A stretch of DNA of 64,000 nucleotides from NCBI GenBank assembly GCA_018266835.1, contig JAFDZP010000005.1:124001-188000 (forward strand), given 5' to 3'. This DNA is from Bacteroidota bacterium (GTDB lineage Bacteria; Bacteroidota; Ignavibacteria; Tepidaquicellales; Tepidaquicellaceae). Below, in pieces: positions 1-64,000 of this stretch; positions within the stretch are counted from its first letter, which is position 1; each line of letters begins with the position of its first letter. The notes beneath the pieces are model-generated. The model was not told the origin of the DNA, did not search any database, and worked only from the letters and a program-made list of their open reading frames with translations. Position numbers and translations under genes: made by a program.

Positions 1-1
1 G

Positions 2-1618
2 CATCCCGCTGCAGTAGGTACAAATCTTGCAGACCTCAACTTAAAATATTTTTCAAACACCATCGGAATACTAGCAGATATCGGACTCAAAGGCGCGGAA
101 GAAAAATTCAACTGGCTTGTCCGCTTCGGCGGTGAAACTCACGGCGATTACATAGACGGCAGCGGAGACAGAATGCCCTCGACACGCTTCGGTGGATACA
201 CAATGAAAACTTCGCTCGGCACAAATAAAGGAATATGGGTCGGCAACCTGAACTATGCATATACAAATTATACCTATGGAATCCTTGAGCAGCGTGACTT
301 CCAGAAAGAGTTTCGCAACACAAAAGAAACACGCTTCGATAGAAGTTTTAACGGCGCGCATCACCAGCTGAAAGTCCACAACATGGTTTTGCAGAACACC
401 TTCAATGCAGATAGGTCCAAGTTCAAAGTAAATCTCGGCTACACTTACAATCAGCGCGTTGAGCGCGAAGGCAACGATGAGCGATTTCTTCCCGATAGCC
501 TGCAGTTCGGCAATCTCGATATGGTTCTCAATACTGCCTCGCTTGATGCAAGCTGGAACTACACTTTCAAAAAAGATTTTGATATAACCGTCGGCACGCA
601 GGAGTTCATCCAGTCAAATAAAAATAACGGACAGCGCAGACTTATCCCCGATGCAGATGTAAGCTCGGGCTCGCTCACAAGTATTTTAAAATATCAGAAA
701 AATAAATTCGGTTTCGAGGCAGGCGGACGCTTCGATTTATTCAAAGTCAAAACAACTGAGTACGGAGTTTTGGATTCCGCAAATTATTTTCCGCCGCTGG
801 ATTTAAATTACAACTCAGTCAACGGCTCTGCAGGCGCAACTTACCGCTTCAATAAAAATTTTCTTGTTAAGGCAAATCTCTCTACAGGCTTCCGCGCGCC
901 AAACCTTGCCGAGCTTACTTCCAACGGTCTGCACGAAGGCACGTTCCAGTATGAGATCGGCAACAAAGATTTTAAGAATGAGCAAAGTGTGGAGGGCGAT
1001 ATCGGATTTGTTATCGATAGCAAGTACGTCTCGCTGGATTTCTCCGCCTACAACAACAGCATAAATAATTATATTTACCTCGGGCTTACCACCGATACTT
1101 ACCGCGGCTATCCCGTTTACAGATACTATCAGGAAGATGCAACGCTTAAGGGTTTTGAGGCTGACCTTGTTGTAAACCCCGCTGACTGGCTTTCGCTTCG
1201 CGGGACTTACTCAACCGTTATTGCAAAGCGCAGCGACGGAGTGAATCTTCCTCTCATTCCCTCCGATAAATTTTCTGCAAGCGCTCATATCGAGCTGAAG
1301 AACTGGAAGTTTTTTTATAATCCCTACTTCGAGCTCTCTGCAAATACTGCTCTTGAAAAAACGCGGCTCGGCGAAAATGAAACTTCCCTTCCCGGATACA
1401 CTCTGCTGAACCTCGGCTTCGGCTGCGACCTAAGTTTTGAGAAGGAGCTTTTTAATATGACGATTGCCTGCAACAACCTGCTGGATAAGACATACATAGA
1501 TTTCATGTCGCGCATAAAAACTCTCACCGCCGTTTACGACGGGCAGACATTCTACGCCAACAACATCGGCAGAAATATAGTCTTCACAATCAAGGTACCG
1601 TTTCAGTTATCGTATTAG
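2..1618 (+). CDS. TonB-dependent outer-membrane receptor, 5'-truncated by window edge
   Basis: The reading frame is open from base 2, so the gene begins upstream of the window; about 538 residues of the C-terminal beta-barrel remain. The sequence alternates aromatic/polar strands and contains the barrel signature FLVKANLSTGFRAPNLAEL and a late NLLDKTYIDF segment, both typical of TonB-dependent receptors. It ends in the strand VFTIKVPFQLSY with a terminal aromatic residue, as expected for a barrel inserted by the BAM complex. The family imports siderophores, cobalamin, metals or sugars across the outer membrane; the substrate cannot be read here and the plug domain is not in view. Codons are much richer in G and C (CGC, CTC, GGC) than in the following genes, so the gene differs in composition from its neighbours. 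Confidence 0.9.
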   Translation, partial: HPAAVGTNLADLNLKYFSNTIGILADIGLKGAEEKFNWLVRFGGETHGDYIDGSGDRMPSTRFGGYTMKTSLGTNKGIWVGNLNYAYTNYTYGILEQRDFQKEFRNTKETRFDRSFNGAHHQLKVHNMVLQNTFNADRSKFKVNLGYTYNQRVEREGNDERFLPDSLQFGNLDMVLNTASLDASWNYTFKKDFDITVGTQEFIQSNKNNGQRRLIPDADVSSGSLTSILKYQKNKFGFEAGGRFDLFKVKTTEYGVLDSANYFPPLDLNYNSVNGSAGATYRFNKNFLVKANLSTGFRAPNLAELTSNGLHEGTFQYEIGNKDFKNEQSVEGDIGFVIDSKYVSLDFSAYNNSINNYIYLGLTTDTYRGYPVYRYYQEDATLKGFEADLVVNPADWLSLRGTYSTVIAKRSDGVNLPLIPSDKFSASAHIELKNWKFFYNPYFELSANTALEKTRLGENETSLPGYTLLNLGFGCDLSFEKELFNMTIACNNLLDKTYIDFMSRIKTLTAVYDGQTFYANNIGRNIVFTIKVPFQLSY

Positions 1619-1710
1619 AGGGGTTCGAAGTATTATTTATATTTTGGTGTAACATAAAGTATTTTTAGATAATAATTAATTAATTAACTTTAGTAAAAAT
1701 TCAAATAGAA

Positions 1711-2967
1711 ATGAAAGTTAATGAAATATTTATAGCTGGGGGGTTACCTACTGTTACTTATAATCCTAGAGAAGATTTACAATTAGAAAGAAAGTTGACT
1801 GATTTTTTTGATATTGGTAATAAACTTATATCTGTTACTGGACCAACTAAAACTGGTAAGACTGTTCTTTGTTCGAAATTATTTTCTAATCAGAATTTAA
1901 TAAAAATATCTGGTGGATCAATTACAAGTGAAGATGATTTTTGGGAAGCAATACTTCATGATATTGATGCAGAAATATATTCTTCTTCCACGCAAAATTC
2001 TAATTCTACAACGGAAGATTCAGCCGGAACGGGAGGTGGATTAAATGTAGGAGTAATTAAAATAGATTTGAAGAAAGGAGAAAAAGAAAGTACAACTACT
2101 GGTATTTCTAAAACCTCTACCAAAGTTACTAATGTCAAACTATTGGCATTAAAAGAACTACTTGAACAAAAAAGGGCTCTACTAATAGATGATTTTCATT
2201 ATATAGATTCTAAAATTCAAATTCAAATAATAAGAGCTCTGAAGCAACCAATTTTTAATGGTCTAAAAGTTATGGTTTTAGCTGTCCCTCATAGAGCAGA
2301 AGATTCTACACGAGCTGAGTCTGAGATGACTGGACGCGTAGCTCAACTTCAGATTCCTTTTTGGAACGAAACTGAGCTTAAAGATATTGCAAATAAAGGT
2401 TTCAAATCTTTAAATGTTTATTGCAAACCAACGGAAGTGGAATTATTAGCAACTGAAAGTTTTGGAAGTCCTCATTTAATGCAAGAATTCTGTTATTATA
2501 TTTGTATTAATAACGGAATAACTTCAACAGTTGTTGGACCAACTAAGGAATTAACTAAAACAACTGATGAAAAATTTTTCAAAGAAATTGTTGACACAAT
2601 TGCGTCAAAAACAGCTTTCGATCGTCTAGCAGTTGGACCTCGACAAAGGACAGATAGAATGAAAAGAAAATTAAAAAATGGTCAACAAGTTGATATTTAT
2701 ACTGCAACTTTACATGCAATTGCTGCAACTGGCCCAAAAACTGAAATTGTTTATGAAGACTTAAGAAGTTCTATGAGAAAAGTTTTAGATGATTCAGAAA
2801 GTGCACCTCAGAGACATGAAATAACGAGAGTATTGAAAAAAATGGATGAAATTGCAAAAAAGGAGATAAAAGGTGAACCTGTTATTGATTGGGATAATGA
2901 AAATAGTAAACTATTTATTTCAGATCCATTTTTTGCATTTTACTTGAAATGGGCGGTAAATGAATGA
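1711..2967 (+). CDS. Orphan AAA/STAND-like P-loop ATPase
   Basis: This is a 418-residue protein with a Walker A loop GPTKTGKT near residues 45-52 and a Walker B strand RALLIDDFHYID near residues 158-169, which makes it a P-loop ATPase. Between them lies a low-complexity Ser/Thr/Gly-rich insert (about residues 92-140). The C-terminus ends in DPFFAFYLKWAV, resembling the wHTH-end motif of archaeal-ATPase/STAND-type proteins. It stands alone between a TonB receptor and the SRAP gene, with a 90-bp AT-rich upstream gap. The gene is strikingly AT-rich and uses TTA, AGA and GGT codons, unlike the receptor before it, which suggests separate acquisition. Its function is unknown; such ATPases are often accessory or defence-related, but nothing here proves that. 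Confidence 0.65.
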   Translation: MKVNEIFIAGGLPTVTYNPREDLQLERKLTDFFDIGNKLISVTGPTKTGKTVLCSKLFSNQNLIKISGGSITSEDDFWEAILHDIDAEIYSSSTQNSNSTTEDSAGTGGGLNVGVIKIDLKKGEKESTTTGISKTSTKVTNVKLLALKELLEQKRALLIDDFHYIDSKIQIQIIRALKQPIFNGLKVMVLAVPHRAEDSTRAESEMTGRVAQLQIPFWNETELKDIANKGFKSLNVYCKPTEVELLATESFGSPHLMQEFCYYICINNGITSTVVGPTKELTKTTDEKFFKEIVDTIASKTAFDRLAVGPRQRTDRMKRKLKNGQQVDIYTATLHAIAATGPKTEIVYEDLRSSMRKVLDDSESAPQRHEITRVLKKMDEIAKKEIKGEPVIDWDNENSKLFISDPFFAFYLKWAVNE

Positions 2968-2977
2968 AATTATAATT

Positions 2978-3628
2978 TTACTCCAACGTAGTTGGTTCGG
3001 AGTTCATTTTATCGGGCGGGTAGGTTTGGCATAGGGCAATTCTCTCTTCAAGCGAGGCTTCTAAAAATTGCAGGCCGACTTCCAGATCCAAAATAACAGG
3101 CATTCGGCCTTTATCATGGACAATATTTGTAAGCATGTTACCGACTGTAGTTATAAGCGTACAGGCGAAATCATTTCCTTCCTTCCTGTAATATCCTGCG
3201 CAGAAGAATGTATCTTTTTCTTTGATTGTAAACCTGTGAGGCTGTTTTATTTTTTTCTTTGTGGGCTTTCCTGTTTTTGGAGTGAAGGTATCTATAACAA
3301 CATTTTTCCACTCGTGATATCCGCTCATTACAAATAAGCACGGATTCTCCTTTAAAAGCGACTGCCAGTAATCGGCTGCTTTGCCAGAGGTAATTTCTTC
3401 GATGCGTGAGTTTACCATAGGTCCTATCTGCAGCTTAAATCCCCAGCGCATTGTATCCATATAATATTCATCGTCAATCTTACGGATAACAGGAACAAGG
3501 TCAGTCGGCCGCATGCGCGATTTTCCGGGTGATACAGTTGACCTTACTATAAGCTCGCCCTTACCTGTTTTTCTGAAGGTATCTACGAGTTTTTCAGTAT
3601 CGATAATTACATCAAAGCTTGTGCACAT
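2978..3628 (-). CDS. SOS response-associated peptidase (SRAP/HMCES family)
   Basis: The 216-residue protein starts MCTSFDV, so a Cys becomes the N-terminal residue after Met removal; this Cys is the catalytic nucleophile of the SRAP family, which forms a thiazolidine crosslink with abasic sites in single-stranded DNA. Other family motifs are visible: VNSRIEE (conserved Asn/Arg/Glu) near residue 72, FVMSGYHEWK (conserved Glu) near residue 100, and IVHDKGRMPVIL (conserved His) near residue 170. Length matches the family. It is divergent from the Y-family polymerase gene, consistent with a DNA-damage tolerance role. The first codon is fixed by the need for Cys at position 2. Confidence 0.9.
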   Translation of the reverse strand: MCTSFDVIIDTEKLVDTFRKTGKGELIVRSTVSPGKSRMRPTDLVPVIRKIDDEYYMDTMRWGFKLQIGPMVNSRIEEITSGKAADYWQSLLKENPCLFVMSGYHEWKNVVIDTFTPKTGKPTKKKIKQPHRFTIKEKDTFFCAGYYRKEGNDFACTLITTVGNMLTNIVHDKGRMPVILDLEVGLQFLEASLEERIALCQTYPPDKMNSEPTTLE

Positions 3629-3693
3629 TTTTTTAATATAAGCATTTAATATAAAGAAGAGCGCAGTAGTATTAAATAAAAAAAGAAATAACT

Positions 3694-3710
3694 TTATTAT
3701 TAAATAATAA
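3694..3710. promoter_or_regulatory. Palindrome between divergent SRAP and dinB genes
   Basis: TTATTATTAAATAATAA is a perfect inverted repeat (8-nt arms, central A) in the short divergent gap between two DNA-damage genes. It is placed where a shared operator could act. AT-rich palindromes can arise by chance, so this is only a candidate. Confidence 0.3.
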
Positions 3711-3744
3711 CCTTATATCTTTATGGCAACTAAATTTACGGAAT

Positions 3745-5058
3745 ATGAATCCCCTGGACCTGGCAAGCTCCGCGTTTTTCAACCCCGTAGATAAGGATAA
3801 AGCACACTCGGTTTTTAAGAGAGTGCGGATGATGCCCTTATATCGTTTTCCTTGTCTCAAAGAATATAACCTTGGAATAAAGGAACACTCTAACCGTTTC
3901 TTTCTTCATTTAGACCTGGATGCATTTTATGCGCAGGTCGAACAAAGAGATAATCCTAATTACAAAGGCAAACCTGTCGGAGTTGTATCGCTTCCTGATA
4001 CGTTCACTAAAGGAATTGTTATGACTTCTTCCTATGAGGCGCGCGCGCTTGGAGTAGATACTGCAATGACTACTTACCAGGCAAAGACAATCTGCCCGCA
4101 GCTAATACTTGTACCCTGCTACGGACAGAAATATGAAGCAATACTTTTTAACATTTTAACGTTTGCAAAAAAATATGTCCCCGATGAAGCGATTGAGCAA
4201 TATAGCATAGATGAATGTTTTATAGACCTCACTTCTGTTTGTAAAGATTTTAAAAGCGCGGAAAAAATATCAAGAGAGTTCAAAGATTTTATTTTAAAAG
4301 AAGAAGACCTCACCTGCTCGATGGGATTATCATTTAATAAGAGCTATGCAAAAATGGCAACGAAGCTTCACAAGCCGGCGGGCTTTACTTTGATAACTCA
4401 AAGGGACAGAGGAATTTTTTTTCCTATGGCAGTAGATAAAATATGGGGCATAGGAAATAAAATAAAACCGCGTCTGAATTTTCATGATGTATGGACTATA
4501 CAAGACCTTGCAAACTGTCCCGATAATATTTTGCGGAAAGAATTCGGCATTAACGGCATCTGCTATAAACGGATGGCGCGAGGAGAAGAGACGGCGGAGA
4601 TTTTCAGAAAGGAAACGCATGAGAAAAGCTTAATGCATCAGCATTCATTAACGTATCCTATTTATGAGCGCTTTGCATGTGAAGAAGAGATCGGGCGCAG
4701 AGTGGAATACATCGGCAGGAAGCTCCGCAGTAAAAATTTACTTTGTAAAAGATTGTTCCTCATTGAGCGGTTCACAAATCTGCAGTTTGATGTAGCTGAG
4801 TATAAGTTAACTCAGTTTACAAATAACGACAGGACGCTCTATGAATGCGCGCTTGAGCTGTATAAAAATATGCAGCATCCGACAGCGGAGCTGAAAGTGC
4901 AGATGTTCGGTATTATGGTGTGCGAGCTTGGCAGCGATTTGCAAAGTGAGAACTACGACCTTTTTAATCAACAGAAAATTTTACCGTATCACGCTCTTGA
5001 TACAATTAAAACCAAATACGGAGAGAGCAGTATCCGTGTAGGCATCGGGAGGTATTAA
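3745..5058 (+). CDS. dinB: Y-family DNA polymerase (DinB/Pol IV-like)
   Basis: This is a translesion polymerase of 437 residues. The first catalytic motif LDLDAFYAQVE is at about residues 56-66 and the second, YSIDECFIDL, at about 153-162, giving the three metal-binding acidic residues. The helix-hairpin-helix region (KIWGIGNKIKPRL) and the little-finger domain follow. The roughly 50 residues before the first motif are longer than usual; a second start at ATG 3829, preceded by AAGAGAG, would give a more normal N-terminus. A 23-codon reading frame (3723-3794) overlaps the extension in another frame. The stop codon overlaps the next ATG by one base (TAATG), so the two are translationally coupled. 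The divergent neighbour is SRAP. Confidence 0.9.
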   Translation: MNPLDLASSAFFNPVDKDKAHSVFKRVRMMPLYRFPCLKEYNLGIKEHSNRFFLHLDLDAFYAQVEQRDNPNYKGKPVGVVSLPDTFTKGIVMTSSYEARALGVDTAMTTYQAKTICPQLILVPCYGQKYEAILFNILTFAKKYVPDEAIEQYSIDECFIDLTSVCKDFKSAEKISREFKDFILKEEDLTCSMGLSFNKSYAKMATKLHKPAGFTLITQRDRGIFFPMAVDKIWGIGNKIKPRLNFHDVWTIQDLANCPDNILRKEFGINGICYKRMARGEETAEIFRKETHEKSLMHQHSLTYPIYERFACEEEIGRRVEYIGRKLRSKNLLCKRLFLIERFTNLQFDVAEYKLTQFTNNDRTLYECALELYKNMQHPTAELKVQMFGIMVCELGSDLQSENYDLFNQQKILPYHALDTIKTKYGESSIRVGIGRY

Positions 5059-5315
5059 TGAACAGAGTGGTAAATGAACAAGTTGATGTGATAGTAAAAT
5101 ATAAAGCATCAGCAATAGAAATAATAAAATTCAAAAGGGGCAATACAGAGTACTCTGTAACGAAATACGGGAAGCCGTGGATTGAAAGAATTGGCGATAA
5201 TATTATAACGCATTATTCATTGATTTGCGAAAGGCAGGGAATCTGCTGCGAGATATCACATAACCATATTTTGAATAAATGGCTGTTGGTGCAGTTTGAT
5301 GTGCTGGAAGCTTAA
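5058..5315 (+). CDS. Small conserved-looking protein coupled to the polymerase
   Basis: An 85-residue protein whose ATG shares one base with the polymerase stop codon (TAATG), so it is almost certainly translated by coupling. I do not recognise a family. The sequence is a compact mix of charged and hydrophobic residues with Cys residues in the second half (SLICERQGICCEISHN) and no signal peptide or membrane segment. It is followed at once by a clear hairpin terminator, which makes it the last gene of a two-gene unit. By position it may assist or regulate the Y-family polymerase, but that is inference. Confidence 0.6.
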   Translation: MNRVVNEQVDVIVKYKASAIEIIKFKRGNTEYSVTKYGKPWIERIGDNIITHYSLICERQGICCEISHNHILNKWLLVQFDVLEA

Positions 5316-5324
5316 AAAAGTAGT

Positions 5325-5344
5325 CGGGGCCAACGCCCCGTTTT
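5325..5344 (+). terminator. Intrinsic terminator after the dinB unit
   Basis: The hairpin CGGGGC-CAAC-GCCCCG is followed by TTTT, directly downstream of the small gene ending at 5315. Confidence 0.8.
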
Positions 5345-5456
5345 AATTTAAACAACCGATTAGTACATATAGGTAAGGAAAATAAACATATATTTTTTCA
5401 ATAATTACTTCATAATGCCTGAAATATATAGTTGTATTAACATTAATTTAGCAGAA

Positions 5457-5512
5457 AACTTACGAGGGGGCGTAAGTTTTGGTATGTGAAAAATCAATTA
5501 ATTAAAGGGTAA
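5457..5512 (+). repeat. Hairpin repeat element, copy 1
   Basis: The core CTTACGAGGGGGCGTAAG forms a 6-bp stem with an AGGGGG loop, followed by a conserved tail (AAATCAAT, then TTAA and AGGGT). A second copy with the same stem, loop and most of the tail is at 43692-43745. Both lie in gene-free sequence near the 3' ends of genes. The function is unknown. Confidence 0.6.
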
Positions 5513-5533
5513 TTCAAAAAATTGACATAAAAA

Positions 5534-5562
5534 AAGCCCGAATCTGAATCAGAAACGGGCTT
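5534..5562 (-). terminator. Intrinsic terminator after tRNA-Thr/ahcY
   Basis: The stem AAGCCCG/CGGGCTT is followed on the minus strand by a run of seven T residues. It ends minus-strand transcription of the tRNA and probably ahcY. Confidence 0.8.
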
Positions 5563-5576
5563 ATTTTATAAAAAAG

Positions 5577-5649
5577 AGCTAATGGCCAGAGTTGAACTGG
5601 CGACCTATTGATTACGAATCAATTGCTCTACCAACTGAGCTACATTAGC
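5577..5649 (-). tRNA. tRNA-Thr (anticodon CGU)
   Basis: The minus strand folds as a full cloverleaf: acceptor GCTAATG/CATTAGC, D-arm with AGCTCAGTTGGTAGAGC, anticodon stem TTGAT/ATCAA enclosing the loop TTCGTAA (anticodon CGT), and T-arm with GTTCAACTC. The length is 73 nt with discriminator U and no encoded CCA. CGU reads the threonine codon ACG. It lies just downstream of ahcY on the same strand. Confidence 0.95.
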
Positions 5650-5661
5650 AGAACATCTGTA

Positions 5662-6984
5662 TTAATATCTGTACATATCGGATTTGTAAGGACCTTCTAC
5701 AGTCACGCCGATATAATCTGCCTGCTCTTTTGTAAGGGTTTCAAGCTTAACACCTATTTTAGCCAGGTGAAGTCTTGCAACCTTTTCATCAAGATGCTTT
5801 GGCAATACATAAACTTTGTTCTCGTATTTTGAGTGGTTTTCCCATAACTCAAGCTGGGCAAGAACCTGATTTGTAAACGAGTTTGACATAACGAAGGAAG
5901 GATGTCCCATCGCGCAGCCAAGGTTTACAAGTCGGCCTTCTGCAAGGACGATAACTTCATGTCCGTCAACATTATAAAGGTCAACCTGAGGTTTAATGGT
6001 ATCTTTAGTGTGGCCATAGTTTTCATTGAGCCATGCCATATCGATTTCATTATCGAAGTGACCGATATTACAAACGATTGCTTTATCCTTCATAGCTTTG
6101 AAGTGTGAGCCGTTGATGATGTTAAGGTTTCCTGTTGCAGTTACAAGGATATCGGCTTCTTTAACAGCTTCTTCCATTGTTGTAACTTTGAATCCGTCCA
6201 TAGCTGCCTGAAGCGCACAGATAGGATCGATTTCTGTAACGAGAACTCTTGCGCCTGCGCCTCTGAGTGATGCGGCAGAGCCTTTACCCACGTCTCCGTA
6301 ACCGGCAACAACGGCAACTTTACCTGCCATCATTACGTCAGTTGCTCTACGGATAGCGTCAACTAAGGACTCTTTACAGCCGTATTTGTTATCGAATTTT
6401 GATTTTGTAACAGAGTCATTTACGTTGATAGCCGGCATATGTAAAGTGCCGTTTTTCATTCTGTCATATAGTCTGTGAACACCGGTTGTGGTTTCTTCTG
6501 ATAAGCCTTTGATGCCTGCGATTAATTCAGGGTACTTATCGAAAACCATATTGGTGAGGTCACCGCCGTCATCGAGAATCATATTGAGCGGTTTGTTTTC
6601 ATCGCCGAAGAATAGTGTCTGCTCGATACACCAGTCGAATTCTTCTGCGTTCATTCCTTTCCATGCATAAACAGAAATCCCTGCTGCTGCTATAGCTGCT
6701 GCGGCGTGATCTTGGGTAGAGAAGATATTACATGAAGACCATGTAACTTCTGCTCCGAGATCTACGAGGGTTTCGATAAGAACTGCGGTCTGGATTGTCA
6801 TGTGAAGACATCCGGCAATTCTTGCACCGCTGAGCGGTTTTGTTTTTTTGTACTCTTCACGAATGGCCATCAAGCCGGGCATTTCAGCCTCTGCTAAACG
6901 AATCTCTTTGCGTCCCCATTCAGCGAGTGATATGTCTTTAACTTTGTACTTTAATTTTTCTTTTGTTAGTGATGCTGTTGCCAC
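5662..6984 (-). CDS. ahcY: Adenosylhomocysteinase
   Basis: This 440-residue enzyme hydrolyses S-adenosylhomocysteine to adenosine and homocysteine in the activated methyl cycle, using tightly bound NAD. Visible family marks are the substrate-domain segment [19 protein letters not shown], the NAD-binding loop [18 protein letters not shown] near residue 220, the [11 protein letters not shown] motif and the C-terminal [10 protein letters not shown], in which the Lys and Tyr reach into the neighbouring subunit. Length and both termini match full-length homologues. The start is supported by GGAG about 8 nt upstream. It lies between aspS and tRNA-Thr; no SAH or SAM riboswitch is apparent in the 79-bp gap upstream. 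Confidence 0.97.
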
Positions 6985-7063
6985 TGTATTGTGCTCCGTT
7001 TAATTAATTTTTGAGTAATGTATAAGATACGATTTTTTAAATTTTAATGAAATTCAAAACAAA

Positions 7064-8917
7064 TTAGAGTTTAATTCCTTCAAGAAATTCAGTCTTAATT
7101 TCTTTAGGTGCTAATCTAATTCCTAATTCATCCAGCTGCTGCTGCGCAACGTTGCTTGGAGATTCATCCATCAAAGATGCTGCGCTTACCGTTTTAGGGA
7201 ATGCTATTACATCGCGTATTGCATCAAGTCCGCAGAGTATTGCAACGATTCTATCAAAGCCAAATGCTGCTCCACCGTGAGGCGGCGCGCCATATTTGAA
7301 AGCATCGAGGAGGAATCCGAATTTCTCCTGCTGCTCTGCTTCAGTGAATCCGACTATATCGAATACTTTCTTTTGAATGTCTCTTTGATGTATTCTAATG
7401 CTTCCGCTGGCTATTTCGTTCCCGTTTAAGACTAAATCATAACAATCCCCTTTCATGCTTTCAATGATGTCGGCGCGTTTGCGTTTATCAGTCTCGTTCT
7501 TTGCTAATTCAAACTTTGGCAGCTCTTTATTTTGGGGACCTGTGAACATATGATGCTCTGCCGCATAAGAATCAGTTTCTTCGGCGTAATGGAACAGAGG
7601 GAAATCAACTACCCATAGGAATTCATATTTGCTTTCATCGATGAGTTTATGCTCCGCTGCAATTTTATTTCTAAGTGTTCCAAGAGATGTGCATACTTTT
7701 TTCTTTTCACCTGAAAGGATGAAGATTATTTCACCGTCTTTGACTTCAAATGCTGATTTGATTTGAGCCTGAATATCATCACTTAAGAATTTCTGTAGTG
7801 GTGATTGAACGGTCCCGTCTGTATTGTATTTAATGTAACCAAGTCCACCGAAGCCAAGTTTCTTTACAAAGTCTGTTAAGCCATCTATGATTTTACGGGT
7901 AACGTCAATCTTGTTTTCTGCAAATGATAATTTTACTCCGGCAACGATACCGTTCTTTTCTTTAAGTCCGTTTTCAAAAACTACAAAGCCGGAATCTTTG
8001 ACAATCTCACTGATGTTTATGATTTTTGATAAGCCGAATATTCTTAAATCTGGTTTATCAGAGCCGTAATTTTCAACTACGTAATCATAGCTTAACTGCG
8101 GGAAGGGAGTAGTAATTTCCACTCCTAAAATCTCTTTCCAGATTTCTTTAAACAATGGCTCTGACATATCAAATACATCCTGCTGATGAACAAAACTCAT
8201 TTCCATATCGATTTGTGTAAACTCAGGCTGTCTGTCTGCTCTTAAATCTTCATCCCGGAAGCACTTACAGATCTGAACATATCTATCATATCCTGCCACC
8301 ATTAAAATCTGTTTGTAAGTCTGGGGTGATTGAGGTAATGCATAGAATTTTCCTTTATGGACTCTCGATGGTACGAGATAATCTCTAGCTCCTTCGGGAG
8401 TGGATTTCATTAGTATAGGTGTTTCAACTTCAACGAAATTTCTCTTATGAAAATACTTATGAACTATCTGATAAACTTCGTTTCTTACCATAAGATTTCT
8501 CTGAAGCTTACCTCTTCTTAAATCAAGATATCTGTATTGTAAACGCAAATCTTCAGACGCTTTAACATCGTCTTCAATTACGAAAGGAGGAGTGACAGCT
8601 TCATTCAAAATCTGAAACTCTTCTGTATCAACTTCAATTTCTCCTGTAGGAATATTCTTGTTCTTGCTTGAGCGCTCTATAACTTTTCCTGAAACAGAAA
8701 TGACAAATTCATTTCCGACTTTAGAAGCAATATCATATAATTCTTTCTTATCAGGATCAATTTTTACCTGTGTAATTCCGTATCTGTCTCTTAAATCTAT
8801 GAATAAAATTCCGCCAAGGTCACGCTTTTTTGCAACCCATCCGTTAAGTGTAACGCTTTCGTTTACATTGGATATATTTAAATCTCCGCAAGTATTAGTT
8901 CTCGTTTTAAAGCTCAT
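7064..8917 (-). CDS. aspS: Aspartyl-tRNA synthetase
   Basis: This is a 617-residue class II synthetase that charges tRNA-Asp. The N-terminal OB-fold anticodon-binding domain (SVTLNGWVAKKRDLGGILFIDLRDRYG, residues 22-48) is followed by class II motif 2 (FRDEDLRADRQPEFTQIDMEMS) and the bacterial GAD insertion domain in the middle. Motif 3 is GGAAFGFDRIVAILCG near residues 550-565. The insert and length identify the bacterial type rather than the archaeal type. Whether it also charges tRNA-Asn depends on gatCAB, which is not in this window. Downstream is ahcY. Confidence 0.97.
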   Translation of the reverse strand: MSFKTRTNTCGDLNISNVNESVTLNGWVAKKRDLGGILFIDLRDRYGITQVKIDPDKKELYDIASKVGNEFVISVSGKVIERSSKNKNIPTGEIEVDTEEFQILNEAVTPPFVIEDDVKASEDLRLQYRYLDLRRGKLQRNLMVRNEVYQIVHKYFHKRNFVEVETPILMKSTPEGARDYLVPSRVHKGKFYALPQSPQTYKQILMVAGYDRYVQICKCFRDEDLRADRQPEFTQIDMEMSFVHQQDVFDMSEPLFKEIWKEILGVEITTPFPQLSYDYVVENYGSDKPDLRIFGLSKIINISEIVKDSGFVVFENGLKEKNGIVAGVKLSFAENKIDVTRKIIDGLTDFVKKLGFGGLGYIKYNTDGTVQSPLQKFLSDDIQAQIKSAFEVKDGEIIFILSGEKKKVCTSLGTLRNKIAAEHKLIDESKYEFLWVVDFPLFHYAEETDSYAAEHHMFTGPQNKELPKFELAKNETDKRKRADIIESMKGDCYDLVLNGNEIASGSIRIHQRDIQKKVFDIVGFTEAEQQEKFGFLLDAFKYGAPPHGGAAFGFDRIVAILCGLDAIRDVIAFPKTVSAASLMDESPSNVAQQQLDELGIRLAPKEIKTEFLEGIKL

Positions 8918-8932
8918 AAAAATAATAAAAAA

Positions 8933-8958
8933 GACCTGTCAGGCAAGCCCGGCAGGTC
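8933..8958 (-). terminator. Intrinsic terminator after the hybrid kinase
   Basis: The hairpin GACCTGCC/GGCAGGTC-type stem (with one G-U pair) is followed on the minus strand by six T residues, between the kinase stop and the aspS start. Confidence 0.75.
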
Positions 8959-8989
8959 AAAGTTTCTGGAATAAATTGAATTTAATAAA

Positions 8990-11200
8990 TTATACTAATT
9001 TTTTATACTCATTAATTGTTCTCTGATAAACATATTCAAGCTTTTCAATATCATTTCCAATTTCACCCATATCGCCTTTACGGCATTTTGCTTCAATGTT
9101 TTTGCTAATCTCCTGAATAAGCTTTGCACCCATATTTATGCTTGAGCCTCTTAAATTATGCACAGCTAAAATGAGCTTCTGAATTTCATTATTCTTCCAG
9201 TGTTTCTTAATATCAGAAATCAACTGAGGAGTCTGCTTTGAATACAAGTTAACAACTTCTTTAAGGAATGATAAATTATCTATACCTGTTATCTGTTTAA
9301 GATTTTCCACAGTTGATGTATCAATCAAATCATCATTATTATATGTCAACGCTCCTGTAACTTTTGTTATAGGATTACTTCCCCACTTCTCAAGCATAGT
9401 TTTAAGCTCTTCAGATAAAATAGGTTTGCTGATAAAGTCATCCATACCGGCATATAAGCATTTTTCCATATCTCCCTGAGTGGCATTTGCCGTCATAGCA
9501 ATAATTTTTGGTCTCTCTGCAGGAATCCATTTTTCAAGAATTCTACCTGTTGTTTGTATTCCATCAAGCTCAGGCATTTGCACATCCATTAACACTAAAT
9601 CATAATGCTGTCTGTTCAGACAATCAAGAACTTCGAGTCCGTCACTCGCAATATCCGCTACATAACCCATCTGAGCTAAAATTCGTGAAGCTATTTTCTG
9701 ATTGATAATGTTATCTTCAGCGATAAGAATTTTTAAAGGCAGTTTTTCCGATAGCTTCTTTTCAGTGACTTCAGGTTTTACGATTGAAGTCTTGTTATCC
9801 GTACACATCAGATTAAATACATCGAACAGTTCTTCCTGATTTATCGGTTTCGTTATTGAAGCAGAAAACAAATCCTGATTTACAAACATATCTGACTTTC
9901 CGCTTTGTAAAGCTATAATAGGAAACTCATTTCCTTTAACTCTTCTTATCTCTTTTACTATCTCTCCATTGTATTTTTCGTTGAGGACTAAGTCCAATAA
10001 CACTGTATCAAACTTATACTTTTTCAGCCAGTCAATTGCCTCATATCCGCTTGGTGTAGTCTTCGGCTTCATACCCCACATCTGAGTCTGCAATGAAAGT
10101 ATCTGTCTCAATACCCTGTTCTCATCTATAATAAGAAGATTCTTTCCTTTGAGATTTGGTATATCCGATAGAAGATATTCTTTTACCTCTGTTACTTCTG
10201 ACTTCTTTACACTTATCGTAAAATAGAACGTAGTTCCGATTCCTTCCTTGCTTTCAAACCATATATTTCCGCCCATCATATCAACAAGCTTTTTACAGAT
10301 TGCCAAACCAAGTCCCGCACCTCCGAATTTTCTCGTAAGTGATGAATCTACCTGCGAAAACTCTTTAAATATCTTCTCAGCTTCAGTGTTCTTAATACCT
10401 ATTCCTGTATCTCTTATTGAAAACTCAAGCTCGATATCATCTGAAGTTTTACCGGGCTTATCTATTTTTACTACTGATAAAAACACATCTCCCTGATTGG
10501 TGAACTTCACTGCATTGTTCAATAGATTCACAATAATCTGACGCAGCCTTGTTATATCTCCGAATATATTTTCAGGTACCTGAGGATCCACATAATAAAT
10601 AACCTCAAGTGATTTTGACCAGGCGCTGTTTGATATCAAACCTATCGCATCATCAATGCAATTTCTCAATGAGAACGGCTGATATTCCAATGCGAGTTTG
10701 CCCGAATCAATATCTGTATAATCAAGAATGTCATTTATCAGAGTAAGAAGCTTATCTCCGCTTGAACGAATAGTATCTACATATTCCTTTTGCTCAGGAG
10801 TTAAATTTGTATCCATTAATAATCCTGACATACCAATTACTGCATTCATAGGTGTCCGTATCTCATGGCTTATAACTGATAAGAACTCAGACTTAGCGTT
10901 TACTGCTGCTGCTAAATCGTTCTTCATTTTCGTTATTTCATCAATTAACACTTTCTTTTCCTCTTCCAGAGTTTTCTTTGATAAGTCATTCAAATGAGAA
11001 GAATCCTTGCCTGAATTCAAGCTCAATCTTTGAAATCTATCGTATGTATTATCTATTCTGTTTACTATTTCTGACATTTGATTTTTAGTGATTTCCGGCT
11101 CATTTTTACCGGTTTTTACATCGTCATTTTCCGCAGTTTTAGCATTTTTCAGCGGTGTTCGTTTCTTGTCCGATTCTTTATTTATATGTGTTGCTTTCAT
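8990..11200 (-). CDS. Hybrid sensor histidine kinase with two receiver domains and an Hpt domain
   Basis: A 736-residue cytosolic phosphorelay protein. After a charged N-terminal stretch with predicted coiled coil (about residues 70-105) comes a HisKA box SHEIRTPMNAVIG with His112. A HATPase follows (DTGIGI and GGAGLGLAICK boxes). The first receiver (about 354-465) has LLIIDEN and LLDLVL; the second (about 489-610) has ILIAEDN and LVLMDVQMPELDG. The C-terminal Hpt module has HNLRGSSINMG with the phosphorylatable His near residue 685. No membrane segment or recognisable sensor domain is present and there is no DNA-binding output, so the input signal and final target are unknown. A free Hpt protein is encoded just upstream on the same strand. 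Confidence 0.93.
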   Translation of the reverse strand: MKATHINKESDKKRTPLKNAKTAENDDVKTGKNEPEITKNQMSEIVNRIDNTYDRFQRLSLNSGKDSSHLNDLSKKTLEEEKKVLIDEITKMKNDLAAAVNAKSEFLSVISHEIRTPMNAVIGMSGLLMDTNLTPEQKEYVDTIRSSGDKLLTLINDILDYTDIDSGKLALEYQPFSLRNCIDDAIGLISNSAWSKSLEVIYYVDPQVPENIFGDITRLRQIIVNLLNNAVKFTNQGDVFLSVVKIDKPGKTSDDIELEFSIRDTGIGIKNTEAEKIFKEFSQVDSSLTRKFGGAGLGLAICKKLVDMMGGNIWFESKEGIGTTFYFTISVKKSEVTEVKEYLLSDIPNLKGKNLLIIDENRVLRQILSLQTQMWGMKPKTTPSGYEAIDWLKKYKFDTVLLDLVLNEKYNGEIVKEIRRVKGNEFPIIALQSGKSDMFVNQDLFSASITKPINQEELFDVFNLMCTDNKTSIVKPEVTEKKLSEKLPLKILIAEDNIINQKIASRILAQMGYVADIASDGLEVLDCLNRQHYDLVLMDVQMPELDGIQTTGRILEKWIPAERPKIIAMTANATQGDMEKCLYAGMDDFISKPILSEELKTMLEKWGSNPITKVTGALTYNNDDLIDTSTVENLKQITGIDNLSFLKEVVNLYSKQTPQLISDIKKHWKNNEIQKLILAVHNLRGSSINMGAKLIQEISKNIEAKCRKGDMGEIGNDIEKLEYVYQRTINEYKKLV

Positions 11201-11348
11201 TTAGATAGTCATCTCACTTCTTTTAGGTATCAAAAGGATACACTAATACTATAGTTTGCACACACTATCCCCTAAAACTGTACTAGAATTAAGTCTTTAT
11301 ACTCAATTTCATACTATTATACTTAGAAAAACCGTGCCAAATAAAAAA

Positions 11349-11375
11349 AGCCGGTCCGGATTAACCGGAACGGCT
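11349..11375 (-). terminator. Intrinsic terminator after the Hpt gene
   Basis: A GC-rich hairpin (GCCGTTCCGG/CCGGACCGGC, one mismatch) is followed by seven T residues on the minus strand, just after the Hpt stop codon. Confidence 0.8.
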
Positions 11376-11412
11376 CTAAAATTACCTATATGTAGGGAAA
11401 ACTATTTTACTT

Positions 11413-11754
11413 CTAAGCTATTATCTTCTGCAAGGCTTCTACTGACTGGTCATATAAACTCTGCAAATCTTTCATATTCTGCTCTTTTTCATCATCGCTG
11501 CTGAATGATTCAGTCTTTTCGAGCTTAAAGCACAATTCGCCAAGTGCCTGAGCCCCTATACTAAGACTTGAACCTTTCAATTTATGAGCTGATTTATTCA
11601 TTGCCCCTATATCGCCCGAGGCCGCATGGTTCTTTATATCATTCAGCGTGTTAACGGAATCTGTAATGAACAGGTTTACGATTTCCTTTAGAAACCCGCC
11701 CTCTTCATCCATCATTCTCAATTCATCTAATGCGTTATTGTTGATTAACTCCAT
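11413..11754 (-). CDS. Stand-alone Hpt (histidine phosphotransfer) protein
   Basis: A 113-residue four-helix phosphotransfer protein. The motif AHKLKGSSLSIGAQALGELCFKLEK carries the phosphoacceptor His (near residue 57) followed by the Lys, Gly and Ser residues typical of Hpt domains. The N-terminal helix LDELRMMDEEGGFLKEIVNLFITD also matches Hpt families. It lies immediately upstream of the hybrid kinase on the same strand but is separated from it by a terminator, so the two are probably separate transcripts. It may carry phosphate between the hybrid kinase and an unseen response regulator. Confidence 0.9.
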   Translation of the reverse strand: MELINNNALDELRMMDEEGGFLKEIVNLFITDSVNTLNDIKNHAASGDIGAMNKSAHKLKGSSLSIGAQALGELCFKLEKTESFSSDDEKEQNMKDLQSLYDQSVEALQKIIA

Positions 11755-11827
11755 TATTACTTTATCCTATTTTTTACATTAAAAAATAAGCCTAACCAGA
11801 TTATATACAAGATAGTTATAGCTTCTA

Positions 11828-12973
11828 TTATAAAGTTCCTCTTAGTTCCTGTTCTCTTTCAATAGCTTCAAATAAAGCTTTGAAATTCCCTTTACCAAAA
11901 CTTCTTGCGCCTTTTCTTTGAATGATTTCAAAGAACAATGTCGGCCTGTCTTCAACAGGTTTGGAGAATATCTGAAGCAGATACCCGTCTTCATCTCTAT
12001 CTACAAGGACTCCAAGTTTTTCCAGTTCAGTTAAATCCTCATCAATCTTTCCTACTCTGTTTTCAAGTTCTCTGTAATATGTTGTCGGCACTTTGAGGAA
12101 TTCCACCCCTCTTCTTTGCAGTTCATTTACAGTCTCAATAATATTACCTGTAATCAATGCAATATGCTGTGCGCCCGGACTGCCGTAAAAATCAAGATAT
12201 TCTTCTATCTGTGACTTCTTCTTTCCCTGAGCAGGCTCATTTATCGGAAATTTAATCTTTCCTGAACCGTTCTGCATTACTTTACTCATCAAAGCTGTAT
12301 ATTCAGTTGAAATATCTTTATCATCAAAAGAAATAAGCTGGCTGAAGCCCATTGTGTGAGCATAAAATTTCATCCACTCATTCATTTTGCCGAGCTCAAC
12401 ATTTGCTACAATATGATCAACTGCTTTTAAGCCTGTATCGTCTATCCCCTGAACCGCTCTTGTTCCGGCCGGTACAAATCCCGGAAGGAAAAGTCCTTTA
12501 TAATTTTTTCTTTCAATAAACGTGTGAATGGTATCGCCGTAAATTTTTATAGCTGACTTAATTATATAGCCGTTCTCATCTTCAATTTTTGTTGGAGCTA
12601 AATGCGGAACTGCTCCCCTCTTTGTCGTCTCTTCAAAAGCGCTGGTGGCATCATCAACTTCAAATGCAATATCACGCACACCGTCACCGTGAGCTTTAAC
12701 ATGGTCTGAAATTTCGTGGTCGGGAGTTAGCGCTGTTGAAAGTACGAACTTGATTTTATTTTGCTCTAACAAATAAGAGGTAACTTTTTTATCTCCGGTT
12801 TCAAGTCCTCTGTAACCTGTCATTTTGAAACCTAAAGCATATTGATAGTAGAATGCAGATTGTTTTGCATTCCCTACATAGAATTCTAAATGGTCGATTC
12901 GTTTAAGAGGAAGAAAATCAACTGCGGCAGAACCGTTAGCAGCAGTTACTTCATTTTCAATTGCAGTTTCCAT
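11828..12973 (-). CDS. hppD: 4-hydroxyphenylpyruvate dioxygenase
   Basis: This 381-residue Fe(II) enzyme converts 4-hydroxyphenylpyruvate to homogentisate in tyrosine breakdown. It has two vicinal-oxygen-chelate halves, beginning at IDHLEFYVGNAKQSAFYY and KAVDHIVANVELGKMNEWM. The iron ligands are the His in VDHIVANV, the His in GAQHIAL and the Glu in LFFEIIQR. The C-terminal SFGKGNFKALFEAIEREQELRG is the family's closing helix that gates the active site. No homogentisate dioxygenase or fumarylacetoacetase is adjacent. The 700-bp gap upstream carries an unusual series of paired direct repeats that could be regulatory or just repetitive DNA. Confidence 0.96.
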   Translation of the reverse strand: METAIENEVTAANGSAAVDFLPLKRIDHLEFYVGNAKQSAFYYQYALGFKMTGYRGLETGDKKVTSYLLEQNKIKFVLSTALTPDHEISDHVKAHGDGVRDIAFEVDDATSAFEETTKRGAVPHLAPTKIEDENGYIIKSAIKIYGDTIHTFIERKNYKGLFLPGFVPAGTRAVQGIDDTGLKAVDHIVANVELGKMNEWMKFYAHTMGFSQLISFDDKDISTEYTALMSKVMQNGSGKIKFPINEPAQGKKKSQIEEYLDFYGSPGAQHIALITGNIIETVNELQRRGVEFLKVPTTYYRELENRVGKIDEDLTELEKLGVLVDRDEDGYLLQIFSKPVEDRPTLFFEIIQRKGARSFGKGNFKALFEAIEREQELRGTL

Positions 12974-13401
12974 AAACTAAAATTTTCTAAGTTTGTCGAA
13001 ATTAGCTTTATTATTATCGTTTTAAAAGTCGGATTTTTGTCGCATTCTCTTACAGTTTCAAGTTACAAGTTTCAAGTTTCAAATTGTTACCTTATTGTAA
13101 CATTCTGAGCGAAGCTCAGTCCTGTCTTTAGAAGGATTCATTTTCTATACATTAAATAAAATTGTCACATTAATGTCACATTTTATTATTCATTATTAAT
13201 TATAATTATTCATTAGTGAAATTAGTCGGAAAATAGTCGGATTTTATTTAGTAGTAAGTCAAACGTACAAAGTATAAAGTCGCATTAATGTCACATTTTA
13301 TTTCCATCATATAGTTTTTTCAATACACCCCAAAATTAATTCACTGAATTGATGAATTTTTGACGGATTTTATTTTCTCTATTCATTTTTTCGTCCATTC
13401 T

Positions 13402-13438
13402 TCCCCCTCCTTACTAAGGAGGGGGATTGAGGGGGAGG
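13402..13438. repeat. CCCCCTCC/GGAGGGGG palindromic repeat
   Basis: CCCCCTCCTTACTAAGGAGGGGG forms a near-perfect hairpin followed by a second G-rich block. Similar units are at 13475-13512, 43035-43455, 55510-55543 and 56816-56855. Confidence 0.7.
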
Positions 13439-13474
13439 TTAAGTAAAGAACAAATTTTAATTTTCTCTTCCAAT

Positions 13475-13512
13475 AACCCCTCCCTGACTCTCCCCTTAAT
13501 AAGGGGAGGGAA
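13475..13512. repeat. CCCCTCC palindromic repeat, second unit
   Basis: TCCCCTTAATAAGGGGA forms the stem, preceded by an extra CCCCTCCC block. It belongs to the same family as the unit at 13402. Confidence 0.65.
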
Positions 13513-13587
13513 AATTAAATAGTCGCAAAAAAGACGCATTTTATTTTAACTAAATCCTTTTCACACAATACTCAAAAAAAAAAAAAA

Positions 13588-13623
13588 TCCCTGCCTAAAA
13601 ATAATAAATTTTTTTAGCAGGGA
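13588..13623 (-). terminator. Intrinsic terminator after the 999-residue T9SS protein gene
   Basis: The stem TCCCTGC/GCAGGGA with an AT-rich loop is followed on the minus strand by a run of thirteen T residues. Confidence 0.85.
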
Positions 13624-13669
13624 CAAGATTTAATTTCCTATTACTACTAATAGGTACAAACTTTCTAAA

Positions 13670-16669
13670 CTATTTGACAAGAATCATTTTCTTCGTCTCC
13701 ACAAAATTGCCTGCCTCTATTTTATAGAAGTATGTTCCGCTGGCAAAATTACTTCCGTTGAACTGTGCTTCATAAGTTCCTGCTGTCAGTTTTTCATTAA
13801 CAATATTATCGATTGCTCTTCCCGATACATCAAAGATTGTAATTTTTACAAATTCATCTTTCGGCAAGGCAAATTTTATTTTTGTCTGTGGGTTGAACGG
13901 ATTCGGATAATTCTGCTCAAGAGAATATTTACCCGGAATCTCATTCGAGAGATTAGAAATACCTGCTAACGTATACCACCCTCCGGAAAAACATTTAATT
14001 CTTCCATCTCTGCAGCCGGCAATAACTTCGTTACCGTTTGCGCCCATGTTAACATTTTCCAGCCTGTTTATATTATCTAATCTTGAAACTTTCTCGCATG
14101 CAAAATCAGTGCTGCCGCTTCCGAAAGAATAAGTGAATTTTACCGCGCCTGTATTTCCATTTAAGATATAAAAATTATCACCAAGTGTACCGCAGGCAAC
14201 AGATGCTTCCGTTAATGATCCGGGACCTGTTGGTCCGATAATGTCTGCGCCCATAACATAAGTAGCATCCAGATTATTATTCCAGATCGGTACTCCGTCT
14301 CTCGGATTTATTTTCACCATTTGCTTTGCTCCGTTGAAAATTGTAATCTCACCCAGATTTACATTGGGGTCCGGCCATATACCTTTATAGTATTTTACTA
14401 TTCCGTTTATACCTGTTCCAAATCCTGTAGAGTAAATTGAATTACCTGTTGCGCCATCTAGGACTGTAATTGTAGAAGTAAATCCTACAAGACAAGCTAT
14501 ATCAGGAATTGTATCTGCATTCACACTCGGAATACTTGTCATTCCCCAGATAACTGCAGGCGAAGTGTAAGACCATATTTGTGAACCTGAATTATTATAA
14601 CCTCTTATTGAATACGGTCCGCCGCTCTCTCCCATACCTACTGCAAATCCTGCTGACGTTGTAACTAAGTCATATGAAAATGTCTGAGGCATTGATGTTG
14701 TTAACATCGATTGTCCTGTTAATCCATTCAGAATAAAAATTGTTTTTCTTCCGGGAGGATTTCCGCCTGTTCCGTTTGCATCCATAAGTACATCGTTAAC
14801 TCCGTCACCGTTAAAATCTTTATCAACTTTTACAACGTTAACATCGCCGTCGCTGAAACTTACAGAATCTCCGAACTCCCAGATTTTCTTTCCGGTTCTT
14901 CCAGAGATAGTATAAACTTCTTCATTGCCGCCGCCTGTTCCTATTACTACATCAGGAATCCCGTCGCCGTCAACATCGCTTCTTACCTGCATTGCCTGCT
15001 CATAAGGAACAGAACCGCTGTTATTATTATTGTACCCTGAATTGAATGTCCATAATATATCAGTCGTAACCGATGAACCGCCGTTGTAACATGTTACAAG
15101 ATAGTTCGTCGATGCAACTAAAACGTCATTTATACCGTCTGCATTAACATCGTTTATTTGTTTAATTGAAATAGGTTTAAGATCTGCAGATGTTGAGTAA
15201 GGATTTACAGGTACAGTTCCTTCCCATAAAATTTCACCAAGTGTACCGGTTGAGTTTGCTCCTGTTCCTGTAACTTTTAATCTCTGAACTGAACCATTAA
15301 CTGCATTTGAATTTATTGAAATAGAATCTGCATAGCTTGTAGCTGTTGTAGGATTAAACCAGATTCTTAATTGCTTCGTTTTCTGTGTATCGATAACTAT
15401 CGGGAATGTAAGTCCTACGGTATCAAGTCTGAATCTTGCACCTGCAAAAGATGCTGAAGTTATATTCAATGTCTGGCTTCCTGTATTTGTTACATTAAAT
15501 AAATATCCTGATGTACATCCAACTCTTCTTGTACCGTAAGCATAAGTATTTGCGCTTAATGTTAAGTAAGCGCCGCTGTAAACACCTTTACCCTTAAGCT
15601 GAACTTGTTTAACAGGTGTACCGCCGTCATTTGAAGCGATATATAATATACCTGAAGTAGTATCGTAAACTGTCGGAGTAAATGTAACTGTGTAATTTTT
15701 TTGCTGACCTGCTAAAATAGAATCAGGTGCATTAGGAGAAATTGTATATCTCGGATTTGAAATATTAAATGAATTCAATTTCAGAGTAGCTGTACCTGTG
15801 TTCTGAATAGTAAGAGTCTGCGGATTTGGAGTGTTTAAAATTGTGTTTCCAAAATTAATAGTTGCAGGAGCAGCTATAACCGGATTGCCGGCCCCGGATA
15901 AAGAGTATTTATAAAGAGTTGAATATGAACCAACGGTATTCCCTATTCTTTGCGCCAAGAGATAAAGATTTTGTCCGTCGTAATACATTCCCCGTGGAGA
16001 GTCTGAACCGTCAGGGTCAGGTCCCGGGAAAGAAAATATAGTATCCCCTACAGCTTTTCTGAATGCAAAAATTCTTTCAGGCTCGCTGCTGAAATTATCG
16101 TTTACATATAAAATGGTGTCACCTTTAAATGCAATACCCTGTGCCTGTTTACATCTAAGAGGAATTGAGTCAACTTTCAATCTTGATGTTAAGTCTATAG
16201 CATACGCCCATGTGAATGGATAAGTAGTAACTTCAGGATAATAAACTGTGAACCAGATTTTATTATTGTTGATTGTTAGTCCGCCGATGCCCTGCGCATA
16301 TGTTCCTGTTACAATGCTGTCAACTTTTACACCTGACATATTTATTTTATAAAGCTTTGCTCCGTTGCTTGTAAAATCCTGAGCAATCCAGAACCCGCTG
16401 CCATCCCATGCCATACCGTGATTAAATCCGTAAGGCATTGCAATGCTATCGAGTATCTGAGCTGTTCTTGTAATTTTATAAATCTTGGCAGGTATAGAAG
16501 CTCCTGCATTATCATAATCTGAACCAACCCATAGTGTATCATTCTTAGCAGTTATTCCCCAGAGAAAATTATATGAACCGTAATTGGGAAAAGGATATGA
16601 TGAAACTAATGTCTGGCTGAAAATATTTTGTGAGAGAAGAATTAATAAAAATAGTAGTAACTTTTTCAT
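13670..16669 (-). CDS. Secreted T9SS cargo with VCBS/FG-GAP repeats and an ASPM-SPD-2-Hydin-like domain
   Basis: A 999-residue exported protein. Residues 1-18 (MKKLLLFLLILLSQNIFS) are a signal peptide. The N-terminal third resembles a beta-propeller. Around residues 265-470 two ASH-type immunoglobulin-like repeats are seen (FGNTILNTPNPQTLTIQNTG). The segment about 500-880 has VCBS/FG-GAP-like motifs (INDVNADGINDVLVAS, DVDGDGIPDVVIG, DFNGDGVNDVLMDA) with Ca-binding-like Asp clusters. The last 85 residues are a type IX sorting domain with NYPNPFNPQTKIKFALP, cleaved on export. It is probably attached to or released from the cell surface; the ligand is unknown. A strong terminator follows. Confidence 0.88.
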   Translation of the reverse strand: MKKLLLFLLILLSQNIFSQTLVSSYPFPNYGSYNFLWGITAKNDTLWVGSDYDNAGASIPAKIYKITRTAQILDSIAMPYGFNHGMAWDGSGFWIAQDFTSNGAKLYKINMSGVKVDSIVTGTYAQGIGGLTINNNKIWFTVYYPEVTTYPFTWAYAIDLTSRLKVDSIPLRCKQAQGIAFKGDTILYVNDNFSSEPERIFAFRKAVGDTIFSFPGPDPDGSDSPRGMYYDGQNLYLLAQRIGNTVGSYSTLYKYSLSGAGNPVIAAPATINFGNTILNTPNPQTLTIQNTGTATLKLNSFNISNPRYTISPNAPDSILAGQQKNYTVTFTPTVYDTTSGILYIASNDGGTPVKQVQLKGKGVYSGAYLTLSANTYAYGTRRVGCTSGYLFNVTNTGSQTLNITSASFAGARFRLDTVGLTFPIVIDTQKTKQLRIWFNPTTATSYADSISINSNAVNGSVQRLKVTGTGANSTGTLGEILWEGTVPVNPYSTSADLKPISIKQINDVNADGINDVLVASTNYLVTCYNGGSSVTTDILWTFNSGYNNNNSGSVPYEQAMQVRSDVDGDGIPDVVIGTGGGNEEVYTISGRTGKKIWEFGDSVSFSDGDVNVVKVDKDFNGDGVNDVLMDANGTGGNPPGRKTIFILNGLTGQSMLTTSMPQTFSYDLVTTSAGFAVGMGESGGPYSIRGYNNSGSQIWSYTSPAVIWGMTSIPSVNADTIPDIACLVGFTSTITVLDGATGNSIYSTGFGTGINGIVKYYKGIWPDPNVNLGEITIFNGAKQMVKINPRDGVPIWNNNLDATYVMGADIIGPTGPGSLTEASVACGTLGDNFYILNGNTGAVKFTYSFGSGSTDFACEKVSRLDNINRLENVNMGANGNEVIAGCRDGRIKCFSGGWYTLAGISNLSNEIPGKYSLEQNYPNPFNPQTKIKFALPKDEFVKITIFDVSGRAIDNIVNEKLTAGTYEAQFNGSNFASGTYFYKIEAGNFVETKKMILVK

Positions 16670-16743
16670 TAATAGATTTTTAGGTTTATCAATAAAATTA
16701 CCTGTTTTATTATTGTTTTGAAAGCAAAAAATGGATGGGAATG

Positions 16744-17322
16744 TTATTCTAATTCTTCTGGTTCGAATGGTACGATAGCATCTAAATCTCTTTGATTTAA
16801 TATTCTTTCTATTAAAAAATGTAATGCTCTAATTGCATCTATACAATGTTGTCCAGTATGAATTAAAAAGGAGTATCTAAAATTCCATATTACATACTCA
16901 TAAGCTGTTTCCTTTTTATCCTCTAGAAGAACAATATTCTCTTTCAAATCTTTATAAATATCCTCAAAATCATCCACAAGCCATCCTCCTGTAGGTTTTT
17001 GGCCATCTACTTCTACAGGATTAAAAGTATCAATGTACCACTGGTTTTCTTTGAGAACTTCTTCGGATTTTTCATGAACTGCTTTTGTAAGTTCTTTTTC
17101 TATCTTAAAACTATGAAAGTATTCAGCTTCATCATTCTGTTCAACTTCTTCTAGATCAATAGCAGCCGAATAATAAGTTAAGAGTTTTTTTCTAACTTCA
17201 AAAACAAAGATTTCATAATCTCCATAATGACCTCTTTCAAAAAATTCAATAACATCCTTAACACTTTTCAAAAATGACTGAAAGTTTTCTGACTCTAATA
17301 TTTCCTTTGGAGTTTTATGCAT
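16744..17322 (-). CDS. DUF5063-like protein of unknown function
   Basis: A 192-residue acidic, soluble, largely helical protein with no signal peptide. The segment VDDFEDIYKDLKENI followed by a Trp/Phe-rich helix and the ending GQHCIDAIRALHFL resembles DUF5063 proteins known mainly from Bacteroidota; this is family recall, not a search. It lies between two T9SS cargo genes, separated from the upstream one by a terminator, so it is probably its own unit. Its cellular role is unknown. Confidence 0.6.
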   Translation of the reverse strand: MHKTPKEILESENFQSFLKSVKDVIEFFERGHYGDYEIFVFEVRKKLLTYYSAAIDLEEVEQNDEAEYFHSFKIEKELTKAVHEKSEEVLKENQWYIDTFNPVEVDGQKPTGGWLVDDFEDIYKDLKENIVLLEDKKETAYEYVIWNFRYSFLIHTGQHCIDAIRALHFLIERILNQRDLDAIVPFEPEELE

Positions 17323-17340
17323 AATTTTTATTATAAAAAA

Positions 17341-17367
17341 ACCTGCCTTAGAAATTACACGGCAGGT
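17341..17367 (-). terminator. Intrinsic terminator after the metalloprotease gene
   Basis: The stem ACCTGCC/GGCAGGT is followed by a T run on the minus strand, 30 nt past the protease stop. Confidence 0.8.
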
Positions 17368-17399
17368 TTAAAATTACTAAATACTTATGAATAAAAAAT

Positions 17400-19613
17400 C
17401 TATTTTATAAGCACCATCTTTCTTGTTTCTACAAAACTGTTTGTCTCAATTTTATAAAAATATGTTCCGCTTGCTAATCGCGCGCCATCGAAATCGGTTT
17501 CGTAAACTCCTGCCTGCAGTCTTTCATTAACTAATTCAGAAACAACTTTTCCTGATAAGTCATACACAGTAATTTTCACAAATTCATCCTTCGGTATTTC
17601 AAATTTTATTTTTGTAACAGGATTAAAAGGATTCGGATAATTTGTATATAGCTTATGCTCAGTTGGAATTACTGATGAAATATTATTTACTCCGACGGTA
17701 TGAGTTTTAATTGTAAGAATTCTTATTTCGCTTGTGAGTGAATCAGCATTAAGATAAGAAGTCGCTGCCCATCCGCAAAGAACTGAATCCCCTGTTACTA
17801 CAAATAATGCAGCAAGCGAATCCAGCTTACTCTTCGTGACTGTAAACCGAGCAGCTTTACCATTTGAATCTGAAGGAAGAGAAACAAACTGCCCGCCGAT
17901 TTTTTTAATTTTGAATTTATAATTTATCTCAGGAAGAGTCCCTGAAGGAGTCCAGCTGAAAACAATCTTCGATGTATCTATTGGAGTTGTTGTAAATGCC
18001 GTTGAGTTAGCAGGAGAGATTAAACTCACACCTGTCATTGTTGCCTTAATGGTAAAGACATTATCGACTGTATCTGCAAGAGAAGGATTGCCTGCATCAT
18101 AAATTTTTATTTTACAATTTGAGCTTGTAGAAATATAAGGCACTGTCCATACATAATAATGCTGCTGAGCAGGAACATTTGTTGCAAGTGAAGTCCATGA
18201 AGTTCCGTTATTTGTAGTCAGGTCAATATTAAAGTTTGCTGTTGAAGAAGTCCCCCAGTATAAGTACTGCTGAGTGCTTGTAGCAAATGATTCCCCGCCT
18301 TGTGGAAAAGATAAAAGTAAAGCATTAGGAGCAGCAGATATGCACGAAGAATTTTCTGCGCTTGTTCTTATAAGCGCTTTAGGCAGCGGACCGAAGCCTA
18401 ATCTTAAATCAATGCTGCCTGTCAGGTGGCAGTAACTCATAATTGTACCTACTCGCGGCTTGTTAGGACCGTTGTAACAATTGCCTTCTATAGTATAGCA
18501 AGTATCAATCGGACCGCCGGGCCAGCTGCAGTTATGTGTATGCGATGAACCAAAGTTATGTCCCATTTCATGTGCAACAACCATTACGTCCCATGAGTAC
18601 AGTGGCAGCGGACTGTACGCCCCAATAATATTACTGAAACCGTAACCGTTGCCGTTAGTTGGTGAATTGCAAAGAACATCAACAAATGCAATGCCTCCAA
18701 GTCCGCCTGTTCTGCGTGTAATAAAATGCGCAAGTGTTCTGTTCACACTTGAGAAGTGTCCGTTCCAGTAATTTGTAAACTGAGTAAGAAGCGCATTGGA
18801 AGTTGTTCCTGTGTACGGGTCAGTTGTAGTCCATATATTTATAAATGGCACAACAATTTTTACATTTATATCCCTGTTATAAATTGCAGAGACAACACTG
18901 AACAGCGCAAGTGTATTTGCAGTGGTATTCGGGATTGATGAGCCGTAAGTTGCGTATGTTATTTTATCTATTTCAACAGCAATATTTGCCTGAAGAAAAG
19001 TATTGCTCACTATATCGGGGTTCAGATTTTCCATTTCGTGCTTAACTCTTTCAGGAATTCCAAACGCCTCGCTTCCGCAATGAAAATCATTTTTCACAAG
19101 CAGCTTGCTGTTCTCATAAAGAATGCAGTCATCAGATAAATTATTTTCATCAAGTGTTGAAAGCGCGTAAGTATTATTATCTGTAATAAGAATTCCTTTC
19201 ACAAAAGTTTCCGACACACAAATGATTGCCATTGAGTTCATATCGTTATTATAAATTCCTTTGTAACATTTGAATGGAACGTCTGCCTTCATTGTTTTCA
19301 TTCCGTTTTCAGTCATTTCGTTTATCACTGCATCAGGAGTAAGAATATTATACTCAGTCAGTTTCAAATCTGCACTTATATTTTCATCAACGGGAATTGT
19401 AAGATTTAAAAATTTTGAAGATGAGCTTAATATCTGACGGATAGCGTCTTTATTTACTGTGAGAAATTTCGGAGCGCTTACTTCTTTTATATACTTACCT
19501 GATAAGTTCTGAGCCTTTGATGTGGCAGTTTTGGTGAATAGCGGTAAATTTTCACCGTAAGAACTCACAGGTAAATACAGCAATACAAGTACAAGGAAAA
19601 ATAATTTTTGCAT
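17400..19613 (-). CDS. Secreted reprolysin-like zinc metalloprotease, T9SS-exported
   Basis: A 737-residue exported protease. It begins with a signal peptide (MQKLFFLVLVLLYLPVSSYG) and a prodomain-like region. The catalytic zinc motif HEMGHNFGSSHTH (HExxHxxGxxH, about residue 348) is followed by the Met-turn IMSYCH, defining a metzincin of the M12B/reprolysin type. Fibronectin-like beta domains follow (about 430-640). A type IX sorting domain with NYPNPFNPVTKIKFEIP closes the protein and is very similar to that of the 999-residue neighbour. It probably degrades extracellular protein for nutrition; the substrate is unknown. Confidence 0.92.
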   Translation of the reverse strand: MQKLFFLVLVLLYLPVSSYGENLPLFTKTATSKAQNLSGKYIKEVSAPKFLTVNKDAIRQILSSSSKFLNLTIPVDENISADLKLTEYNILTPDAVINEMTENGMKTMKADVPFKCYKGIYNNDMNSMAIICVSETFVKGILITDNNTYALSTLDENNLSDDCILYENSKLLVKNDFHCGSEAFGIPERVKHEMENLNPDIVSNTFLQANIAVEIDKITYATYGSSIPNTTANTLALFSVVSAIYNRDINVKIVVPFINIWTTTDPYTGTTSNALLTQFTNYWNGHFSSVNRTLAHFITRRTGGLGGIAFVDVLCNSPTNGNGYGFSNIIGAYSPLPLYSWDVMVVAHEMGHNFGSSHTHNCSWPGGPIDTCYTIEGNCYNGPNKPRVGTIMSYCHLTGSIDLRLGFGPLPKALIRTSAENSSCISAAPNALLLSFPQGGESFATSTQQYLYWGTSSTANFNIDLTTNNGTSWTSLATNVPAQQHYYVWTVPYISTSSNCKIKIYDAGNPSLADTVDNVFTIKATMTGVSLISPANSTAFTTTPIDTSKIVFSWTPSGTLPEINYKFKIKKIGGQFVSLPSDSNGKAARFTVTKSKLDSLAALFVVTGDSVLCGWAATSYLNADSLTSEIRILTIKTHTVGVNNISSVIPTEHKLYTNYPNPFNPVTKIKFEIPKDEFVKITVYDLSGKVVSELVNERLQAGVYETDFDGARLASGTYFYKIETNSFVETRKMVLIK

Positions 19614-19728
19614 TTTAGTTTTTTGAATTAATTGAATTTATTTGGCAAGCAATCTCCGTGTACAAATTATTGCCGCTCACTTACATATTCAATAGTATTA
19701 TGAGTGCGGGGTAAAAAATTTTTATATC

Positions 19729-22632
19729 TTATTTTATTTTTTCATCAAGTACTGCAGACAAAATTTCTTTTCTGTTTTTAATCCATTCCAGGAATAAACC
19801 ATTTGCGGATTTTTCTCTTTGATTCAATACATCTATCAGATTATACTTTATTACTTCTTCGTAACTTATATTCTGATTCAATATTTTATCGAAAACTTCT
19901 TTAAATTTATTTTCTTCCAGTGCAGAAATTGAATACACAAACTGCTGGAAGGCAAGCCTGTCAGATGTGAATCCCGATATATCTTTATCAGTTACTTCAT
20001 TTTGATTCCAGTAACTTTTCAATGCTTCAGATGCAATAAATCTTGGTCCGTAATAATCATTGAACAAAAGTTTTTTATATGCTTCAAAACTCTGAGGTGA
20101 TTTATAATTCTTCAATGCATGGGCAATATCTTTATATAAAATTTTGTTGTCAGAATCTTCGTTTACTAACTGCAAAAGTCTATCTGACATCTGATTGATA
20201 AACCCTGAATCATAAGTTGTATCAAGTATAATTTTTCCTAATGCATTTATTGCAGAAGATCTTACTCTTACATTTTCATCATAAGTTAGTTCATACAATT
20301 CTTCTTTAGCAGATGAATTCCTGGTCTCGCCAAAAAGATAACAGATAAATGAAAGCTGATTATCGTTTAGCGATGCTAACTTAACTCTCATGTTAGGTTG
20401 AATTCCTGATTTTGACCTTAATGTTTTCCTGATTTCACTTTTAAAAACCTCTGCCATAGAGTAACCAATTTTAAAAGCAAGATTTCTTAAAACAAGACTT
20501 ACCCTGTGGTCATCTGTATCCAAATATTTTAAAATATATTCTGCGGTGTTAATGCTGTCTTCAACTAATTTATTAAATCCGTACTCCTGCCATTTAGAAA
20601 ATCTTGGCTCGATTGTTTTTGCCATTACAAAATATTCTTCAAGCGAATAATTTTTTGAAGTGTTCACTTCTACTTTATAATTATCTCCGCTGACCTGATT
20701 TGGAATTTCATCCTGAGAAGGATAATCATTGAATGAACCCCATAACGACCCATTGCTTATTGTGCTGTCATATCCCGGCTGTGAATAAAAGTCCGTTCCG
20801 CTTCCGTCAAGAAATATTCCAAGGCTGCCGTACTCTCTTCTTGGATTTCCATATCCTCTGCAATTGCCCGGCTCTTTATTTAAGTATCCGTCCCTTCCCT
20901 CTTCATCTATGAACATTCCTATTCCGTTTGCATTACCTGCTCCCTGTGAAAGCGAGTAAGCTGAATAATTATCATTTCCTTTTTTGTCATACAGTAAACC
21001 GAAGCCGTAATCATGTCCGCAACCCTGCGAAACTCCGTCCGACTGATAAAAATCCCAGCCTTCATCATCTTCAAGCAAGCCGACAGCCAAGTGAATGCCC
21101 GCGCCTTGCGCATACTGATAACTGTTATATTTATCGTTGCCTTTTTTATCAATAAGAACTCCTAGACCGTACCAGTAACCGCCGCCCTGTCCGAAAATAT
21201 CTGTATTGTAAACGTCATTGCCTTCGCAGTCAAGCAGCAGACCGATTCCTCCCGCATAGTAAGGACGAAGACCGAGTCCGTATCCCTGGCACATTGAAAC
21301 ATAATGGTCTTCATATCTTCCGATATCAAGTGAGTGAGGAGAAATTAAATAAGAGTCATTCCCTTTTTCATCTATAATTGCGCCGATTCCCTGAGTCATT
21401 CCAAATGCCTGCGAGCATGTATTTGATATATACATATCGTTTCCGTTTTTGTCATACAACAAACCAATGCCGAAACATCCTGCTCCCTGTGAGAACGCAT
21501 TTCCCTCGTAAATATCATCACCTGCTTCATCGTAAAGTAAACCAATGCCGCCGATGGCTGCGCCGAGCGAACCGTTCTTTGATTTGTAAACATCATTGCC
21601 TTCTTTATCAAAAATCATTGAAGTGGAAAACACTGCTCCTGCCAAGCCGAAGTCATCGTATGTATTATAAAAATCATTTCCGGCAAAATCCATTATGCAC
21701 TGAAAATTATTTCCTGTAAGGATTTCATTCTTCATATTGTAAACATCATCACCGCCGATATCGATTATTAAATCAAAGTGTCCGTTGTAAATATTTTTTC
21801 CTTCCGTGCCAATTGCAATACGAACGTCTCCGTCATCGTGATAGTAATAAAAATCTCCATCAACGTATTGATTGGAGATGTATTGTTTAGGAAGATTTTT
21901 TAATAGAGAAATTTTCTCCTTCGCATTTTCATATATATTCAAAAAATCATTTGAAGCCCAAATAGAATTTTCAAGTATTCTTACTAAATCAAGTTTGGAT
22001 AACAGGTCTAAAGTTTGGCGAGATATTTTCCAAGAAGAATCTCTTGATGTATTAAATTTGAAAATGTCCGAATTATTATCATCGGTTCCATCTTCGGTGT
22101 CTTCGATTATTGAAAACAAATTTTTCTTTAAGAATTTAAGTTCCTCAGAATTAAATTTATCATTTAAAAAAAAGATTTCACCAGCTCTGTAATCATAAAC
22201 ATTTCTAACTGCATCTCCAAAAAGATTTTTTAAAATTTGTGGTTCATTTGAATCAATAGTTTTAAGTGACCTGAGTCCCCTAATAGTGTGTAATTGATAA
22301 TTTTGAATAATCTTGTAATAAAAGTTATCTAAAATTTTTGATAAATTAAATTTATCCATATCTTTCATCTCCTCCATAAACTCAAAAGATTTCAACGGAG
22401 ACTCCATAATCTCCTTTACTTTCAGTAATAATAACTTCGATTGATTCGTCGGTGATTTATCTTTATCGGTCGTAATAGGAATGGTAATATCCTTCTCGCT
22501 CAGTCCTCTGAAAGAAAGAGTTTTATCAAGCTTGGAATGAATATTTTCCTGCGTATTTTGCTGAGCAAAACCGGAAACAAATACAGATGTTATTAGTATT
22601 ATAAGTAATAATTTCATAAGCGGTTTAATCAA
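19729..22632 (-). CDS. Secreted protein with twelve D-x-x-G-N-D-x-Y repeats and C-terminal HEAT-like helices
   Basis: A 967-residue protein of unknown function. It starts with a signal peptide ending near FVSGFAQQ. Residues about 290-615 hold twelve copies of a repeat built as D-x-x-G-(N/D)-D-x-Y, then a variable loop, often SQGAG, then GIGLLYD (for example LYDKNGNDMY, LIDKKGNDKY, FIDEEGRDGY). Successive copies are commonly 26-29 residues apart. The regular Asp/Gly/Asn pattern suggests a calcium-binding beta-solenoid, by inference. The last third has helical repeats like HEAT repeats (VRVRSSAINALGKIILD). There is no type IX sorting domain, so it may stay in the periplasm. The gene is divergent from the heptose kinase. 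Confidence 0.8.
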   Translation of the reverse strand: MIKPLMKLLLIILITSVFVSGFAQQNTQENIHSKLDKTLSFRGLSEKDITIPITTDKDKSPTNQSKLLLLKVKEIMESPLKSFEFMEEMKDMDKFNLSKILDNFYYKIIQNYQLHTIRGLRSLKTIDSNEPQILKNLFGDAVRNVYDYRAGEIFFLNDKFNSEELKFLKKNLFSIIEDTEDGTDDNNSDIFKFNTSRDSSWKISRQTLDLLSKLDLVRILENSIWASNDFLNIYENAKEKISLLKNLPKQYISNQYVDGDFYYYHDDGDVRIAIGTEGKNIYNGHFDLIIDIGGDDVYNMKNEILTGNNFQCIMDFAGNDFYNTYDDFGLAGAVFSTSMIFDKEGNDVYKSKNGSLGAAIGGIGLLYDEAGDDIYEGNAFSQGAGCFGIGLLYDKNGNDMYISNTCSQAFGMTQGIGAIIDEKGNDSYLISPHSLDIGRYEDHYVSMCQGYGLGLRPYYAGGIGLLLDCEGNDVYNTDIFGQGGGYWYGLGVLIDKKGNDKYNSYQYAQGAGIHLAVGLLEDDEGWDFYQSDGVSQGCGHDYGFGLLYDKKGNDNYSAYSLSQGAGNANGIGMFIDEEGRDGYLNKEPGNCRGYGNPRREYGSLGIFLDGSGTDFYSQPGYDSTISNGSLWGSFNDYPSQDEIPNQVSGDNYKVEVNTSKNYSLEEYFVMAKTIEPRFSKWQEYGFNKLVEDSINTAEYILKYLDTDDHRVSLVLRNLAFKIGYSMAEVFKSEIRKTLRSKSGIQPNMRVKLASLNDNQLSFICYLFGETRNSSAKEELYELTYDENVRVRSSAINALGKIILDTTYDSGFINQMSDRLLQLVNEDSDNKILYKDIAHALKNYKSPQSFEAYKKLLFNDYYGPRFIASEALKSYWNQNEVTDKDISGFTSDRLAFQQFVYSISALEENKFKEVFDKILNQNISYEEVIKYNLIDVLNQREKSANGLFLEWIKNRKEILSAVLDEKIK

Positions 22633-22689
22633 TTGGATTACATTGCAAACTACATTGAATAAGCAAAGTATAAAAGGTATTTTTACCGA

Positions 22690-23685
22690 ATGAATTTAAA
22701 AGACTTAAACTCCATATTTTCACAGGCAAACGGCAAAAAAATTGTCGTTATCGGCGATATAATGCTCGACAGATATTTGCTTGGAAACGTAACTCGCATT
22801 TCACCGGAAGCGCCCGTGCAGGTATTCGATATCGGTACATCGGAAAACAAACTCGGCGGCGCAGCAAATGTTGCTTACAATATTAAAACTCTAGGAGCAG
22901 AACCGCTTTTAATCGGCGTCTGCGGAAACGATGACGAAGGCAAAATTTTAAAAAATGTTTTTAAAGGACTTGGAATAAACACAGACGGAATAATCTGTGA
23001 AGAGAACAGAAACACAACTTGCAAGACAAGAGTAATTGCAGCGGCGCATCATCTTATAAGATTAGACAGCGAAAGCAGAACAAGTATTTCAGATGAATCA
23101 AATAAAAATGTTTTATCGCTTCTTGAAAAAAATAAAAATGAATTTGAAATAATTATTCTTGAAGATTATAACAAAGGTGTATTAACAAAATCTCTAATAC
23201 ATTCTATTATTGATTTTGCAAAAAAGAATAACAAAAAAATTCTTGTCGATCCTAAGTTTGAAAACTTCTTTGAGTACAAAGATGTCTTCTTATTCAAGCC
23301 GAACAGAAAAGAACTTGAAGATGCAATTTTAAAAAGAACATCAGATATCGAAGAGCTTATTGAACAGGCTATGGAATTTATAAAAAAATTAAATTGCAAA
23401 AATTTAGTTCTGACTTTAGGCGAACACGGAATGTTACTTATTGAAAATGATAACGGTGTAATTGAAATAGAAAGAGTGCCGACACAAGCAAGAAAAGTTT
23501 CAGATGTATCCGGCGCAGGCGATACGGTTATCTCTACAATTGCAGTCTGCCTTGCAGGCGGAGCATCAGTAAAGGATAGTGTCATAACGGCGAACATTGC
23601 TGCGGGACTTGTAGTTGAAGAAGTAGGTATAGTTCCGATTGAAAAAAATAAATTAATAGAGCATATCTCGGAGAACGGAAATTAA
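22690..23685 (+). CDS. rfaE1: D-glycero-beta-D-manno-heptose-7-phosphate kinase
   Basis: A 331-residue PfkB/ribokinase-family sugar kinase that phosphorylates heptose-7-phosphate at position 1 for LPS core synthesis. The N-terminal IGDIMLDRYLLGNVTRISPEAPVQV is diagnostic of the RfaE kinase domain. GGAANVAYN binds sugar, and the PfkB signature VSDVSGAGDTVISTIAV near residue 272 carries the catalytic Asp. In many bacteria this is fused to the adenylyltransferase; here the two halves are separate genes. The next gene's ATG overlaps this stop by one base. Confidence 0.95.
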   Translation: MNLKDLNSIFSQANGKKIVVIGDIMLDRYLLGNVTRISPEAPVQVFDIGTSENKLGGAANVAYNIKTLGAEPLLIGVCGNDDEGKILKNVFKGLGINTDGIICEENRNTTCKTRVIAAAHHLIRLDSESRTSISDESNKNVLSLLEKNKNEFEIIILEDYNKGVLTKSLIHSIIDFAKKNNKKILVDPKFENFFEYKDVFLFKPNRKELEDAILKRTSDIEELIEQAMEFIKKLNCKNLVLTLGEHGMLLIENDNGVIEIERVPTQARKVSDVSGAGDTVISTIAVCLAGGASVKDSVITANIAAGLVVEEVGIVPIEKNKLIEHISENGN

Positions 23686-24137
23686 TGGACTCAGTATTTG
23701 AAAAAATTGCAGCACTGAAAAAAGAAGGAAAGAAAATAGTTTTCACTAACGGAGTATTTGATATAATTCATCGCGGACATGTTGCATACCTTAATGAAGC
23801 GAAAGCGCTTGGTGATTATTTAATTGTCGGACTTAACGCAGATGCATCTGTGAAAAGATTAAAGGGAGATTCACGACCTGTTAATAAAGAACAGGACAGA
23901 AAATTTGTAATGGAAAATCTTAAAGCAGTTGATGACGTAACAATTTTCACTGAAGACACTCCGTTCAATTTAATTTCAAAAATCATTCCCGATATACTAG
24001 TAAAGGGCGGCGACTGGAAAGAAGACCAGATCGTCGGTAGTGATATTGTAAAACAAAACGGCGGTAAAGTATTCAGCCTTAAGTTTATAGATAACTACTC
24101 AACCACAGGAATAATAGAAAAAATAATCAAGCTTTAA
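23685..24137 (+). CDS. rfaE2: D-glycero-beta-D-manno-heptose 1-phosphate adenylyltransferase
   Basis: A 150-residue nucleotidyltransferase producing ADP-heptose for LPS. The cytidylyltransferase-like signature TNGVFDIIHRGHVAYLNEAK includes the HxGH-type motif (HRGH, about residue 30). NADASVKRLKG and the C-terminal YSTTGIIEKI are typical of the RfaE second domain. Its ATG shares one base with the stop of the kinase gene, so translation is coupled. Together with the kinase it shows that this cell makes a heptose-containing outer-membrane glycolipid. Confidence 0.95.
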   Translation: MDSVFEKIAALKKEGKKIVFTNGVFDIIHRGHVAYLNEAKALGDYLIVGLNADASVKRLKGDSRPVNKEQDRKFVMENLKAVDDVTIFTEDTPFNLISKIIPDILVKGGDWKEDQIVGSDIVKQNGGKVFSLKFIDNYSTTGIIEKIIKL

Positions 24138-24152
24138 TAGAATATAAGCTGA

Positions 24153-27100
24153 ATGTCAGATAACGATATAGAAAATATCACAAACCCTAAGCCACCTGAT
24201 GAGCCGAAGCAAGAAGAGTCTAAAAAAATTGAGTCATCAGAGAAACCTATTAAAAAAAAGAGAAGCTTCTTAGGAAAGCTTTTCAGATTTTGCTTATATA
24301 CTTTTCTTGGCTTTCTTATTTTCTTAATCGGATTATTTTTCTTCCTTCAGACTTCATTCGCAAAGAACTGGATACTTCATTACGCAATAGATAAAGTAAA
24401 TGAATCATTAGTCAGCAAGCAAAGCCGCATTGATGCAGAGTCAATTGAAGGCAGCATCATCAGTGGACTCAGATTAAATAAAGCTAGCGTCATTGTAAAA
24501 AGTGATACATTACTAAAATTAAATTACATCGAGCTCGGCTATGACTTATGGGGAATCCCTAACAAGAATGTTTATGTAAGCAAAGTTATTCTTAATAATC
24601 CTACAATAAATCTTACCAAGGTAAATTTCACAAAAGATAGCCTGATGTGGAATCTTAATTATATTTTAAGAAGCGATAAAGAAGAACCCGAAGATACTAC
24701 TAAAAAACCATTTGACTGGAAGATAACTGCAGATAAAATTGAGATCGTTAATGGTAACTTCAGAATTCTTGAGAATAAAAATTCAACTCTGCCTATCGGT
24801 CAAATTCCCGTTACCAACATTGAGCACTTCGGAATAAAGAATCTTTTTGTTAAAAATTTTAACTTAGAGCTTGCAGCAAAAATTTATCCTGATGTAAAGA
24901 GTGTAGATATTAAGAAAATTAATTTTTCAACAAATTCAGCACTGACGGTAAAGAACTTAAGCCTGCAGGCAAAGCTTCAGAAGAATAAATTTACTCAGGT
25001 TACAAATTTAAATCTTACCACCCCGCGGACTAAAGTTGATATAAAGACTGTTCAGCTTGATGACTTTGACCCGCTTGAACAGAAAGTTGAATACGAAAAA
25101 TTCGATGACAGAATAATGACAATCGATTTATTAACTGATAAGTTCGATTTTGATGATCTGAAATTTTTTCTTCCTGATTTAGATTTCCTTGACGGACGCG
25201 TATATTTAAACTTCAAAGCGAAAGGAAAGTACAACAATTTTGCTCTGGATAAACTTTATCTGAAAACGGATAATTCTGTTTATGATTTTGCAGGTACTAT
25301 AAAAAACCTAGATGAGCCGTCAAAACTTTATCTTGATATAACATCCAACAAATCTGAAATTGACCCTATTGATACTAAACTCATTATTCCCGGACTTCCC
25401 GTCCCTGACTACAGCCACTTAGGAAAAGTTTACGCTGATTTTCATTTCGTAGGTGAGCCGACAGATTTTACTGCTGATATTGATATCAATTCATCGGCAG
25501 GAAATATTTCAGGTAAAGGTTCATTGAATCTTAAACCTAACGAAGCAGTTTATAAAGGCAATTTTAAAACGAACAGTTTCAACTTAGGAAAGGTCCTTAA
25601 AGAAAAAAGTTTAGAAGGAAATATAACCGGTGAGATAAATGCTGAGGGTGTAAGCTTCGACTACAAAAAAATGCGTACAAAGCTGGTGTATGATATCCGC
25701 GAGAGCAATATATTCGAGCAGCATATAAATAAATCCTCAGGTACAATTATTTTAAATAATGGCACTGCTGATTTGAATGTTATCTATAATACAAATTACG
25801 GGAATAGTTCTGTAGATGGTAAAGTAGTGTTCAGAGATTTTAAGAATTTGCAATATGATGTAAAAGGTAATATTCAAAATCTTAATATAGCCGGCATTAC
25901 AAAAAACAGCGCGCAGGAAAGTAACCTGAACTTTACTTATAATATAAAAGGCAACGGTACAACATTAGCCGGAATTACCGGTGACTTTCAGTTGAATTTC
26001 TCAAAATCTTACTATGCTAAATACCAGATACCGGAATCACCAATGACGGGATTCATCCATAAGAATGGAGACTCGACTGATATTTCTTTAAAATCTAATT
26101 TCCTTGAACTACGCGCATCAGGACTTTATTCATTAGCCACTTTGCCTATAGTTGTTGCATCTAATATTGAAAAAGTCTCATCGAATATTGGTCAAATTTT
26201 TGCAAAAGATTCTGTTACTCAAAACGTCTCAATAAAAATTGATAGTACAATCAGGCGCTCATTCAATACTCAGGTTACTGCAATTCCCGATAGTTTCAGA
26301 TTTACTTATGATATAAAAATAATTGACTTCAAACCGATTGCATCTTTAATTCAGTACAATGATTTAGATATTATTATTGATATGAAAGGCAGAGTTGCAA
26401 ACACAAATAATAGATTTGTATTTGCAGTTGATACAGGGAAAGTTACGAAATTAGTTTATCAGGATTCACTGCTGAGAGTTTCCAAGGCGAATTTATCAAT
26501 GAGAATCTCAAGCAATAATAAACAGAACATTAACGGAGTAAATGCACGGATAAATTTTGTTTCTGATTCACTAAGAGTTATCGGTACTAAATTCGACAGC
26601 ACGTATTTATTCGTGAACTACAGAGATAACAATAATACTTTTATTACGCGTCTTGTAAAAGATTCTACATTACAATTTGGTTCAAAGGGGAGATTCACAC
26701 TTGACCCTATACAATCGGTTTTCATTGTTGATAGTCTTGCTTTCAAAGCAGGAAAATATTTATTCAGAGATACAGACTCATTGCTCTTCTATTTCGTAAA
26801 TGACAATGGGGAAAGATATTTTGATGTAAAACATTTCAGGCTTGAGCAAGGAAGGCAGCGGGCTAATATTGAAGGAGTTTATTCATTAGACGGCAGCAGT
26901 GATATAAAAGTAACATTAAATAATCTAAGCATTGCAGAAATTCAAAAATACATTAAGCCTGGTATTGAACCTGAAGAACAAATAAGAGGTAACTTCCGAC
27001 GTGTTGAAGTTGTGTTTAAAGGTGATTTGAAAAATCCCCTTTTCCATTTCGAAGCTAACTCAGACATGTTAAGCATGGGTAATACTTCTATTGGTAGAAT

Positions 27101-28859
27101 TGATGCTCTTGCCGATTACAAAGAATATAAACTGATTCCTGATATTGCCTTCTATAATCAGAGTAACGTTGGTAATGCAAAGATAACAGGAAACTTCCCT
27201 ATCTATTTATCTTTCACAGATGCCGATACTGCAATTATCAGAGAGAAGATGCAGACTGACCTTATAAAATTGAATCTTGCAGCAAACAATTATCAGATAA
27301 GAATTATAGAGCAGATACTTCCTTTCACTTCAAATCTTGCCGGAACGCTTAACGGAAAAATTGATATCGGCGGAACAAGTTCTAAACCTCAGCTTACAGG
27401 AGCTATGACTGTAAGAAACGGTTCATTTAATGTCGACCTCACTAAAATGTATTATAGATTTGAAGCAGATATGTCAACTGAAGGACAAAAACTATTGTTG
27501 AATAATTCAAAACTCTATACTCCCGATGAAGACAGCAGATTTATAACTACTACAGGTTATATTGATTTCAGTAATCTGAAATTAAGTGATATTGATTTAT
27601 ATATGACTGGTGATGTAAAACTATTTGATAAAAATAACGGTAATACAGATTTAGGTTTGATGGGAGATTTATACGGGGGAAGCGGTACTCCCCAGCTGCA
27701 CTTAAAGGGCAATGATCAGTCAATGCTGCTAAATGGAAATCTTACATTGAAAAAAGGAAACATAACAATAAATCCTTTCCAGCAGGAAACTCTTGATCTG
27801 TACGCAGATGATTTTAATTACAAGCTTGTATATGATTCAACTTCATTTATGGCTGATAGTTTATTATATTATGTTTCAAAGCTGACTGACAGTATAAAAC
27901 AAAAAAATAAAAAGGAATGGAATCCTTTCGAACGTTACATTATTGCACAGGAAGATTCGAGCTTGAACAAACCGATTCCAAGAAGTTCATTTATTTATGA
28001 TATAGTTGTTACCAACGAAACACCGATATTTTTGAGATTTATTACTAACCCAAAGTACAAACAGGAATTTTTCGGTGACGTTAATATGAATTTATTTGTT
28101 GATAATAGAAGTACCGGAAACATGGAAGCTAGAGGCAATGTGATTTTAGGAGACAACTCTTATTATAAATTTTATAAAAACTTTAAAGCAAGCGGAACAG
28201 TTAAGTTCAACGGACCAATAAAAAATCCGGAGCTTGATATTCAGGCAGAATATTCCGGAACAGTTCCTTCTGATAACCCTACTGAAGCTCCTATAAATGT
28301 AGATTTGCAACTAGCTGTTACCGGAGATGCAACGAATCCTAAATTGGAATGGAAGTTATATAAAGCAGGAGTTCTGGATAACTCGGCAGATCCTTCTCAG
28401 CAGGCAATTAGTTTTATTTTATTTGGTACATTAAATTTAAATGCCTCACAACAGGTTACACTTGCTTCAACTGTTGGCGCGAATGTTGGTTCAGTAATTT
28501 TATCGAATTATTTTTCTTCGTTCATACAAAATATTTTACCGTTCATTGTAAATACTGATATCAACTATGTAAATTCTCAGTCAGGTTCAATTGCTCAAAA
28601 TACGGATATAAGAATTACTGCTGAGTTCGGTGATGCAGTAGTCAGAGTCGGCGGTCAGGTATTCGATAATGTTGGTAATACAAGTTTTGTAATACAATAT
28701 CCTTTGGGAAAACTTTTAAATCTTAAGGGTATCTCAAGTAATTTATTTATTCAAATTGAAAGAACTGTAGATCCTTTAAACTCAACAAGTTCAAATCTGT
28801 CTCTGGTTTCATCAGATATCAGAACTGGAGCTACAATTTATTATAGAATTAAATTCTAA
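24153..28859 (+). CDS. tamB: TamB-like translocation and assembly module protein
   Basis: A 1568-residue envelope protein. A charged cytosolic N-terminus (about 50 residues) precedes a single membrane anchor (LYTFLGFLIFLIGLFFFLQ, about residues 49-67). Then comes a long beta-rich repeat region of AsmA/TamB type that forms a hydrophobic groove across the periplasm. The C-terminal ~400 residues match the TamB (DUF490) domain, including GNVILGDNSYYKFYK and AISFILFGTLNLNASQQ, and end in the beta strand YYRIKF. The family moves phospholipids to the outer membrane and assists some outer-membrane proteins. The start lies 15 nt after rfaE2, so it is probably in the same operon. The stop is followed at once by the rnr reading frame. 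Confidence 0.92.
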   Translation: MSDNDIENITNPKPPDEPKQEESKKIESSEKPIKKKRSFLGKLFRFCLYTFLGFLIFLIGLFFFLQTSFAKNWILHYAIDKVNESLVSKQSRIDAESIEGSIISGLRLNKASVIVKSDTLLKLNYIELGYDLWGIPNKNVYVSKVILNNPTINLTKVNFTKDSLMWNLNYILRSDKEEPEDTTKKPFDWKITADKIEIVNGNFRILENKNSTLPIGQIPVTNIEHFGIKNLFVKNFNLELAAKIYPDVKSVDIKKINFSTNSALTVKNLSLQAKLQKNKFTQVTNLNLTTPRTKVDIKTVQLDDFDPLEQKVEYEKFDDRIMTIDLLTDKFDFDDLKFFLPDLDFLDGRVYLNFKAKGKYNNFALDKLYLKTDNSVYDFAGTIKNLDEPSKLYLDITSNKSEIDPIDTKLIIPGLPVPDYSHLGKVYADFHFVGEPTDFTADIDINSSAGNISGKGSLNLKPNEAVYKGNFKTNSFNLGKVLKEKSLEGNITGEINAEGVSFDYKKMRTKLVYDIRESNIFEQHINKSSGTIILNNGTADLNVIYNTNYGNSSVDGKVVFRDFKNLQYDVKGNIQNLNIAGITKNSAQESNLNFTYNIKGNGTTLAGITGDFQLNFSKSYYAKYQIPESPMTGFIHKNGDSTDISLKSNFLELRASGLYSLATLPIVVASNIEKVSSNIGQIFAKDSVTQNVSIKIDSTIRRSFNTQVTAIPDSFRFTYDIKIIDFKPIASLIQYNDLDIIIDMKGRVANTNNRFVFAVDTGKVTKLVYQDSLLRVSKANLSMRISSNNKQNINGVNARINFVSDSLRVIGTKFDSTYLFVNYRDNNNTFITRLVKDSTLQFGSKGRFTLDPIQSVFIVDSLAFKAGKYLFRDTDSLLFYFVNDNGERYFDVKHFRLEQGRQRANIEGVYSLDGSSDIKVTLNNLSIAEIQKYIKPGIEPEEQIRGNFRRVEVVFKGDLKNPLFHFEANSDMLSMGNTSIGRIDALADYKEYKLIPDIAFYNQSNVGNAKITGNFPIYLSFTDADTAIIREKMQTDLIKLNLAANNYQIRIIEQILPFTSNLAGTLNGKIDIGGTSSKPQLTGAMTVRNGSFNVDLTKMYYRFEADMSTEGQKLLLNNSKLYTPDEDSRFITTTGYIDFSNLKLSDIDLYMTGDVKLFDKNNGNTDLGLMGDLYGGSGTPQLHLKGNDQSMLLNGNLTLKKGNITINPFQQETLDLYADDFNYKLVYDSTSFMADSLLYYVSKLTDSIKQKNKKEWNPFERYIIAQEDSSLNKPIPRSSFIYDIVVTNETPIFLRFITNPKYKQEFFGDVNMNLFVDNRSTGNMEARGNVILGDNSYYKFYKNFKASGTVKFNGPIKNPELDIQAEYSGTVPSDNPTEAPINVDLQLAVTGDATNPKLEWKLYKAGVLDNSADPSQQAISFILFGTLNLNASQQVTLASTVGANVGSVILSNYFSSFIQNILPFIVNTDINYVNSQSGSIAQNTDIRITAEFGDAVVRVGGQVFDNVGNTSFVIQYPLGKLLNLKGISSNLFIQIERTVDPLNSTSSNLSLVSSDIRTGATIYYRIKF

Positions 28860-28865
28860 ACGCCT

Positions 28866-30968
28866 ATCAAACTCAAAAATCAAATAGCGCACTTCTTTAA
28901 GAAGAATCAGGAACAGAAGTTCAAACTTCATGCGCTCTTAAAGAATCTAAATCTCCCGCGATTTAAACTGGAAGCACTGAGAAATATTCTTTATGATTTA
29001 ATGGATGAAGGAATTGTTTCCAAAGACGGCAAACTATACTTTTTTAATAAGGCACCTAAGTTTGCTAACCTTGAAGGAGTAATTGATTTTGGAAGTGACG
29101 GTCGTTTCGAAATTAAACATTTTGATACTCAGGGAAATGAAGTTCGATACAAAGTTATTGGTACCAGTAATAAAGATATGAGCCTTGGCGATAAGGTAGA
29201 GTTTCAACTTAAAGATATGGATGGATTTACATTTGCAGAGATTGTAAATATTCAAAGAAAAGAACTAAAATTCATTACTGGTGATTTTGAAAATAACAGG
29301 AGCTACGGAACAGTATTTCCGGATTCACGCACAATAAAAAAGAATATTTATATTGAAAAGAGCTCGTTTAACGGAGCAAAAGACGGCGATAAAGTTTATG
29401 TAGAAATTTTAAATCCCGATGCAATAACAAATGAGTTTACCGATTTAAAAGGAATTGTAAAAGAAGTTTTAGGTAAGTCCGGCGATTCGGAAGCTGAACT
29501 TAATTCCATTGCAAAGAAATTTAATCTTGAAAAGGATTTCCCTCCTAATGTAATTAAAGAAGCAGAGTCGATTAAATTTGTTTCCGAAACTAAAGGAAGA
29601 TTAGATCTAAGAGAAGAAACTATATTCACAATTGACCCTCTTGATGCAAGAGATTTTGATGATGCAGTCTCGCTTGAAAAGACGAAAGATGGGTTTTTGC
29701 TCGGTGTTCATATAGCCGATGTATCTCACTATGTAAAAGAAGGAAGTGAGTTGGATAAAGAAGCATCAAAAAGAGGAACAAGTGTTTATCTTGTTGATGG
29801 AGTTATTCCGATGCTTCCTGAAAATCTATCAAATGATATATGCTCGTTAAAGCCGAACGTTGACCGCTTAACATTTTCAATCTTTATAAATCTCACAAAA
29901 AAATATACAATAAAAAATTTTGAGATAAAGAAGACGATTATAAATAGTAAGAGAAGATTTACCTATGAAGAAGCGCAGGAAATAATCGAAACAAAAAAAG
30001 GTGACTTTGCTAAAGAGCTGCAATTAATGTCCAAGGTATCAAAATGCCTTACAGAGAACAGAATAAAAGGTGGCGGACTGGATTTTGATTCCCCCGAAGT
30101 GAAATTTGTTTTCAATAAAAAAGGAAAGGTTATAAAGATTGTTCCGAAAGAAAGATTGGGTACGATGCGCCTTATCGAAGAGTTTATGCTGCTTGCAAAT
30201 ATCTGCGCAACATTGTATGTGAAAAATTTGCAGAAGGATTCTGAGATGCTGTATCCTTTTATTTACAGAGTGCATGATAATCCCGATATCGAAAAATTAA
30301 AAAATCTTTCTGAGTTTGTTCATCAGTTCGGATATAAAGTAGACATTAATAATAAAGATTCACTCGGAGAACTTCTTGAACAAGTAAAAGGAAAACCTGA
30401 AGAATATATTATAAATGATTTGCTAATCCGTTCCATGGCAAAGGCAATTTATACGCATAAAAATATCGGACACTATGGACTTGGCTTTGACCACTACACA
30501 CACTTTACATCCCCTATCAGAAGATATCCGGATTTAATAGTGCACAGGGTTTTATTTGATTATATTACAGCTAAGAAAAATATAAATAAAGTTGTTCAGC
30601 ATTATAACCAGATTCTTCCTGATATTTGCAAAAGAAGCTCCGAACGCGAACAAAATGCAGTCGCTGCCGAGCGTGAATCAATTAAGATAAAACAAATTGA
30701 ATATCTGCAAAGCAGAATCGGTGAAGAGTACGACGGTATTATTTCAGGTATCGTTCAGTTCGGAGTATATGTACAGATAAATGATATTCTGATTGAAGGT
30801 ATGGTAAGATTTAAAGATATTGAAGACGATTATTACGAGTATGATGATAAGAGGCACATTGCAATCGGGCGAAGAACTAAGAGAGTTCTCCGCGCCGGTG
30901 ATAAAGTCAGAATTGCAGTTTCAAGAGTGAATATGTTCTCGAAGAAAATAGATTTTGCAATAGTATAA
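28866..30968 (+). CDS. rnr: Ribonuclease R, apparently with a non-canonical start
   Basis: A 3'-5' exoribonuclease of the RNB family that degrades structured RNA. The catalytic signature DPLDARDFDDAVSLEK carries the metal-binding Asp residues, and HYTHFTSPIRRYPDLIVHR is also diagnostic. A C-terminal S1 domain follows (YDGIISGIVQFGVYVQI). The first ATG in frame is 29001, but the frame is open back to the tamB stop (28857-28859). The extra codons encode a helical segment (FKLEALRNILYDLMDEG) that fits the winged helix preceding RNase R cold-shock domains. No ATG, GTG or TTG occurs in this extension; ATC at 28866 or ACG at 28860 are candidates. Coordinates here use ATC 28866, giving about 700 residues. 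Confidence 0.85.
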   Translation: MKLKNQIAHFFKKNQEQKFKLHALLKNLNLPRFKLEALRNILYDLMDEGIVSKDGKLYFFNKAPKFANLEGVIDFGSDGRFEIKHFDTQGNEVRYKVIGTSNKDMSLGDKVEFQLKDMDGFTFAEIVNIQRKELKFITGDFENNRSYGTVFPDSRTIKKNIYIEKSSFNGAKDGDKVYVEILNPDAITNEFTDLKGIVKEVLGKSGDSEAELNSIAKKFNLEKDFPPNVIKEAESIKFVSETKGRLDLREETIFTIDPLDARDFDDAVSLEKTKDGFLLGVHIADVSHYVKEGSELDKEASKRGTSVYLVDGVIPMLPENLSNDICSLKPNVDRLTFSIFINLTKKYTIKNFEIKKTIINSKRRFTYEEAQEIIETKKGDFAKELQLMSKVSKCLTENRIKGGGLDFDSPEVKFVFNKKGKVIKIVPKERLGTMRLIEEFMLLANICATLYVKNLQKDSEMLYPFIYRVHDNPDIEKLKNLSEFVHQFGYKVDINNKDSLGELLEQVKGKPEEYIINDLLIRSMAKAIYTHKNIGHYGLGFDHYTHFTSPIRRYPDLIVHRVLFDYITAKKNINKVVQHYNQILPDICKRSSEREQNAVAAERESIKIKQIEYLQSRIGEEYDGIISGIVQFGVYVQINDILIEGMVRFKDIEDDYYEYDDKRHIAIGRRTKRVLRAGDKVRIAVSRVNMFSKKIDFAIV

Positions 30969-30972
30969 TTTA

Positions 30973-32313
30973 TTAATTTCTGGTCTCAGCCATTAATCTT
31001 TCAATGTCGTCAATTTCCTTGACGGCATTTTTTGTTAAATTAAGGCAGCCGTTTTTTCCTATGACAACGTCGTCCTCGATGCGGACTCCTATTCCCCAGT
31101 ATTTTTTGGGAACATCTCTTGAACCGATTGGAAAATACAATCCCGGTTCAATTGTAATCACATCTCCAACGACTAATTTATCTCCCATATCTTTATTTAT
31201 TCTGTAAGGAACTGCATCGTGAGTATCTAATCCTATGTGATGTCCAACACCATGTATAGTATATTTCTTGTAAAGTTTTTTATTTTTTAAAATTCCTTTT
31301 GCCGCCATTGCATCTGCAAGAAATCTGTCGCAATAATTTTTCAGCTCATCCATACTAGCACCTTCTTTGGATTTCTTTATGCAATTTTTATTTGCATCAA
31401 GAACGATTTCATATATTTCGCGCTGCTCTTTTGAAAATTTTCCTGAGTTAGGATATGTTCTGGTGATGTCGGAGCAGTAATATCCGTACTCAGCGCCCGA
31501 ATCAATCAGGATTAACTCCCCTTCTTTTAACGTATCATTATTTTCTTCATAGTGAAGAATGTTTGCATGATTTCCCGATGCGCATATTGGCGGGTAAGCA
31601 TTATCTGATGAGCCGTTGAATTTATAATTGTACTCAAGATTAGCCTGAACCTGATATTCCTTCATTCCAGACTTAATTTTTTTCAGCGTATCATTGAATG
31701 CATTTGCAGAAATATCGGCTGCTGCCTGCATCATCTTCAGTTCGTAAGTGGTTTTTCTTCTTCGCATTTTACCGAGTAAATATGTTGAGTCAAGAATCTG
31801 TAACGAGGGTGCAAGACTTCTTATTCCGTCAAGAAACTGAGTTGTAAATTCTTTTAATTCACCTGTAAGACTGATAAGGTCAGCAATATTTATATATAAT
31901 TTTTTATAACCTTTAAATAAACTATAATTCAGAAAATCAGGTAAGTCAAAATTTTCTTTTGCGTCGGCAATTCCTAATTCTCTTTTCACATTATCTTTGC
32001 CTAAACGAACACCTGTCCAGGTTTCTTTTGTTTCATCTTTCTCCTGAACGAACAATATTTCTTTCGATGTGCTTTCTTTTTTCGAATCATAATCATAATA
32101 TTTTATCCCGCCGCCGGAAAGCATGAGGACTGAATCCGGTTCAAGAAAACCTGTCAGGTAATAAAAATTCTTGTGCTGTCTGAAATTATAATTCGCATCG
32201 TACGATTTATTTATATGCGTATTGCCGAATATAACTGCAATGGAATCATCTCCCATCAGTTTTGCGAATTCGTCTCTTCTTGATTTGTGAAACTCCAGTT
32301 GTTCTTTATTCAT
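30973..32313 (-). CDS. pepP: Xaa-Pro aminopeptidase
   Basis: A 446-residue M24-family metallopeptidase that removes N-terminal residues followed by proline. The N-terminal AMP_N domain (FGNTHINKSYDANYNFRQHKNFYYLTG) is followed by the pita-bread catalytic domain. The five metal ligands are visible: LIDSGAEYGYYCSDITRTYP (two Asp), HGVGHHIGLDTHD (His), TIEPGLYFP (Glu) and RIEDDVVI (Glu). Length is standard. It is convergent with rnr, with only 4 bp between stops, and downstream of purF on the minus strand. Confidence 0.95.
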   Translation of the reverse strand: MNKEQLEFHKSRRDEFAKLMGDDSIAVIFGNTHINKSYDANYNFRQHKNFYYLTGFLEPDSVLMLSGGGIKYYDYDSKKESTSKEILFVQEKDETKETWTGVRLGKDNVKRELGIADAKENFDLPDFLNYSLFKGYKKLYINIADLISLTGELKEFTTQFLDGIRSLAPSLQILDSTYLLGKMRRRKTTYELKMMQAAADISANAFNDTLKKIKSGMKEYQVQANLEYNYKFNGSSDNAYPPICASGNHANILHYEENNDTLKEGELILIDSGAEYGYYCSDITRTYPNSGKFSKEQREIYEIVLDANKNCIKKSKEGASMDELKNYCDRFLADAMAAKGILKNKKLYKKYTIHGVGHHIGLDTHDAVPYRINKDMGDKLVVGDVITIEPGLYFPIGSRDVPKKYWGIGVRIEDDVVIGKNGCLNLTKNAVKEIDDIERLMAETRN

Positions 32314-32338
32314 TTAATTTTTCTAGTTAAAAATTATT

Positions 32339-33901
32339 TTAATCGTCTAAATTGCTCTTCGAAAATTCATCTAATCCTTCTATCTGAATCGGATAATTTC
32401 CTGTGAAGCAGGCAGTACAAAACCCTGTTTCAGGGTGAGTTTTAGGAACGCTTTCCAACAGCTTTTCCTCTGTTAAATATGCCAGCGAAGTTACTCCAAG
32501 AGAATCTCTTATCTCCTCTATATTCTGATTTTTTTGGTTTGCAATAAGCTCAGCCTTAGAGGGAAAATCCATTCCGTAATAGCATGGAGAAACTATCGGC
32601 GGTGAAGTAATTTTTAGATGTATCTCTTTAGGATTCGCTTTCTTTAGTAAATCAACAAGCAGCTTTGAAGTTGTGCCCCTCACAATAGAATCATCTATCA
32701 TCACAACTTTTCTATCGGCAAGCACACCTTTAACAATATTAAATTTAGTCCTTACCTTCATTTCTCTTTTGTCCTGACCGGGCTGAATAAATGTTCTTCC
32801 GACATAGTGGCTTCTTATCAATCCTATTTCATTTTTTATATCCTGATTGTGTTTTACTGCTTCACTAAAATAGCCGAGCGTTGCAGTGTTCGATGAATCA
32901 GGAACGTTTATAACAACTACTCTTTTCGGGTCGCTTTCTTTTTTTGGCGGCTGACTTTCAAGAGCAAGATTTTTTCCTATACGTCTTCTTACCTTATCAA
33001 CTTTTTCTTCAAAGACTATGCTGTCAGGTCTTGAAAAATATATATATTCAAATATACAGTGCTTGTACTGGTCAACTTTCTTAAATATTATAGATTTCTC
33101 TTTCTGCGTTTCAATAACATCCTTATCAATCGTAATCATTTCTCCCGGCATAACATCTCTTACATAATCAGCATTAATAATATCCAGCGCACATGTTTCC
33201 GATGCAAATACAAAACTATCGCCAAGCTTTCCCATACAAAACGGCCTCACGCCATACGGGTCCCTTATTGCAAAAAGTTTGTCATCAGTTAAGATGCAAA
33301 TTGAATACGCACCTCTTATATACGAAACTGCATCAAGTATTTTATCCTCGATAGTTTCCTTCTTGCTTCGCGCAATTAAGTGAAGTAAAAGTTCACTATC
33401 CGTTGAAGTCTGAAACAGCGTTCCTTCGTTCTGCAGATAATTACGGAGTTCTTTTGTATTTGTTAGGTTTCCGTTGTGAGATAATGCGAGATTACCGCCT
33501 TTGAAATTTACTTTGAAGGGCTGTATGTTTGTTCTCTTATCGGAAGCACCTGTAGTAGAATATCTCGTATGCCCAATTGCAGCATTTCCCTTTAATACAT
33601 CCGTGAGAATTTTTTCATCGCGGAAAACATTCGATACCAGTCCGTGATCTTTATGAATATTAAACCTATATCTTTTCTCGTCGGGTAGAAATTCAGAAGA
33701 GACAATTCCTGCTGCTTCCTGTCCCCTGTGCTGAAGTGAATGAAGTCCGTAGTAAGTCATTATTCCCGCTTCAGGATTATTATAAATTCCAAATACTCCG
33801 CAATTCGAATTAATTGCGCTTTCTTTCTTTTTATACTCTTTTACTTTTTTTATCAAGTTAATGTAGTTTAAAGTACTCTTATATGATTTGAAAAAATCCA
33901 T
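32339..33901 (-). CDS. purF: Amidophosphoribosyltransferase
   Basis: The first committed enzyme of purine synthesis, making phosphoribosylamine from PRPP and glutamine. SNCGVFGIYN gives the N-terminal nucleophile Cys, freed by propeptide cleavage. GHTRYSTTG and LSHNGNLTN belong to the glutaminase domain, and VVMIDDSIVRGTTS is the PRPP loop. The late CTACFTGNYP and HCIFEYIYF segments suggest the Fe-S cluster type. With the ATG at 33901 the propeptide would be about 32 residues and overlap the PHP gene by 34 bp. An in-frame TTG at 33856 lies just after the PHP stop and gives a 17-residue propeptide closer to known sizes, so it may be the true start. Confidence 0.95.
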   Translation of the reverse strand: MDFFKSYKSTLNYINLIKKVKEYKKKESAINSNCGVFGIYNNPEAGIMTYYGLHSLQHRGQEAAGIVSSEFLPDEKRYRFNIHKDHGLVSNVFRDEKILTDVLKGNAAIGHTRYSTTGASDKRTNIQPFKVNFKGGNLALSHNGNLTNTKELRNYLQNEGTLFQTSTDSELLLHLIARSKKETIEDKILDAVSYIRGAYSICILTDDKLFAIRDPYGVRPFCMGKLGDSFVFASETCALDIINADYVRDVMPGEMITIDKDVIETQKEKSIIFKKVDQYKHCIFEYIYFSRPDSIVFEEKVDKVRRRIGKNLALESQPPKKESDPKRVVVINVPDSSNTATLGYFSEAVKHNQDIKNEIGLIRSHYVGRTFIQPGQDKREMKVRTKFNIVKGVLADRKVVMIDDSIVRGTTSKLLVDLLKKANPKEIHLKITSPPIVSPCYYGMDFPSKAELIANQKNQNIEEIRDSLGVTSLAYLTEEKLLESVPKTHPETGFCTACFTGNYPIQIEGLDEFSKSNLDD

Positions 33902-34947
33902 CCTTTATCCTGTTTCCAGCACTCAATTCTGTAGCATCCCTTTTCATCGGAGTCCCATATACATTCCATGGATTCAAACTCATCTATACAAACTCCGTCC
34001 TTTATTAATCTTACTCTTGCTTTCTCCGGAATTAATGCGCGAAGAATTATTTTTTTATCGGGATTATCATAGATTATCTCATCTCCCATAATGTATGTCC
34101 TACCGTTGTAATCAGCAAAAAATCTGAATCCTTTACCGCTGCCATGATATGTATTTACAATAAAAGAATTTCCATTCTTCAATGCTTCAAGAATTTTATT
34201 CCTGTCATGATGATATGTCTGAGGATTATTTTTTTTAATTTCAGTCTCTAGCAGAACGTTTGTTCTTATTGATTTAAACAAAACCTTATAAGGGAATATT
34301 TCAACTTCATAAAATCCCATAATATTTTGTTTGTGTGCGTGTGCATCAATTCCTCCCATGGCAACAACTTTTCTTTTTGTATTAAGGTCGTCCCATTTCT
34401 TTAAAGTTGTTTCAGGCGGAGCCACAATAGAACGCAAAGGATGGATAAATCTTTGCAGTTTATTTTTTTCATTCATACCTTCAATCCACTCGCTCATGTG
34501 ATTCCATATTTCTATTCCCGTAAACTCTGCATCCCAAGCCTGCCAAGGATAAGAAGGATGGTCAGGTAATAATTTTCTTTTTTCATCAGGGTGGGCAGTA
34601 AAACCAAATCCCCCTTCTTCATTTATTTTCTTAACGTATTCTTCAGCAGTTAGGATTGAACCAAGCTCTCCGTCATCTAATTTCTCATAAGACCCGATTA
34701 CTTTCTCCAACCCGAATGTTAAATAATGGTTTTTGTTCTGCAAGTCATTCATTTCATATCCGACAATCAGCATGGAATCATTGTACCATTTCTCGTAACC
34801 GTCATCCTTCGCCTTCATTGTATTATGGTCAGTCAGAATTGCGAAGTCAAGATTTGTTTCATTTGCAAAGCGCATAATATCCGGTACAGTACCTGTCCCA
34901 TCGGAATAAGTTGAATGTATATGAATTGCGCCGGAGTACTCGAACAT
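33868..34947 (-). CDS. PHP-domain metal-dependent phosphoesterase-like protein
   Basis: A 359-residue protein. The N-terminal PHP motif AIHIHSTYSDGTGTVPDIM plus FAILTDHNT and GYEM give the His/Asp/Glu metal cluster; GFTAHPDEKRK and GGIDAHAHK supply further ligands. The last 100 residues look like a beta-sandwich. PHP proteins act as phosphatases, including nucleotide phosphatases, or as polymerase-associated domains. The substrate cannot be inferred. No signal peptide is seen. It overlaps or abuts the purF start and is probably in the same transcript. Confidence 0.85.
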   Translation of the reverse strand: MFEYSGAIHIHSTYSDGTGTVPDIMRFANETNLDFAILTDHNTMKAKDDGYEKWYNDSMLIVGYEMNDLQNKNHYLTFGLEKVIGSYEKLDDGELGSILTAEEYVKKINEEGGFGFTAHPDEKRKLLPDHPSYPWQAWDAEFTGIEIWNHMSEWIEGMNEKNKLQRFIHPLRSIVAPPETTLKKWDDLNTKRKVVAMGGIDAHAHKQNIMGFYEVEIFPYKVLFKSIRTNVLLETEIKKNNPQTYHHDRNKILEALKNGNSFIVNTYHGSGKGFRFFADYNGRTYIMGDEIIYDNPDKKIILRALIPEKARVRLIKDGVCIDEFESMECIWDSDEKGCYRIECWKQDKGWIFSNHIRVL

Positions 34948-34974
34948 AAAATATCTTTATTCTTTAATTTGTAT

Positions 34975-35499
34975 TTACTGTATTGGTATATTTGGCTGCT
35001 GTAAATTTTTCTTTTTATAAATCTGATAAGCTATGAAACTTCCCAGCATACCGAACAAAGGATACAGAATAATATTCATAACAAATGTTATGATTATAAG
35101 CGTCGGTGAAAATCCAAATTTGGTAAACTCCTGTGAAAGTTTTTCCATTATCTGCATTGCTTCAGGCGGCATTTCTTTTCCCATCTGACTCATCATGTCC
35201 ATTATTTCTGCAATCGGATTCGTTTTTGAAAACAAACTTATTACGAGAGTTACACCTGTGTTAATAACAGCAGAAATAATTCCTGAAAGCAGTCCTATCA
35301 AAATTGAATCTTTTTGAGTCAGCAGTAAGTTATTGCTTATCAGCTGCCTTGAGTAATACGTTACTCCGATAAATCCTCCTAATATTATTCCCATACAGCA
35401 AAATGTATTTACAAGATTCAATAAAGGCACTGATGATAAAATCACCATTATTGATGCGCTTAAAATAACAGGAGTAAGTTTATTGGGTGAGTTATTCAT
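34975..35499 (-). CDS. Small multi-pass membrane protein
   Basis: A 174-residue protein with about four hydrophobic segments (VILSASIMVILSSVPLLNLV, an AAA-free glycine-rich second helix, ILIGLLSGIISAVINTGVTL and LIIITFVMNIILYPLFGML). A Met-rich amphipathic loop (MDMMSQMGKEMPPEAMQIM) sits between helices 3 and 4. The layout resembles DUF4199-type membrane proteins of the Bacteroidota, by recall only. Its ATG follows the stop of the upstream DUF2085 gene directly, so the two are almost certainly cotranscribed. The function is unknown. Confidence 0.6.
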   Translation of the reverse strand: MNNSPNKLTPVILSASIMVILSSVPLLNLVNTFCCMGIILGGFIGVTYYSRQLISNNLLLTQKDSILIGLLSGIISAVINTGVTLVISLFSKTNPIAEIMDMMSQMGKEMPPEAMQIMEKLSQEFTKFGFSPTLIIITFVMNIILYPLFGMLGSFIAYQIYKKKNLQQPNIPIQ

Positions 35500-35994
35500 T
35501 TATACTTTTATTTTTTTATAGAAGGAATTAAAAATATCATTTACTAATTTTACAAATCCGGGAATTAAGAAAAACGGAAGCATAAATCCTGCAATACCGC
35601 CTGTAAGACTTCTTGTCAAAAATGAATTTGTCATTAAACCGAAAACATCTAAAAGAGCATCTGCTGCAATAAGAAAAACCGGAATTATCAAGAACCAGAT
35701 TGAGGGGAGTTCTGTATTACTCAATTTAAACTTTACAGGATAAAAAATAACTGCGATTAAAAATCCCAAATAAATGCTTGTGCATCGCGAACACACTGCA
35801 AACTTATACCCCAGCAGATGAAACGAACGCGCATCCTGCTGATGACAAATGGGTGTAAAAAAATAATATATGAAGACCGAAATTTTTGCAAAAACTCCGC
35901 CTATTTCCATAAATAAAGGAGCAAGTATAATAGCAGAGCACCAGACAATTGAGGCTATTAAAAAAGTTAAATATACTCTCTTAGAATACTTAAT
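35500..35994 (-). CDS. DUF2085 membrane protein, apparently with a non-canonical start
   Basis: The motif FFTPICHQQDARSFHLLGYKFAVCSRCTSIYLGF, with a conserved Cys/His pair and a CxxC-like pair, defines a DUF2085 integral membrane protein of unknown function. The first ATG in frame is 35910, but this would remove a complete upstream hydrophobic helix (YLTFLIASIVWCSAIILAPL) that fits the family's first TM segment. The frame is open back to a TAA near 36040 with no ATG, GTG or TTG. ATT at 35992-35994, followed by a Lys/Arg-rich stretch, is the most natural start and is used here (about 164 residues). The next gene starts immediately after the stop. Confidence 0.75.
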   Translation of the reverse strand: MKYSKRVYLTFLIASIVWCSAIILAPLFMEIGGVFAKISVFIYYFFTPICHQQDARSFHLLGYKFAVCSRCTSIYLGFLIAVIFYPVKFKLSNTELPSIWFLIIPVFLIAADALLDVFGLMTNSFLTRSLTGGIAGFMLPFFLIPGFVKLVNDIFNSFYKKIKV

Positions 35995-36127
35995 ATGGAT
36001 ATCAGAACTTTCGATTATATAAAATAAATAATAAAAGATTAAAGATTAATTTATAAATTTATTCTGAATTTTTTAATCTGTAATTTATGGGCTTAATCAA
36101 ATTTTTAAAGACTTATTTTAAGACTTA

Positions 36128-36766
36128 ATGGACGCAATAATTGAATTTTTCAAGAACCTCTACAATTACGAAGCACTTATTAAAATGGTGGGCTTTTATG
36201 GCGTAATAGCTATTGTATTTGCTGAAACAGGACTGCTTATCGGATTTTTTCTACCGGGTGACTCATTATTATTAACAGCAGGCTTACTCACAGCAACTAA
36301 TTTTCTCGGAGTAGATATTACAACACTTATTGTTGCGTTAGTGCTCGCAGCCGTAATTGGAGATAACTGCGGATACTGGTTTGGAAGATTAACAGGTGAA
36401 AAAATATTTGCAAGGAAAGATTCAAAACTCTTCAAACAAAAATATCTTACCAGCGCGAAAGAATTTTACGAAAAACATGGCGGCAAAGCAATTATATACG
36501 CGCGCTTTGTTCCCTTCGCAAGAACTTTTGCTCCTATAGTAGCAGGCGTTGCAAAAATGCCTTACCAAAAATATGTTACATTCAGTATTTCAGGAGGTAT
36601 TCTGTGGATTGCATCAATGTCACTTGCAGGATATTTCTTCGGACAGATTCCTGTTGTAAAACAAAATTTTGAAAAAGTAGTAATACTTGTGATTGTGCTA
36701 TCAGTGCTGCCGATTGTTATCGGATATTTTAAGGAAAGAAAGAAAAAGAAAGCAGCAAAAGCTTAA
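36128..36766 (+). CDS. dedA: DedA family membrane protein
   Basis: A 212-residue inner-membrane protein of the DedA/VTT family, whose members flip or scramble phospholipids and undecaprenyl phosphate. Family hallmarks are FAETGLLIGFFLPGDSLLLTAG, the region GDNCGYWFGRLTGEKIF, and the re-entrant loop ARFVPFARTFAPIVAGVAKMPYQKY with its conserved Arg and Pro. The basic C-terminus FKERKKKKAAKA is cytosolic. It is convergent with the flippase-like gene and their ends overlap by 4 bp. Confidence 0.93.
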   Translation: MDAIIEFFKNLYNYEALIKMVGFYGVIAIVFAETGLLIGFFLPGDSLLLTAGLLTATNFLGVDITTLIVALVLAAVIGDNCGYWFGRLTGEKIFARKDSKLFKQKYLTSAKEFYEKHGGKAIIYARFVPFARTFAPIVAGVAKMPYQKYVTFSISGGILWIASMSLAGYFFGQIPVVKQNFEKVVILVIVLSVLPIVIGYFKERKKKKAAKA

Positions 36767-37776
36767 CTCTGCAGATCTTTTACTTTGTAGTTTTCTTTGA
36801 AGAAATAATAAGCGCCGATTAATATTTGTAATATAAACCCTGTTAAGTGATTTACCGTTGCATAACCGAATGCAACTTCCCTGTCTATTCCAAAAATATT
36901 TACCAGTGTACCTGTGCAAATGTAGTGGAATGCCCCTGCTGAATTCCCGGGCAGCGGTAAAAACATTGCAAATGTTATCATTGTCAGAACAAGATTTGCA
37001 TCGACTAAATTCAGGTTGTTTATTCCGCATGCAAAAAATGTAATATATGCTGAAAGCAAATACATTATCCATATCAGAACGGTATATATAAATATCGGCA
37101 GGTAATCTTTTGGATATTTGATAAATAAGAAACCGCTCATTGTTGAGCTAAAGAATTTTTTTATTTTTATCTGAAATTTTTCAGGAAAAAATTTAGATGT
37201 GATTTTTTCTATTATATGCTCTGACTTCTCAAAGTTAAAAATTACCACAATAATAAAAACAATAACAGCTAAAGTGCCCAGTGAAGATATTAGCGCGATT
37301 TTTTCAACATTATATTCCGGGAAAGCAGCCCCAAGTTTATCTCTGAAGGCAAACAATGAAATCCCAAATGCGCCAAGTACACTAAGCACATCAAAAATTC
37401 TTTCAACTAATATTGTGCCGAATGATGCTGCCTTTGAAATATCTTCGTTACGCGCAAGAATAATCGGACGGGTAAACTCTCCCCCTCTTGGAATAACTGA
37501 GTTAAGCATGTAGCCAATCATAATCGGAGGAAAAAGATTTTTCATTGAGATATTTTCCTTGATGGGATTTAAAAAATACCTCCAGCGCAAAGCTCTGAAA
37601 TAGCTGCCTATCAAAACTCCCACTAATCCCCCTGCAATGGCAAGGAAATAGTTTGTTTTCTTAAGCTCGTTTACAAGATCATCAAAATTGACTGAACGCA
37701 ATGCAAGCCACAGAAATAGTGCCAGCAGAGCTGTTATAATAACAAACTTTAATATTTTTTTAAGAGTGGGATTCAG
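36763..37776 (-). CDS. Lysylphosphatidylglycerol synthase-TM/UPF0104-like membrane protein, apparently with a non-canonical start
   Basis: A multi-pass membrane protein of the lysylphosphatidylglycerol synthase transmembrane (flippase-like) family. The signature SYFRALRWRYFLNPIKENIS followed by PPIMIGYMLNSVIPRGGEFTRPI is characteristic. The first NTG codon in frame is TTG at 37701, but that would fall inside a well-formed first TM helix (LKKILKFVIITALLALFLWLA) encoded by the upstream in-frame sequence. No ATG, GTG or TTG lies between this helix and the upstream stop TAG. CTG at 37774-37776 (reading NPTLKK next) is a plausible start and is used here, giving about 337 residues. The substrate is unknown. 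Confidence 0.75.
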   Translation of the reverse strand: MNPTLKKILKFVIITALLALFLWLALRSVNFDDLVNELKKTNYFLAIAGGLVGVLIGSYFRALRWRYFLNPIKENISMKNLFPPIMIGYMLNSVIPRGGEFTRPIILARNEDISKAASFGTILVERIFDVLSVLGAFGISLFAFRDKLGAAFPEYNVEKIALISSLGTLAVIVFIIVVIFNFEKSEHIIEKITSKFFPEKFQIKIKKFFSSTMSGFLFIKYPKDYLPIFIYTVLIWIMYLLSAYITFFACGINNLNLVDANLVLTMITFAMFLPLPGNSAGAFHYICTGTLVNIFGIDREVAFGYATVNHLTGFILQILIGAYYFFKENYKVKDLQS

Positions 37777-37796
37777 AGTAAAAAGCTAAAATAAAA

Positions 37797-37827
37797 AAAG
37801 TTAAGTGCAGATTTACACTTAACTTTT
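37797..37827 (-). terminator. Intrinsic terminator after the LolA-like gene
   Basis: AAAAGTTAAGTG pairs with CACTTAACTTTT around an 8-nt loop and is followed by T residues on the minus strand. Confidence 0.75.
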
Positions 37828-37858
37828 AAATAAAAATCTTTCAAAAATAATTCCAATT

Positions 37859-38497
37859 TTATCTCATATCAATTACTTCAACATCAGCAGGCGGTGAAAA
37901 AGTAAACTTTGATGAAGCAACACCGGCATCAAGATTTACATCTTTCAATGTATATGTATTTGTTCCTTCTTTGGAATTTACGGTAATTTTTTTGATTATG
38001 TAATCATTCTTATCAATCCAAATCTTTGCCGACTTTATATTCCCTTTGCTTCTTGGTGAAAGCTTTAATACATAGCAGTCAATAGAACCGACTTTATCTT
38101 CGCCGTCTAAATCAGAATAAAAATTTTCAGGATATGTAAATAAAAATTTGTTCGGCGAAAAAGTGCTGCCGTCATCTTTATAATTATCTATTACAACCTG
38201 TTTCTTCTTAGGTGAGTAAGTCCATGAAGTTGTGCCGTCAGTAATAATTACCTGTCCGCCGGTTTCAATTCTATACTTGTTGGTTTTCTTGATATAGATT
38301 GTTCCTGAAGCAGATTGTGATTTTCCCCCTGAGCCTTTATAGCTTTGAGAAAATGTTGCCTTTGCATCGGAAATACTTTCGTATTTATCCTGTGTTTTTT
38401 TAATAATGTCCTGAGCAGTTTGCGAATAGGAATCTTTTATTCCTATTGTTAGTGCTGCAGCTATTAATACGTATTTAAGTATGTTTATTTTTTTCAT
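37859..38497 (-). CDS. LolA-like outer-membrane lipoprotein carrier
   Basis: A 212-residue periplasmic protein with a signal peptide (MKKINILKYVLIAAALTIGIKDSYSQ). The mature part has the LolA fold pattern: SDAKATFSQSYKGS, GTIYIKKTNKYRIE, ITDGTTSWTYSPKKKQVVID and the late beta strands IWIDKNDYIIKKITV. LolA shuttles lipoproteins from the inner to the outer membrane. Proteins of this superfamily also include LppX-like carriers, so the exact cargo is inferred. It belongs to a group of envelope genes with DUF3108 and the S41 protease and is followed by a terminator. Confidence 0.88.
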   Translation of the reverse strand: MKKINILKYVLIAAALTIGIKDSYSQTAQDIIKKTQDKYESISDAKATFSQSYKGSGGKSQSASGTIYIKKTNKYRIETGGQVIITDGTTSWTYSPKKKQVVIDNYKDDGSTFSPNKFLFTYPENFYSDLDGEDKVGSIDCYVLKLSPRSKGNIKSAKIWIDKNDYIIKKITVNSKEGTNTYTLKDVNLDAGVASSKFTFSPPADVEVIDMR

Positions 38498-38584
38498 AAT
38501 TCTTAAAATAGCTATATTTTAGTTGGTTTTCAATTTAGTAAAAATGGGATGGGGTTGTAAAGCTTTGAATGTAAAATGTAGAAA

Positions 38585-39373
38585 TTAATGTTTGAATACA
38601 GGCGGCTTCCAGTTTGTTTTTTTGTATGATGCAAGTTCAAGTGTGATACTTCCTATTAAAACGTTAAGTTGTGCTTTTATCGGAACTCTGTATTCATCAT
38701 CGGAAAACCAGCCGACAAACTCCCCTGTTAATCCGAATATCCCCGTAAAGTCCGCTACTCCTGCAATTTTAATAACCGATATATCATAATCTACAGCGCC
38801 AACCGAAACAACATCTTTATTAATATTGAATGAATACTTTACCGAGCTCTGCGCTTCATTTATAAATATCGGGATATTATAATTTTTATTTGCGAAAGAA
38901 TTCATTCTCGCAGAATAAAAAATAGATAACCCGTCCTGAAATCTTATACCTTTATTGAATGAAATAGTTTCATTTCTTTCCGTTTTATTGTTCGTTTCTT
39001 TCAGGACTTTTACTTTATTCGAATCATAATTAAATCTGTAGTCAGTCTTTGCAATATCCTTATTCTTAAATTCAGTCGCAAAAAATTTCTTTGAGTAAAG
39101 CTGCTCTTTGTTCTGCTCCATTTCTGATTCAAATATATTATTCAGAGTAACAAATGGCACACCGTCATAACTTTTAATGTAAGCTATAGCATTGCACGTT
39201 TTTTTTCCTTCATCGGTTTCTATCTTAGTCATCTTTATCTTTACTTCACCGAGCTTTATAAATCCGAAATAAACGATATACTTCAGCTCTTCACCCTGGT
39301 CAAGAACTTTGGTTTGACTGTAAGCGCTACAGGCAAATCCGGTTAACAATAATATTAAAGCTAATCGTTTCAA
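38585..39373 (-). CDS. DUF3108 periplasmic protein
   Basis: A 262-residue exported protein (signal peptide MKRLALILLLTGFACSAYS). The opening LDQGEELKYIVYFGFIKLGEVKIKM is the DUF3108 hallmark, and FQDGLSIFYSARM is also family-like. The sequence is all beta and the family is thought to reside in the periplasm or outer membrane; its function is not known. It lies between the S41 protease and the LolA-like gene on the same strand. A stem of 12 bp (39387-39428) sits in the gap upstream. Confidence 0.85.
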   Translation of the reverse strand: MKRLALILLLTGFACSAYSQTKVLDQGEELKYIVYFGFIKLGEVKIKMTKIETDEGKKTCNAIAYIKSYDGVPFVTLNNIFESEMEQNKEQLYSKKFFATEFKNKDIAKTDYRFNYDSNKVKVLKETNNKTERNETISFNKGIRFQDGLSIFYSARMNSFANKNYNIPIFINEAQSSVKYSFNINKDVVSVGAVDYDISVIKIAGVADFTGIFGLTGEFVGWFSDDEYRVPIKAQLNVLIGSITLELASYKKTNWKPPVFKH

Positions 39374-39386
39374 TTTATATAAATGA

Positions 39387-39428
39387 AAATGGTTTATCCG
39401 CTATATAAATATACGCGATAAACCATTT
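39387..39428 (-). terminator. Possible terminator or attenuating hairpin after the S41 protease gene
   Basis: AAATGGTTTATC pairs with GATAAACCATTT around an 18-nt loop that is itself partly self-complementary. It lies just past the protease stop; the following T run on the minus strand is short, so termination may be incomplete. Confidence 0.5.
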
Positions 39429-39439
39429 CATTTGAAATT

Positions 39440-41035
39440 TTATTTTCTAAGGTTTCCTAAATCTTTTGCTTCGTCAAATAAAGTGATCGCTTTTAAGAAC
39501 TGTTCATCTGATGTTACAAAAACTGCATAGCTTCCCTCATTGCCCCAGATATCTCTTGCAATCTGTGATTTTATGGAGACTTCTATGAAGCTCTTATCTT
39601 TATCAAATTCGCTTTGGTTCATTGCAACACCTTTGCTTTCAGCAAATTTTATAAAATCATTCATCATTGAAGATGAAATATTGAATCCGTCTCTGAATGC
39701 ATTGTAGGATTTATATGTTCCCTCAATGTTCTTTCTGTTGTTCGACATATAATTTTCTGTGAACAGATACATCAGATTTTGTCTTCTCAACGAAACTGTG
39801 TAAGGTGTAAGAGTATCAAGCTTTACAATATAATCAGGAGTAATACCGCCGCCGCCGAATATAATTCTGCCGCCCATTGTTTTGAACTCAGGATGTGTAG
39901 AATCGGCTTTATCTTTTGTATGATTCAAATTGTCACCTTCGCTCTCGTCTCTTGCTAAGTCAGATTTATATTTACCGCCTTCATAAGGTTTCTGAATAGA
40001 ACGCCCTACCGGAGTATAATATCTTGCAGTCGTTACTCTGAATGCTGATTGGTCAGGCAAGTCAAACTGTCTCTGAACGAGGCCTTTACCGAATGTAGTT
40101 TCACCTACAATCAAGCCTCTGTCCCAGTCCTGAACTGCTCCTGCAACAATTTCACTTGCAGATGCTGAACCGCTGTTAACTAATACTATTAACGGAACAT
40201 CATTTAATTTTCCGCCTTCTGAATTATAAACTTCGTTGAAGTCAGCAATTCTGCTCTTTGTATATACAATCTTTCCGCCTTTTGGAATAAACTCACTTCC
40301 CATCTTAAATGCCTGGTCTAAATATCCGCCCGGGTTACCGCGTAAGTCAAGAACGAGCTTCTTCATACCTTCGCCTTGCAGTTTCAAGTATGCTTTTGAG
40401 AATTCATCATAAGTTGTTGCTGAAAACTTTGATACTTTTATATAACCGATATCATTATTGTACATAAATGATGCATCGACGCTGTATAACGGAATTTTAT
40501 CTCTTATTATTTCAAAATCCATCGTCTTATTACTTCCCGGTCTTGCAATTGTTACCACTACTTTTGTTCCCTTTTCTCCTCTGAGTTTTTTCGGAACGTC
40601 TTCACGTGTTAATTTTATTGCTGACTGTCCGTCAATCTTAACGATTTTATCTCCTGCTAATATGCCAAGCTTCTCTGATGGTCCACCTGAAATTGGAGAG
40701 ACAATTGTAATCGTATCTGCTATGATGTCGAACTCAACTCCGATTCCTTCAAAGCTTCCCTGGAAATCTTCGTTAACTCTTTTCAACTGCTCTGCGCTTA
40801 TATAAACTGAGTGAGGGTCAAGCTCTTCAAGCATGCCTTTTATAGCTGCTTCAGTAAGCTTCTGTGAATCAACTTCATCTACATAATATCTGGAAGTTAT
40901 ATTCAAAGCGTCGCTGAATTTTTTCACCTGTGCTGAAGTCTTGTCATCTGATACGGCATTCTGTATTTTTGTGCCTACAAAAAACGCCAGACCGACTATT
41001 AAAACATAAACTACTATTAAAAGTTTTTTATTCAT
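39440..41035 (-). CDS. S41 carboxy-terminal processing peptidase
   Basis: A 531-residue periplasmic serine protease. An N-terminal membrane anchor (LLIVVYVLIVGLAFFVG) is followed by a PDZ domain (about residues 85-170, FEGIGVEFDIIADTITIVSPI and AGDKIVKIDGQSA). The catalytic Ser lies in NSGSASASEIVAGA and the Lys in TTFGKGLVQRQF, forming the S41 Ser/Lys dyad. Tail-specific proteases of this type trim or degrade periplasmic and secreted proteins by their C-termini. A C-terminal helical region of about 100 residues follows. It heads a set of envelope genes (DUF3108, LolA-like). Confidence 0.94.
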   Translation of the reverse strand: MNKKLLIVVYVLIVGLAFFVGTKIQNAVSDDKTSAQVKKFSDALNITSRYYVDEVDSQKLTEAAIKGMLEELDPHSVYISAEQLKRVNEDFQGSFEGIGVEFDIIADTITIVSPISGGPSEKLGILAGDKIVKIDGQSAIKLTREDVPKKLRGEKGTKVVVTIARPGSNKTMDFEIIRDKIPLYSVDASFMYNNDIGYIKVSKFSATTYDEFSKAYLKLQGEGMKKLVLDLRGNPGGYLDQAFKMGSEFIPKGGKIVYTKSRIADFNEVYNSEGGKLNDVPLIVLVNSGSASASEIVAGAVQDWDRGLIVGETTFGKGLVQRQFDLPDQSAFRVTTARYYTPVGRSIQKPYEGGKYKSDLARDESEGDNLNHTKDKADSTHPEFKTMGGRIIFGGGGITPDYIVKLDTLTPYTVSLRRQNLMYLFTENYMSNNRKNIEGTYKSYNAFRDGFNISSSMMNDFIKFAESKGVAMNQSEFDKDKSFIEVSIKSQIARDIWGNEGSYAVFVTSDEQFLKAITLFDEAKDLGNLRK

Positions 41036-41105
41036 TTTAAATTATTTTGATAAAAATAACATATAACCTATTTATAAGAAATACTATTAAAATCAGTATA
41101 AAGTT

Positions 41106-41525
41106 TCACTTTCTCTTCTCTAATGTCGTAATTATGGAATTGTTCCCCGCTTCCAGAATCCTTGAAATCGGGCACACATTCGCAATATATTTTACCCTGT
41201 CAAGCTGCGCATCATCAAGCTGACTTTTAACGATTATATTCCTTGAAAAAATATTCTTCGATGTTTTTTCAATAGTCTCAGTTTTCATATCCACATCTAC
41301 AATAAGCTCCTCAATTTTCCAGCCTTTACGTTCCAGATACATACGGATTGTAATAGCAGTGCAGCTTGCAAGCGAGCCCGAAAGCAGCTCATAAGGGTTC
41401 ATCCCTTCATCGCTTCCACCTTCTTCTACAGGTTCATCGGATATTACAGTATGTCCCTCTGTATGAAGAACGACTTTATACGAATTATTAAAAGATATTC
41501 CTCTGACTTTTTTCTTATCAGTCAT
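41106..41525 (-). CDS. OsmC-family peroxide/redox protein
   Basis: A 139-residue protein of the OsmC/Ohr/YhfA superfamily. The two redox Cys residues are in GSLASCTAITIRMYLERKGW and IANVCPISRILEAG, spaced as in OsmC. The NPYELLSGSLASC segment is a family mark. Such proteins reduce organic hydroperoxides or act as thiol-dependent peroxidases. It lies between the PLP enzyme and the S41 protease on the same strand. Confidence 0.9.
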   Translation of the reverse strand: MTDKKKVRGISFNNSYKVVLHTEGHTVISDEPVEEGGSDEGMNPYELLSGSLASCTAITIRMYLERKGWKIEELIVDVDMKTETIEKTSKNIFSRNIIVKSQLDDAQLDRVKYIANVCPISRILEAGNNSIITTLEKRK

Positions 41526-41569
41526 ATTTGTTTTATAAAAATTTTATCAAAATTATAAAATGCTCACGC

Positions 41570-42826
41570 TTATACGTGAGTTAAAGCTTCACCGATTACG
41601 TTTTCCAGGTCATAAACATTCTCAACACCTATCGATAATCTAATCAATTTATCCGTAATATTCATTGCTTCCCTGTGCTCCGGTTCAACTCCTGCATGAG
41701 TCATAGATGCAGGATGCTCGGCAAGAGATTCCGTACTGCCAAGACTTACTGCCAGCTTTATCAGCTTCAGATTATTTAAAAATCTGAAAGCTTCTTTTTC
41801 CCCGCCTTTAATATCGAACGATACCATCGCTCCGGGTGAAGAATATTGTCTCTTATAAATTTCATACTGTGCATCGGTTGGTTTCAACAATCCAAGATAA
41901 TAAACTTTCTCTACCTTCGGATGATTGTTAAGATAATTTGCAATCACCTCTGCATTCTTTGCCTGCTGCTCCATCCTGACTTTTAGTGTTTCAAGACTTC
42001 TGAGCAATAACCATCCCGTCCACGGTCCCGCCATATTTCCTAAAAAAGTTCTAAGTGTTTTTACCCGTGACATAACTTCCTTCGAGCCAAGACATGCGCC
42101 TGCAATAACGTCGCTGTGTCCGCCGATATATTTCGTTGCGGAGTAAAGCACAAAGTCCGCTCCGTGTTTTAACGGATGCTGCCACAATGGTCCCATGTAA
42201 GTATTATCAACAGCAACGTAAACATTATTGTCTTCGTTTGAATATTTATCAGCAATGGCTTTACACATTTCAATATCTATCAATGCGTTCGTGGGGTTTG
42301 CGGGAGTCTCAATATAAATCATTCTAAGCTTATCGAATCTCTCTGAATTTTCTATCAGCGAAATCATTTCATCATACGATTGTCCCGGCTTAAACTCAAG
42401 CACGCTTACGTTTATCTTCTTCAAAAAATGATTTACAAAGTGGTCTGTACCTCCGTACAAAGGACTGCTGACCATTATCATATCTCCGGGTGAAAGAAAT
42501 TCTAGCATCATTGTCGATATCGCAGACATACCGCTTTCAAACACTGCGCAGTCTTCAGCTTCATCCCAGAGTGTTAATCTATTCTCTAATATTTCTAAGT
42601 CAGGATTATTTATTCTGCTGTAAATCAGCCCAAGCTCTTCAGACGGCTTTTTATCACGAATGCCGTATGCAACTTCAAAGAAAGCCTTGCCTTCTTCCGC
42701 GCTTTTGAAACAAAAAGTTGAGGTCTGGAATATAGGACATTTAACTGCCCCTTCAGATAAGGCGGGTTTATATCCGTAGGACATCATTAGGCTTTCAGGT
42801 TTCATCTTCTGTAACATTTGATTCAT
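41570..42826 (-). CDS. Cys/Met-metabolism PLP-dependent enzyme (cystathionine gamma-synthase/lyase or methionine gamma-lyase type)
   Basis: A 418-residue gamma-family PLP enzyme. The PLP-binding Lys is in YSATKYIGGHSDVIAGACLG (about residue 230). Early marks are YSRINNPDLEILENRL and FESGMSAISTMMLEFL. PLP stacks on a Tyr in the SPLYGGTDHF segment. The C-terminal SLGSTESLAEHPASMTHAG is the substrate carboxylate-binding loop shared by cystathionine gamma-synthases, gamma-lyases and methionine gamma-lyases; which reaction it performs cannot be told from sequence alone. A sulfur-metabolism link with ahcY is possible but they are not in one operon. Confidence 0.9.
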   Translation of the reverse strand: MNQMLQKMKPESLMMSYGYKPALSEGAVKCPIFQTSTFCFKSAEEGKAFFEVAYGIRDKKPSEELGLIYSRINNPDLEILENRLTLWDEAEDCAVFESGMSAISTMMLEFLSPGDMIMVSSPLYGGTDHFVNHFLKKINVSVLEFKPGQSYDEMISLIENSERFDKLRMIYIETPANPTNALIDIEMCKAIADKYSNEDNNVYVAVDNTYMGPLWQHPLKHGADFVLYSATKYIGGHSDVIAGACLGSKEVMSRVKTLRTFLGNMAGPWTGWLLLRSLETLKVRMEQQAKNAEVIANYLNNHPKVEKVYYLGLLKPTDAQYEIYKRQYSSPGAMVSFDIKGGEKEAFRFLNNLKLIKLAVSLGSTESLAEHPASMTHAGVEPEHREAMNITDKLIRLSIGVENVYDLENVIGEALTHV

Positions 42827-42979
42827 TAATTCAATTAAGTAAATTAATTTGCCCGTTTACCCTGCATTAAGTTACGGATAGAATTGTGTAAATGTGAGTC
42901 AATAATAAATGAGAGAAGAGATTAGAAAGCTAGGATGCGAAACGAAGTATAAATCTCATCCTCATTTGGAGCTCAGCTC

Positions 42980-43012
42980 TTCGTCCCAAACCCCTGTTTG
43001 GGACGGAGTAAA
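42980..43012. repeat. Short palindromic repeat GTCCCAAACCCCTGTTTGGGAC
   Basis: The segment forms a perfect hairpin with 8-bp arms. It opens a 960-bp gene-free stretch (42827-43787) that otherwise contains at least five CCCCTCC palindromes and no credible gene. Confidence 0.55.
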
Positions 43013-43034
43013 AAAGCTGTTTTGAATTTTAATA

Positions 43035-43455
43035 CCGCCCCCTCAGTTCCCCTCCTTATAAAGGAGGGGAAGAATTTTGGTGAAATATTTTAACACTTTG
43101 GTTTTACAAATTCTTTAAATGCTTAAGGACTAAATTCTTTATTAACCACCCCCTGCCCCCTCCTTGAAAAGGAGGGGGCACAAAAAAATTCATTATTCCG
43201 CCCTTTATAGGATGAAGTACTAATTACCTAATATGATTTCTTAAAATACTAACATCCCCCCTCCTTGAAAAGGAGGGGGAAGATTTATATTAAAATCTTT
43301 ACATTCTATATTAGAGATAAAATCGAGCTGGCTTCCCCCTCCTTTACAAGGAGAGCTTGTCCCGCCAAAGGCGGGAGGGACTGAGGGGGTGGTTTAAATT
43401 TAGAAATTATTATCAAATATGATTCCCCTTTTCAAGGAGGAGCACTGTGGGGATC
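43035..43455. repeat. Cluster of five CCCCCTCC/GGAGGGGG palindromic repeats
   Basis: Units lie at 43035-43071, 43145-43180, 43254-43281, 43332-43394 and 43424-43455. Each has CCCCTCC and GGAGGGG arms around a short A/T spacer. Several carry a flanking CCGCCCCCTCA or CCACCCCCTGC block. The unit at 43035 is nearly identical over about 40 nt to the one at 56816, and 43332-43394 has an inserted GTCCCGCCAAAGGCGGGA hairpin. Confidence 0.75.
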
Positions 43456-43482
43456 ATTAATTAACATTCACCCTTACAATAT

Positions 43483-43509
43483 TTAATTATTCTTTATTAA
43501 TTATTAATT
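43483..43509. repeat. 27-nt AT-rich exact repeat, copy 1
   Basis: This 27-nt segment is repeated exactly at 60553-60579, where it separates yajQ from the amidase gene. Confidence 0.5.
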
Positions 43510-43539
43510 AACAAACCCTGTCAAGCAAAAAATATAAAA

Positions 43540-43568
43540 CTCTCCCATTAGTACTAATTGGTACACTT
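43540..43568. repeat. CCTATTAGTAGTAATAGG-family palindrome, divergent copy
   Basis: CCCATTAGTACTAATTGG is a near palindrome. Related copies lie at 13634-13654 (minus) and 57960-57978 (plus), and a weaker one at 5348-5368. Confidence 0.45.
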
Positions 43569-43691
43569 CACTTCAAATCAAATTTTATATTAATTATTTT
43601 CGCAAGAGATATTCTTATTCTCATTTTGAGAGTAAAAATGAACAAAGAATTTAAATGATGCCTGGATTGGAAAAACAAAGGTTTGACAGAT

Positions 43692-43745
43692 AACTTACGA
43701 GGGGGCGTAAGTTTTGATATATAATAAATCAATACTTAAGGGGTA
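43692..43745 (+). repeat. Hairpin repeat element, copy 2
   Basis: The same CTTACGAGGGGGCGTAAG core and conserved tail as in the 5457-5512 copy; it ends just before the nuoM terminator. Confidence 0.6.
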
Positions 43746-43751
43746 TAAAAA

Positions 43752-43771
43752 AACCCCGCAAATGCGGGGTT
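43752..43771 (-). terminator. Intrinsic terminator after nuoM
   Basis: The stem AACCCCGC/GCGGGGTT with a short loop is followed by seven T residues on the minus strand. Confidence 0.85.
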
Positions 43772-43787
43772 CAATTAAAAATAATTT

Positions 43788-45380
43788 TTATTTTCCTGCC
43801 GGAGGAGTTCCTTCTTGTGTCGGAGGAGGAGTGTTATTCGGCATTGTGTTAGGTGCCGTTTCGTTTACCGGTTTAGGTTTAAACTTTTCAAAGTTCTCTA
43901 TAATTCGTTTTACAGATGTTTCAGTCTTGCTTAAGAATGTACTTGGATAAACACCAATCCAGACTATGAAAACAAGTAATGGAAGCACCGTTGCAAGTTC
44001 TAATTTTGAAATATCTTTTAAGTCTTTGTTCTTTTCATTTTCAATAGGTCCGAGCATAACTCTCTGGAACATCCACAATAAATAAACCGCTGCAAGAATT
44101 ACTGCAGTAGTTGATAATATAGAGTAAACAGGTGTTCCAAGATTTGCAGATTTATAAGCACCGATCAATACAAGAAACTCACCGATAAATCCGTTAAGTC
44201 CCGGTAATCCGATTGAAGAAAATACGACAACCATAAAAATAACTGAGAACACGGGCATAACTTTCATAAGTCCGCCGTACTCTGCAATGAGTTTTGTATG
44301 TCTTCTTTCATAAAGCATACCGACAATCAAGAAGAGCGCGCCTGTAGAAAGTCCGTGGTTAATCATTTGAATAACGCCGCCCTGCATTGATTCCTGTGTA
44401 AGAGCAAATGTACCGAGCACTATAAATGCCATGTGAGAAACCGATGAATAAGCAACAAGCTTTTTAACATCTTTCTGCACTATGGAAACTAACGCTCCGT
44501 AAATAATACCTACTGTTGCAAGTACTGCAATGTAAGGAGTCATCGCAACAAATCCCGACGGGAAAAGCGGCAATGAAAATCTTATTAATCCGTACGTACC
44601 CATCTTCAAAAGAATGGCGGCAAGAATAACTGAGCCGGAAGTCGGCGCCTGAACGTGTGCATCTGGCAGCCATGTATGGAACGGAAAGAGCGGTACCTTT
44701 ATTAAGAAACTTAGTGTGAAAAGTATAAATAAAAATGTCTGTTTATCGGCAGCGATGCTTGGAGATACAAGAATCAATCTTGTAAGGTCAGTGGTGAACT
44801 CCCCTATCATCGGCTGACATAAGAATCCGAGCCAGATAATTCCGATAAGAAGCAGCACGCTTCCGAACATTGTATATAAGAAAAATTTAACCGTAGCATA
44901 AATTCTTTCTTCACCACCCCAGATACCTATCATGAAATACATCGGGATAAGTATGAATTCCCAGAAGAGATAGAATAATATTAAATCGAGCGAGCAGAAT
45001 ACACCAACGAGCGTTCCTTCAAGCAATAAAATAAGAAAGAAGTATTCCTTCACTCTTGTTTTAATTGTATTCCATGAAGCAAGAATGCAGATAGGAATAA
45101 TGAAAGTGGAAAGCACTACAAGCAGCATAGAAATTCCGTCAATCCCAAGATAATAATAGGAATTCAGAGCCGTGACCCATTTCCATTTTTCAACGAACTG
45201 ATATTCAGGGTTTGCAGGATTGTATGTAAAGAAAAGCACCAGTGATAATACAAAAGGTATCAATGAGACAATCATTGCATACCACTTTATCATAGTCTCG
45301 TTTTCTTTTTTCATGAACAAAATCAGAAATGCAAGAACTATCGGAGCAAAAATTGTTAAAGAAAGAATATTAGGTATCAA
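43788..45380 (-). CDS. nuoM: NADH-quinone oxidoreductase subunit M (proton-pumping antiporter-like subunit)
   Basis: A 530-residue membrane subunit of complex I with about 14 TM helices. It has FPFHTWLPDAHVQAPTSGSVILAAILLKMGTYGLIRF, the family signature, with the conserved Lys in transmembrane helix 8. LVAYSSVSHMAFIVLG and PGLNGFIGEFLVLIGAY are also typical. The last 30 residues (about 501-530) are unusually Pro-rich (TPPPTQEGTPPAGK) and likely disordered. No other nuo genes are in the window; the subunit lies alone after a Rossmann-fold protein gene, so the rest of the complex must be elsewhere. It could also be an Mrp-type or hydrogenase-type antiporter subunit, but the length favours NuoM. 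Confidence 0.92.
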   Translation of the reverse strand: MIPNILSLTIFAPIVLAFLILFMKKENETMIKWYAMIVSLIPFVLSLVLFFTYNPANPEYQFVEKWKWVTALNSYYYLGIDGISMLLVVLSTFIIPICILASWNTIKTRVKEYFFLILLLEGTLVGVFCSLDLILFYLFWEFILIPMYFMIGIWGGEERIYATVKFFLYTMFGSVLLLIGIIWLGFLCQPMIGEFTTDLTRLILVSPSIAADKQTFLFILFTLSFLIKVPLFPFHTWLPDAHVQAPTSGSVILAAILLKMGTYGLIRFSLPLFPSGFVAMTPYIAVLATVGIIYGALVSIVQKDVKKLVAYSSVSHMAFIVLGTFALTQESMQGGVIQMINHGLSTGALFLIVGMLYERRHTKLIAEYGGLMKVMPVFSVIFMVVVFSSIGLPGLNGFIGEFLVLIGAYKSANLGTPVYSILSTTAVILAAVYLLWMFQRVMLGPIENEKNKDLKDISKLELATVLPLLVFIVWIGVYPSTFLSKTETSVKRIIENFEKFKPKPVNETAPNTMPNNTPPPTQEGTPPAGK

Positions 45381-45423
45381 TTTTCTTTAATTTATTGTTT
45401 ATATGTCTAAAAATTTTGTTGTA

Positions 45424-47121
45424 TTAACCTTTGTTTCTTACGCCTTGTTCTTCGTTGATGAATATCCAGCCGACAACTTTTCCGATATTTATTTCTTTAA
45501 AGTTATCCCAGTAATCATCATTGAAAATATATCTTGAGCTGAAATTTTCATCCGTCATTGCCTTTGATTGTTTCATAATTGCTTTAAATCTTTCGTTCCA
45601 TAGTTTCCAGTTCTTTTCACGTAAGTCAAACCAGCCGGCATCGCACCATTTATCTATGGTTTTTGGGTTTACATCGAATATATCCCCTTTTAAAACTGAA
45701 GGAGATTTAATGTCAGGTCCTCTTAATAATTTCTTTCCGTCAGGCAAAATAATAGGAATACCAATTGAAATGATTTCATTTCTGACTTTTGAATCCTTCT
45801 TAAGATATTCGTAAATTCTTTTTGCCGCTTTTTTATAATCTTCCTTAATATACTGATTGAAATTTTTATATATAAGTCTAATTAAATTTGCTTCAAAAAG
45901 AAGTTTTGTAAGTCTGGGCGGTCCGAGCATCTCAAAAGCAACTGAGTTTGTCTTATGCTTTTTCTCTAATGCCTTTATCTGATTAGTTGCGTACTGCTGC
46001 ATAAATCCTGCCCTGTACGAAGGCTCCATTGAAGCGCTGTCGATTGCGTTGATAACATCGTGTCCCGTATTGTGTCCTTTGATTTCAAGAATTGCATTCT
46101 CTGCAATTTCTTCGGGAGTTACAAACTGCATCTGCCCGACTGTAGATATTGTTTCAAATTCGGCAGCGGAGAAAATTCCGTTCTCGCCGGTATCAATAAA
46201 TACAGTTTTTAAGTTGCCGTTAGTTTTATATTTTTTTGCAGAGACTCTGTGGAATTTCTTTTCAAGCGGTTCTGCATCTTCCATTTTTGTATCAATCAAA
46301 GCAATTGGTCTTCCGCCTTTTTTAATTTCACCGTATGCAATTTTTTTCCATGCAATTGATGCAGTTGGCTTTAATTCTTTTACAGCAGGACCGTTTGGAG
46401 TTCTTGCCATTAAGAATAACAACAATGTATGCGCTCCTGCAACTGATGATTTGCTCAGCAGCATTCTTGACGGCTTCTCTTCGCTGTGGGTATATGGAAT
46501 ATTAAGACCCATACCGCCTGTTCCGCTTGTACCGATTTTAAGATAGAACTTCGTCTTAAACTCAGTCATACTGTAATATAAAATCTGAATGTGTCTTATT
46601 AACTGAGGTATGTATGAGACACACATAAATTTTTCAACAGCTTCTTTCAGTTTTTCATAATCACTATCTGCGCCTTCCATGAACTTCTGAATATCAGTAA
46701 ACGATTTGAAAATATTCTGATAAGCAATAGCAGTTGCTGTATTGATACAATCGATAACGATATCAGGCTTATGCTGCTGCATCATTTTATACAATGCAGA
46801 GTTGTGCAGTATATCATCATTAAGCTCATCGCTTATATCGTGCATAAGCTTTTTTCTTTCAGCGGCATCCTTTAAAATAAGCTCACGGTTCTTATCTTTG
46901 AATTCGTTCCTTACAAATACGTTACCATACCACGGTACAAAAAATCCTTTAGGTTTTTTAAATTCTTTTGTTAAGTCTTTGCAGATATCTTCAGCTTCTT
47001 CTTTCTTAAGAGATGTTAAGATGATTTTTTTCGGTTCCTCTGCTATTAAGTTTCTCGCTATTGCGGAGCCCACCAATCCCCATCCGCCGAGAATCAATAC
47101 TGTTTTATTTCTAATGTCCAT
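45424..47121 (-). CDS. NAD(P)-binding Rossmann-fold protein of unknown function
   Basis: A 565-residue protein. The N-terminal TVLILGGWGLVGSAIARNLIAEEP has the GxxGxxG dinucleotide loop of short-chain dehydrogenase/epimerase folds. The middle part KPDIVIDCINTATAIAYQNIF is consistent with an extended SDR core, and GTSGTGGMGLNIPYTHSEEKPSR may form the substrate loop; the usual YxxxK catalytic pair is not clear. The C-terminal 200 residues are of unknown fold. It lies between a GNAT gene and nuoM on the minus strand. The reaction is not known. Confidence 0.7.
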   Translation of the reverse strand: MDIRNKTVLILGGWGLVGSAIARNLIAEEPKKIILTSLKKEEAEDICKDLTKEFKKPKGFFVPWYGNVFVRNEFKDKNRELILKDAAERKKLMHDISDELNDDILHNSALYKMMQQHKPDIVIDCINTATAIAYQNIFKSFTDIQKFMEGADSDYEKLKEAVEKFMCVSYIPQLIRHIQILYYSMTEFKTKFYLKIGTSGTGGMGLNIPYTHSEEKPSRMLLSKSSVAGAHTLLLFLMARTPNGPAVKELKPTASIAWKKIAYGEIKKGGRPIALIDTKMEDAEPLEKKFHRVSAKKYKTNGNLKTVFIDTGENGIFSAAEFETISTVGQMQFVTPEEIAENAILEIKGHNTGHDVINAIDSASMEPSYRAGFMQQYATNQIKALEKKHKTNSVAFEMLGPPRLTKLLFEANLIRLIYKNFNQYIKEDYKKAAKRIYEYLKKDSKVRNEIISIGIPIILPDGKKLLRGPDIKSPSVLKGDIFDVNPKTIDKWCDAGWFDLREKNWKLWNERFKAIMKQSKAMTDENFSSRYIFNDDYWDNFKEINIGKVVGWIFINEEQGVRNKG

Positions 47122-47130
47122 TAAATTTGT

Positions 47131-47673
47131 TTAACTTAATTTTAATGCAAATAAGTCATACTCGCCGCTCGAACCGTCTTCATTATACAAAGCCATTGTT
47201 ATTGTTTTTTGCAACCGGTTTGCTTTGCTTAAACCGAACTTCTTTAAATTGTTTTCCGCCCTCTTGTTTCCGTGATGGACGTATGCAACTAAATATTTAA
47301 ACTTCTTTAATCCTTTTACATAATCTGATAAAAGCTTGGATGATTCGTATCCTAACTTCAATCCTCTGTATTCAAATAAAATAGCCGTTGATATCTCGCA
47401 TGCTTCAGTGTAATTCTCTCTCCATTTGTAACAGACATATCCTATATAATTCTGTTTGCTCTTTATCACATACCATACTCCATATGGATTTTCTGCAGTC
47501 TCCTTCACCCATTTTTTTATAACGGATTTGGGTTTGTGCAGCGGATAGTCAGGATTTAATAATCCCGTTATATGTTCATCATTAAAAAGCTTGTGAATTA
47601 AATCAACAAGTTTCTCGTCGCCTGCCTCGAATCTTAATAAAGAACAATTTTTACCTCTGATAATCTTTTTCAT
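47131..47673 (-). CDS. GNAT-family N-acetyltransferase
   Basis: A 180-residue acetyl-CoA-dependent acetyltransferase-like protein. The AISTAILFEYRGLKLGYESSKLLSDYVKGLKKFKYLVAYVHHGNKRAENNLKKFGLSK region contains the R/Q-x-x-G-x-A/G-like acetyl-CoA loop (YRGLKLGYE) and the C-terminal NxRAENNLKKFGL motif typical of ribosomal-protein RimJ/L-type GNATs. The substrate is unknown. It sits between aldehyde dehydrogenase and the Rossmann-fold protein in the same direction, with short gaps (10-36 bp), so these probably form an operon ending at nuoM. Confidence 0.8.
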   Translation of the reverse strand: MKKIIRGKNCSLLRFEAGDEKLVDLIHKLFNDEHITGLLNPDYPLHKPKSVIKKWVKETAENPYGVWYVIKSKQNYIGYVCYKWRENYTEACEISTAILFEYRGLKLGYESSKLLSDYVKGLKKFKYLVAYVHHGNKRAENNLKKFGLSKANRLQKTITMALYNEDGSSGEYDLFALKLS

Positions 47674-47708
47674 TCAACTTCTTTTGCAATCAAATTATGC
47701 TCAGCAAA

Positions 47709-49196
47709 TTATCCTCTTGGTACAACTGTGTTATACCAGAATTTTTTGCTTCTGTCTTTTATTTCGTCAATGTGAATATGTTTTGCTTCAGTATATTCTT
47801 TCAAGCCATCAACGCCGAACTCACGTCCAACACCGCTTTGTTTATATCCGCCAAAAGGAGCTCTGTCCGCAAGCAGGTGATATTCGTTTATCCACACTGT
47901 TCCTGTTCTTAATCTCTTTGCCAATGCCAATGCTCTTTCATCGTTGCCTGACCAGATTCCGGCTGCAAGTCCGAATTCAGAATCATTTGAAATTTTCACA
48001 GCTTCATCGTCATCTTTGAACTTTATGATTACCACTACAGGTCCGAAAATTTCTTCCTGCGCAATTCTCATTTTATTATCCACGTCTGTAAATATTGTCG
48101 GCTTAATATAATATCCTTTATCACCAACTCTCTCGCCGCCTGTTAAAATCTTTGCGCCTTCTTTTTTACCGATATCAATATAATTCATTACTGATTCAAA
48201 CTGCTTCTTTGATACAACAGGACCGTTATCATTACCTTTATCCATCGGGTCGCCTATTTTCATCTTCTCAATTTTTTCTTTCAGCTTTGATGTAAACTCG
48301 TCATATACACTTTCCTGTACAAGTAATCTTGTACCGCCTTCGCAGCACTGTCCCTGATGATAAAATCCTGCATAGATAGCACCGTCAACTGCCATGTTCA
48401 TATCCGTATCATCTAAAATAATATTAGGTGATTTTCCGCCGCACTCAAGAGTTAATTTTTTCAAAGTCGGTGCAGCGTTTTTCATAATTGTTCTGCCGAC
48501 TTCTGTAGAACCGGTGAACGCAACTTTATCAACAAGCTTATTAGATACCATTTCTGTTCCGATATCCGAACCGCCTGTTACAATATTTATTACACCTTTT
48601 GGAATATCAGTTTCGTCAATGAGCTTTGCAAGCTCTGCAACTGAAAGCGATGTTTCAGATGACGGCTTTAAAACAATCGTACATCCTGCTGCTAATGCCG
48701 GACCGAGTTTCCAGATCGCCATCTTGAAAGGAAAATTCCATGGAATTATTGAAGCAACAACTCCGATTGGTTCTCTTACTAATAAATTTTTGCTGATACC
48801 TTCTTTTGAAAGTCCTTCGATGTTTTCTTCAAATACTGTCGAAGCCATCTTTGAATAATAATTCAAAGTCCTTGCGCCGAGCATAATATCTTCAGTTGCT
48901 TTTCTTATTGTTGAGCCGGAATCTTTTACTTCAAGCTCGATAAGTCTATCCTTATGCTCATTAATTTTGTCAACGATCTGCTTTATCATTCTGCCGCGCT
49001 CTTCTCTTGCAAGATTTGTCCAGCGTCCGTCATCAAATGCTTCTCTTGCTGCAGCAATTGCATCTTTAACATCTTCAACAGTGCCTTTCGATATCTGAGC
49101 GTTAACGCTGTCATCGGCAGGATTTACAGAATCGAAATATTCTTTGTTTTGCGCTTCACGGAATTCACCGTTTATGTATAATAAATATTTATCCAT
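47709..49196 (-). CDS. Aldehyde dehydrogenase
   Basis: A 495-residue NAD(P)-dependent aldehyde dehydrogenase. The Rossmann segment VASIIPWNFPFKMAIWKLGPAL and FTGSTEVGRTIM bind cofactor. The general base Glu is in LTLECGGKSPNIILDD (about residue 252) and the catalytic Cys in FYHQGQCCEGGTRLLV (about residue 286). The motif EEIFGPVVVIIKF is conserved. Closest families by these motifs are betaine-aldehyde or broad-specificity aldehyde dehydrogenases; the substrate is not clear. Length is full. Confidence 0.93.
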   Translation of the reverse strand: MDKYLLYINGEFREAQNKEYFDSVNPADDSVNAQISKGTVEDVKDAIAAAREAFDDGRWTNLAREERGRMIKQIVDKINEHKDRLIELEVKDSGSTIRKATEDIMLGARTLNYYSKMASTVFEENIEGLSKEGISKNLLVREPIGVVASIIPWNFPFKMAIWKLGPALAAGCTIVLKPSSETSLSVAELAKLIDETDIPKGVINIVTGGSDIGTEMVSNKLVDKVAFTGSTEVGRTIMKNAAPTLKKLTLECGGKSPNIILDDTDMNMAVDGAIYAGFYHQGQCCEGGTRLLVQESVYDEFTSKLKEKIEKMKIGDPMDKGNDNGPVVSKKQFESVMNYIDIGKKEGAKILTGGERVGDKGYYIKPTIFTDVDNKMRIAQEEIFGPVVVIIKFKDDDEAVKISNDSEFGLAAGIWSGNDERALALAKRLRTGTVWINEYHLLADRAPFGGYKQSGVGREFGVDGLKEYTEAKHIHIDEIKDRSKKFWYNTVVPRG

Positions 49197-49305
49197 TAAT
49201 TAGTATTATTAAAAAAATTAAAATTGTATTTATGGGATGAAAAAATGATATGCTAGAAATAACTCTGATGTGATTCATTGAATTTAAAAACTAAAAAACA
49301 TTTTA

Positions 49306-49791
49306 CTACATGTACAAATACGGCTTCCAGTCATCGTCTATCTTGCCTGCAAAGTTCTTTATGAAAGTTATATGAGAAGGTCGCTTAGGAATATTTCTCA
49401 AATGCATCTTTGCTTCTTCGGGAGTCCTGTCCCCTTTTTTATTATTGCATCTTACGCAAGCTGTTGTCAGATTTTCCCAGGTGTCTTCGCCTTTTCTTGA
49501 TTTCGGAATTACATGGTCAACCGTTAAGTTTGAAGTATGTCCGCAGTACTGGCATCTGTGCCCGTCTCTTCTTAATATATTCTTTCTCGATAAAATTATT
49601 TTTTTAAAAGGAACTCTTACAAAGAAAACAAGTCTTACAATGCTTGGATACTGAAACTTCCTGTACACTGAACGGATTTCCTTGTCATCGATGGCACTGA
49701 TGATTTCAGCCTTCTCCAAATAAGTCATAATTATGGCGCGCCTCACACTGCAAATTGTGAGAGGTTCGTAGTTCTGGTTAAGGACCAGCAC
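49306..49791 (-). CDS. HNH endonuclease
   Basis: A 161-residue protein opening with VLVLNQNYEPLTICSVRRAI and carrying an HNH/zinc domain: CQYCGHTSNLTVDHVIPKSRKGEDTWENLTTACVRCNNKKGD gives two CxxC pairs around the DHV..N..C core. Proteins of this widespread family are often single-gene units of unknown role. The start used is GTG at 49791; the frame stays open for another 26 codons upstream (to TAA) that include FSNRNNFSGGQLNGK, so an earlier start without ATG/GTG/TTG is possible. The gap 49795-50003 holds no other gene. Confidence 0.9.
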   Translation of the reverse strand: MLVLNQNYEPLTICSVRRAIIMTYLEKAEIISAIDDKEIRSVYRKFQYPSIVRLVFFVRVPFKKIILSRKNILRRDGHRCQYCGHTSNLTVDHVIPKSRKGEDTWENLTTACVRCNNKKGDRTPEEAKMHLRNIPKRPSHITFIKNFAGKIDDDWKPYLYM

Positions 49792-50003
49792 TTTGCCGTT
49801 TAACTGGCCGCCTGAAAAATTATTTCTATTTGAAAAGACATGATCGAAGAGCTTTATCTCCCTTAAAACTTTTTATCGTTTTTTTATTTATTCAACAAAT
49901 TATTAAAATTACATAGTATAATCAATTCGGTTTTTGATAGCTATTTTGCAGGATTTTAAATCAAACAAGTCTTCTTGCCTTCATTGAAGAAAGCACAAAT
50001 CAC

Positions 50004-51629
50004 TCATTTGACATATACTACTTTGCCAAATTCTTCTGAATTACCATGGAAAATTTTATAAAAATAAGTCCCGGCAGATAAATCACCTGCATTAAAAATG
50101 TACCTGTGCTCACCTGAATTCAAAACTGAATTTTCCAGCTCAGTAATTTCTTTACCACTAATATCATAAATTTTTATTGACGTGTATTCCTTGTTCGGAT
50201 TATAAAATCTGATTATCGTTGAAGGGTTAAAAGGATTAGGATAGTTTGGATAAAGTTTAAAATCTTTTACGGTTTCATAATTATTATTAATCCCCGTTTG
50301 TCTGGCATATTTAATGGTAGTTACGTCGTAATCTGTTGTATTCGAAAAACTAATACCCGTTATGAAAATATCCTGCGAGTTATTCACAGCAATTTTATAA
50401 ATGAAATCTTCAGATAGGGCAATATAGTTGTAAGTCCCCTTCCAGAGTAAATTTCCCAAGGCATCATATTTTAAAGTAATATATCCTACACGCCGGTTTC
50501 CATGGTCTGCCATGCCGCCGACATAAACATTATTTTGCGAATCAGTGCAGATAGAAAATCCTTCATCCGTTCCGTTAGTAGAATCATTATATATTTTGCT
50601 CCACAATAAATTGCCCGCAGAATTATACTTTAACGTTATTATATCTTCGCTCTCTATCTGATTTGAATTACGCGCATAACCGGTTACTAAAATATTATTT
50701 TCATTATCAATCGTTAATGCATACGGGAGGTCAATATCATTGCCGATACCGTTATAAATTTTGGACCATATAATATCTCCGTTGCTGTTATTGATTTTAT
50801 ATGTCCCGATATCCTGCTGAGTGCCCGAGTTAAATATTTTTCCTGTCAAAATAATATTGTTATCACTCGCGATTTTCATATCTATAACTCCGTCATCTGA
50901 GTTTGCAGTGCCGTTAATTGTCTTAGTGTAAATCTGGTTTAAATCATTATCAAATTTATATAAAACGATATCGTAAGCAGTTCCTGTATTTTGCGAATTT
51001 ACTCCAACAAAAATATTTCCCTGCGCATCGCATACAAGCTTTATTCCGTTATCATCACCGCCGGGACTGCCTTCAAATATCTTTTGCTGAAGAATAACAC
51101 CTGACTGATTATATTTTATAATCATAAAATCTGTTCGGGATGTTGCAACATTTCTTCCATCAAACAATACAAAAATATTATTCGACTTATCTGAAATTAT
51201 TGAATGGCTGATTAATGTCTCATGATTTGGAATTGTTGTAACTTTTGTCCAGACTGTATCACCCGTAGGAGTCAGTTTGAAAGTTAAAAGTTTTATTCTT
51301 CCAGAATCAGCTGTATATCCTGTTATATAAGAAAAATTCTGAGCATCTTTATAAATATCCTGCATCTGGTCAATCCCCGGTGAAGGGTAAACATACTTCC
51401 ATAGAACATTTCCGGATGGAGAGTATTTTACTACACAAATATCCGTTGATGAAAGACTATCATAAAGTGTACAGTACACGTATGCATTACTTTGCTCATC
51501 AAGCAATATGGTATTAGCTATATCAAAGCTGTTTCCTGAACCGTTTAATCTATCGACCCATTGCTGATTATATTGTGAATAAGTATTAGTAAAAACGAAA
51601 AGAAGCCCGATTAGTATGTATTTTATCAT
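50004..51629 (-). CDS. Secreted T9SS cargo with beta-propeller (SBBP-like) repeats
   Basis: A 541-residue exported protein. A signal peptide (MIKYILIGLLFVFTNTYS) precedes about seven repeats of the kind GNILVTGYARN and DSQNNVYVGGMADHGN, in which a TLKYDALGNLLW or IIKYNQSG strand alternates; this is the SBBP/beta-propeller pattern. The last 80 residues form a type IX sorting domain (NYPNPFNPSTIIRFYNP) that is more diverged than in the other two cargoes. Its ATG overlaps the stop of the ABC permease by ATGA, so it is coupled to an iron-type importer; it may be an accessory surface protein for that system, which is inference. Confidence 0.88.
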   Translation of the reverse strand: MIKYILIGLLFVFTNTYSQYNQQWVDRLNGSGNSFDIANTILLDEQSNAYVYCTLYDSLSSTDICVVKYSPSGNVLWKYVYPSPGIDQMQDIYKDAQNFSYITGYTADSGRIKLLTFKLTPTGDTVWTKVTTIPNHETLISHSIISDKSNNIFVLFDGRNVATSRTDFMIIKYNQSGVILQQKIFEGSPGGDDNGIKLVCDAQGNIFVGVNSQNTGTAYDIVLYKFDNDLNQIYTKTINGTANSDDGVIDMKIASDNNIILTGKIFNSGTQQDIGTYKINNSNGDIIWSKIYNGIGNDIDLPYALTIDNENNILVTGYARNSNQIESEDIITLKYNSAGNLLWSKIYNDSTNGTDEGFSICTDSQNNVYVGGMADHGNRRVGYITLKYDALGNLLWKGTYNYIALSEDFIYKIAVNNSQDIFITGISFSNTTDYDVTTIKYARQTGINNNYETVKDFKLYPNYPNPFNPSTIIRFYNPNKEYTSIKIYDISGKEITELENSVLNSGEHRYIFNAGDLSAGTYFYKIFHGNSEEFGKVVYVK

Positions 51630-53266
51630 GATATTTTCCTTCGTGAAAATATCAGAGCGATGAGTACAATTAAGAACATTATAAATCCCGATGCAGCCGA
51701 GCCGCCAGTATTATAAAGTCTAAGCTGTGAATAAATATCTATAGAAATTGTTTTAGTGGAAAAAGTATAGAGAAGTATTGAGGAAACAAATTCTCCAAAT
51801 GAATTTATGAACACAATTAAAGCTCCCGATATAATTGCAGGAACAATCAGAGGAAGAATAATTGTTCTGAACGTTTTAAATCTCCCTGCGCCGAGTGAAT
51901 AAGATGCCTCTTCAAGCGAAGGGTCAATATTGTTAAATCCTGAATTGAGTGACTGCGTTATAGCAGGAATGTTTCTTATTGTATATGCCAATGGCATTAT
52001 TGCAAAAGTCCCAACCAGTATTTCTCCGAATGAAAAAACGTTACCGGAATTAAAACTGAAAATTAATGTGATGGCTATTACCGTTCCCGGAATTCCGTAA
52101 GGCAGAGTAATTATGCTCTCAAGCAAATTCCCGCCTTTTATTTTTTTCTTTGCTGTGAAGTACGATGCTGGGAGTCCAATGATTATAGTAGCCGCGACTG
52201 CTATCAAAGACATTATCAAGCTGTTATAATAAGGAATTGCAACGGAATCAGTCGTGAATATATTCTGATAATTTACAAACGTAAGTGCATCGCCGAAATA
52301 ATTTCTTATCAAAGAGCCTTCAGGAATTAATGAGAGATACAATAAAGTAAGAACAGGTAAAAGAATTATAAATCCTGTTAATGGAAATAGTATTTTTCCA
52401 ACTACGCTTAGATTATAAAGTTTAGAAGCATCAATTTTCTTTACACTTCCCTTCATTCTTAATGAATACTCATTTGCTGTTCTGAATTTCCTCAACAAAA
52501 ATAAAAACACCACAGAAATAAGTGTTAGAAATACTGAAAGGACTGCAGTTAAAGAAGTATCTCCGTTAATCTTAGAATTATAAATTTCAGTCGTTAAAAA
52601 TCGAATCGAGCCGCCAAATACAAACGGAGCAGAAAACGAAGCCATACTTGCCATGAATGTAATAATACCCGCGCTTGCAACTGATGGGAGTAAAAACGGC
52701 AGAATTATTTTTCTGAATGTAGTCCACTTAGATGCTCCAAGCGAGTTTGATGCATCGATAACATTATAATCCAGTTTTTCAAATGAGGCAGAGGCGAATA
52801 AAAAGAATAATGGATAAAACGAAAACAAATGAATTATTATTATTGCCGTCCATCCCTGAAAACCTGTTAAAAGATTTTTTGAGAAAATTAAAAATAAAAT
52901 CCGCGATAAAATCCCGTTATCGCTCAGCAAATATAAAAACGATACTACTCCAACTATCGGAGGTGTAGCGAGCGGTATTAAAAAAATAACTGATAAATAT
53001 TTTTTAAAAGGGATTTTATAGAAGTGAAAATAATATGCCAGTAATATTCCTATGGCTGCGCAGCCAATTACGGTAACAACTGAGAGTAAAACTGAATTCA
53101 TCGCTGAGCCAAGTACTGTTGCGCTGCCCAGTGTTTTGTATGAGTCAAGATTAAATCTGAAGCTTTCCTTTACTAACTTTATTAAAGGAAAAATGATATA
53201 GCCGACTGCAAAGAACAGCACAATAAAAAGCAAAGCGTATTCAAATATGGAAAACTTCCTTTTCAT
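51626..53266 (-). CDS. ABC transporter permease, two-domain (iron-type)
   Basis: A 546-residue protein with about twelve TM helices and two binding-protein-dependent transport permease modules. Each half contains an EAA-type loop for the ATPase: ASNSLGASKWTTFRKIILPFLLPS in the first half and EASYSLGAGRFKTFRTIILPLIVPA in the second. A fused double permease is the pattern of iron(III), thiamine or 2-aminoethylphosphonate importers. It lies 8 bp after the ATPase gene and overlaps the T9SS cargo start by 4 bp, giving the order binding protein, ATPase, permease, T9SS protein. Confidence 0.9.
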   Translation of the reverse strand: MKRKFSIFEYALLFIVLFFAVGYIIFPLIKLVKESFRFNLDSYKTLGSATVLGSAMNSVLLSVVTVIGCAAIGILLAYYFHFYKIPFKKYLSVIFLIPLATPPIVGVVSFLYLLSDNGILSRILFLIFSKNLLTGFQGWTAIIIIHLFSFYPLFFLFASASFEKLDYNVIDASNSLGASKWTTFRKIILPFLLPSVASAGIITFMASMASFSAPFVFGGSIRFLTTEIYNSKINGDTSLTAVLSVFLTLISVVFLFLLRKFRTANEYSLRMKGSVKKIDASKLYNLSVVGKILFPLTGFIILLPVLTLLYLSLIPEGSLIRNYFGDALTFVNYQNIFTTDSVAIPYYNSLIMSLIAVAATIIIGLPASYFTAKKKIKGGNLLESIITLPYGIPGTVIAITLIFSFNSGNVFSFGEILVGTFAIMPLAYTIRNIPAITQSLNSGFNNIDPSLEEASYSLGAGRFKTFRTIILPLIVPAIISGALIVFINSFGEFVSSILLYTFSTKTISIDIYSQLRLYNTGGSAASGFIMFLIVLIALIFSRRKIS

Positions 53267-53274
53267 TTTCTGCT

Positions 53275-54276
53275 TTATCTCTTTATCAGTTTTATTTTTG
53301 TTGTATTGAATTCAAAATTCACATAGTCATTTATATTGAAATGAGTAGTTTTCTCATTCGAGAACGAAATACTTTTTATTTCTTTAAGCTTATGCTCAAT
53401 TATAAATTCAGTATAAGAACCATTATATAAAATTTCTTTTATTTTTAATTCTGTCTGTCCTTCAGATTTTTTTATTTTTAAATTCTCAGGAAGAATAATC
53501 AACACTTCATCATTTGCAACATCAGTGATTCCTAAGATTTCATCCGCTTCACTTCCGCTGAAAATATTGTAATGGCCAACAAACTCAGCTACAAATGAAT
53601 TCACGGGATTATTATACAACTCCTGCGGAGTGCCAACCTGCTGAATCACGCCTTTATTCATTACTGCAATTCTATCGGAAAGTGCCAGTGCCTCGCCCTG
53701 ATCGTGAGTAACATATACACTTGTAATGCCTGCTTCTCGTTGCAGGCGTTTCAGTTCCCCTCTTGCTTCAAGTCGCAGTGCGTAATCAAGATTGGATAAC
53801 GGCTCATCAAATAAAATTAAACTTGGTTCGTTTACAATAACGCGTGCAAGTGATGCTCTCTGCTGTTCACCGCCGCTGAGTTCGCTTACAGAAGAGTTTG
53901 CTTTATGAGAGAGATTTACTTTCTTTAAAACTTCTTCAACTTTTTTACTTATCTCATCTTTGCTGACTTTATTTATTTCCAGTCCGTATGAAATATTTTT
54001 CGATACATTCATATTCGGAAATAATGCATAATTCTGAAAAACAATTCCGACCTTCCTCTGCTGTGTAGTTAAATTTGTTACATCTTTTCCTTCAAGAATT
54101 ATTTTCCCTAAGTCAGAGGTCTCTAATCCTGAAATTATTCTGAGCAAAGTGGTCTTCCCACATCCGCTGGGACCGAGCAAAGAAAAGAACTCACCTTTTT
54201 CAATTTCAAGATTAATATTTTCTAAAACAGTCTGTTCAGAAAATTTTTTTTGAATGTTATCTAATTTAAGAAACAC
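53275..54276 (-). CDS. ABC transporter ATP-binding protein (iron/spermidine-type)
   Basis: A 333-residue ATPase subunit. Walker A is GPSGCGKTTL (about residues 35-44), the signature motif ELSGGEQQRASLARVIV, Walker B LILFDEPLSNLD and the switch His is in VYVTHDQGEALALSDR. After about residue 235 comes a C-terminal TOBE-like regulatory domain. This arrangement fits the iron/sulfate/spermidine importer class. The gene is followed by the fused permease and preceded by the binding-protein gene across a gap filled with tandem repeats. Confidence 0.94.
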   Translation of the reverse strand: MFLKLDNIQKKFSEQTVLENINLEIEKGEFFSLLGPSGCGKTTLLRIISGLETSDLGKIILEGKDVTNLTTQQRKVGIVFQNYALFPNMNVSKNISYGLEINKVSKDEISKKVEEVLKKVNLSHKANSSVSELSGGEQQRASLARVIVNEPSLILFDEPLSNLDYALRLEARGELKRLQREAGITSVYVTHDQGEALALSDRIAVMNKGVIQQVGTPQELYNNPVNSFVAEFVGHYNIFSGSEADEILGITDVANDEVLIILPENLKIKKSEGQTELKIKEILYNGSYTEFIIEHKLKEIKSISFSNEKTTHFNINDYVNFEFNTTKIKLIKR

Positions 54277-54278
54277 AG

Positions 54279-54392
54279 ATGAATTATGAATTATAAATGA
54301 TGAATTATGAATTATGAATTATAAATTATGAATTATAAAAGAATAAAGAATAACAAATAACGAATAACGAACAACGAACAACGAACAACGAA
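54279..54392. repeat. Tandem repeat tract between ABC genes
   Basis: About nine units of ATGAATTAT/ATAAATTAT type are followed by AATAACGAATAACGAACAACGA-type units. The tract lies between the ATPase and binding-protein genes of one operon, so it is transcribed. Confidence 0.8.
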
Positions 54393-54394
54393 AA

Positions 54395-55426
54395 CTACTT
54401 CTTACCCTTTATTTCCGCATCCCATTTCTTCATCCAGTCCCCTTCTTTTTCGGAAATCATTTCCCAGTCAAGCTCAAGCTCAAGCTCTTTATAGTCAGCC
54501 TTTTTTATCCAATCAGGTAATGATTCTTTTGCAATATCAGTACGAGCCGGAATTCTATAGAACTTCTCTGCCTGAACTTTCAGAGCCTCATTACTTGTAA
54601 CAAATTCATAAAACTTTTTTGCATCTTCTGAATTTTTGCTTCCTTTTACTAATGCTATACCGTCAGTGAGCACTACTGTTCCGCTTTTAGGAAAAATATA
54701 TCCAAACGGATACTGATATGCATTTGCCTGTAATATTATATCAGGCATATTCCAAAGAGTTACAGGTTCCTGGTCGCCGCCCAATTTTAAATACATTTGA
54801 GTTGCATCGGCGGAATAATCCTTCGTATTTGCATCTAAACCTTTAAGCCATTCCCATCCTTTATCTTCGCTGCCGTTTGCTTTTACTGACATGGAAATGA
54901 TTGCAGAAAAAATTACACGAAGCGTTCCCGATGCCATTGGATTTCTTAAAACAATTTTATCTTTCCATACGGGTTGGACTAAATCAGCCCAGTCCTGCGG
55001 AGCGTTTGTATTATTAAGTACTTTATTATTGAATGAAATCACTTCGGGAGTTAAAAACGTTCCGTACCAGGTATCATTTTTTCCTTTATGCGCAGCAGTT
55101 ACACTTGATGCCCAGGTGGGAGTGTATTTTTCAAGCAAACCCATTTTATCTGCACGCATAAATAGAGTAGCCGGCGCTCCCCACCAGATATCTGCCTGAG
55201 GATTATCTTTCTCAGTTTTAATTCTGTCTATAATTTCCTGCGAACCCATATCCAGCCACTGAACATCTATCTCAGGATTTTTTGCTTCGAATTGTTTTTC
55301 AAATTCTCCCAGCATTTCTTTTCCGTGAGGAGAATAGACTACGAGTTTTCGTTTGTTATTTTTAGAGCAGGATGAAAAACCGATACAAAGAACTACCAAT
55401 AGAATTACTTTAAAAAATATTTTCAT
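54395..55426 (-). CDS. ABC transporter substrate-binding lipoprotein (iron-type)
   Basis: An extracellular solute-binding protein of about 343 residues. The start is set at the ATG giving MKIFFKVILLVVLCIGFSSC, with a lipobox IGFSSC, so it is lipid-anchored; an ATG nine codons earlier (55453) also exists. The mature part, VVYSPHGKEMLGEFEKQFEAKNPEIDVQWLDMGSQEIIDRI and DIWWGAPATLFMRADKMGLLEKY, matches the family-1 iron(III)/thiamine-like binding proteins. SGTLRVIFSAIISM and YPFGYIFPKSGTVVLTDGIALVKGSKN are also typical. The ligand is not certain; the neighbours are the ATPase and fused permease. Confidence 0.9.
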   Translation of the reverse strand: MKIFFKVILLVVLCIGFSSCSKNNKRKLVVYSPHGKEMLGEFEKQFEAKNPEIDVQWLDMGSQEIIDRIKTEKDNPQADIWWGAPATLFMRADKMGLLEKYTPTWASSVTAAHKGKNDTWYGTFLTPEVISFNNKVLNNTNAPQDWADLVQPVWKDKIVLRNPMASGTLRVIFSAIISMSVKANGSEDKGWEWLKGLDANTKDYSADATQMYLKLGGDQEPVTLWNMPDIILQANAYQYPFGYIFPKSGTVVLTDGIALVKGSKNSEDAKKFYEFVTSNEALKVQAEKFYRIPARTDIAKESLPDWIKKADYKELELELDWEMISEKEGDWMKKWDAEIKGKK

Positions 55427-55446
55427 AAACTTATTATAATTTAGTA

Positions 55447-55585
55447 ACCCCATCCTTTAGGGTGGGGTGTAAGGATGAAATGAATACCCTTTAGGGTTAA
55501 ACTTTTGTTAACCACCCCTTGCCCCTCCTTATTAAGGAGGGGAGATTATACAAATGTATTAGTCCCCATCCTAAAGGATGGGGTT
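55447..55585. repeat. Repeat cluster with three palindromes upstream of the binding-protein gene
   Basis: CCCCATCCTTTAGGGTGGGG (55448-55468), ACCCTTTAGGGT, a CCCCTCCTTATTAAGGAGGGG unit (55523-55543) and CCCCATCCTAAAGGATGGGG (55564-55583) lie within 140 bp. The two CCCCATCC palindromes are near-identical and oriented alike around the unit between them. Confidence 0.7.
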
Positions 55586-55673
55586 ACTGTTATACTCTAC
55601 TTTATGCAAAAAAAAATTGACAAATTTTTATCTGTGACATCATAATAATCATTAACATCAGTGTTACTGAAAA

Positions 55674-56600
55674 TCACTTCGTTAAATCATAATCTTTCTT
55701 CTTAAAGTAATTTATTGCCAGCTTATCGAATAACTGTTTAGTCTGTTCTATTTTATTTTTATCATTTAAATCATACCATATGTATTCTTCAATGTCTCCC
55801 ATATTCATTAGCAGCTGCATTGTGCCCTGTGACTTATGCTCGGCAATTACCCAGTTAGCTATTATTTTATAGTTGAGCCTGTCCTGAAAACCGAATGGAG
55901 CTGTTCTATCAAATGTAAACATCAGCGGGTCGGGACTTATTTTCGTGACGGGATATTTTTCAAGTCCTGTAAAAGTAAACTTAGTTGTATCGCCTTTTGA
56001 ACTCATAGTACCACCAAGGACTACGGGTCTGGTTGATAATGGCATTTCATTTACAACCTGAAGAGTTAAAATGGCAGATGAAGCATGATGAGCATGTGTT
56101 GTCGGAACAGGAAGTAAACAGAAAATATAATTGTACTTCCCAGCTTCAATAATTTCCTTTAGTCTGCGTTTTACAAATGGAATATCCCATACCGTGCTAT
56201 CCATAATTTCGTGAACGTCCGTTGTATAGCGATGGTCTTTCTGGTCAAGAAAGAAAAAATCTTTTATGCCGACAATAGCGCATCCGGCTTTAAGCTCCTT
56301 CTTGCGGATATCAGGAAGATATTCACGACCTACAGCTTCATCTGTAAGTTCGAGTCCGTAAATCGGCTCGCCAAGAGTTGAATATTTATATCCGCCCTCA
56401 CCATTTGTGATAAGGCACAGGTCAACTTTTCCACCGAGGTTATGAGTTATTTTATAAACAGTTGCAGAGAATAAAGCATCGTCATCGGGATGGGCTGTGA
56501 CTATAAGGACTTTTATGGTTGTATCGGATTGTGCAAATGAATTTATTGAGAATAAAAAAAGAAGAGTTAGAATTGAAAATAAAAAAGATATTTTTTTCAT
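55674..56600 (-). CDS. Secreted PIG-L family deacetylase
   Basis: A 308-residue LmbE/PIG-L-like zinc hydrolase. A signal peptide (MKKISFLFSILTLLFLFSINSFA) makes it extracytoplasmic. The zinc motif AHPDDDALFS (about residues 37-46) gives His, Asp, Asp, and THAHHASSA supplies the third zinc His. Family members deacetylate N-acetylglucosaminyl groups in glycolipids, mycothiol-type compounds or antibiotics. The substrate is unknown. It is a single gene between repeat clusters. Confidence 0.9.
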   Translation of the reverse strand: MKKISFLFSILTLLFLFSINSFAQSDTTIKVLIVTAHPDDDALFSATVYKITHNLGGKVDLCLITNGEGGYKYSTLGEPIYGLELTDEAVGREYLPDIRKKELKAGCAIVGIKDFFFLDQKDHRYTTDVHEIMDSTVWDIPFVKRRLKEIIEAGKYNYIFCLLPVPTTHAHHASSAILTLQVVNEMPLSTRPVVLGGTMSSKGDTTKFTFTGLEKYPVTKISPDPLMFTFDRTAPFGFQDRLNYKIIANWVIAEHKSQGTMQLLMNMGDIEEYIWYDLNDKNKIEQTKQLFDKLAINYFKKKDYDLTK

Positions 56601-56696
56601 CAGTAGTAGAATTATATAAGCAAAGTTAGACTAAAAAAAATAAAGTTAAAATGTAAAGAAATAGCTTTCATTTCTATCATGGATTAAATCCAGTCT

Positions 56697-56722
56697 CATT
56701 CCCAACGTCCTCGTTGGGAATG
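56697..56722. repeat. TTCCCAACG/CGTTGGGAA palindromic repeat
   Basis: CATTCCCAACG and CGTTGGGAATG form a perfect stem around a TCCT loop. A diverged repeat (TTTCCCAATGGGATTCCG) and a GCGGGACAGGC block follow. It is a dispersed-repeat type seen in metagenome-type genomes. Confidence 0.65.
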
Positions 56723-56815
56723 TTATCTAAGTAAGTTTCCCAATGGGATTCCGATTTAGCGGGACAGGCAGTTGAGAAACAGATAGTCAAAATGTAAAGA
56801 AAAGTTCGACTTAAT

Positions 56816-56855
56816 ACCGCCCCCTCAATCCCCCTCCTTATAAAGGAGGGGGAAA
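56816..56855. repeat. CCCCCTCC/GGAGGGGG palindromic repeat, 56.8-kb copy
   Basis: Nearly identical over about 40 nt to the copy at 43035, including the ATACCGCCCCCTCA flank. Together with the preceding repeat it fills most of the 330-bp gap between the deacetylase and acyltransferase genes. Confidence 0.7.
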
Positions 56856-56932
56856 GTTTCATCCAATTATTTATTGAATAATAAAAGCCGCTTAATTTTT
56901 TTATATTCTATTTTCCTTGATACCAACAGCAG

Positions 56933-57955
56933 ATGCATAAAAATAATTTCGATTTTTTACGGCTCGTCTTTGCGCTTTGCGTTATTATAACTCATTCATA
57001 TACTCTCACCGGAGCGGCGGAGACTGACTGGCTGCATACACTCACTAACGGACAGGTGTTTTTTTCATATATTGGTGTCCGGGGCTTCTTTATTATAAGC
57101 GGATATCTGATATACCAAAGTCTTCTTCGCAGCAAGTCGTTTTATTTATTTTACTGGCACAGGATTTTAAGAATTTTCCCGGGACTTATAGTCGTTCTTC
57201 TCCTCACAGTCATTCTGGGATATTTTGTTTACGCCGGAGACTTCCACAGCTACATCACTAATAAATCCGTATGGACTTATTTTCCAAACAATATTAAGCT
57301 CTTCAGACTTCAAGGTACAATTCAGGGAATCTTTGAAAACAATCCTTATAAAGATGATATAAACGGCTCAATATGGACGCTCGGCTATGAGTTCATATGC
57401 TACGTTTTAATTTCATTACTCTTCTTTATTAAAAGGGGTCATCTGATAATTCTATCTGTTGTTTGCTTATTCTTTTTCGTTTCTAACATCTTCTTTCTTG
57501 ATGTCTTTTCAAAATTAAGATTTGTAATATTTGCAGAGAATATAATTGACTTCGGTACGTTCTTCTTTGCAGGTTCTCTGCTGGCAGTTCTGAAAATTGA
57601 AAAATGGAAGAACCGGAATTTATTGCTTGTGATTTCCAACCTGCTTCTACTAATTTCTTTGTATTTCGGAGTTTTCAGAATCGTCCACCAGTTTGCCATG
57701 CCGGTTGCAATTATCCTTTTTGGCATAACAGCTACAAAATATATAAGGGGAATATCAAAGAAGGTTGGTGACATGTCTTACGGAATTTATATCTACGCAT
57801 TTGTTATCCAGCAGACGCTTGTTCATTTTTTCAAAATTGAGCAGTTTTCTTTGACAATATATGCTTCCCTCATCTCAATCGTATTTGGTTATTTATCCTG
57901 GCATCTTATTGAAAAACAGGCATTAAAGTTCAAAAATCAGCTTCCGAGTTTTTAA
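56933..57955 (+). CDS. Acyltransferase-3 family membrane protein
   Basis: A 340-residue integral membrane O-acyltransferase (OafA/YrhL type) with about ten TM helices. The N-terminal NNFDFLRLVFALCVIITHSYTLTG contains the catalytic His of the family (H21-like), and FFIISGYLIYQSLL and SIWTLGYEFICYVL are further motifs. These proteins transfer acyl groups to sugars of LPS O-antigen, exopolysaccharide or peptidoglycan. The substrate is not evident. It lies as a single plus-strand gene, with a CCTATTAGTAGTAATGGG palindrome right after the stop. Confidence 0.9.
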   Translation: MHKNNFDFLRLVFALCVIITHSYTLTGAAETDWLHTLTNGQVFFSYIGVRGFFIISGYLIYQSLLRSKSFYLFYWHRILRIFPGLIVVLLLTVILGYFVYAGDFHSYITNKSVWTYFPNNIKLFRLQGTIQGIFENNPYKDDINGSIWTLGYEFICYVLISLLFFIKRGHLIILSVVCLFFFVSNIFFLDVFSKLRFVIFAENIIDFGTFFFAGSLLAVLKIEKWKNRNLLLVISNLLLLISLYFGVFRIVHQFAMPVAIILFGITATKYIRGISKKVGDMSYGIYIYAFVIQQTLVHFFKIEQFSLTIYASLISIVFGYLSWHLIEKQALKFKNQLPSF

Positions 57956-57959
57956 ATCT

Positions 57960-57978
57960 CCCCTATTAGTAGTAATGG
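57960..57978 (+). repeat. CCTATTAGTAGTAATAGG-family palindrome, copy after the acyltransferase
   Basis: CCCTATTAGTAGTAATGGG sits three bases past the stop codon. The same sequence type lies just past the stop of the 999-residue T9SS gene (13634-13654, minus). Confidence 0.5.
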
Positions 57979-58093
57979 GTTTACTTTTCTTTGATATAAA
58001 ATATAAAGTTGCTATTTTAACCTGTTCCTGTCTGTTCATAATTAAAAACAGGTAAAGGTTACTTGAAAACCCCAATTTCAATCTATAATTAAA

Positions 58094-58113
58094 GAATCCG
58101 TCAAAAATCCATC
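58094..58113 (-). repeat. Minus-strand copy of the 13350-type GTC-like direct repeat
   Basis: On the minus strand GATGGATTTTTGACGGATTC matches GATGAATTTTTGACGGATTT at 13351-13370, with about 20 nt of further similarity upstream (AATTCNNTGAA). Confidence 0.5.
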
Positions 58114-58441
58114 ATTTCACAGAATTATTTGAAATCGAATTCTTGAAGTGGAACAATGAGCGAAAAAAAATCTGCTCAACTTAACTTCTTTATCTTTAAG
58201 CTCATCAAAACTTTTTCATTAGAAATACGAATATGATAGAAGCTGTCAAGTGTTTTATTTATTCTGCAGAAAATTATAAGATACATTTGACCTGCAAAAT
58301 AACTCAACAAAAAAGGTGTTAAAGGATTTTTGATGACTTTTGAGAAATTTTCATAAAAAATTTTCGTTTATAACTATATTATAATCAATATGTTCTAGAT
58401 TAATTCATTTTATCAGTATTTTACGAAATTTTTTCTTTGAA

Positions 58442-58674
58442 AATAAGCTTTAAAGCCGAAAAATAGCAGCGAAGTGCAGATGCAACCGCCTTGCTTATTA
58501 AATCTAAAATCAGTACTTTACTGCTTCTTAAAACAGAATAAAGATTTTTTCTTAATATCGTTCTTTACAAATATCTCTGCACAAAACGGAGAATTAAGAC
58601 TACAATTTTAAGCCGCTTGGTCGGCGCGCTTCCCTGAGTGTTTGATACAAACAGATAACATAAAAAGGAGACAC
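58442..58674 (+). promoter_or_regulatory. Long possibly structured leader upstream of the rlpA-like gene
   Basis: Between 57956 and 58674 there is no credible gene. The last 230 bases contain several complementary segments: AATAAGC/GCTTATT (58442/58493), TCTTAAT/AATTAAGA (about 58550/58592), TCTCTG/CGGAGA and GCCGCTTGGTCGGC. They suggest a folded 5' leader, but no known riboswitch class is matched by eye. Confidence 0.35.
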
Positions 58675-59604
58675 TTGACCAAACTTAAAATTAACGCGAT
58701 ACTTTTTTTCTTTATCGCATTAGTTTTAGTTAATCCAATTAGCAGCACAGGCAGCAACAGTTTATTCGCAAGAACTTCGAAAATTGATCCGGACTTTGTA
58801 CAGGAAGGCGAAGCTTCGTGGTACGGCCCAGGATTTCATGGTAGGAAAACCGCTTCAGGAGAGCGATTTGACACATATGAAATGACGGCAGCTCACAAAA
58901 CTTTACCCTTTGGAACTGTACTTAAAGTAACCAACCTCAGCAACGGAAAAACCATTCTGGTAACCGTTAACGATAGAGGTCCTTATGTAAGAGGCAGAAT
59001 AATCGATCTATCCAAAGCAGCAAAAGACGCGCTTGATATGGGTGGCACCGCACAGGTAAGACTTGAAGTCTACACACCTGAAGCGGAAGATGAAAACCCA
59101 GCAGATCTAACCCCTCTAAATCTTTTCGAGGAAACACTTGCAAGTAAATCAAAAGTATTTATTGAATACTTTGAAGATGCTAATAACGGAAATCAGACCG
59201 GACTCTCGGGTGAGGACTTAAACAACATCTTTAAAAATTTCAAAACAGTCAGAATCAAGATTCTGACCCCTGATGCTAAAACCGCTAACTCAAAGATTTA
59301 TCAGGAAGTAAAAGACGAGAAATCTCTCAACTACCTAGATATAACAAACAGAGTTCAGTTTCTAACAGGCTACACAATAGACTTGGGACTTTTCTCAGAT
59401 AAAACTGAGGCGGAAAAACTAATAGGATTATTAGAGTCTGAAAACTTCACTACATTGTACTTTGAAGAAATTCATAATCAGAACTCTGTTAAATTCCGTC
59501 TTTTGACCGGTAACTACGATAACTATGAAGGTGCCATCAAAGACTATAACGTTTTAGTTGATTTAAAACAATCACCGAAAATCGTTAAAATAGGATTTAA
59601 CTAA
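58675..59604 (+). CDS. rlpA: RlpA-like septal ring protein with SPOR-like domain
   Basis: A 309-residue protein of the RlpA family, which are lytic transglycosylases or septal proteins acting on denuded peptidoglycan. The start is TTG at 58675, preceded by AAAAAGGAG at ideal spacing; the ATG at 58642 lacks a ribosome site. The N-terminus is then a signal peptide (LKINAILFFFIALVLV). The double-psi beta-barrel GEASWYGPGFHGRKTASGERF to VNDRGPYVRGRIIDLS has the active Asp. The C-terminal part (YTIDLGLFSDKTEAEKLIGLLESENF, about residues 225-305) is a SPOR domain that binds septal glycan. A strong terminator follows. Confidence 0.93.
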   Translation: MTKLKINAILFFFIALVLVNPISSTGSNSLFARTSKIDPDFVQEGEASWYGPGFHGRKTASGERFDTYEMTAAHKTLPFGTVLKVTNLSNGKTILVTVNDRGPYVRGRIIDLSKAAKDALDMGGTAQVRLEVYTPEAEDENPADLTPLNLFEETLASKSKVFIEYFEDANNGNQTGLSGEDLNNIFKNFKTVRIKILTPDAKTANSKIYQEVKDEKSLNYLDITNRVQFLTGYTIDLGLFSDKTEAEKLIGLLESENFTTLYFEEIHNQNSVKFRLLTGNYDNYEGAIKDYNVLVDLKQSPKIVKIGFN

Positions 59605-59616
59605 ATAATATTAAAA

Positions 59617-59650
59617 AAGCCATCCTGGCGCGAATCAGGATGGCTTTTTT
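59617..59650 (+). terminator. Intrinsic terminator after rlpA
   Basis: AAGCCATCCTG pairs with CAGGATGGCTT around an 8-nt loop and is followed by T residues. Confidence 0.9.
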
Positions 59651-59740
59651 GTTTTATTAAGAAAATTTTAATATTACAAGTTTCAGTCCGAGGTATAGCA
59701 ACCATTAACTCGTAATTCGTAATTTGAAACTCTTAATTGA

Positions 59741-60547
59741 CTAATAAGCATTCTCCCATTCATAATCCATCTTGAAATACCTAATGGCTTTATAAACGGA
59801 GCGGGCTATATCGTACTGACCGTCTTTTGAACGGAGATATGCTTCATCTTTTTTATTTGAAAGGTAGCCGCACTCAACCAGCACGGAAGGCATTGATGAA
59901 GTGAAGTTTACAATAAACTCTTCTTCTTTTACTCCCCTGTTTTCAAGCTGAGTTGTTTTAGTTAGTTCTGTTTCAAGAATTGAAGCAAATCGTTCTGAAT
60001 ACCTTCTGTAGACGTTTGTGAGGATGGATGACAGAATGAAATCATTCTGAAAAGTGGGTTTGCCTCTTGTTGAATCTATATTATCTCTTAATAACTGATT
60101 CTCTCCCTGAGTTATCTTTACAGCATCAGTTGTTTTGGTAGGTGACATTACGTAAACTTCAAAGCCCGACTTATCAGTTTCTTCCGTCAGTTTTGAATTG
60201 CAATGAATGCTCACGAACAGCTTGCCTTTTTTTGAGTTAGCAAATCGTCCGCGTTCTTTCAGCTCAGGAAATGTATCATCATCGCGAGTCATGTAAACTT
60301 GCATATCAGAGTACTCTTTGCGTAACATCTCTGCAAGATATTTAGCAATCAGCAGATTATAATTTTTCTCAGGGATTTTTGTAATACTCATGCTGCCCGG
60401 ATCCTTGCCTCCATGTCCTGCATCTATTATTACAACATCAATCTTGCTTCCCTCTTTCCGGACATTAACCTGACTTTCGCCGCTATTAAAATAAAAAAGC
60501 GATGTCAGAATAAATATAGATAGTAATATATAAAAGTATTTTTTAAT
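59741..60547 (-). CDS. N-acetylmuramoyl-L-alanine amidase, apparently starting at ATT
   Basis: A zinc amidase (Amidase_3) that cleaves the bond between MurNAc and the peptide stem of peptidoglycan. The first ATG in frame, 60391, cuts inside the active site: the upstream in-frame codons encode VVIIDAGHGGKDPGS, whose His is the first zinc ligand. Before that is a signal peptide KKYFYILLSIFILTSLFYF. No ATG, GTG or TTG occurs between the stop at 60559-60561 and this region; ATT at 60545-60547 followed by KKYFY is the most natural start and is used here (268 residues). Other ligands are in VSIHCNSK (His) and ECGYLSNKKDEA (Glu). A 27-nt repeat lies directly upstream. Confidence 0.88.
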   Translation of the reverse strand: MKKYFYILLSIFILTSLFYFNSGESQVNVRKEGSKIDVVIIDAGHGGKDPGSMSITKIPEKNYNLLIAKYLAEMLRKEYSDMQVYMTRDDDTFPELKERGRFANSKKGKLFVSIHCNSKLTEETDKSGFEVYVMSPTKTTDAVKITQGENQLLRDNIDSTRGKPTFQNDFILSSILTNVYRRYSERFASILETELTKTTQLENRGVKEEEFIVNFTSSMPSVLVECGYLSNKKDEAYLRSKDGQYDIARSVYKAIRYFKMDYEWENAY

Positions 60548-60552
60548 AATTA

Positions 60553-60579
60553 TTAATTATTCTTTATTAATTATTAATT
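60553..60579. repeat. 27-nt AT-rich exact repeat, copy 2
   Basis: Exact match to 43483-43509. It fills the gap between the yajQ stop and the inferred start of the amidase gene. Confidence 0.5.
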
Positions 60580-60581
60580 GG

Positions 60582-61082
60582 TCACCGATAATTCGTTACC
60601 TGAAATGCAAAATCCAGATCCGCTGCATTAAGCATCTTTATCACTTCCTGCAAATCATCCTTCGATTTTCCCTGCACACGCACCTGCTCATCCTGTATAG
60701 ATGCGTTAACCTTAATCTTCATATCCTTAATCATTTTAGTTATTTTCTTTGCATTCTCTTTATCTATCCCTGCCTGCAAAGTTATTTCCTGCTTGGCAGT
60801 TCCCATTCCGCTGCCTTGTTCAATCGTGCCGTATTTCAATGCTTTGATAGAAATTCCTCTTTTGATCAGCTTGTTCTGAAGAATGTCGTTAACGGTTTTT
60901 ACTTTAAAATCATCTGCCGAGGTTACGTTTATCTTCTTGTCTTTTTTGTTAAGTGTAATTTCACTGTGGCTCCCTTTTAAATCGTATCTCTGCTGGATTT
61001 CCTTTATTGCCTGATTCATTGCGTTATCCACTTCCTGCAAATCGATTTCCGATACAATATCAAATGAGTATGTGTCTGCCAT
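60582..61082 (-). CDS. yajQ: YajQ family nucleotide-binding protein
   Basis: A 166-residue UPF0234 protein. The N-terminal YSFDIVSEIDLQEVDNAMNQAIKEI and the RYDLKGSHSEI motif match the family, and the RVQGKSKDDLQEVIKML segment is the typical C-terminal part. YajQ has a double ferredoxin-like fold; relatives bind nucleotides including cyclic-di-GMP in some bacteria. Here the role is unknown. It lies between yraN and the amidase, in a run of minus-strand genes. Confidence 0.95.
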   Translation of the reverse strand: MADTYSFDIVSEIDLQEVDNAMNQAIKEIQQRYDLKGSHSEITLNKKDKKINVTSADDFKVKTVNDILQNKLIKRGISIKALKYGTIEQGSGMGTAKQEITLQAGIDKENAKKITKMIKDMKIKVNASIQDEQVRVQGKSKDDLQEVIKMLNAADLDFAFQVTNYR

Positions 61083-61098
61083 AATTTTAATTTATAAA

Positions 61099-61479
61099 TT
61101 AATAAAATGCGTTCTTTATATGAACTATGTTTTTTTCGTTATTCATTAAATAAACTACTATCACATCCAGTCTTATCTGATAATCCTGATACATTTCGTT
61201 CTCATACAGAAATCCTTCCGCTGCTTTTCTTATCTGTGCCTGTTTCTTTGCATCAACTGATTCTTCACCTTCACCAAACTTCTTACTTCGTCTTGTCTTT
61301 ACTTCGATAAAAATTATCTCTTTATCTTTGCCTTCTCCCCCAGTAAAAATTAAATCAGCTTCTGCTCTTTCAAATCTGTAATTACTTTTTAAAAATGTAT
61401 AACCTTCATCAATTAAGAATTGTTTTGCAAGCAGCTCACCTGATTTACCCAGACGATTTTTATAAAAACAGTTGTTCAC
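61099..61479 (-). CDS. yraN: YraN/UPF0102 family endonuclease-like protein
   Basis: A 126-residue protein with the UPF0102 pattern: LGKSGELLAKQFLIDEGYTFLKSNYRFERAEADLIF and FIEVKTRRSKKFGEGEES, where the E...D...ExK residues form a predicted nuclease-type centre. No biochemical role is firmly established. Its start overlaps the end of rnhB by 20 bp, as is common for this pair, so they are coupled. Confidence 0.93.
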   Translation of the reverse strand: MNNCFYKNRLGKSGELLAKQFLIDEGYTFLKSNYRFERAEADLIFTGGEGKDKEIIFIEVKTRRSKKFGEGEESVDAKKQAQIRKAAEGFLYENEMYQDYQIRLDVIVVYLMNNEKNIVHIKNAFY

Positions 61480-62071
61480 TCGGCTGTTCAGTTATTATAG
61501 ATAGCTCTATAAAATTTTTGCAGAATGACCTGCGGTGAATTGGACATAATCCGTGCTGCCTTATATTTGCAATATGTTCCTTAGTTGCATATCCTTTATG
61601 TCTGCTGAAATTATAATTCGGATATTCTTTACAATACTCACGCATTATTCTATCACGCGTAACTTTTGCTAAAATAGATGCGCAGGATATTTCAAAGACC
61701 TTCTCATCACCGTCAATTATTGTCTCGTAATTATAATTTTTCTGTCTGTTGCCGTACAGCTTAAAATAATTTCCGTCTATTAAAAATTTTTCGCATTTCT
61801 CATGTAATGTCTTTGCAATAATTCCCATTCCCTTCATAGTTGCGGCTAGAATATTTATTCTGTCTATAGTCAGGTGGTCAATTTTTGTAATAAAATAAAT
61901 ACAGCCTGATGAAATAATTTCCGAATATAGCTCTTCCCTGTCCGGCTCAGCAATTTTTTTTGAGTCAGTTATAAATTGGTTAGAGTAATTATTCGTATTT
62001 ATAAAACCGGCTACAACTACAGGACCCGCTAAGGGTCCCCTGCCTGCCTCATCTATTCCGCAAACAATCAT
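61460..62071 (-). CDS. rnhB: Ribonuclease HII
   Basis: A 203-residue RNase HII that nicks RNA-DNA hybrids at ribonucleotides. The start MIVCGIDEAGRGPLAGPVVVAG contains the first Asp/Glu pair; the others are in FLIDGNYF (Asp) and SCASILAKVTRDR. The C-terminal PNYNFSRHKGYATKEH is conserved. Length is typical. It is preceded by a tandem repeat tract (62135-62218) and followed by yraN with 20-bp overlap. Confidence 0.95.
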   Translation of the reverse strand: MIVCGIDEAGRGPLAGPVVVAGFINTNNYSNQFITDSKKIAEPDREELYSEIISSGCIYFITKIDHLTIDRINILAATMKGMGIIAKTLHEKCEKFLIDGNYFKLYGNRQKNYNYETIIDGDEKVFEISCASILAKVTRDRIMREYCKEYPNYNFSRHKGYATKEHIANIRQHGLCPIHRRSFCKNFIELSIITEQPSEQLFL

Positions 62072-62134
62072 ATATAAATTTATTGGAAATTATTTTTTTG
62101 TAAAATGTAAATATTCCGTTCCGACGCCTTTTCT

Positions 62135-62218
62135 ACTTGAAACTTGAAACTTGAAACTTGAAACTTGAAACTTGAAACTTGAAACTTGAAACTTGGAACT
62201 TGGAACTTGCAACTTGAA
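62135..62218. repeat. Heptamer tandem array (ACTTGAA)n
   Basis: Twelve consecutive 7-nt units, mainly ACTTGAA with three or four substituted ACTTGGA/ACTTGCA units at one end, fill the gap between cphA and rnhB. A short related tract occurs at 13050-13086. Confidence 0.85.
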
Positions 62219-62219
62219 C

Positions 62220-64000
62220 CTACTGATTCGGAATATCACTATGCTCAACCTTAACAGGATTCAAACTTTCTCTGAACTTCGTCACAATCTGAATACATCT
62301 CGGAATATCATCCGGAAGCAGCACAAGCAGTTCGTTCTTTTTAGTATGACTTAATGCAAACTCAATAGCCTCAACCTCATCAGGGATAACTTTATGCTTT
62401 ATTTCAGGATTTGCTTTCAGAATTCCCTTCAGTAACAAATCAGAAATTTCATCTGCCGAAGCTCTTCCTCTTAAATTATCATCCTGCCTGATAACAACCT
62501 TTGTAAACATTTTACCTACTACAGTTCCGAGCTTGATAATATCTTCATCTCTTCTATCGCCCGTTCCTGCAACAACACCTATCTTAACTTTGTTCGGGAA
62601 TTTATCAACAAACTTCGATAGAGCTTCCATACCGGCAGGGTTATGCGCAAAGTCAATAAGAACTTTGAACTCACCAACCTCAATGAGATTGAGTCTTCCC
62701 GGAGTCTGTGCAGTGCCCGGCACAAACGTAGTTAAGCCGAACTTAATATCTTCCGTTGTTAATCCCTGCAAATAAGCTGCAAGCGTAGCAGCTAAAACGT
62801 TCTGTATCATAAACGCAGCGCGTCCCCCGAATGTAAGAGGAATATTTATAACCTTCTCAATTCTTACTTTCCAGCCGCTCTTTATAATTGTGATGTAATT
62901 ATTTTCAAAGACTGCAGCTATACCGCCTTTGGCAGTATGCTTTTTTATTCTTTTATTATTTTCATCCATGCTGAACAGCGCAACCTTGCTTTCCAGGTCC
63001 TCTCTCATTTTATAAACAAGATCATCATCGGCATTTAATATTGCATAGCCGTTCTTCTTAACGCTCTCAGGCACAACTGCTTTTACTCGCGCCATATCTT
63101 CAAGAGTATTAATATCTTTAAGTCCAAGATGGTCGATTGTTACATTAGTACAGATACCAATATCGCAATAATCAAATCCAAGACCGGCTCTCAAAATTCC
63201 TCCGCGTGCACTTTCAAGCACTGCAATTTCAACAGTCGGGTCCATCAACACCATCTTAGCGGACATAGGTCCGGTGTTATCTCCCGGCTCAATCATAGTA
63301 TTTCCTATATAAACACCTTCCGTAGTTGTATAGCCTACAGTATAACCAACTTGTTTCATAATATGAGCAATTAATCGTGTAGTTGTAGTTTTTCCGTTCG
63401 TTCCTGTAACTGCAATTATAGGAATTCTTGCGGGAGCTCCCGGAGGAAATAACATATCCACCAACGGCTCGGCAACGTTTCTGCCGATTCCTTCCGAAGG
63501 CTCAAGATGCATTCTGAATCCGGGCGCAGCATTAACTTCTACTATGCCGCCTCCATTTTCACTGAGCGGAGTAGAAACATCAGGCGCAACGATATCAATT
63601 CCGGCAACATCAAGTCCGACAATTTTTGCAATGCGCTCAAATAAAAATATATTCTGCGGGTCAACTTCTTCTGTGCGGTCAATTGCTGTACCGCCTGTAG
63701 AAATATTTGCCGTCGATTTCAAATAACAGATTTCATTTTTCTTTAATACAGTCTCTAAATTATATCCTTTCAGTTCAAGTACTCTCATAGTCATGTCATC
63801 AATCTTTATCTGTGTTAAAGTTTTTTCATGACCGTAGCCTCTGCGCGGGTCCTGATTTTCTTTATCAATTAATTCTTTTATCGTGTGCTTCCCGTCACCT
63901 TTACAGCAGGCAGGAATTCTTTCCGCTACTGCAATCAATTTATTATTAATCACAAGCGCTCTGAAGTCACTTCCCGTTAACGATTTTTCAATAATAACCG
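62220..64000 (-). CDS. cphA: Cyanophycin synthetase-like ligase, 5'-truncated by window edge
   Basis: About 590 residues of the C-terminal part are visible; the frame remains open to the window edge (RALVINNKLIAVAERIPACC), so the N-terminus lies beyond. The first visible part is the end of an ATP-grasp domain (VAGIDIVAPDVSTPLSENGGGIVEVNAAPGFRMHLEP), which adds Asp in cyanophycin synthetase. Then comes a Mur-ligase-like module with P-loop VTGTNGKTTTTRLIAHIM, plus LESARGGILRAGLGFDYCD and AHNPAGMEALSKFV. This ATP-grasp plus Mur ligase layout fits cyanophycin synthetase; a Glu/Mur-type relative cannot be ruled out. No cyanophycinase is in the window. Confidence 0.9.
   Translation of the reverse strand, partial: VIIEKSLTGSDFRALVINNKLIAVAERIPACCKGDGKHTIKELIDKENQDPRRGYGHEKTLTQIKIDDMTMRVLELKGYNLETVLKKNEICYLKSTANISTGGTAIDRTEEVDPQNIFLFERIAKIVGLDVAGIDIVAPDVSTPLSENGGGIVEVNAAPGFRMHLEPSEGIGRNVAEPLVDMLFPPGAPARIPIIAVTGTNGKTTTTRLIAHIMKQVGYTVGYTTTEGVYIGNTMIEPGDNTGPMSAKMVLMDPTVEIAVLESARGGILRAGLGFDYCDIGICTNVTIDHLGLKDINTLEDMARVKAVVPESVKKNGYAILNADDDLVYKMREDLESKVALFSMDENNKRIKKHTAKGGIAAVFENNYITIIKSGWKVRIEKVINIPLTFGGRAAFMIQNVLAATLAAYLQGLTTEDIKFGLTTFVPGTAQTPGRLNLIEVGEFKVLIDFAHNPAGMEALSKFVDKFPNKVKIGVVAGTGDRRDEDIIKLGTVVGKMFTKVVIRQDDNLRGRASADEISDLLLKGILKANPEIKHKVIPDEVEAIEFALSHTKKNELLVLLPDDIPRCIQIVTKFRESLNPVKVEHSDIPNQ

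Follow-up and report, generated by a model that had tools for sequence, protein, structure and literature searches.

The gene analysed here encodes a predicted twelve-coil beta-solenoid with 27-residue coils, whose coil number is nearly fixed across phyla, and this solenoid type is obligately linked to one particular HEAT module. It was found in a 64,000-nucleotide stretch of a Bacteroidota genome (the window), with a single copy of the gene in that genome, and it represents a widespread and apparently undescribed bacterial family. The protein may be an exported, calcium-stiffened solenoid that carries a pocket where an envelope ligand is bound or acted upon and is aided by the HEAT module, a reading to which we give even chances.

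Gene architecture and export

The gene comprises 967 codons and starts with TTG, an alternative ATG being present at codon 6. Its features, all located on the minus strand, are the following:

19729-22632, minus strand: whole gene, 967 aa, with signal segment, helical N-domain, beta-solenoid and HEAT-type C-domain (open reading frame and homologues)
22561-22632, minus strand: N-terminal hydrophobic signal-like segment, aa 1-24 (sequence)
21892-22545, minus strand: helical N-domain, aa 30-247 (AlphaFold2 model and alignment of relatives)
20725-21885, minus strand: beta-solenoid core, aa 250-636, twelve coils (AlphaFold2, core pLDDT 93.4, pTM 0.92)
20785-21762, minus strand: twelve DxxGxDxY motifs, aa 291-616 (pattern count and self-comparison)
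21010-21411, minus strand: candidate functional site, aa 408-541 (invariance across paralogue subfamilies)
21259-21345, minus strand: 20-residue insertion in coil 6, aa 430-458 (alignment of relatives and model)
20686-20715, minus strand: linker joining solenoid and C-domain, modelled with low confidence, aa 640-649 (AlphaFold2 model)
19750-20643, minus strand: HEAT-type C-domain, aa 664-961 (HEAT_2 match, domain alignment and model)

The N-terminus consists of the hydrophobic export segment MKLLLIILITSVFVSGFAQQ, and a hydrophobic 10-mer occurs inside the first 60 residues in 69 of 76 relatives. A lipobox is lacking, and the C-terminal YPNPFNP-type sorting domain of the neighbouring genes at 13670-16669 and 17400-19613 is absent from it. 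Based on these features, the protein is exported and probably soluble in the periplasm. The sequence-only reading had called it secreted; the N-terminal segment agrees with export, and "exported" is the better wording, since the protein lacks its neighbours' sorting domain.

The pattern D..G.D.[YF] occurs twelve times, with starts at aa 291, 315, 342, 368, 394, 421, 468, 495, 522, 549, 576 and 609 (DNA 21762 down to 20785), against a mean of 0.07 and a maximum of 2 in 20,000 composition-shuffled versions of the protein. Self-identity is highest at lags 27 and 54; the coils are divergent (20% identity at lag 27), and within each coil the Asp and Tyr of the motif are kept in 94-100% of 72-76 relatives. 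The twelve repeats first described as D-x-x-G-N-D-x-Y are thus present under a looser signature, the strict GND being found in only 7 of the 12 and the exact SQGAG, first given for the loops, in two coils only. Their length had been put at 26-29 residues; the spacing is mostly 26-27, with gaps of 24, 33 and 47 residues, the longest of which holds the 20-residue insertion. In contrast to adhesins, which gain and lose repeats, homologues across phyla keep coil number and spacing almost constant, and this is therefore not a variable repeat protein.

Predicted fold and comparison with known calcium solenoids

With 71 relatives aligned, AlphaFold2 modelled the whole protein at a mean pLDDT of 87.3 and a pTM of 0.85, as a helical N-domain (residues ~31-245), a beta-solenoid (~250-636) and an alpha-solenoid (664-961). 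In the N-domain, D48 and P79 are kept in 99% of 70 relatives. A possible over-confidence of AlphaFold2 on perfect repeats weighs less in this case, given the divergent coils and the 72-76 homologues used. The layout proposed from the letters alone was borne out, the helical N-domain by this model, the HEAT-like C-domain by the alpha-solenoid together with HEAT_2 matches, and the beta-solenoid by two confident models, of the whole protein and of the core. The latter was modelled separately, since with the full model Foldseek found only armadillo and alphaRep proteins, owing to the HEAT part. The conserved site, the separate HEAT gene and the spread of the family over phyla were absent from the sequence-only reading.

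Foldseek searches of the PDB with the core model gave no match at E 0.001. Among the 22 PDB matches at E 10 or better, nine were chains of RTX-type calcium folds, all with E above 1; these weak matches were to MpAFP regions IV and V, CyaA RTX block V, the S-layer protein RsaA and an alkaline protease, the last two of which are known RTX-type calcium folds. The top match, MpAFP region IV (PDB 3p4g), was non-significant (E 1.3), with a TM score by target of 0.43 and of up to 0.54 for another chain.

The absence of a named family, as first supposed, agreed with all profile searches. Pfam yielded a sub-threshold HEAT_2 in the C-domain of the 967-aa protein and nothing else, NCBIfam no meaningful match, and Pfam searches with twenty diverse cores no convincing family, the RTX repeat included. 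No solved relative was found among PDB sequences with either the protein sequence or the core profile, and literature searches returned no description of the family. Weak matches to cytochrome c3 (profile search of PDB sequences) and to NUP210 (Pfam, diverse cores) were attributed to chance, and a viral origin was rejected, with neither a relative in IMG/VR nor a fold match in BFVD at E 0.001.

Like the RTX calcium beta-roll (GGxGxDxUx, PF00353), the solenoid is extended and exported, and its nonapeptide-like turn has Gly at position 4, Asp at position 6 and, at position 8, a residue that is large and hydrophobic or aromatic. However, position 1 is Gly in RTX and an invariant Asp here, RTX repeats form two turns per 18 residues whereas the solenoid has one per 27-residue coil, and the N-terminal signal-like segment and the non-repetitive conserved site set it further apart. 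That the protein is a true RTX member, exported by type I secretion, is very improbable: the three nonapeptide positions in common and the weak matches to MpAFP, RsaA, CyaA RTX and alkaline protease would fit such an origin, but searches at E 1 gave no PF00353 match in the 967-aa protein or in 20 diverse members, the core profile found no RTX chain among PDB sequences at E 10, and the protein has its signal-like segment at the N-terminus, in place of a C-terminal type I signal, and ends in an alpha-solenoid. On sequence, RTX membership has thus already failed. By analogy, the RTX nonapeptide positions 4, 6 and 8 kept in DxxGxDxYx, together with the enrichment of RTX-type folds among the weak Foldseek matches, make calcium stabilisation plausible. 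As in RTX-type folds, the two invariant Asp of each turn would bind one calcium per coil and stiffen the rod.

A further comparison is with MpAFP region IV, a calcium-bound right-handed beta-helix of thirteen 19-21 residue repeats with the consensus xGTGNDxuxuGGxuxGxux (PMC3492233). It shares with the solenoid one calcium-type turn per coil, the GND core and a coil whose second part is long, but its consensus coil has 19 residues against 27 here and there is no sequence match. Being the top, although non-significant, fold match, it raises the idea of an ice-binding solenoid, which we regard as scarcely credible: ice binding requires a flat repetitive Thr/Asx array (PMC3492233), and this face is absent from the repeat consensus, in which the corresponding turn position is not Thr. 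In addition, the conserved face is non-repetitive and includes His, Trp and Arg.

A candidate site in coils 5 to 9

Nine residues outside the repeat consensus, located in coils 5-9 (Q408, Q449, R456, Q482, Y486, W487, H514, H540 and D541), show no variation in 20 of 20 sequences drawn from across the paralogue subfamilies. Within the main type (72-76 relatives), D436, R439, Y440, P457, D478, Q506, Y507, Q509, C538 and R598 are invariant as well. The coil-6 insertion includes several of these positions, namely D436, R439, Y440, R456 and P457, in addition to the near-invariant H443. Coils 7-10 have the lowest column entropy (1.14-1.21); it reaches 1.35 in coil 6 and ranges from 1.5 to 2.2 in the flanking coils 1-5 and 12. 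Relative to the first Asp of their coils, Q482, Q509 and Q536 fall at +14, Y486 and H540 at +18, and W487, H514 and D541 at +19. As same-register positions stack in a solenoid, the invariant residues should neighbour each other, and they resemble a site for binding or catalysis. Since the paralogues do not keep C538 or most residues of the insertion, the chemistry of this candidate site may differ between subfamilies.

We infer that Q482/Q509/Q536, Y486/W487, H514 and H540/D541, at matching register in consecutive coils, would be part of one pocket, which R456 would join and to which D436, R439, Y440 and H443 of the insertion might also contribute. Such a pocket would bind, and probably chemically alter, a cell-envelope ligand, most likely a glycan, with the HEAT module docking a partner or keeping the pocket in place. 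Right-handed beta-helix enzymes (pectate-lyase-like lyases, glycosidases and epimerases) carry their catalytic residues across consecutive coils and a long loop. The catalytic-looking set of His, Asp, Arg and Tyr spread over consecutive coils and a long loop would be analogous to this arrangement, but the coil signature differs, and no supported family-profile (Pfam, PDB) or Foldseek match to right-handed beta-helix carbohydrate enzymes was obtained. More tentatively, and with less than even odds in its favour, the family could form a new class of exported enzymes, inherited across many FCB-group phyla, with an active site built from the stacked coils of an asymmetric calcium solenoid and obligate pairing with a HEAT module.

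The same residues can be read in other ways. The protein, being exported, could be a purely structural or adhesive rod, a rigid scaffold in which the invariant residues merely hold the coils together through a Gln ladder and aromatic stacking. Several of the invariants are indeed Gln at a single register (+14), as in the Asn ladders of other solenoids. However, scaffolds tend to vary in repeat number, which is nearly fixed here, and to lose invariance outside the consensus, while the invariance of His, Asp, Arg and Trp is limited to some of the coils; we find this explanation rather unlikely. A serious alternative to a glycan pocket, judged unlikely as well, is a metal site in which H514, H540 and D541 would make up a two-His-one-carboxylate centre that holds Fe, Cu or Zn and may or may not be catalytic. 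The two His and the Asp are invariant in every subfamily and occupy adjacent register positions in neighbouring coils, but no metal-related neighbour genes were found in the loci examined. The nine invariant residues provide a short list for mutagenesis.

HEAT module, family spread and gene neighbourhood

The HEAT_2 match in the C-domain of the 967-aa protein (E 6e-5) lies below the Pfam cut-off and rises to E 1.9e-15 in a relative. This HEAT profile and the helical repeats of the model place the domain in the HEAT superfamily, as an alpha-solenoid of the type found in HEAT and PBS-lyase HEAT-like proteins (PF13646, PF03130). It differs from generic HEAT proteins by its own signature outside the HEAT repeats (LFIxASt...PAxxxLV...LxTxxxRE) and by co-occurring with the solenoid only.

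In Zixibacteria and WOR-3, the solenoid protein ends after the solenoid, and the HEAT module is encoded by a separate gene directly downstream on the same strand. An adjacent HEAT gene was found at 32 of 37 such split (short-tailed) loci against 0 of 42 fused loci; three of the five split loci with no HEAT neighbour stop at a contig edge. The separate HEAT protein is of the export type, and it is the same domain as the fused C-domain, the non-HEAT N-terminal signature included (hhalign E 2e-45). With a profile of this module, full-length matches (193 bits or more) were obtained exactly once per genome in 10 genomes that carry this solenoid type and not at all in 12 other genomes, 10 of which showed no solenoid and 2 only other solenoid types; the remaining matches, at 75 bits or less, were to generic HEAT proteins. 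Its restriction to genomes with this solenoid type indicates that solenoid and HEAT module work together, and the split and fused forms thus point to a direct, testable interaction partner, the HEAT protein. In a tree of the core, a mostly split Zixibacteria/WOR-3 side is opposed to a mostly fused Ignavibacteria side, the dividing branch being weak (76/95). An exception to the split/fused rule is an Eisenbacteria protein (L128:5579-8179), which has about 230 extra N-terminal residues and neither a HEAT tail nor an adjacent HEAT gene.

Searches of genome contigs with the core profile revealed at least 562 confirmed loci. The record titles of the best 80 of these name Ignavibacteria, Chlorobiota, Kapabacteria, Bacteroidota, Zixibacteria, WOR-3, TA06, Stahlbacteria, Eisenbacteria, Calditrichaeota, Neomarinimicrobiota, Gemmatimonadetes and Fermentibacteria; an Armatimonadetes record, which hardly differs from one of Chlorobiota, is possibly a mislabelled bin. 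The family counts more than 560 loci, spread over ten or more phylum-level groups, and has neither a Pfam or NCBIfam entry nor a solved relative; some of its residues are as strictly conserved as those of an enzyme. It would contribute a novel type of coil to the calcium solenoids and may indicate an undescribed envelope function in little-cultured lineages.

The core was matched in 67 of 148 relatives, some of which have up to three paralogues with the same core and different flanks. One paralogue type (L041-L044) carries an N-terminal PDZ domain (E 9e-9) before the solenoid and has no HEAT C-domain; the genome of its member L042 (G052) is also devoid of the HEAT module. In an Ignavibacteria-class relative (G085, L040:4383-8315), a RibD deaminase-reductase encoded upstream continues in frame into the solenoid protein, for a total of 1311 aa; the fusion may be genuine or reflect the loss of a stop. 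This arrangement is absent from L038, of the same genus.

In the loci examined, no conserved neighbour other than the HEAT gene gave a hint of the substrate. Neighbours encoding YprB-like nuclease, HDOD, response-regulator and pilin proteins recur only within single phyla and were rejected as functional clues. In the window, a divergent group (22690-28859) begins 57 bases from the solenoid gene and comprises an rfaE-type kinase, an rfaE-type nucleotidyltransferase and a TamB-like gene of 1568 aa. This gene order recurs in the sister genome L051 only and was set aside for that reason. Next to the solenoid gene, positions 17400-19613 encode a secreted zinc metalloprotease-like protein (HEMGHNFGSSHTHNC) with a C-terminal sorting domain, and a gene of similar length occupies its place in L051.
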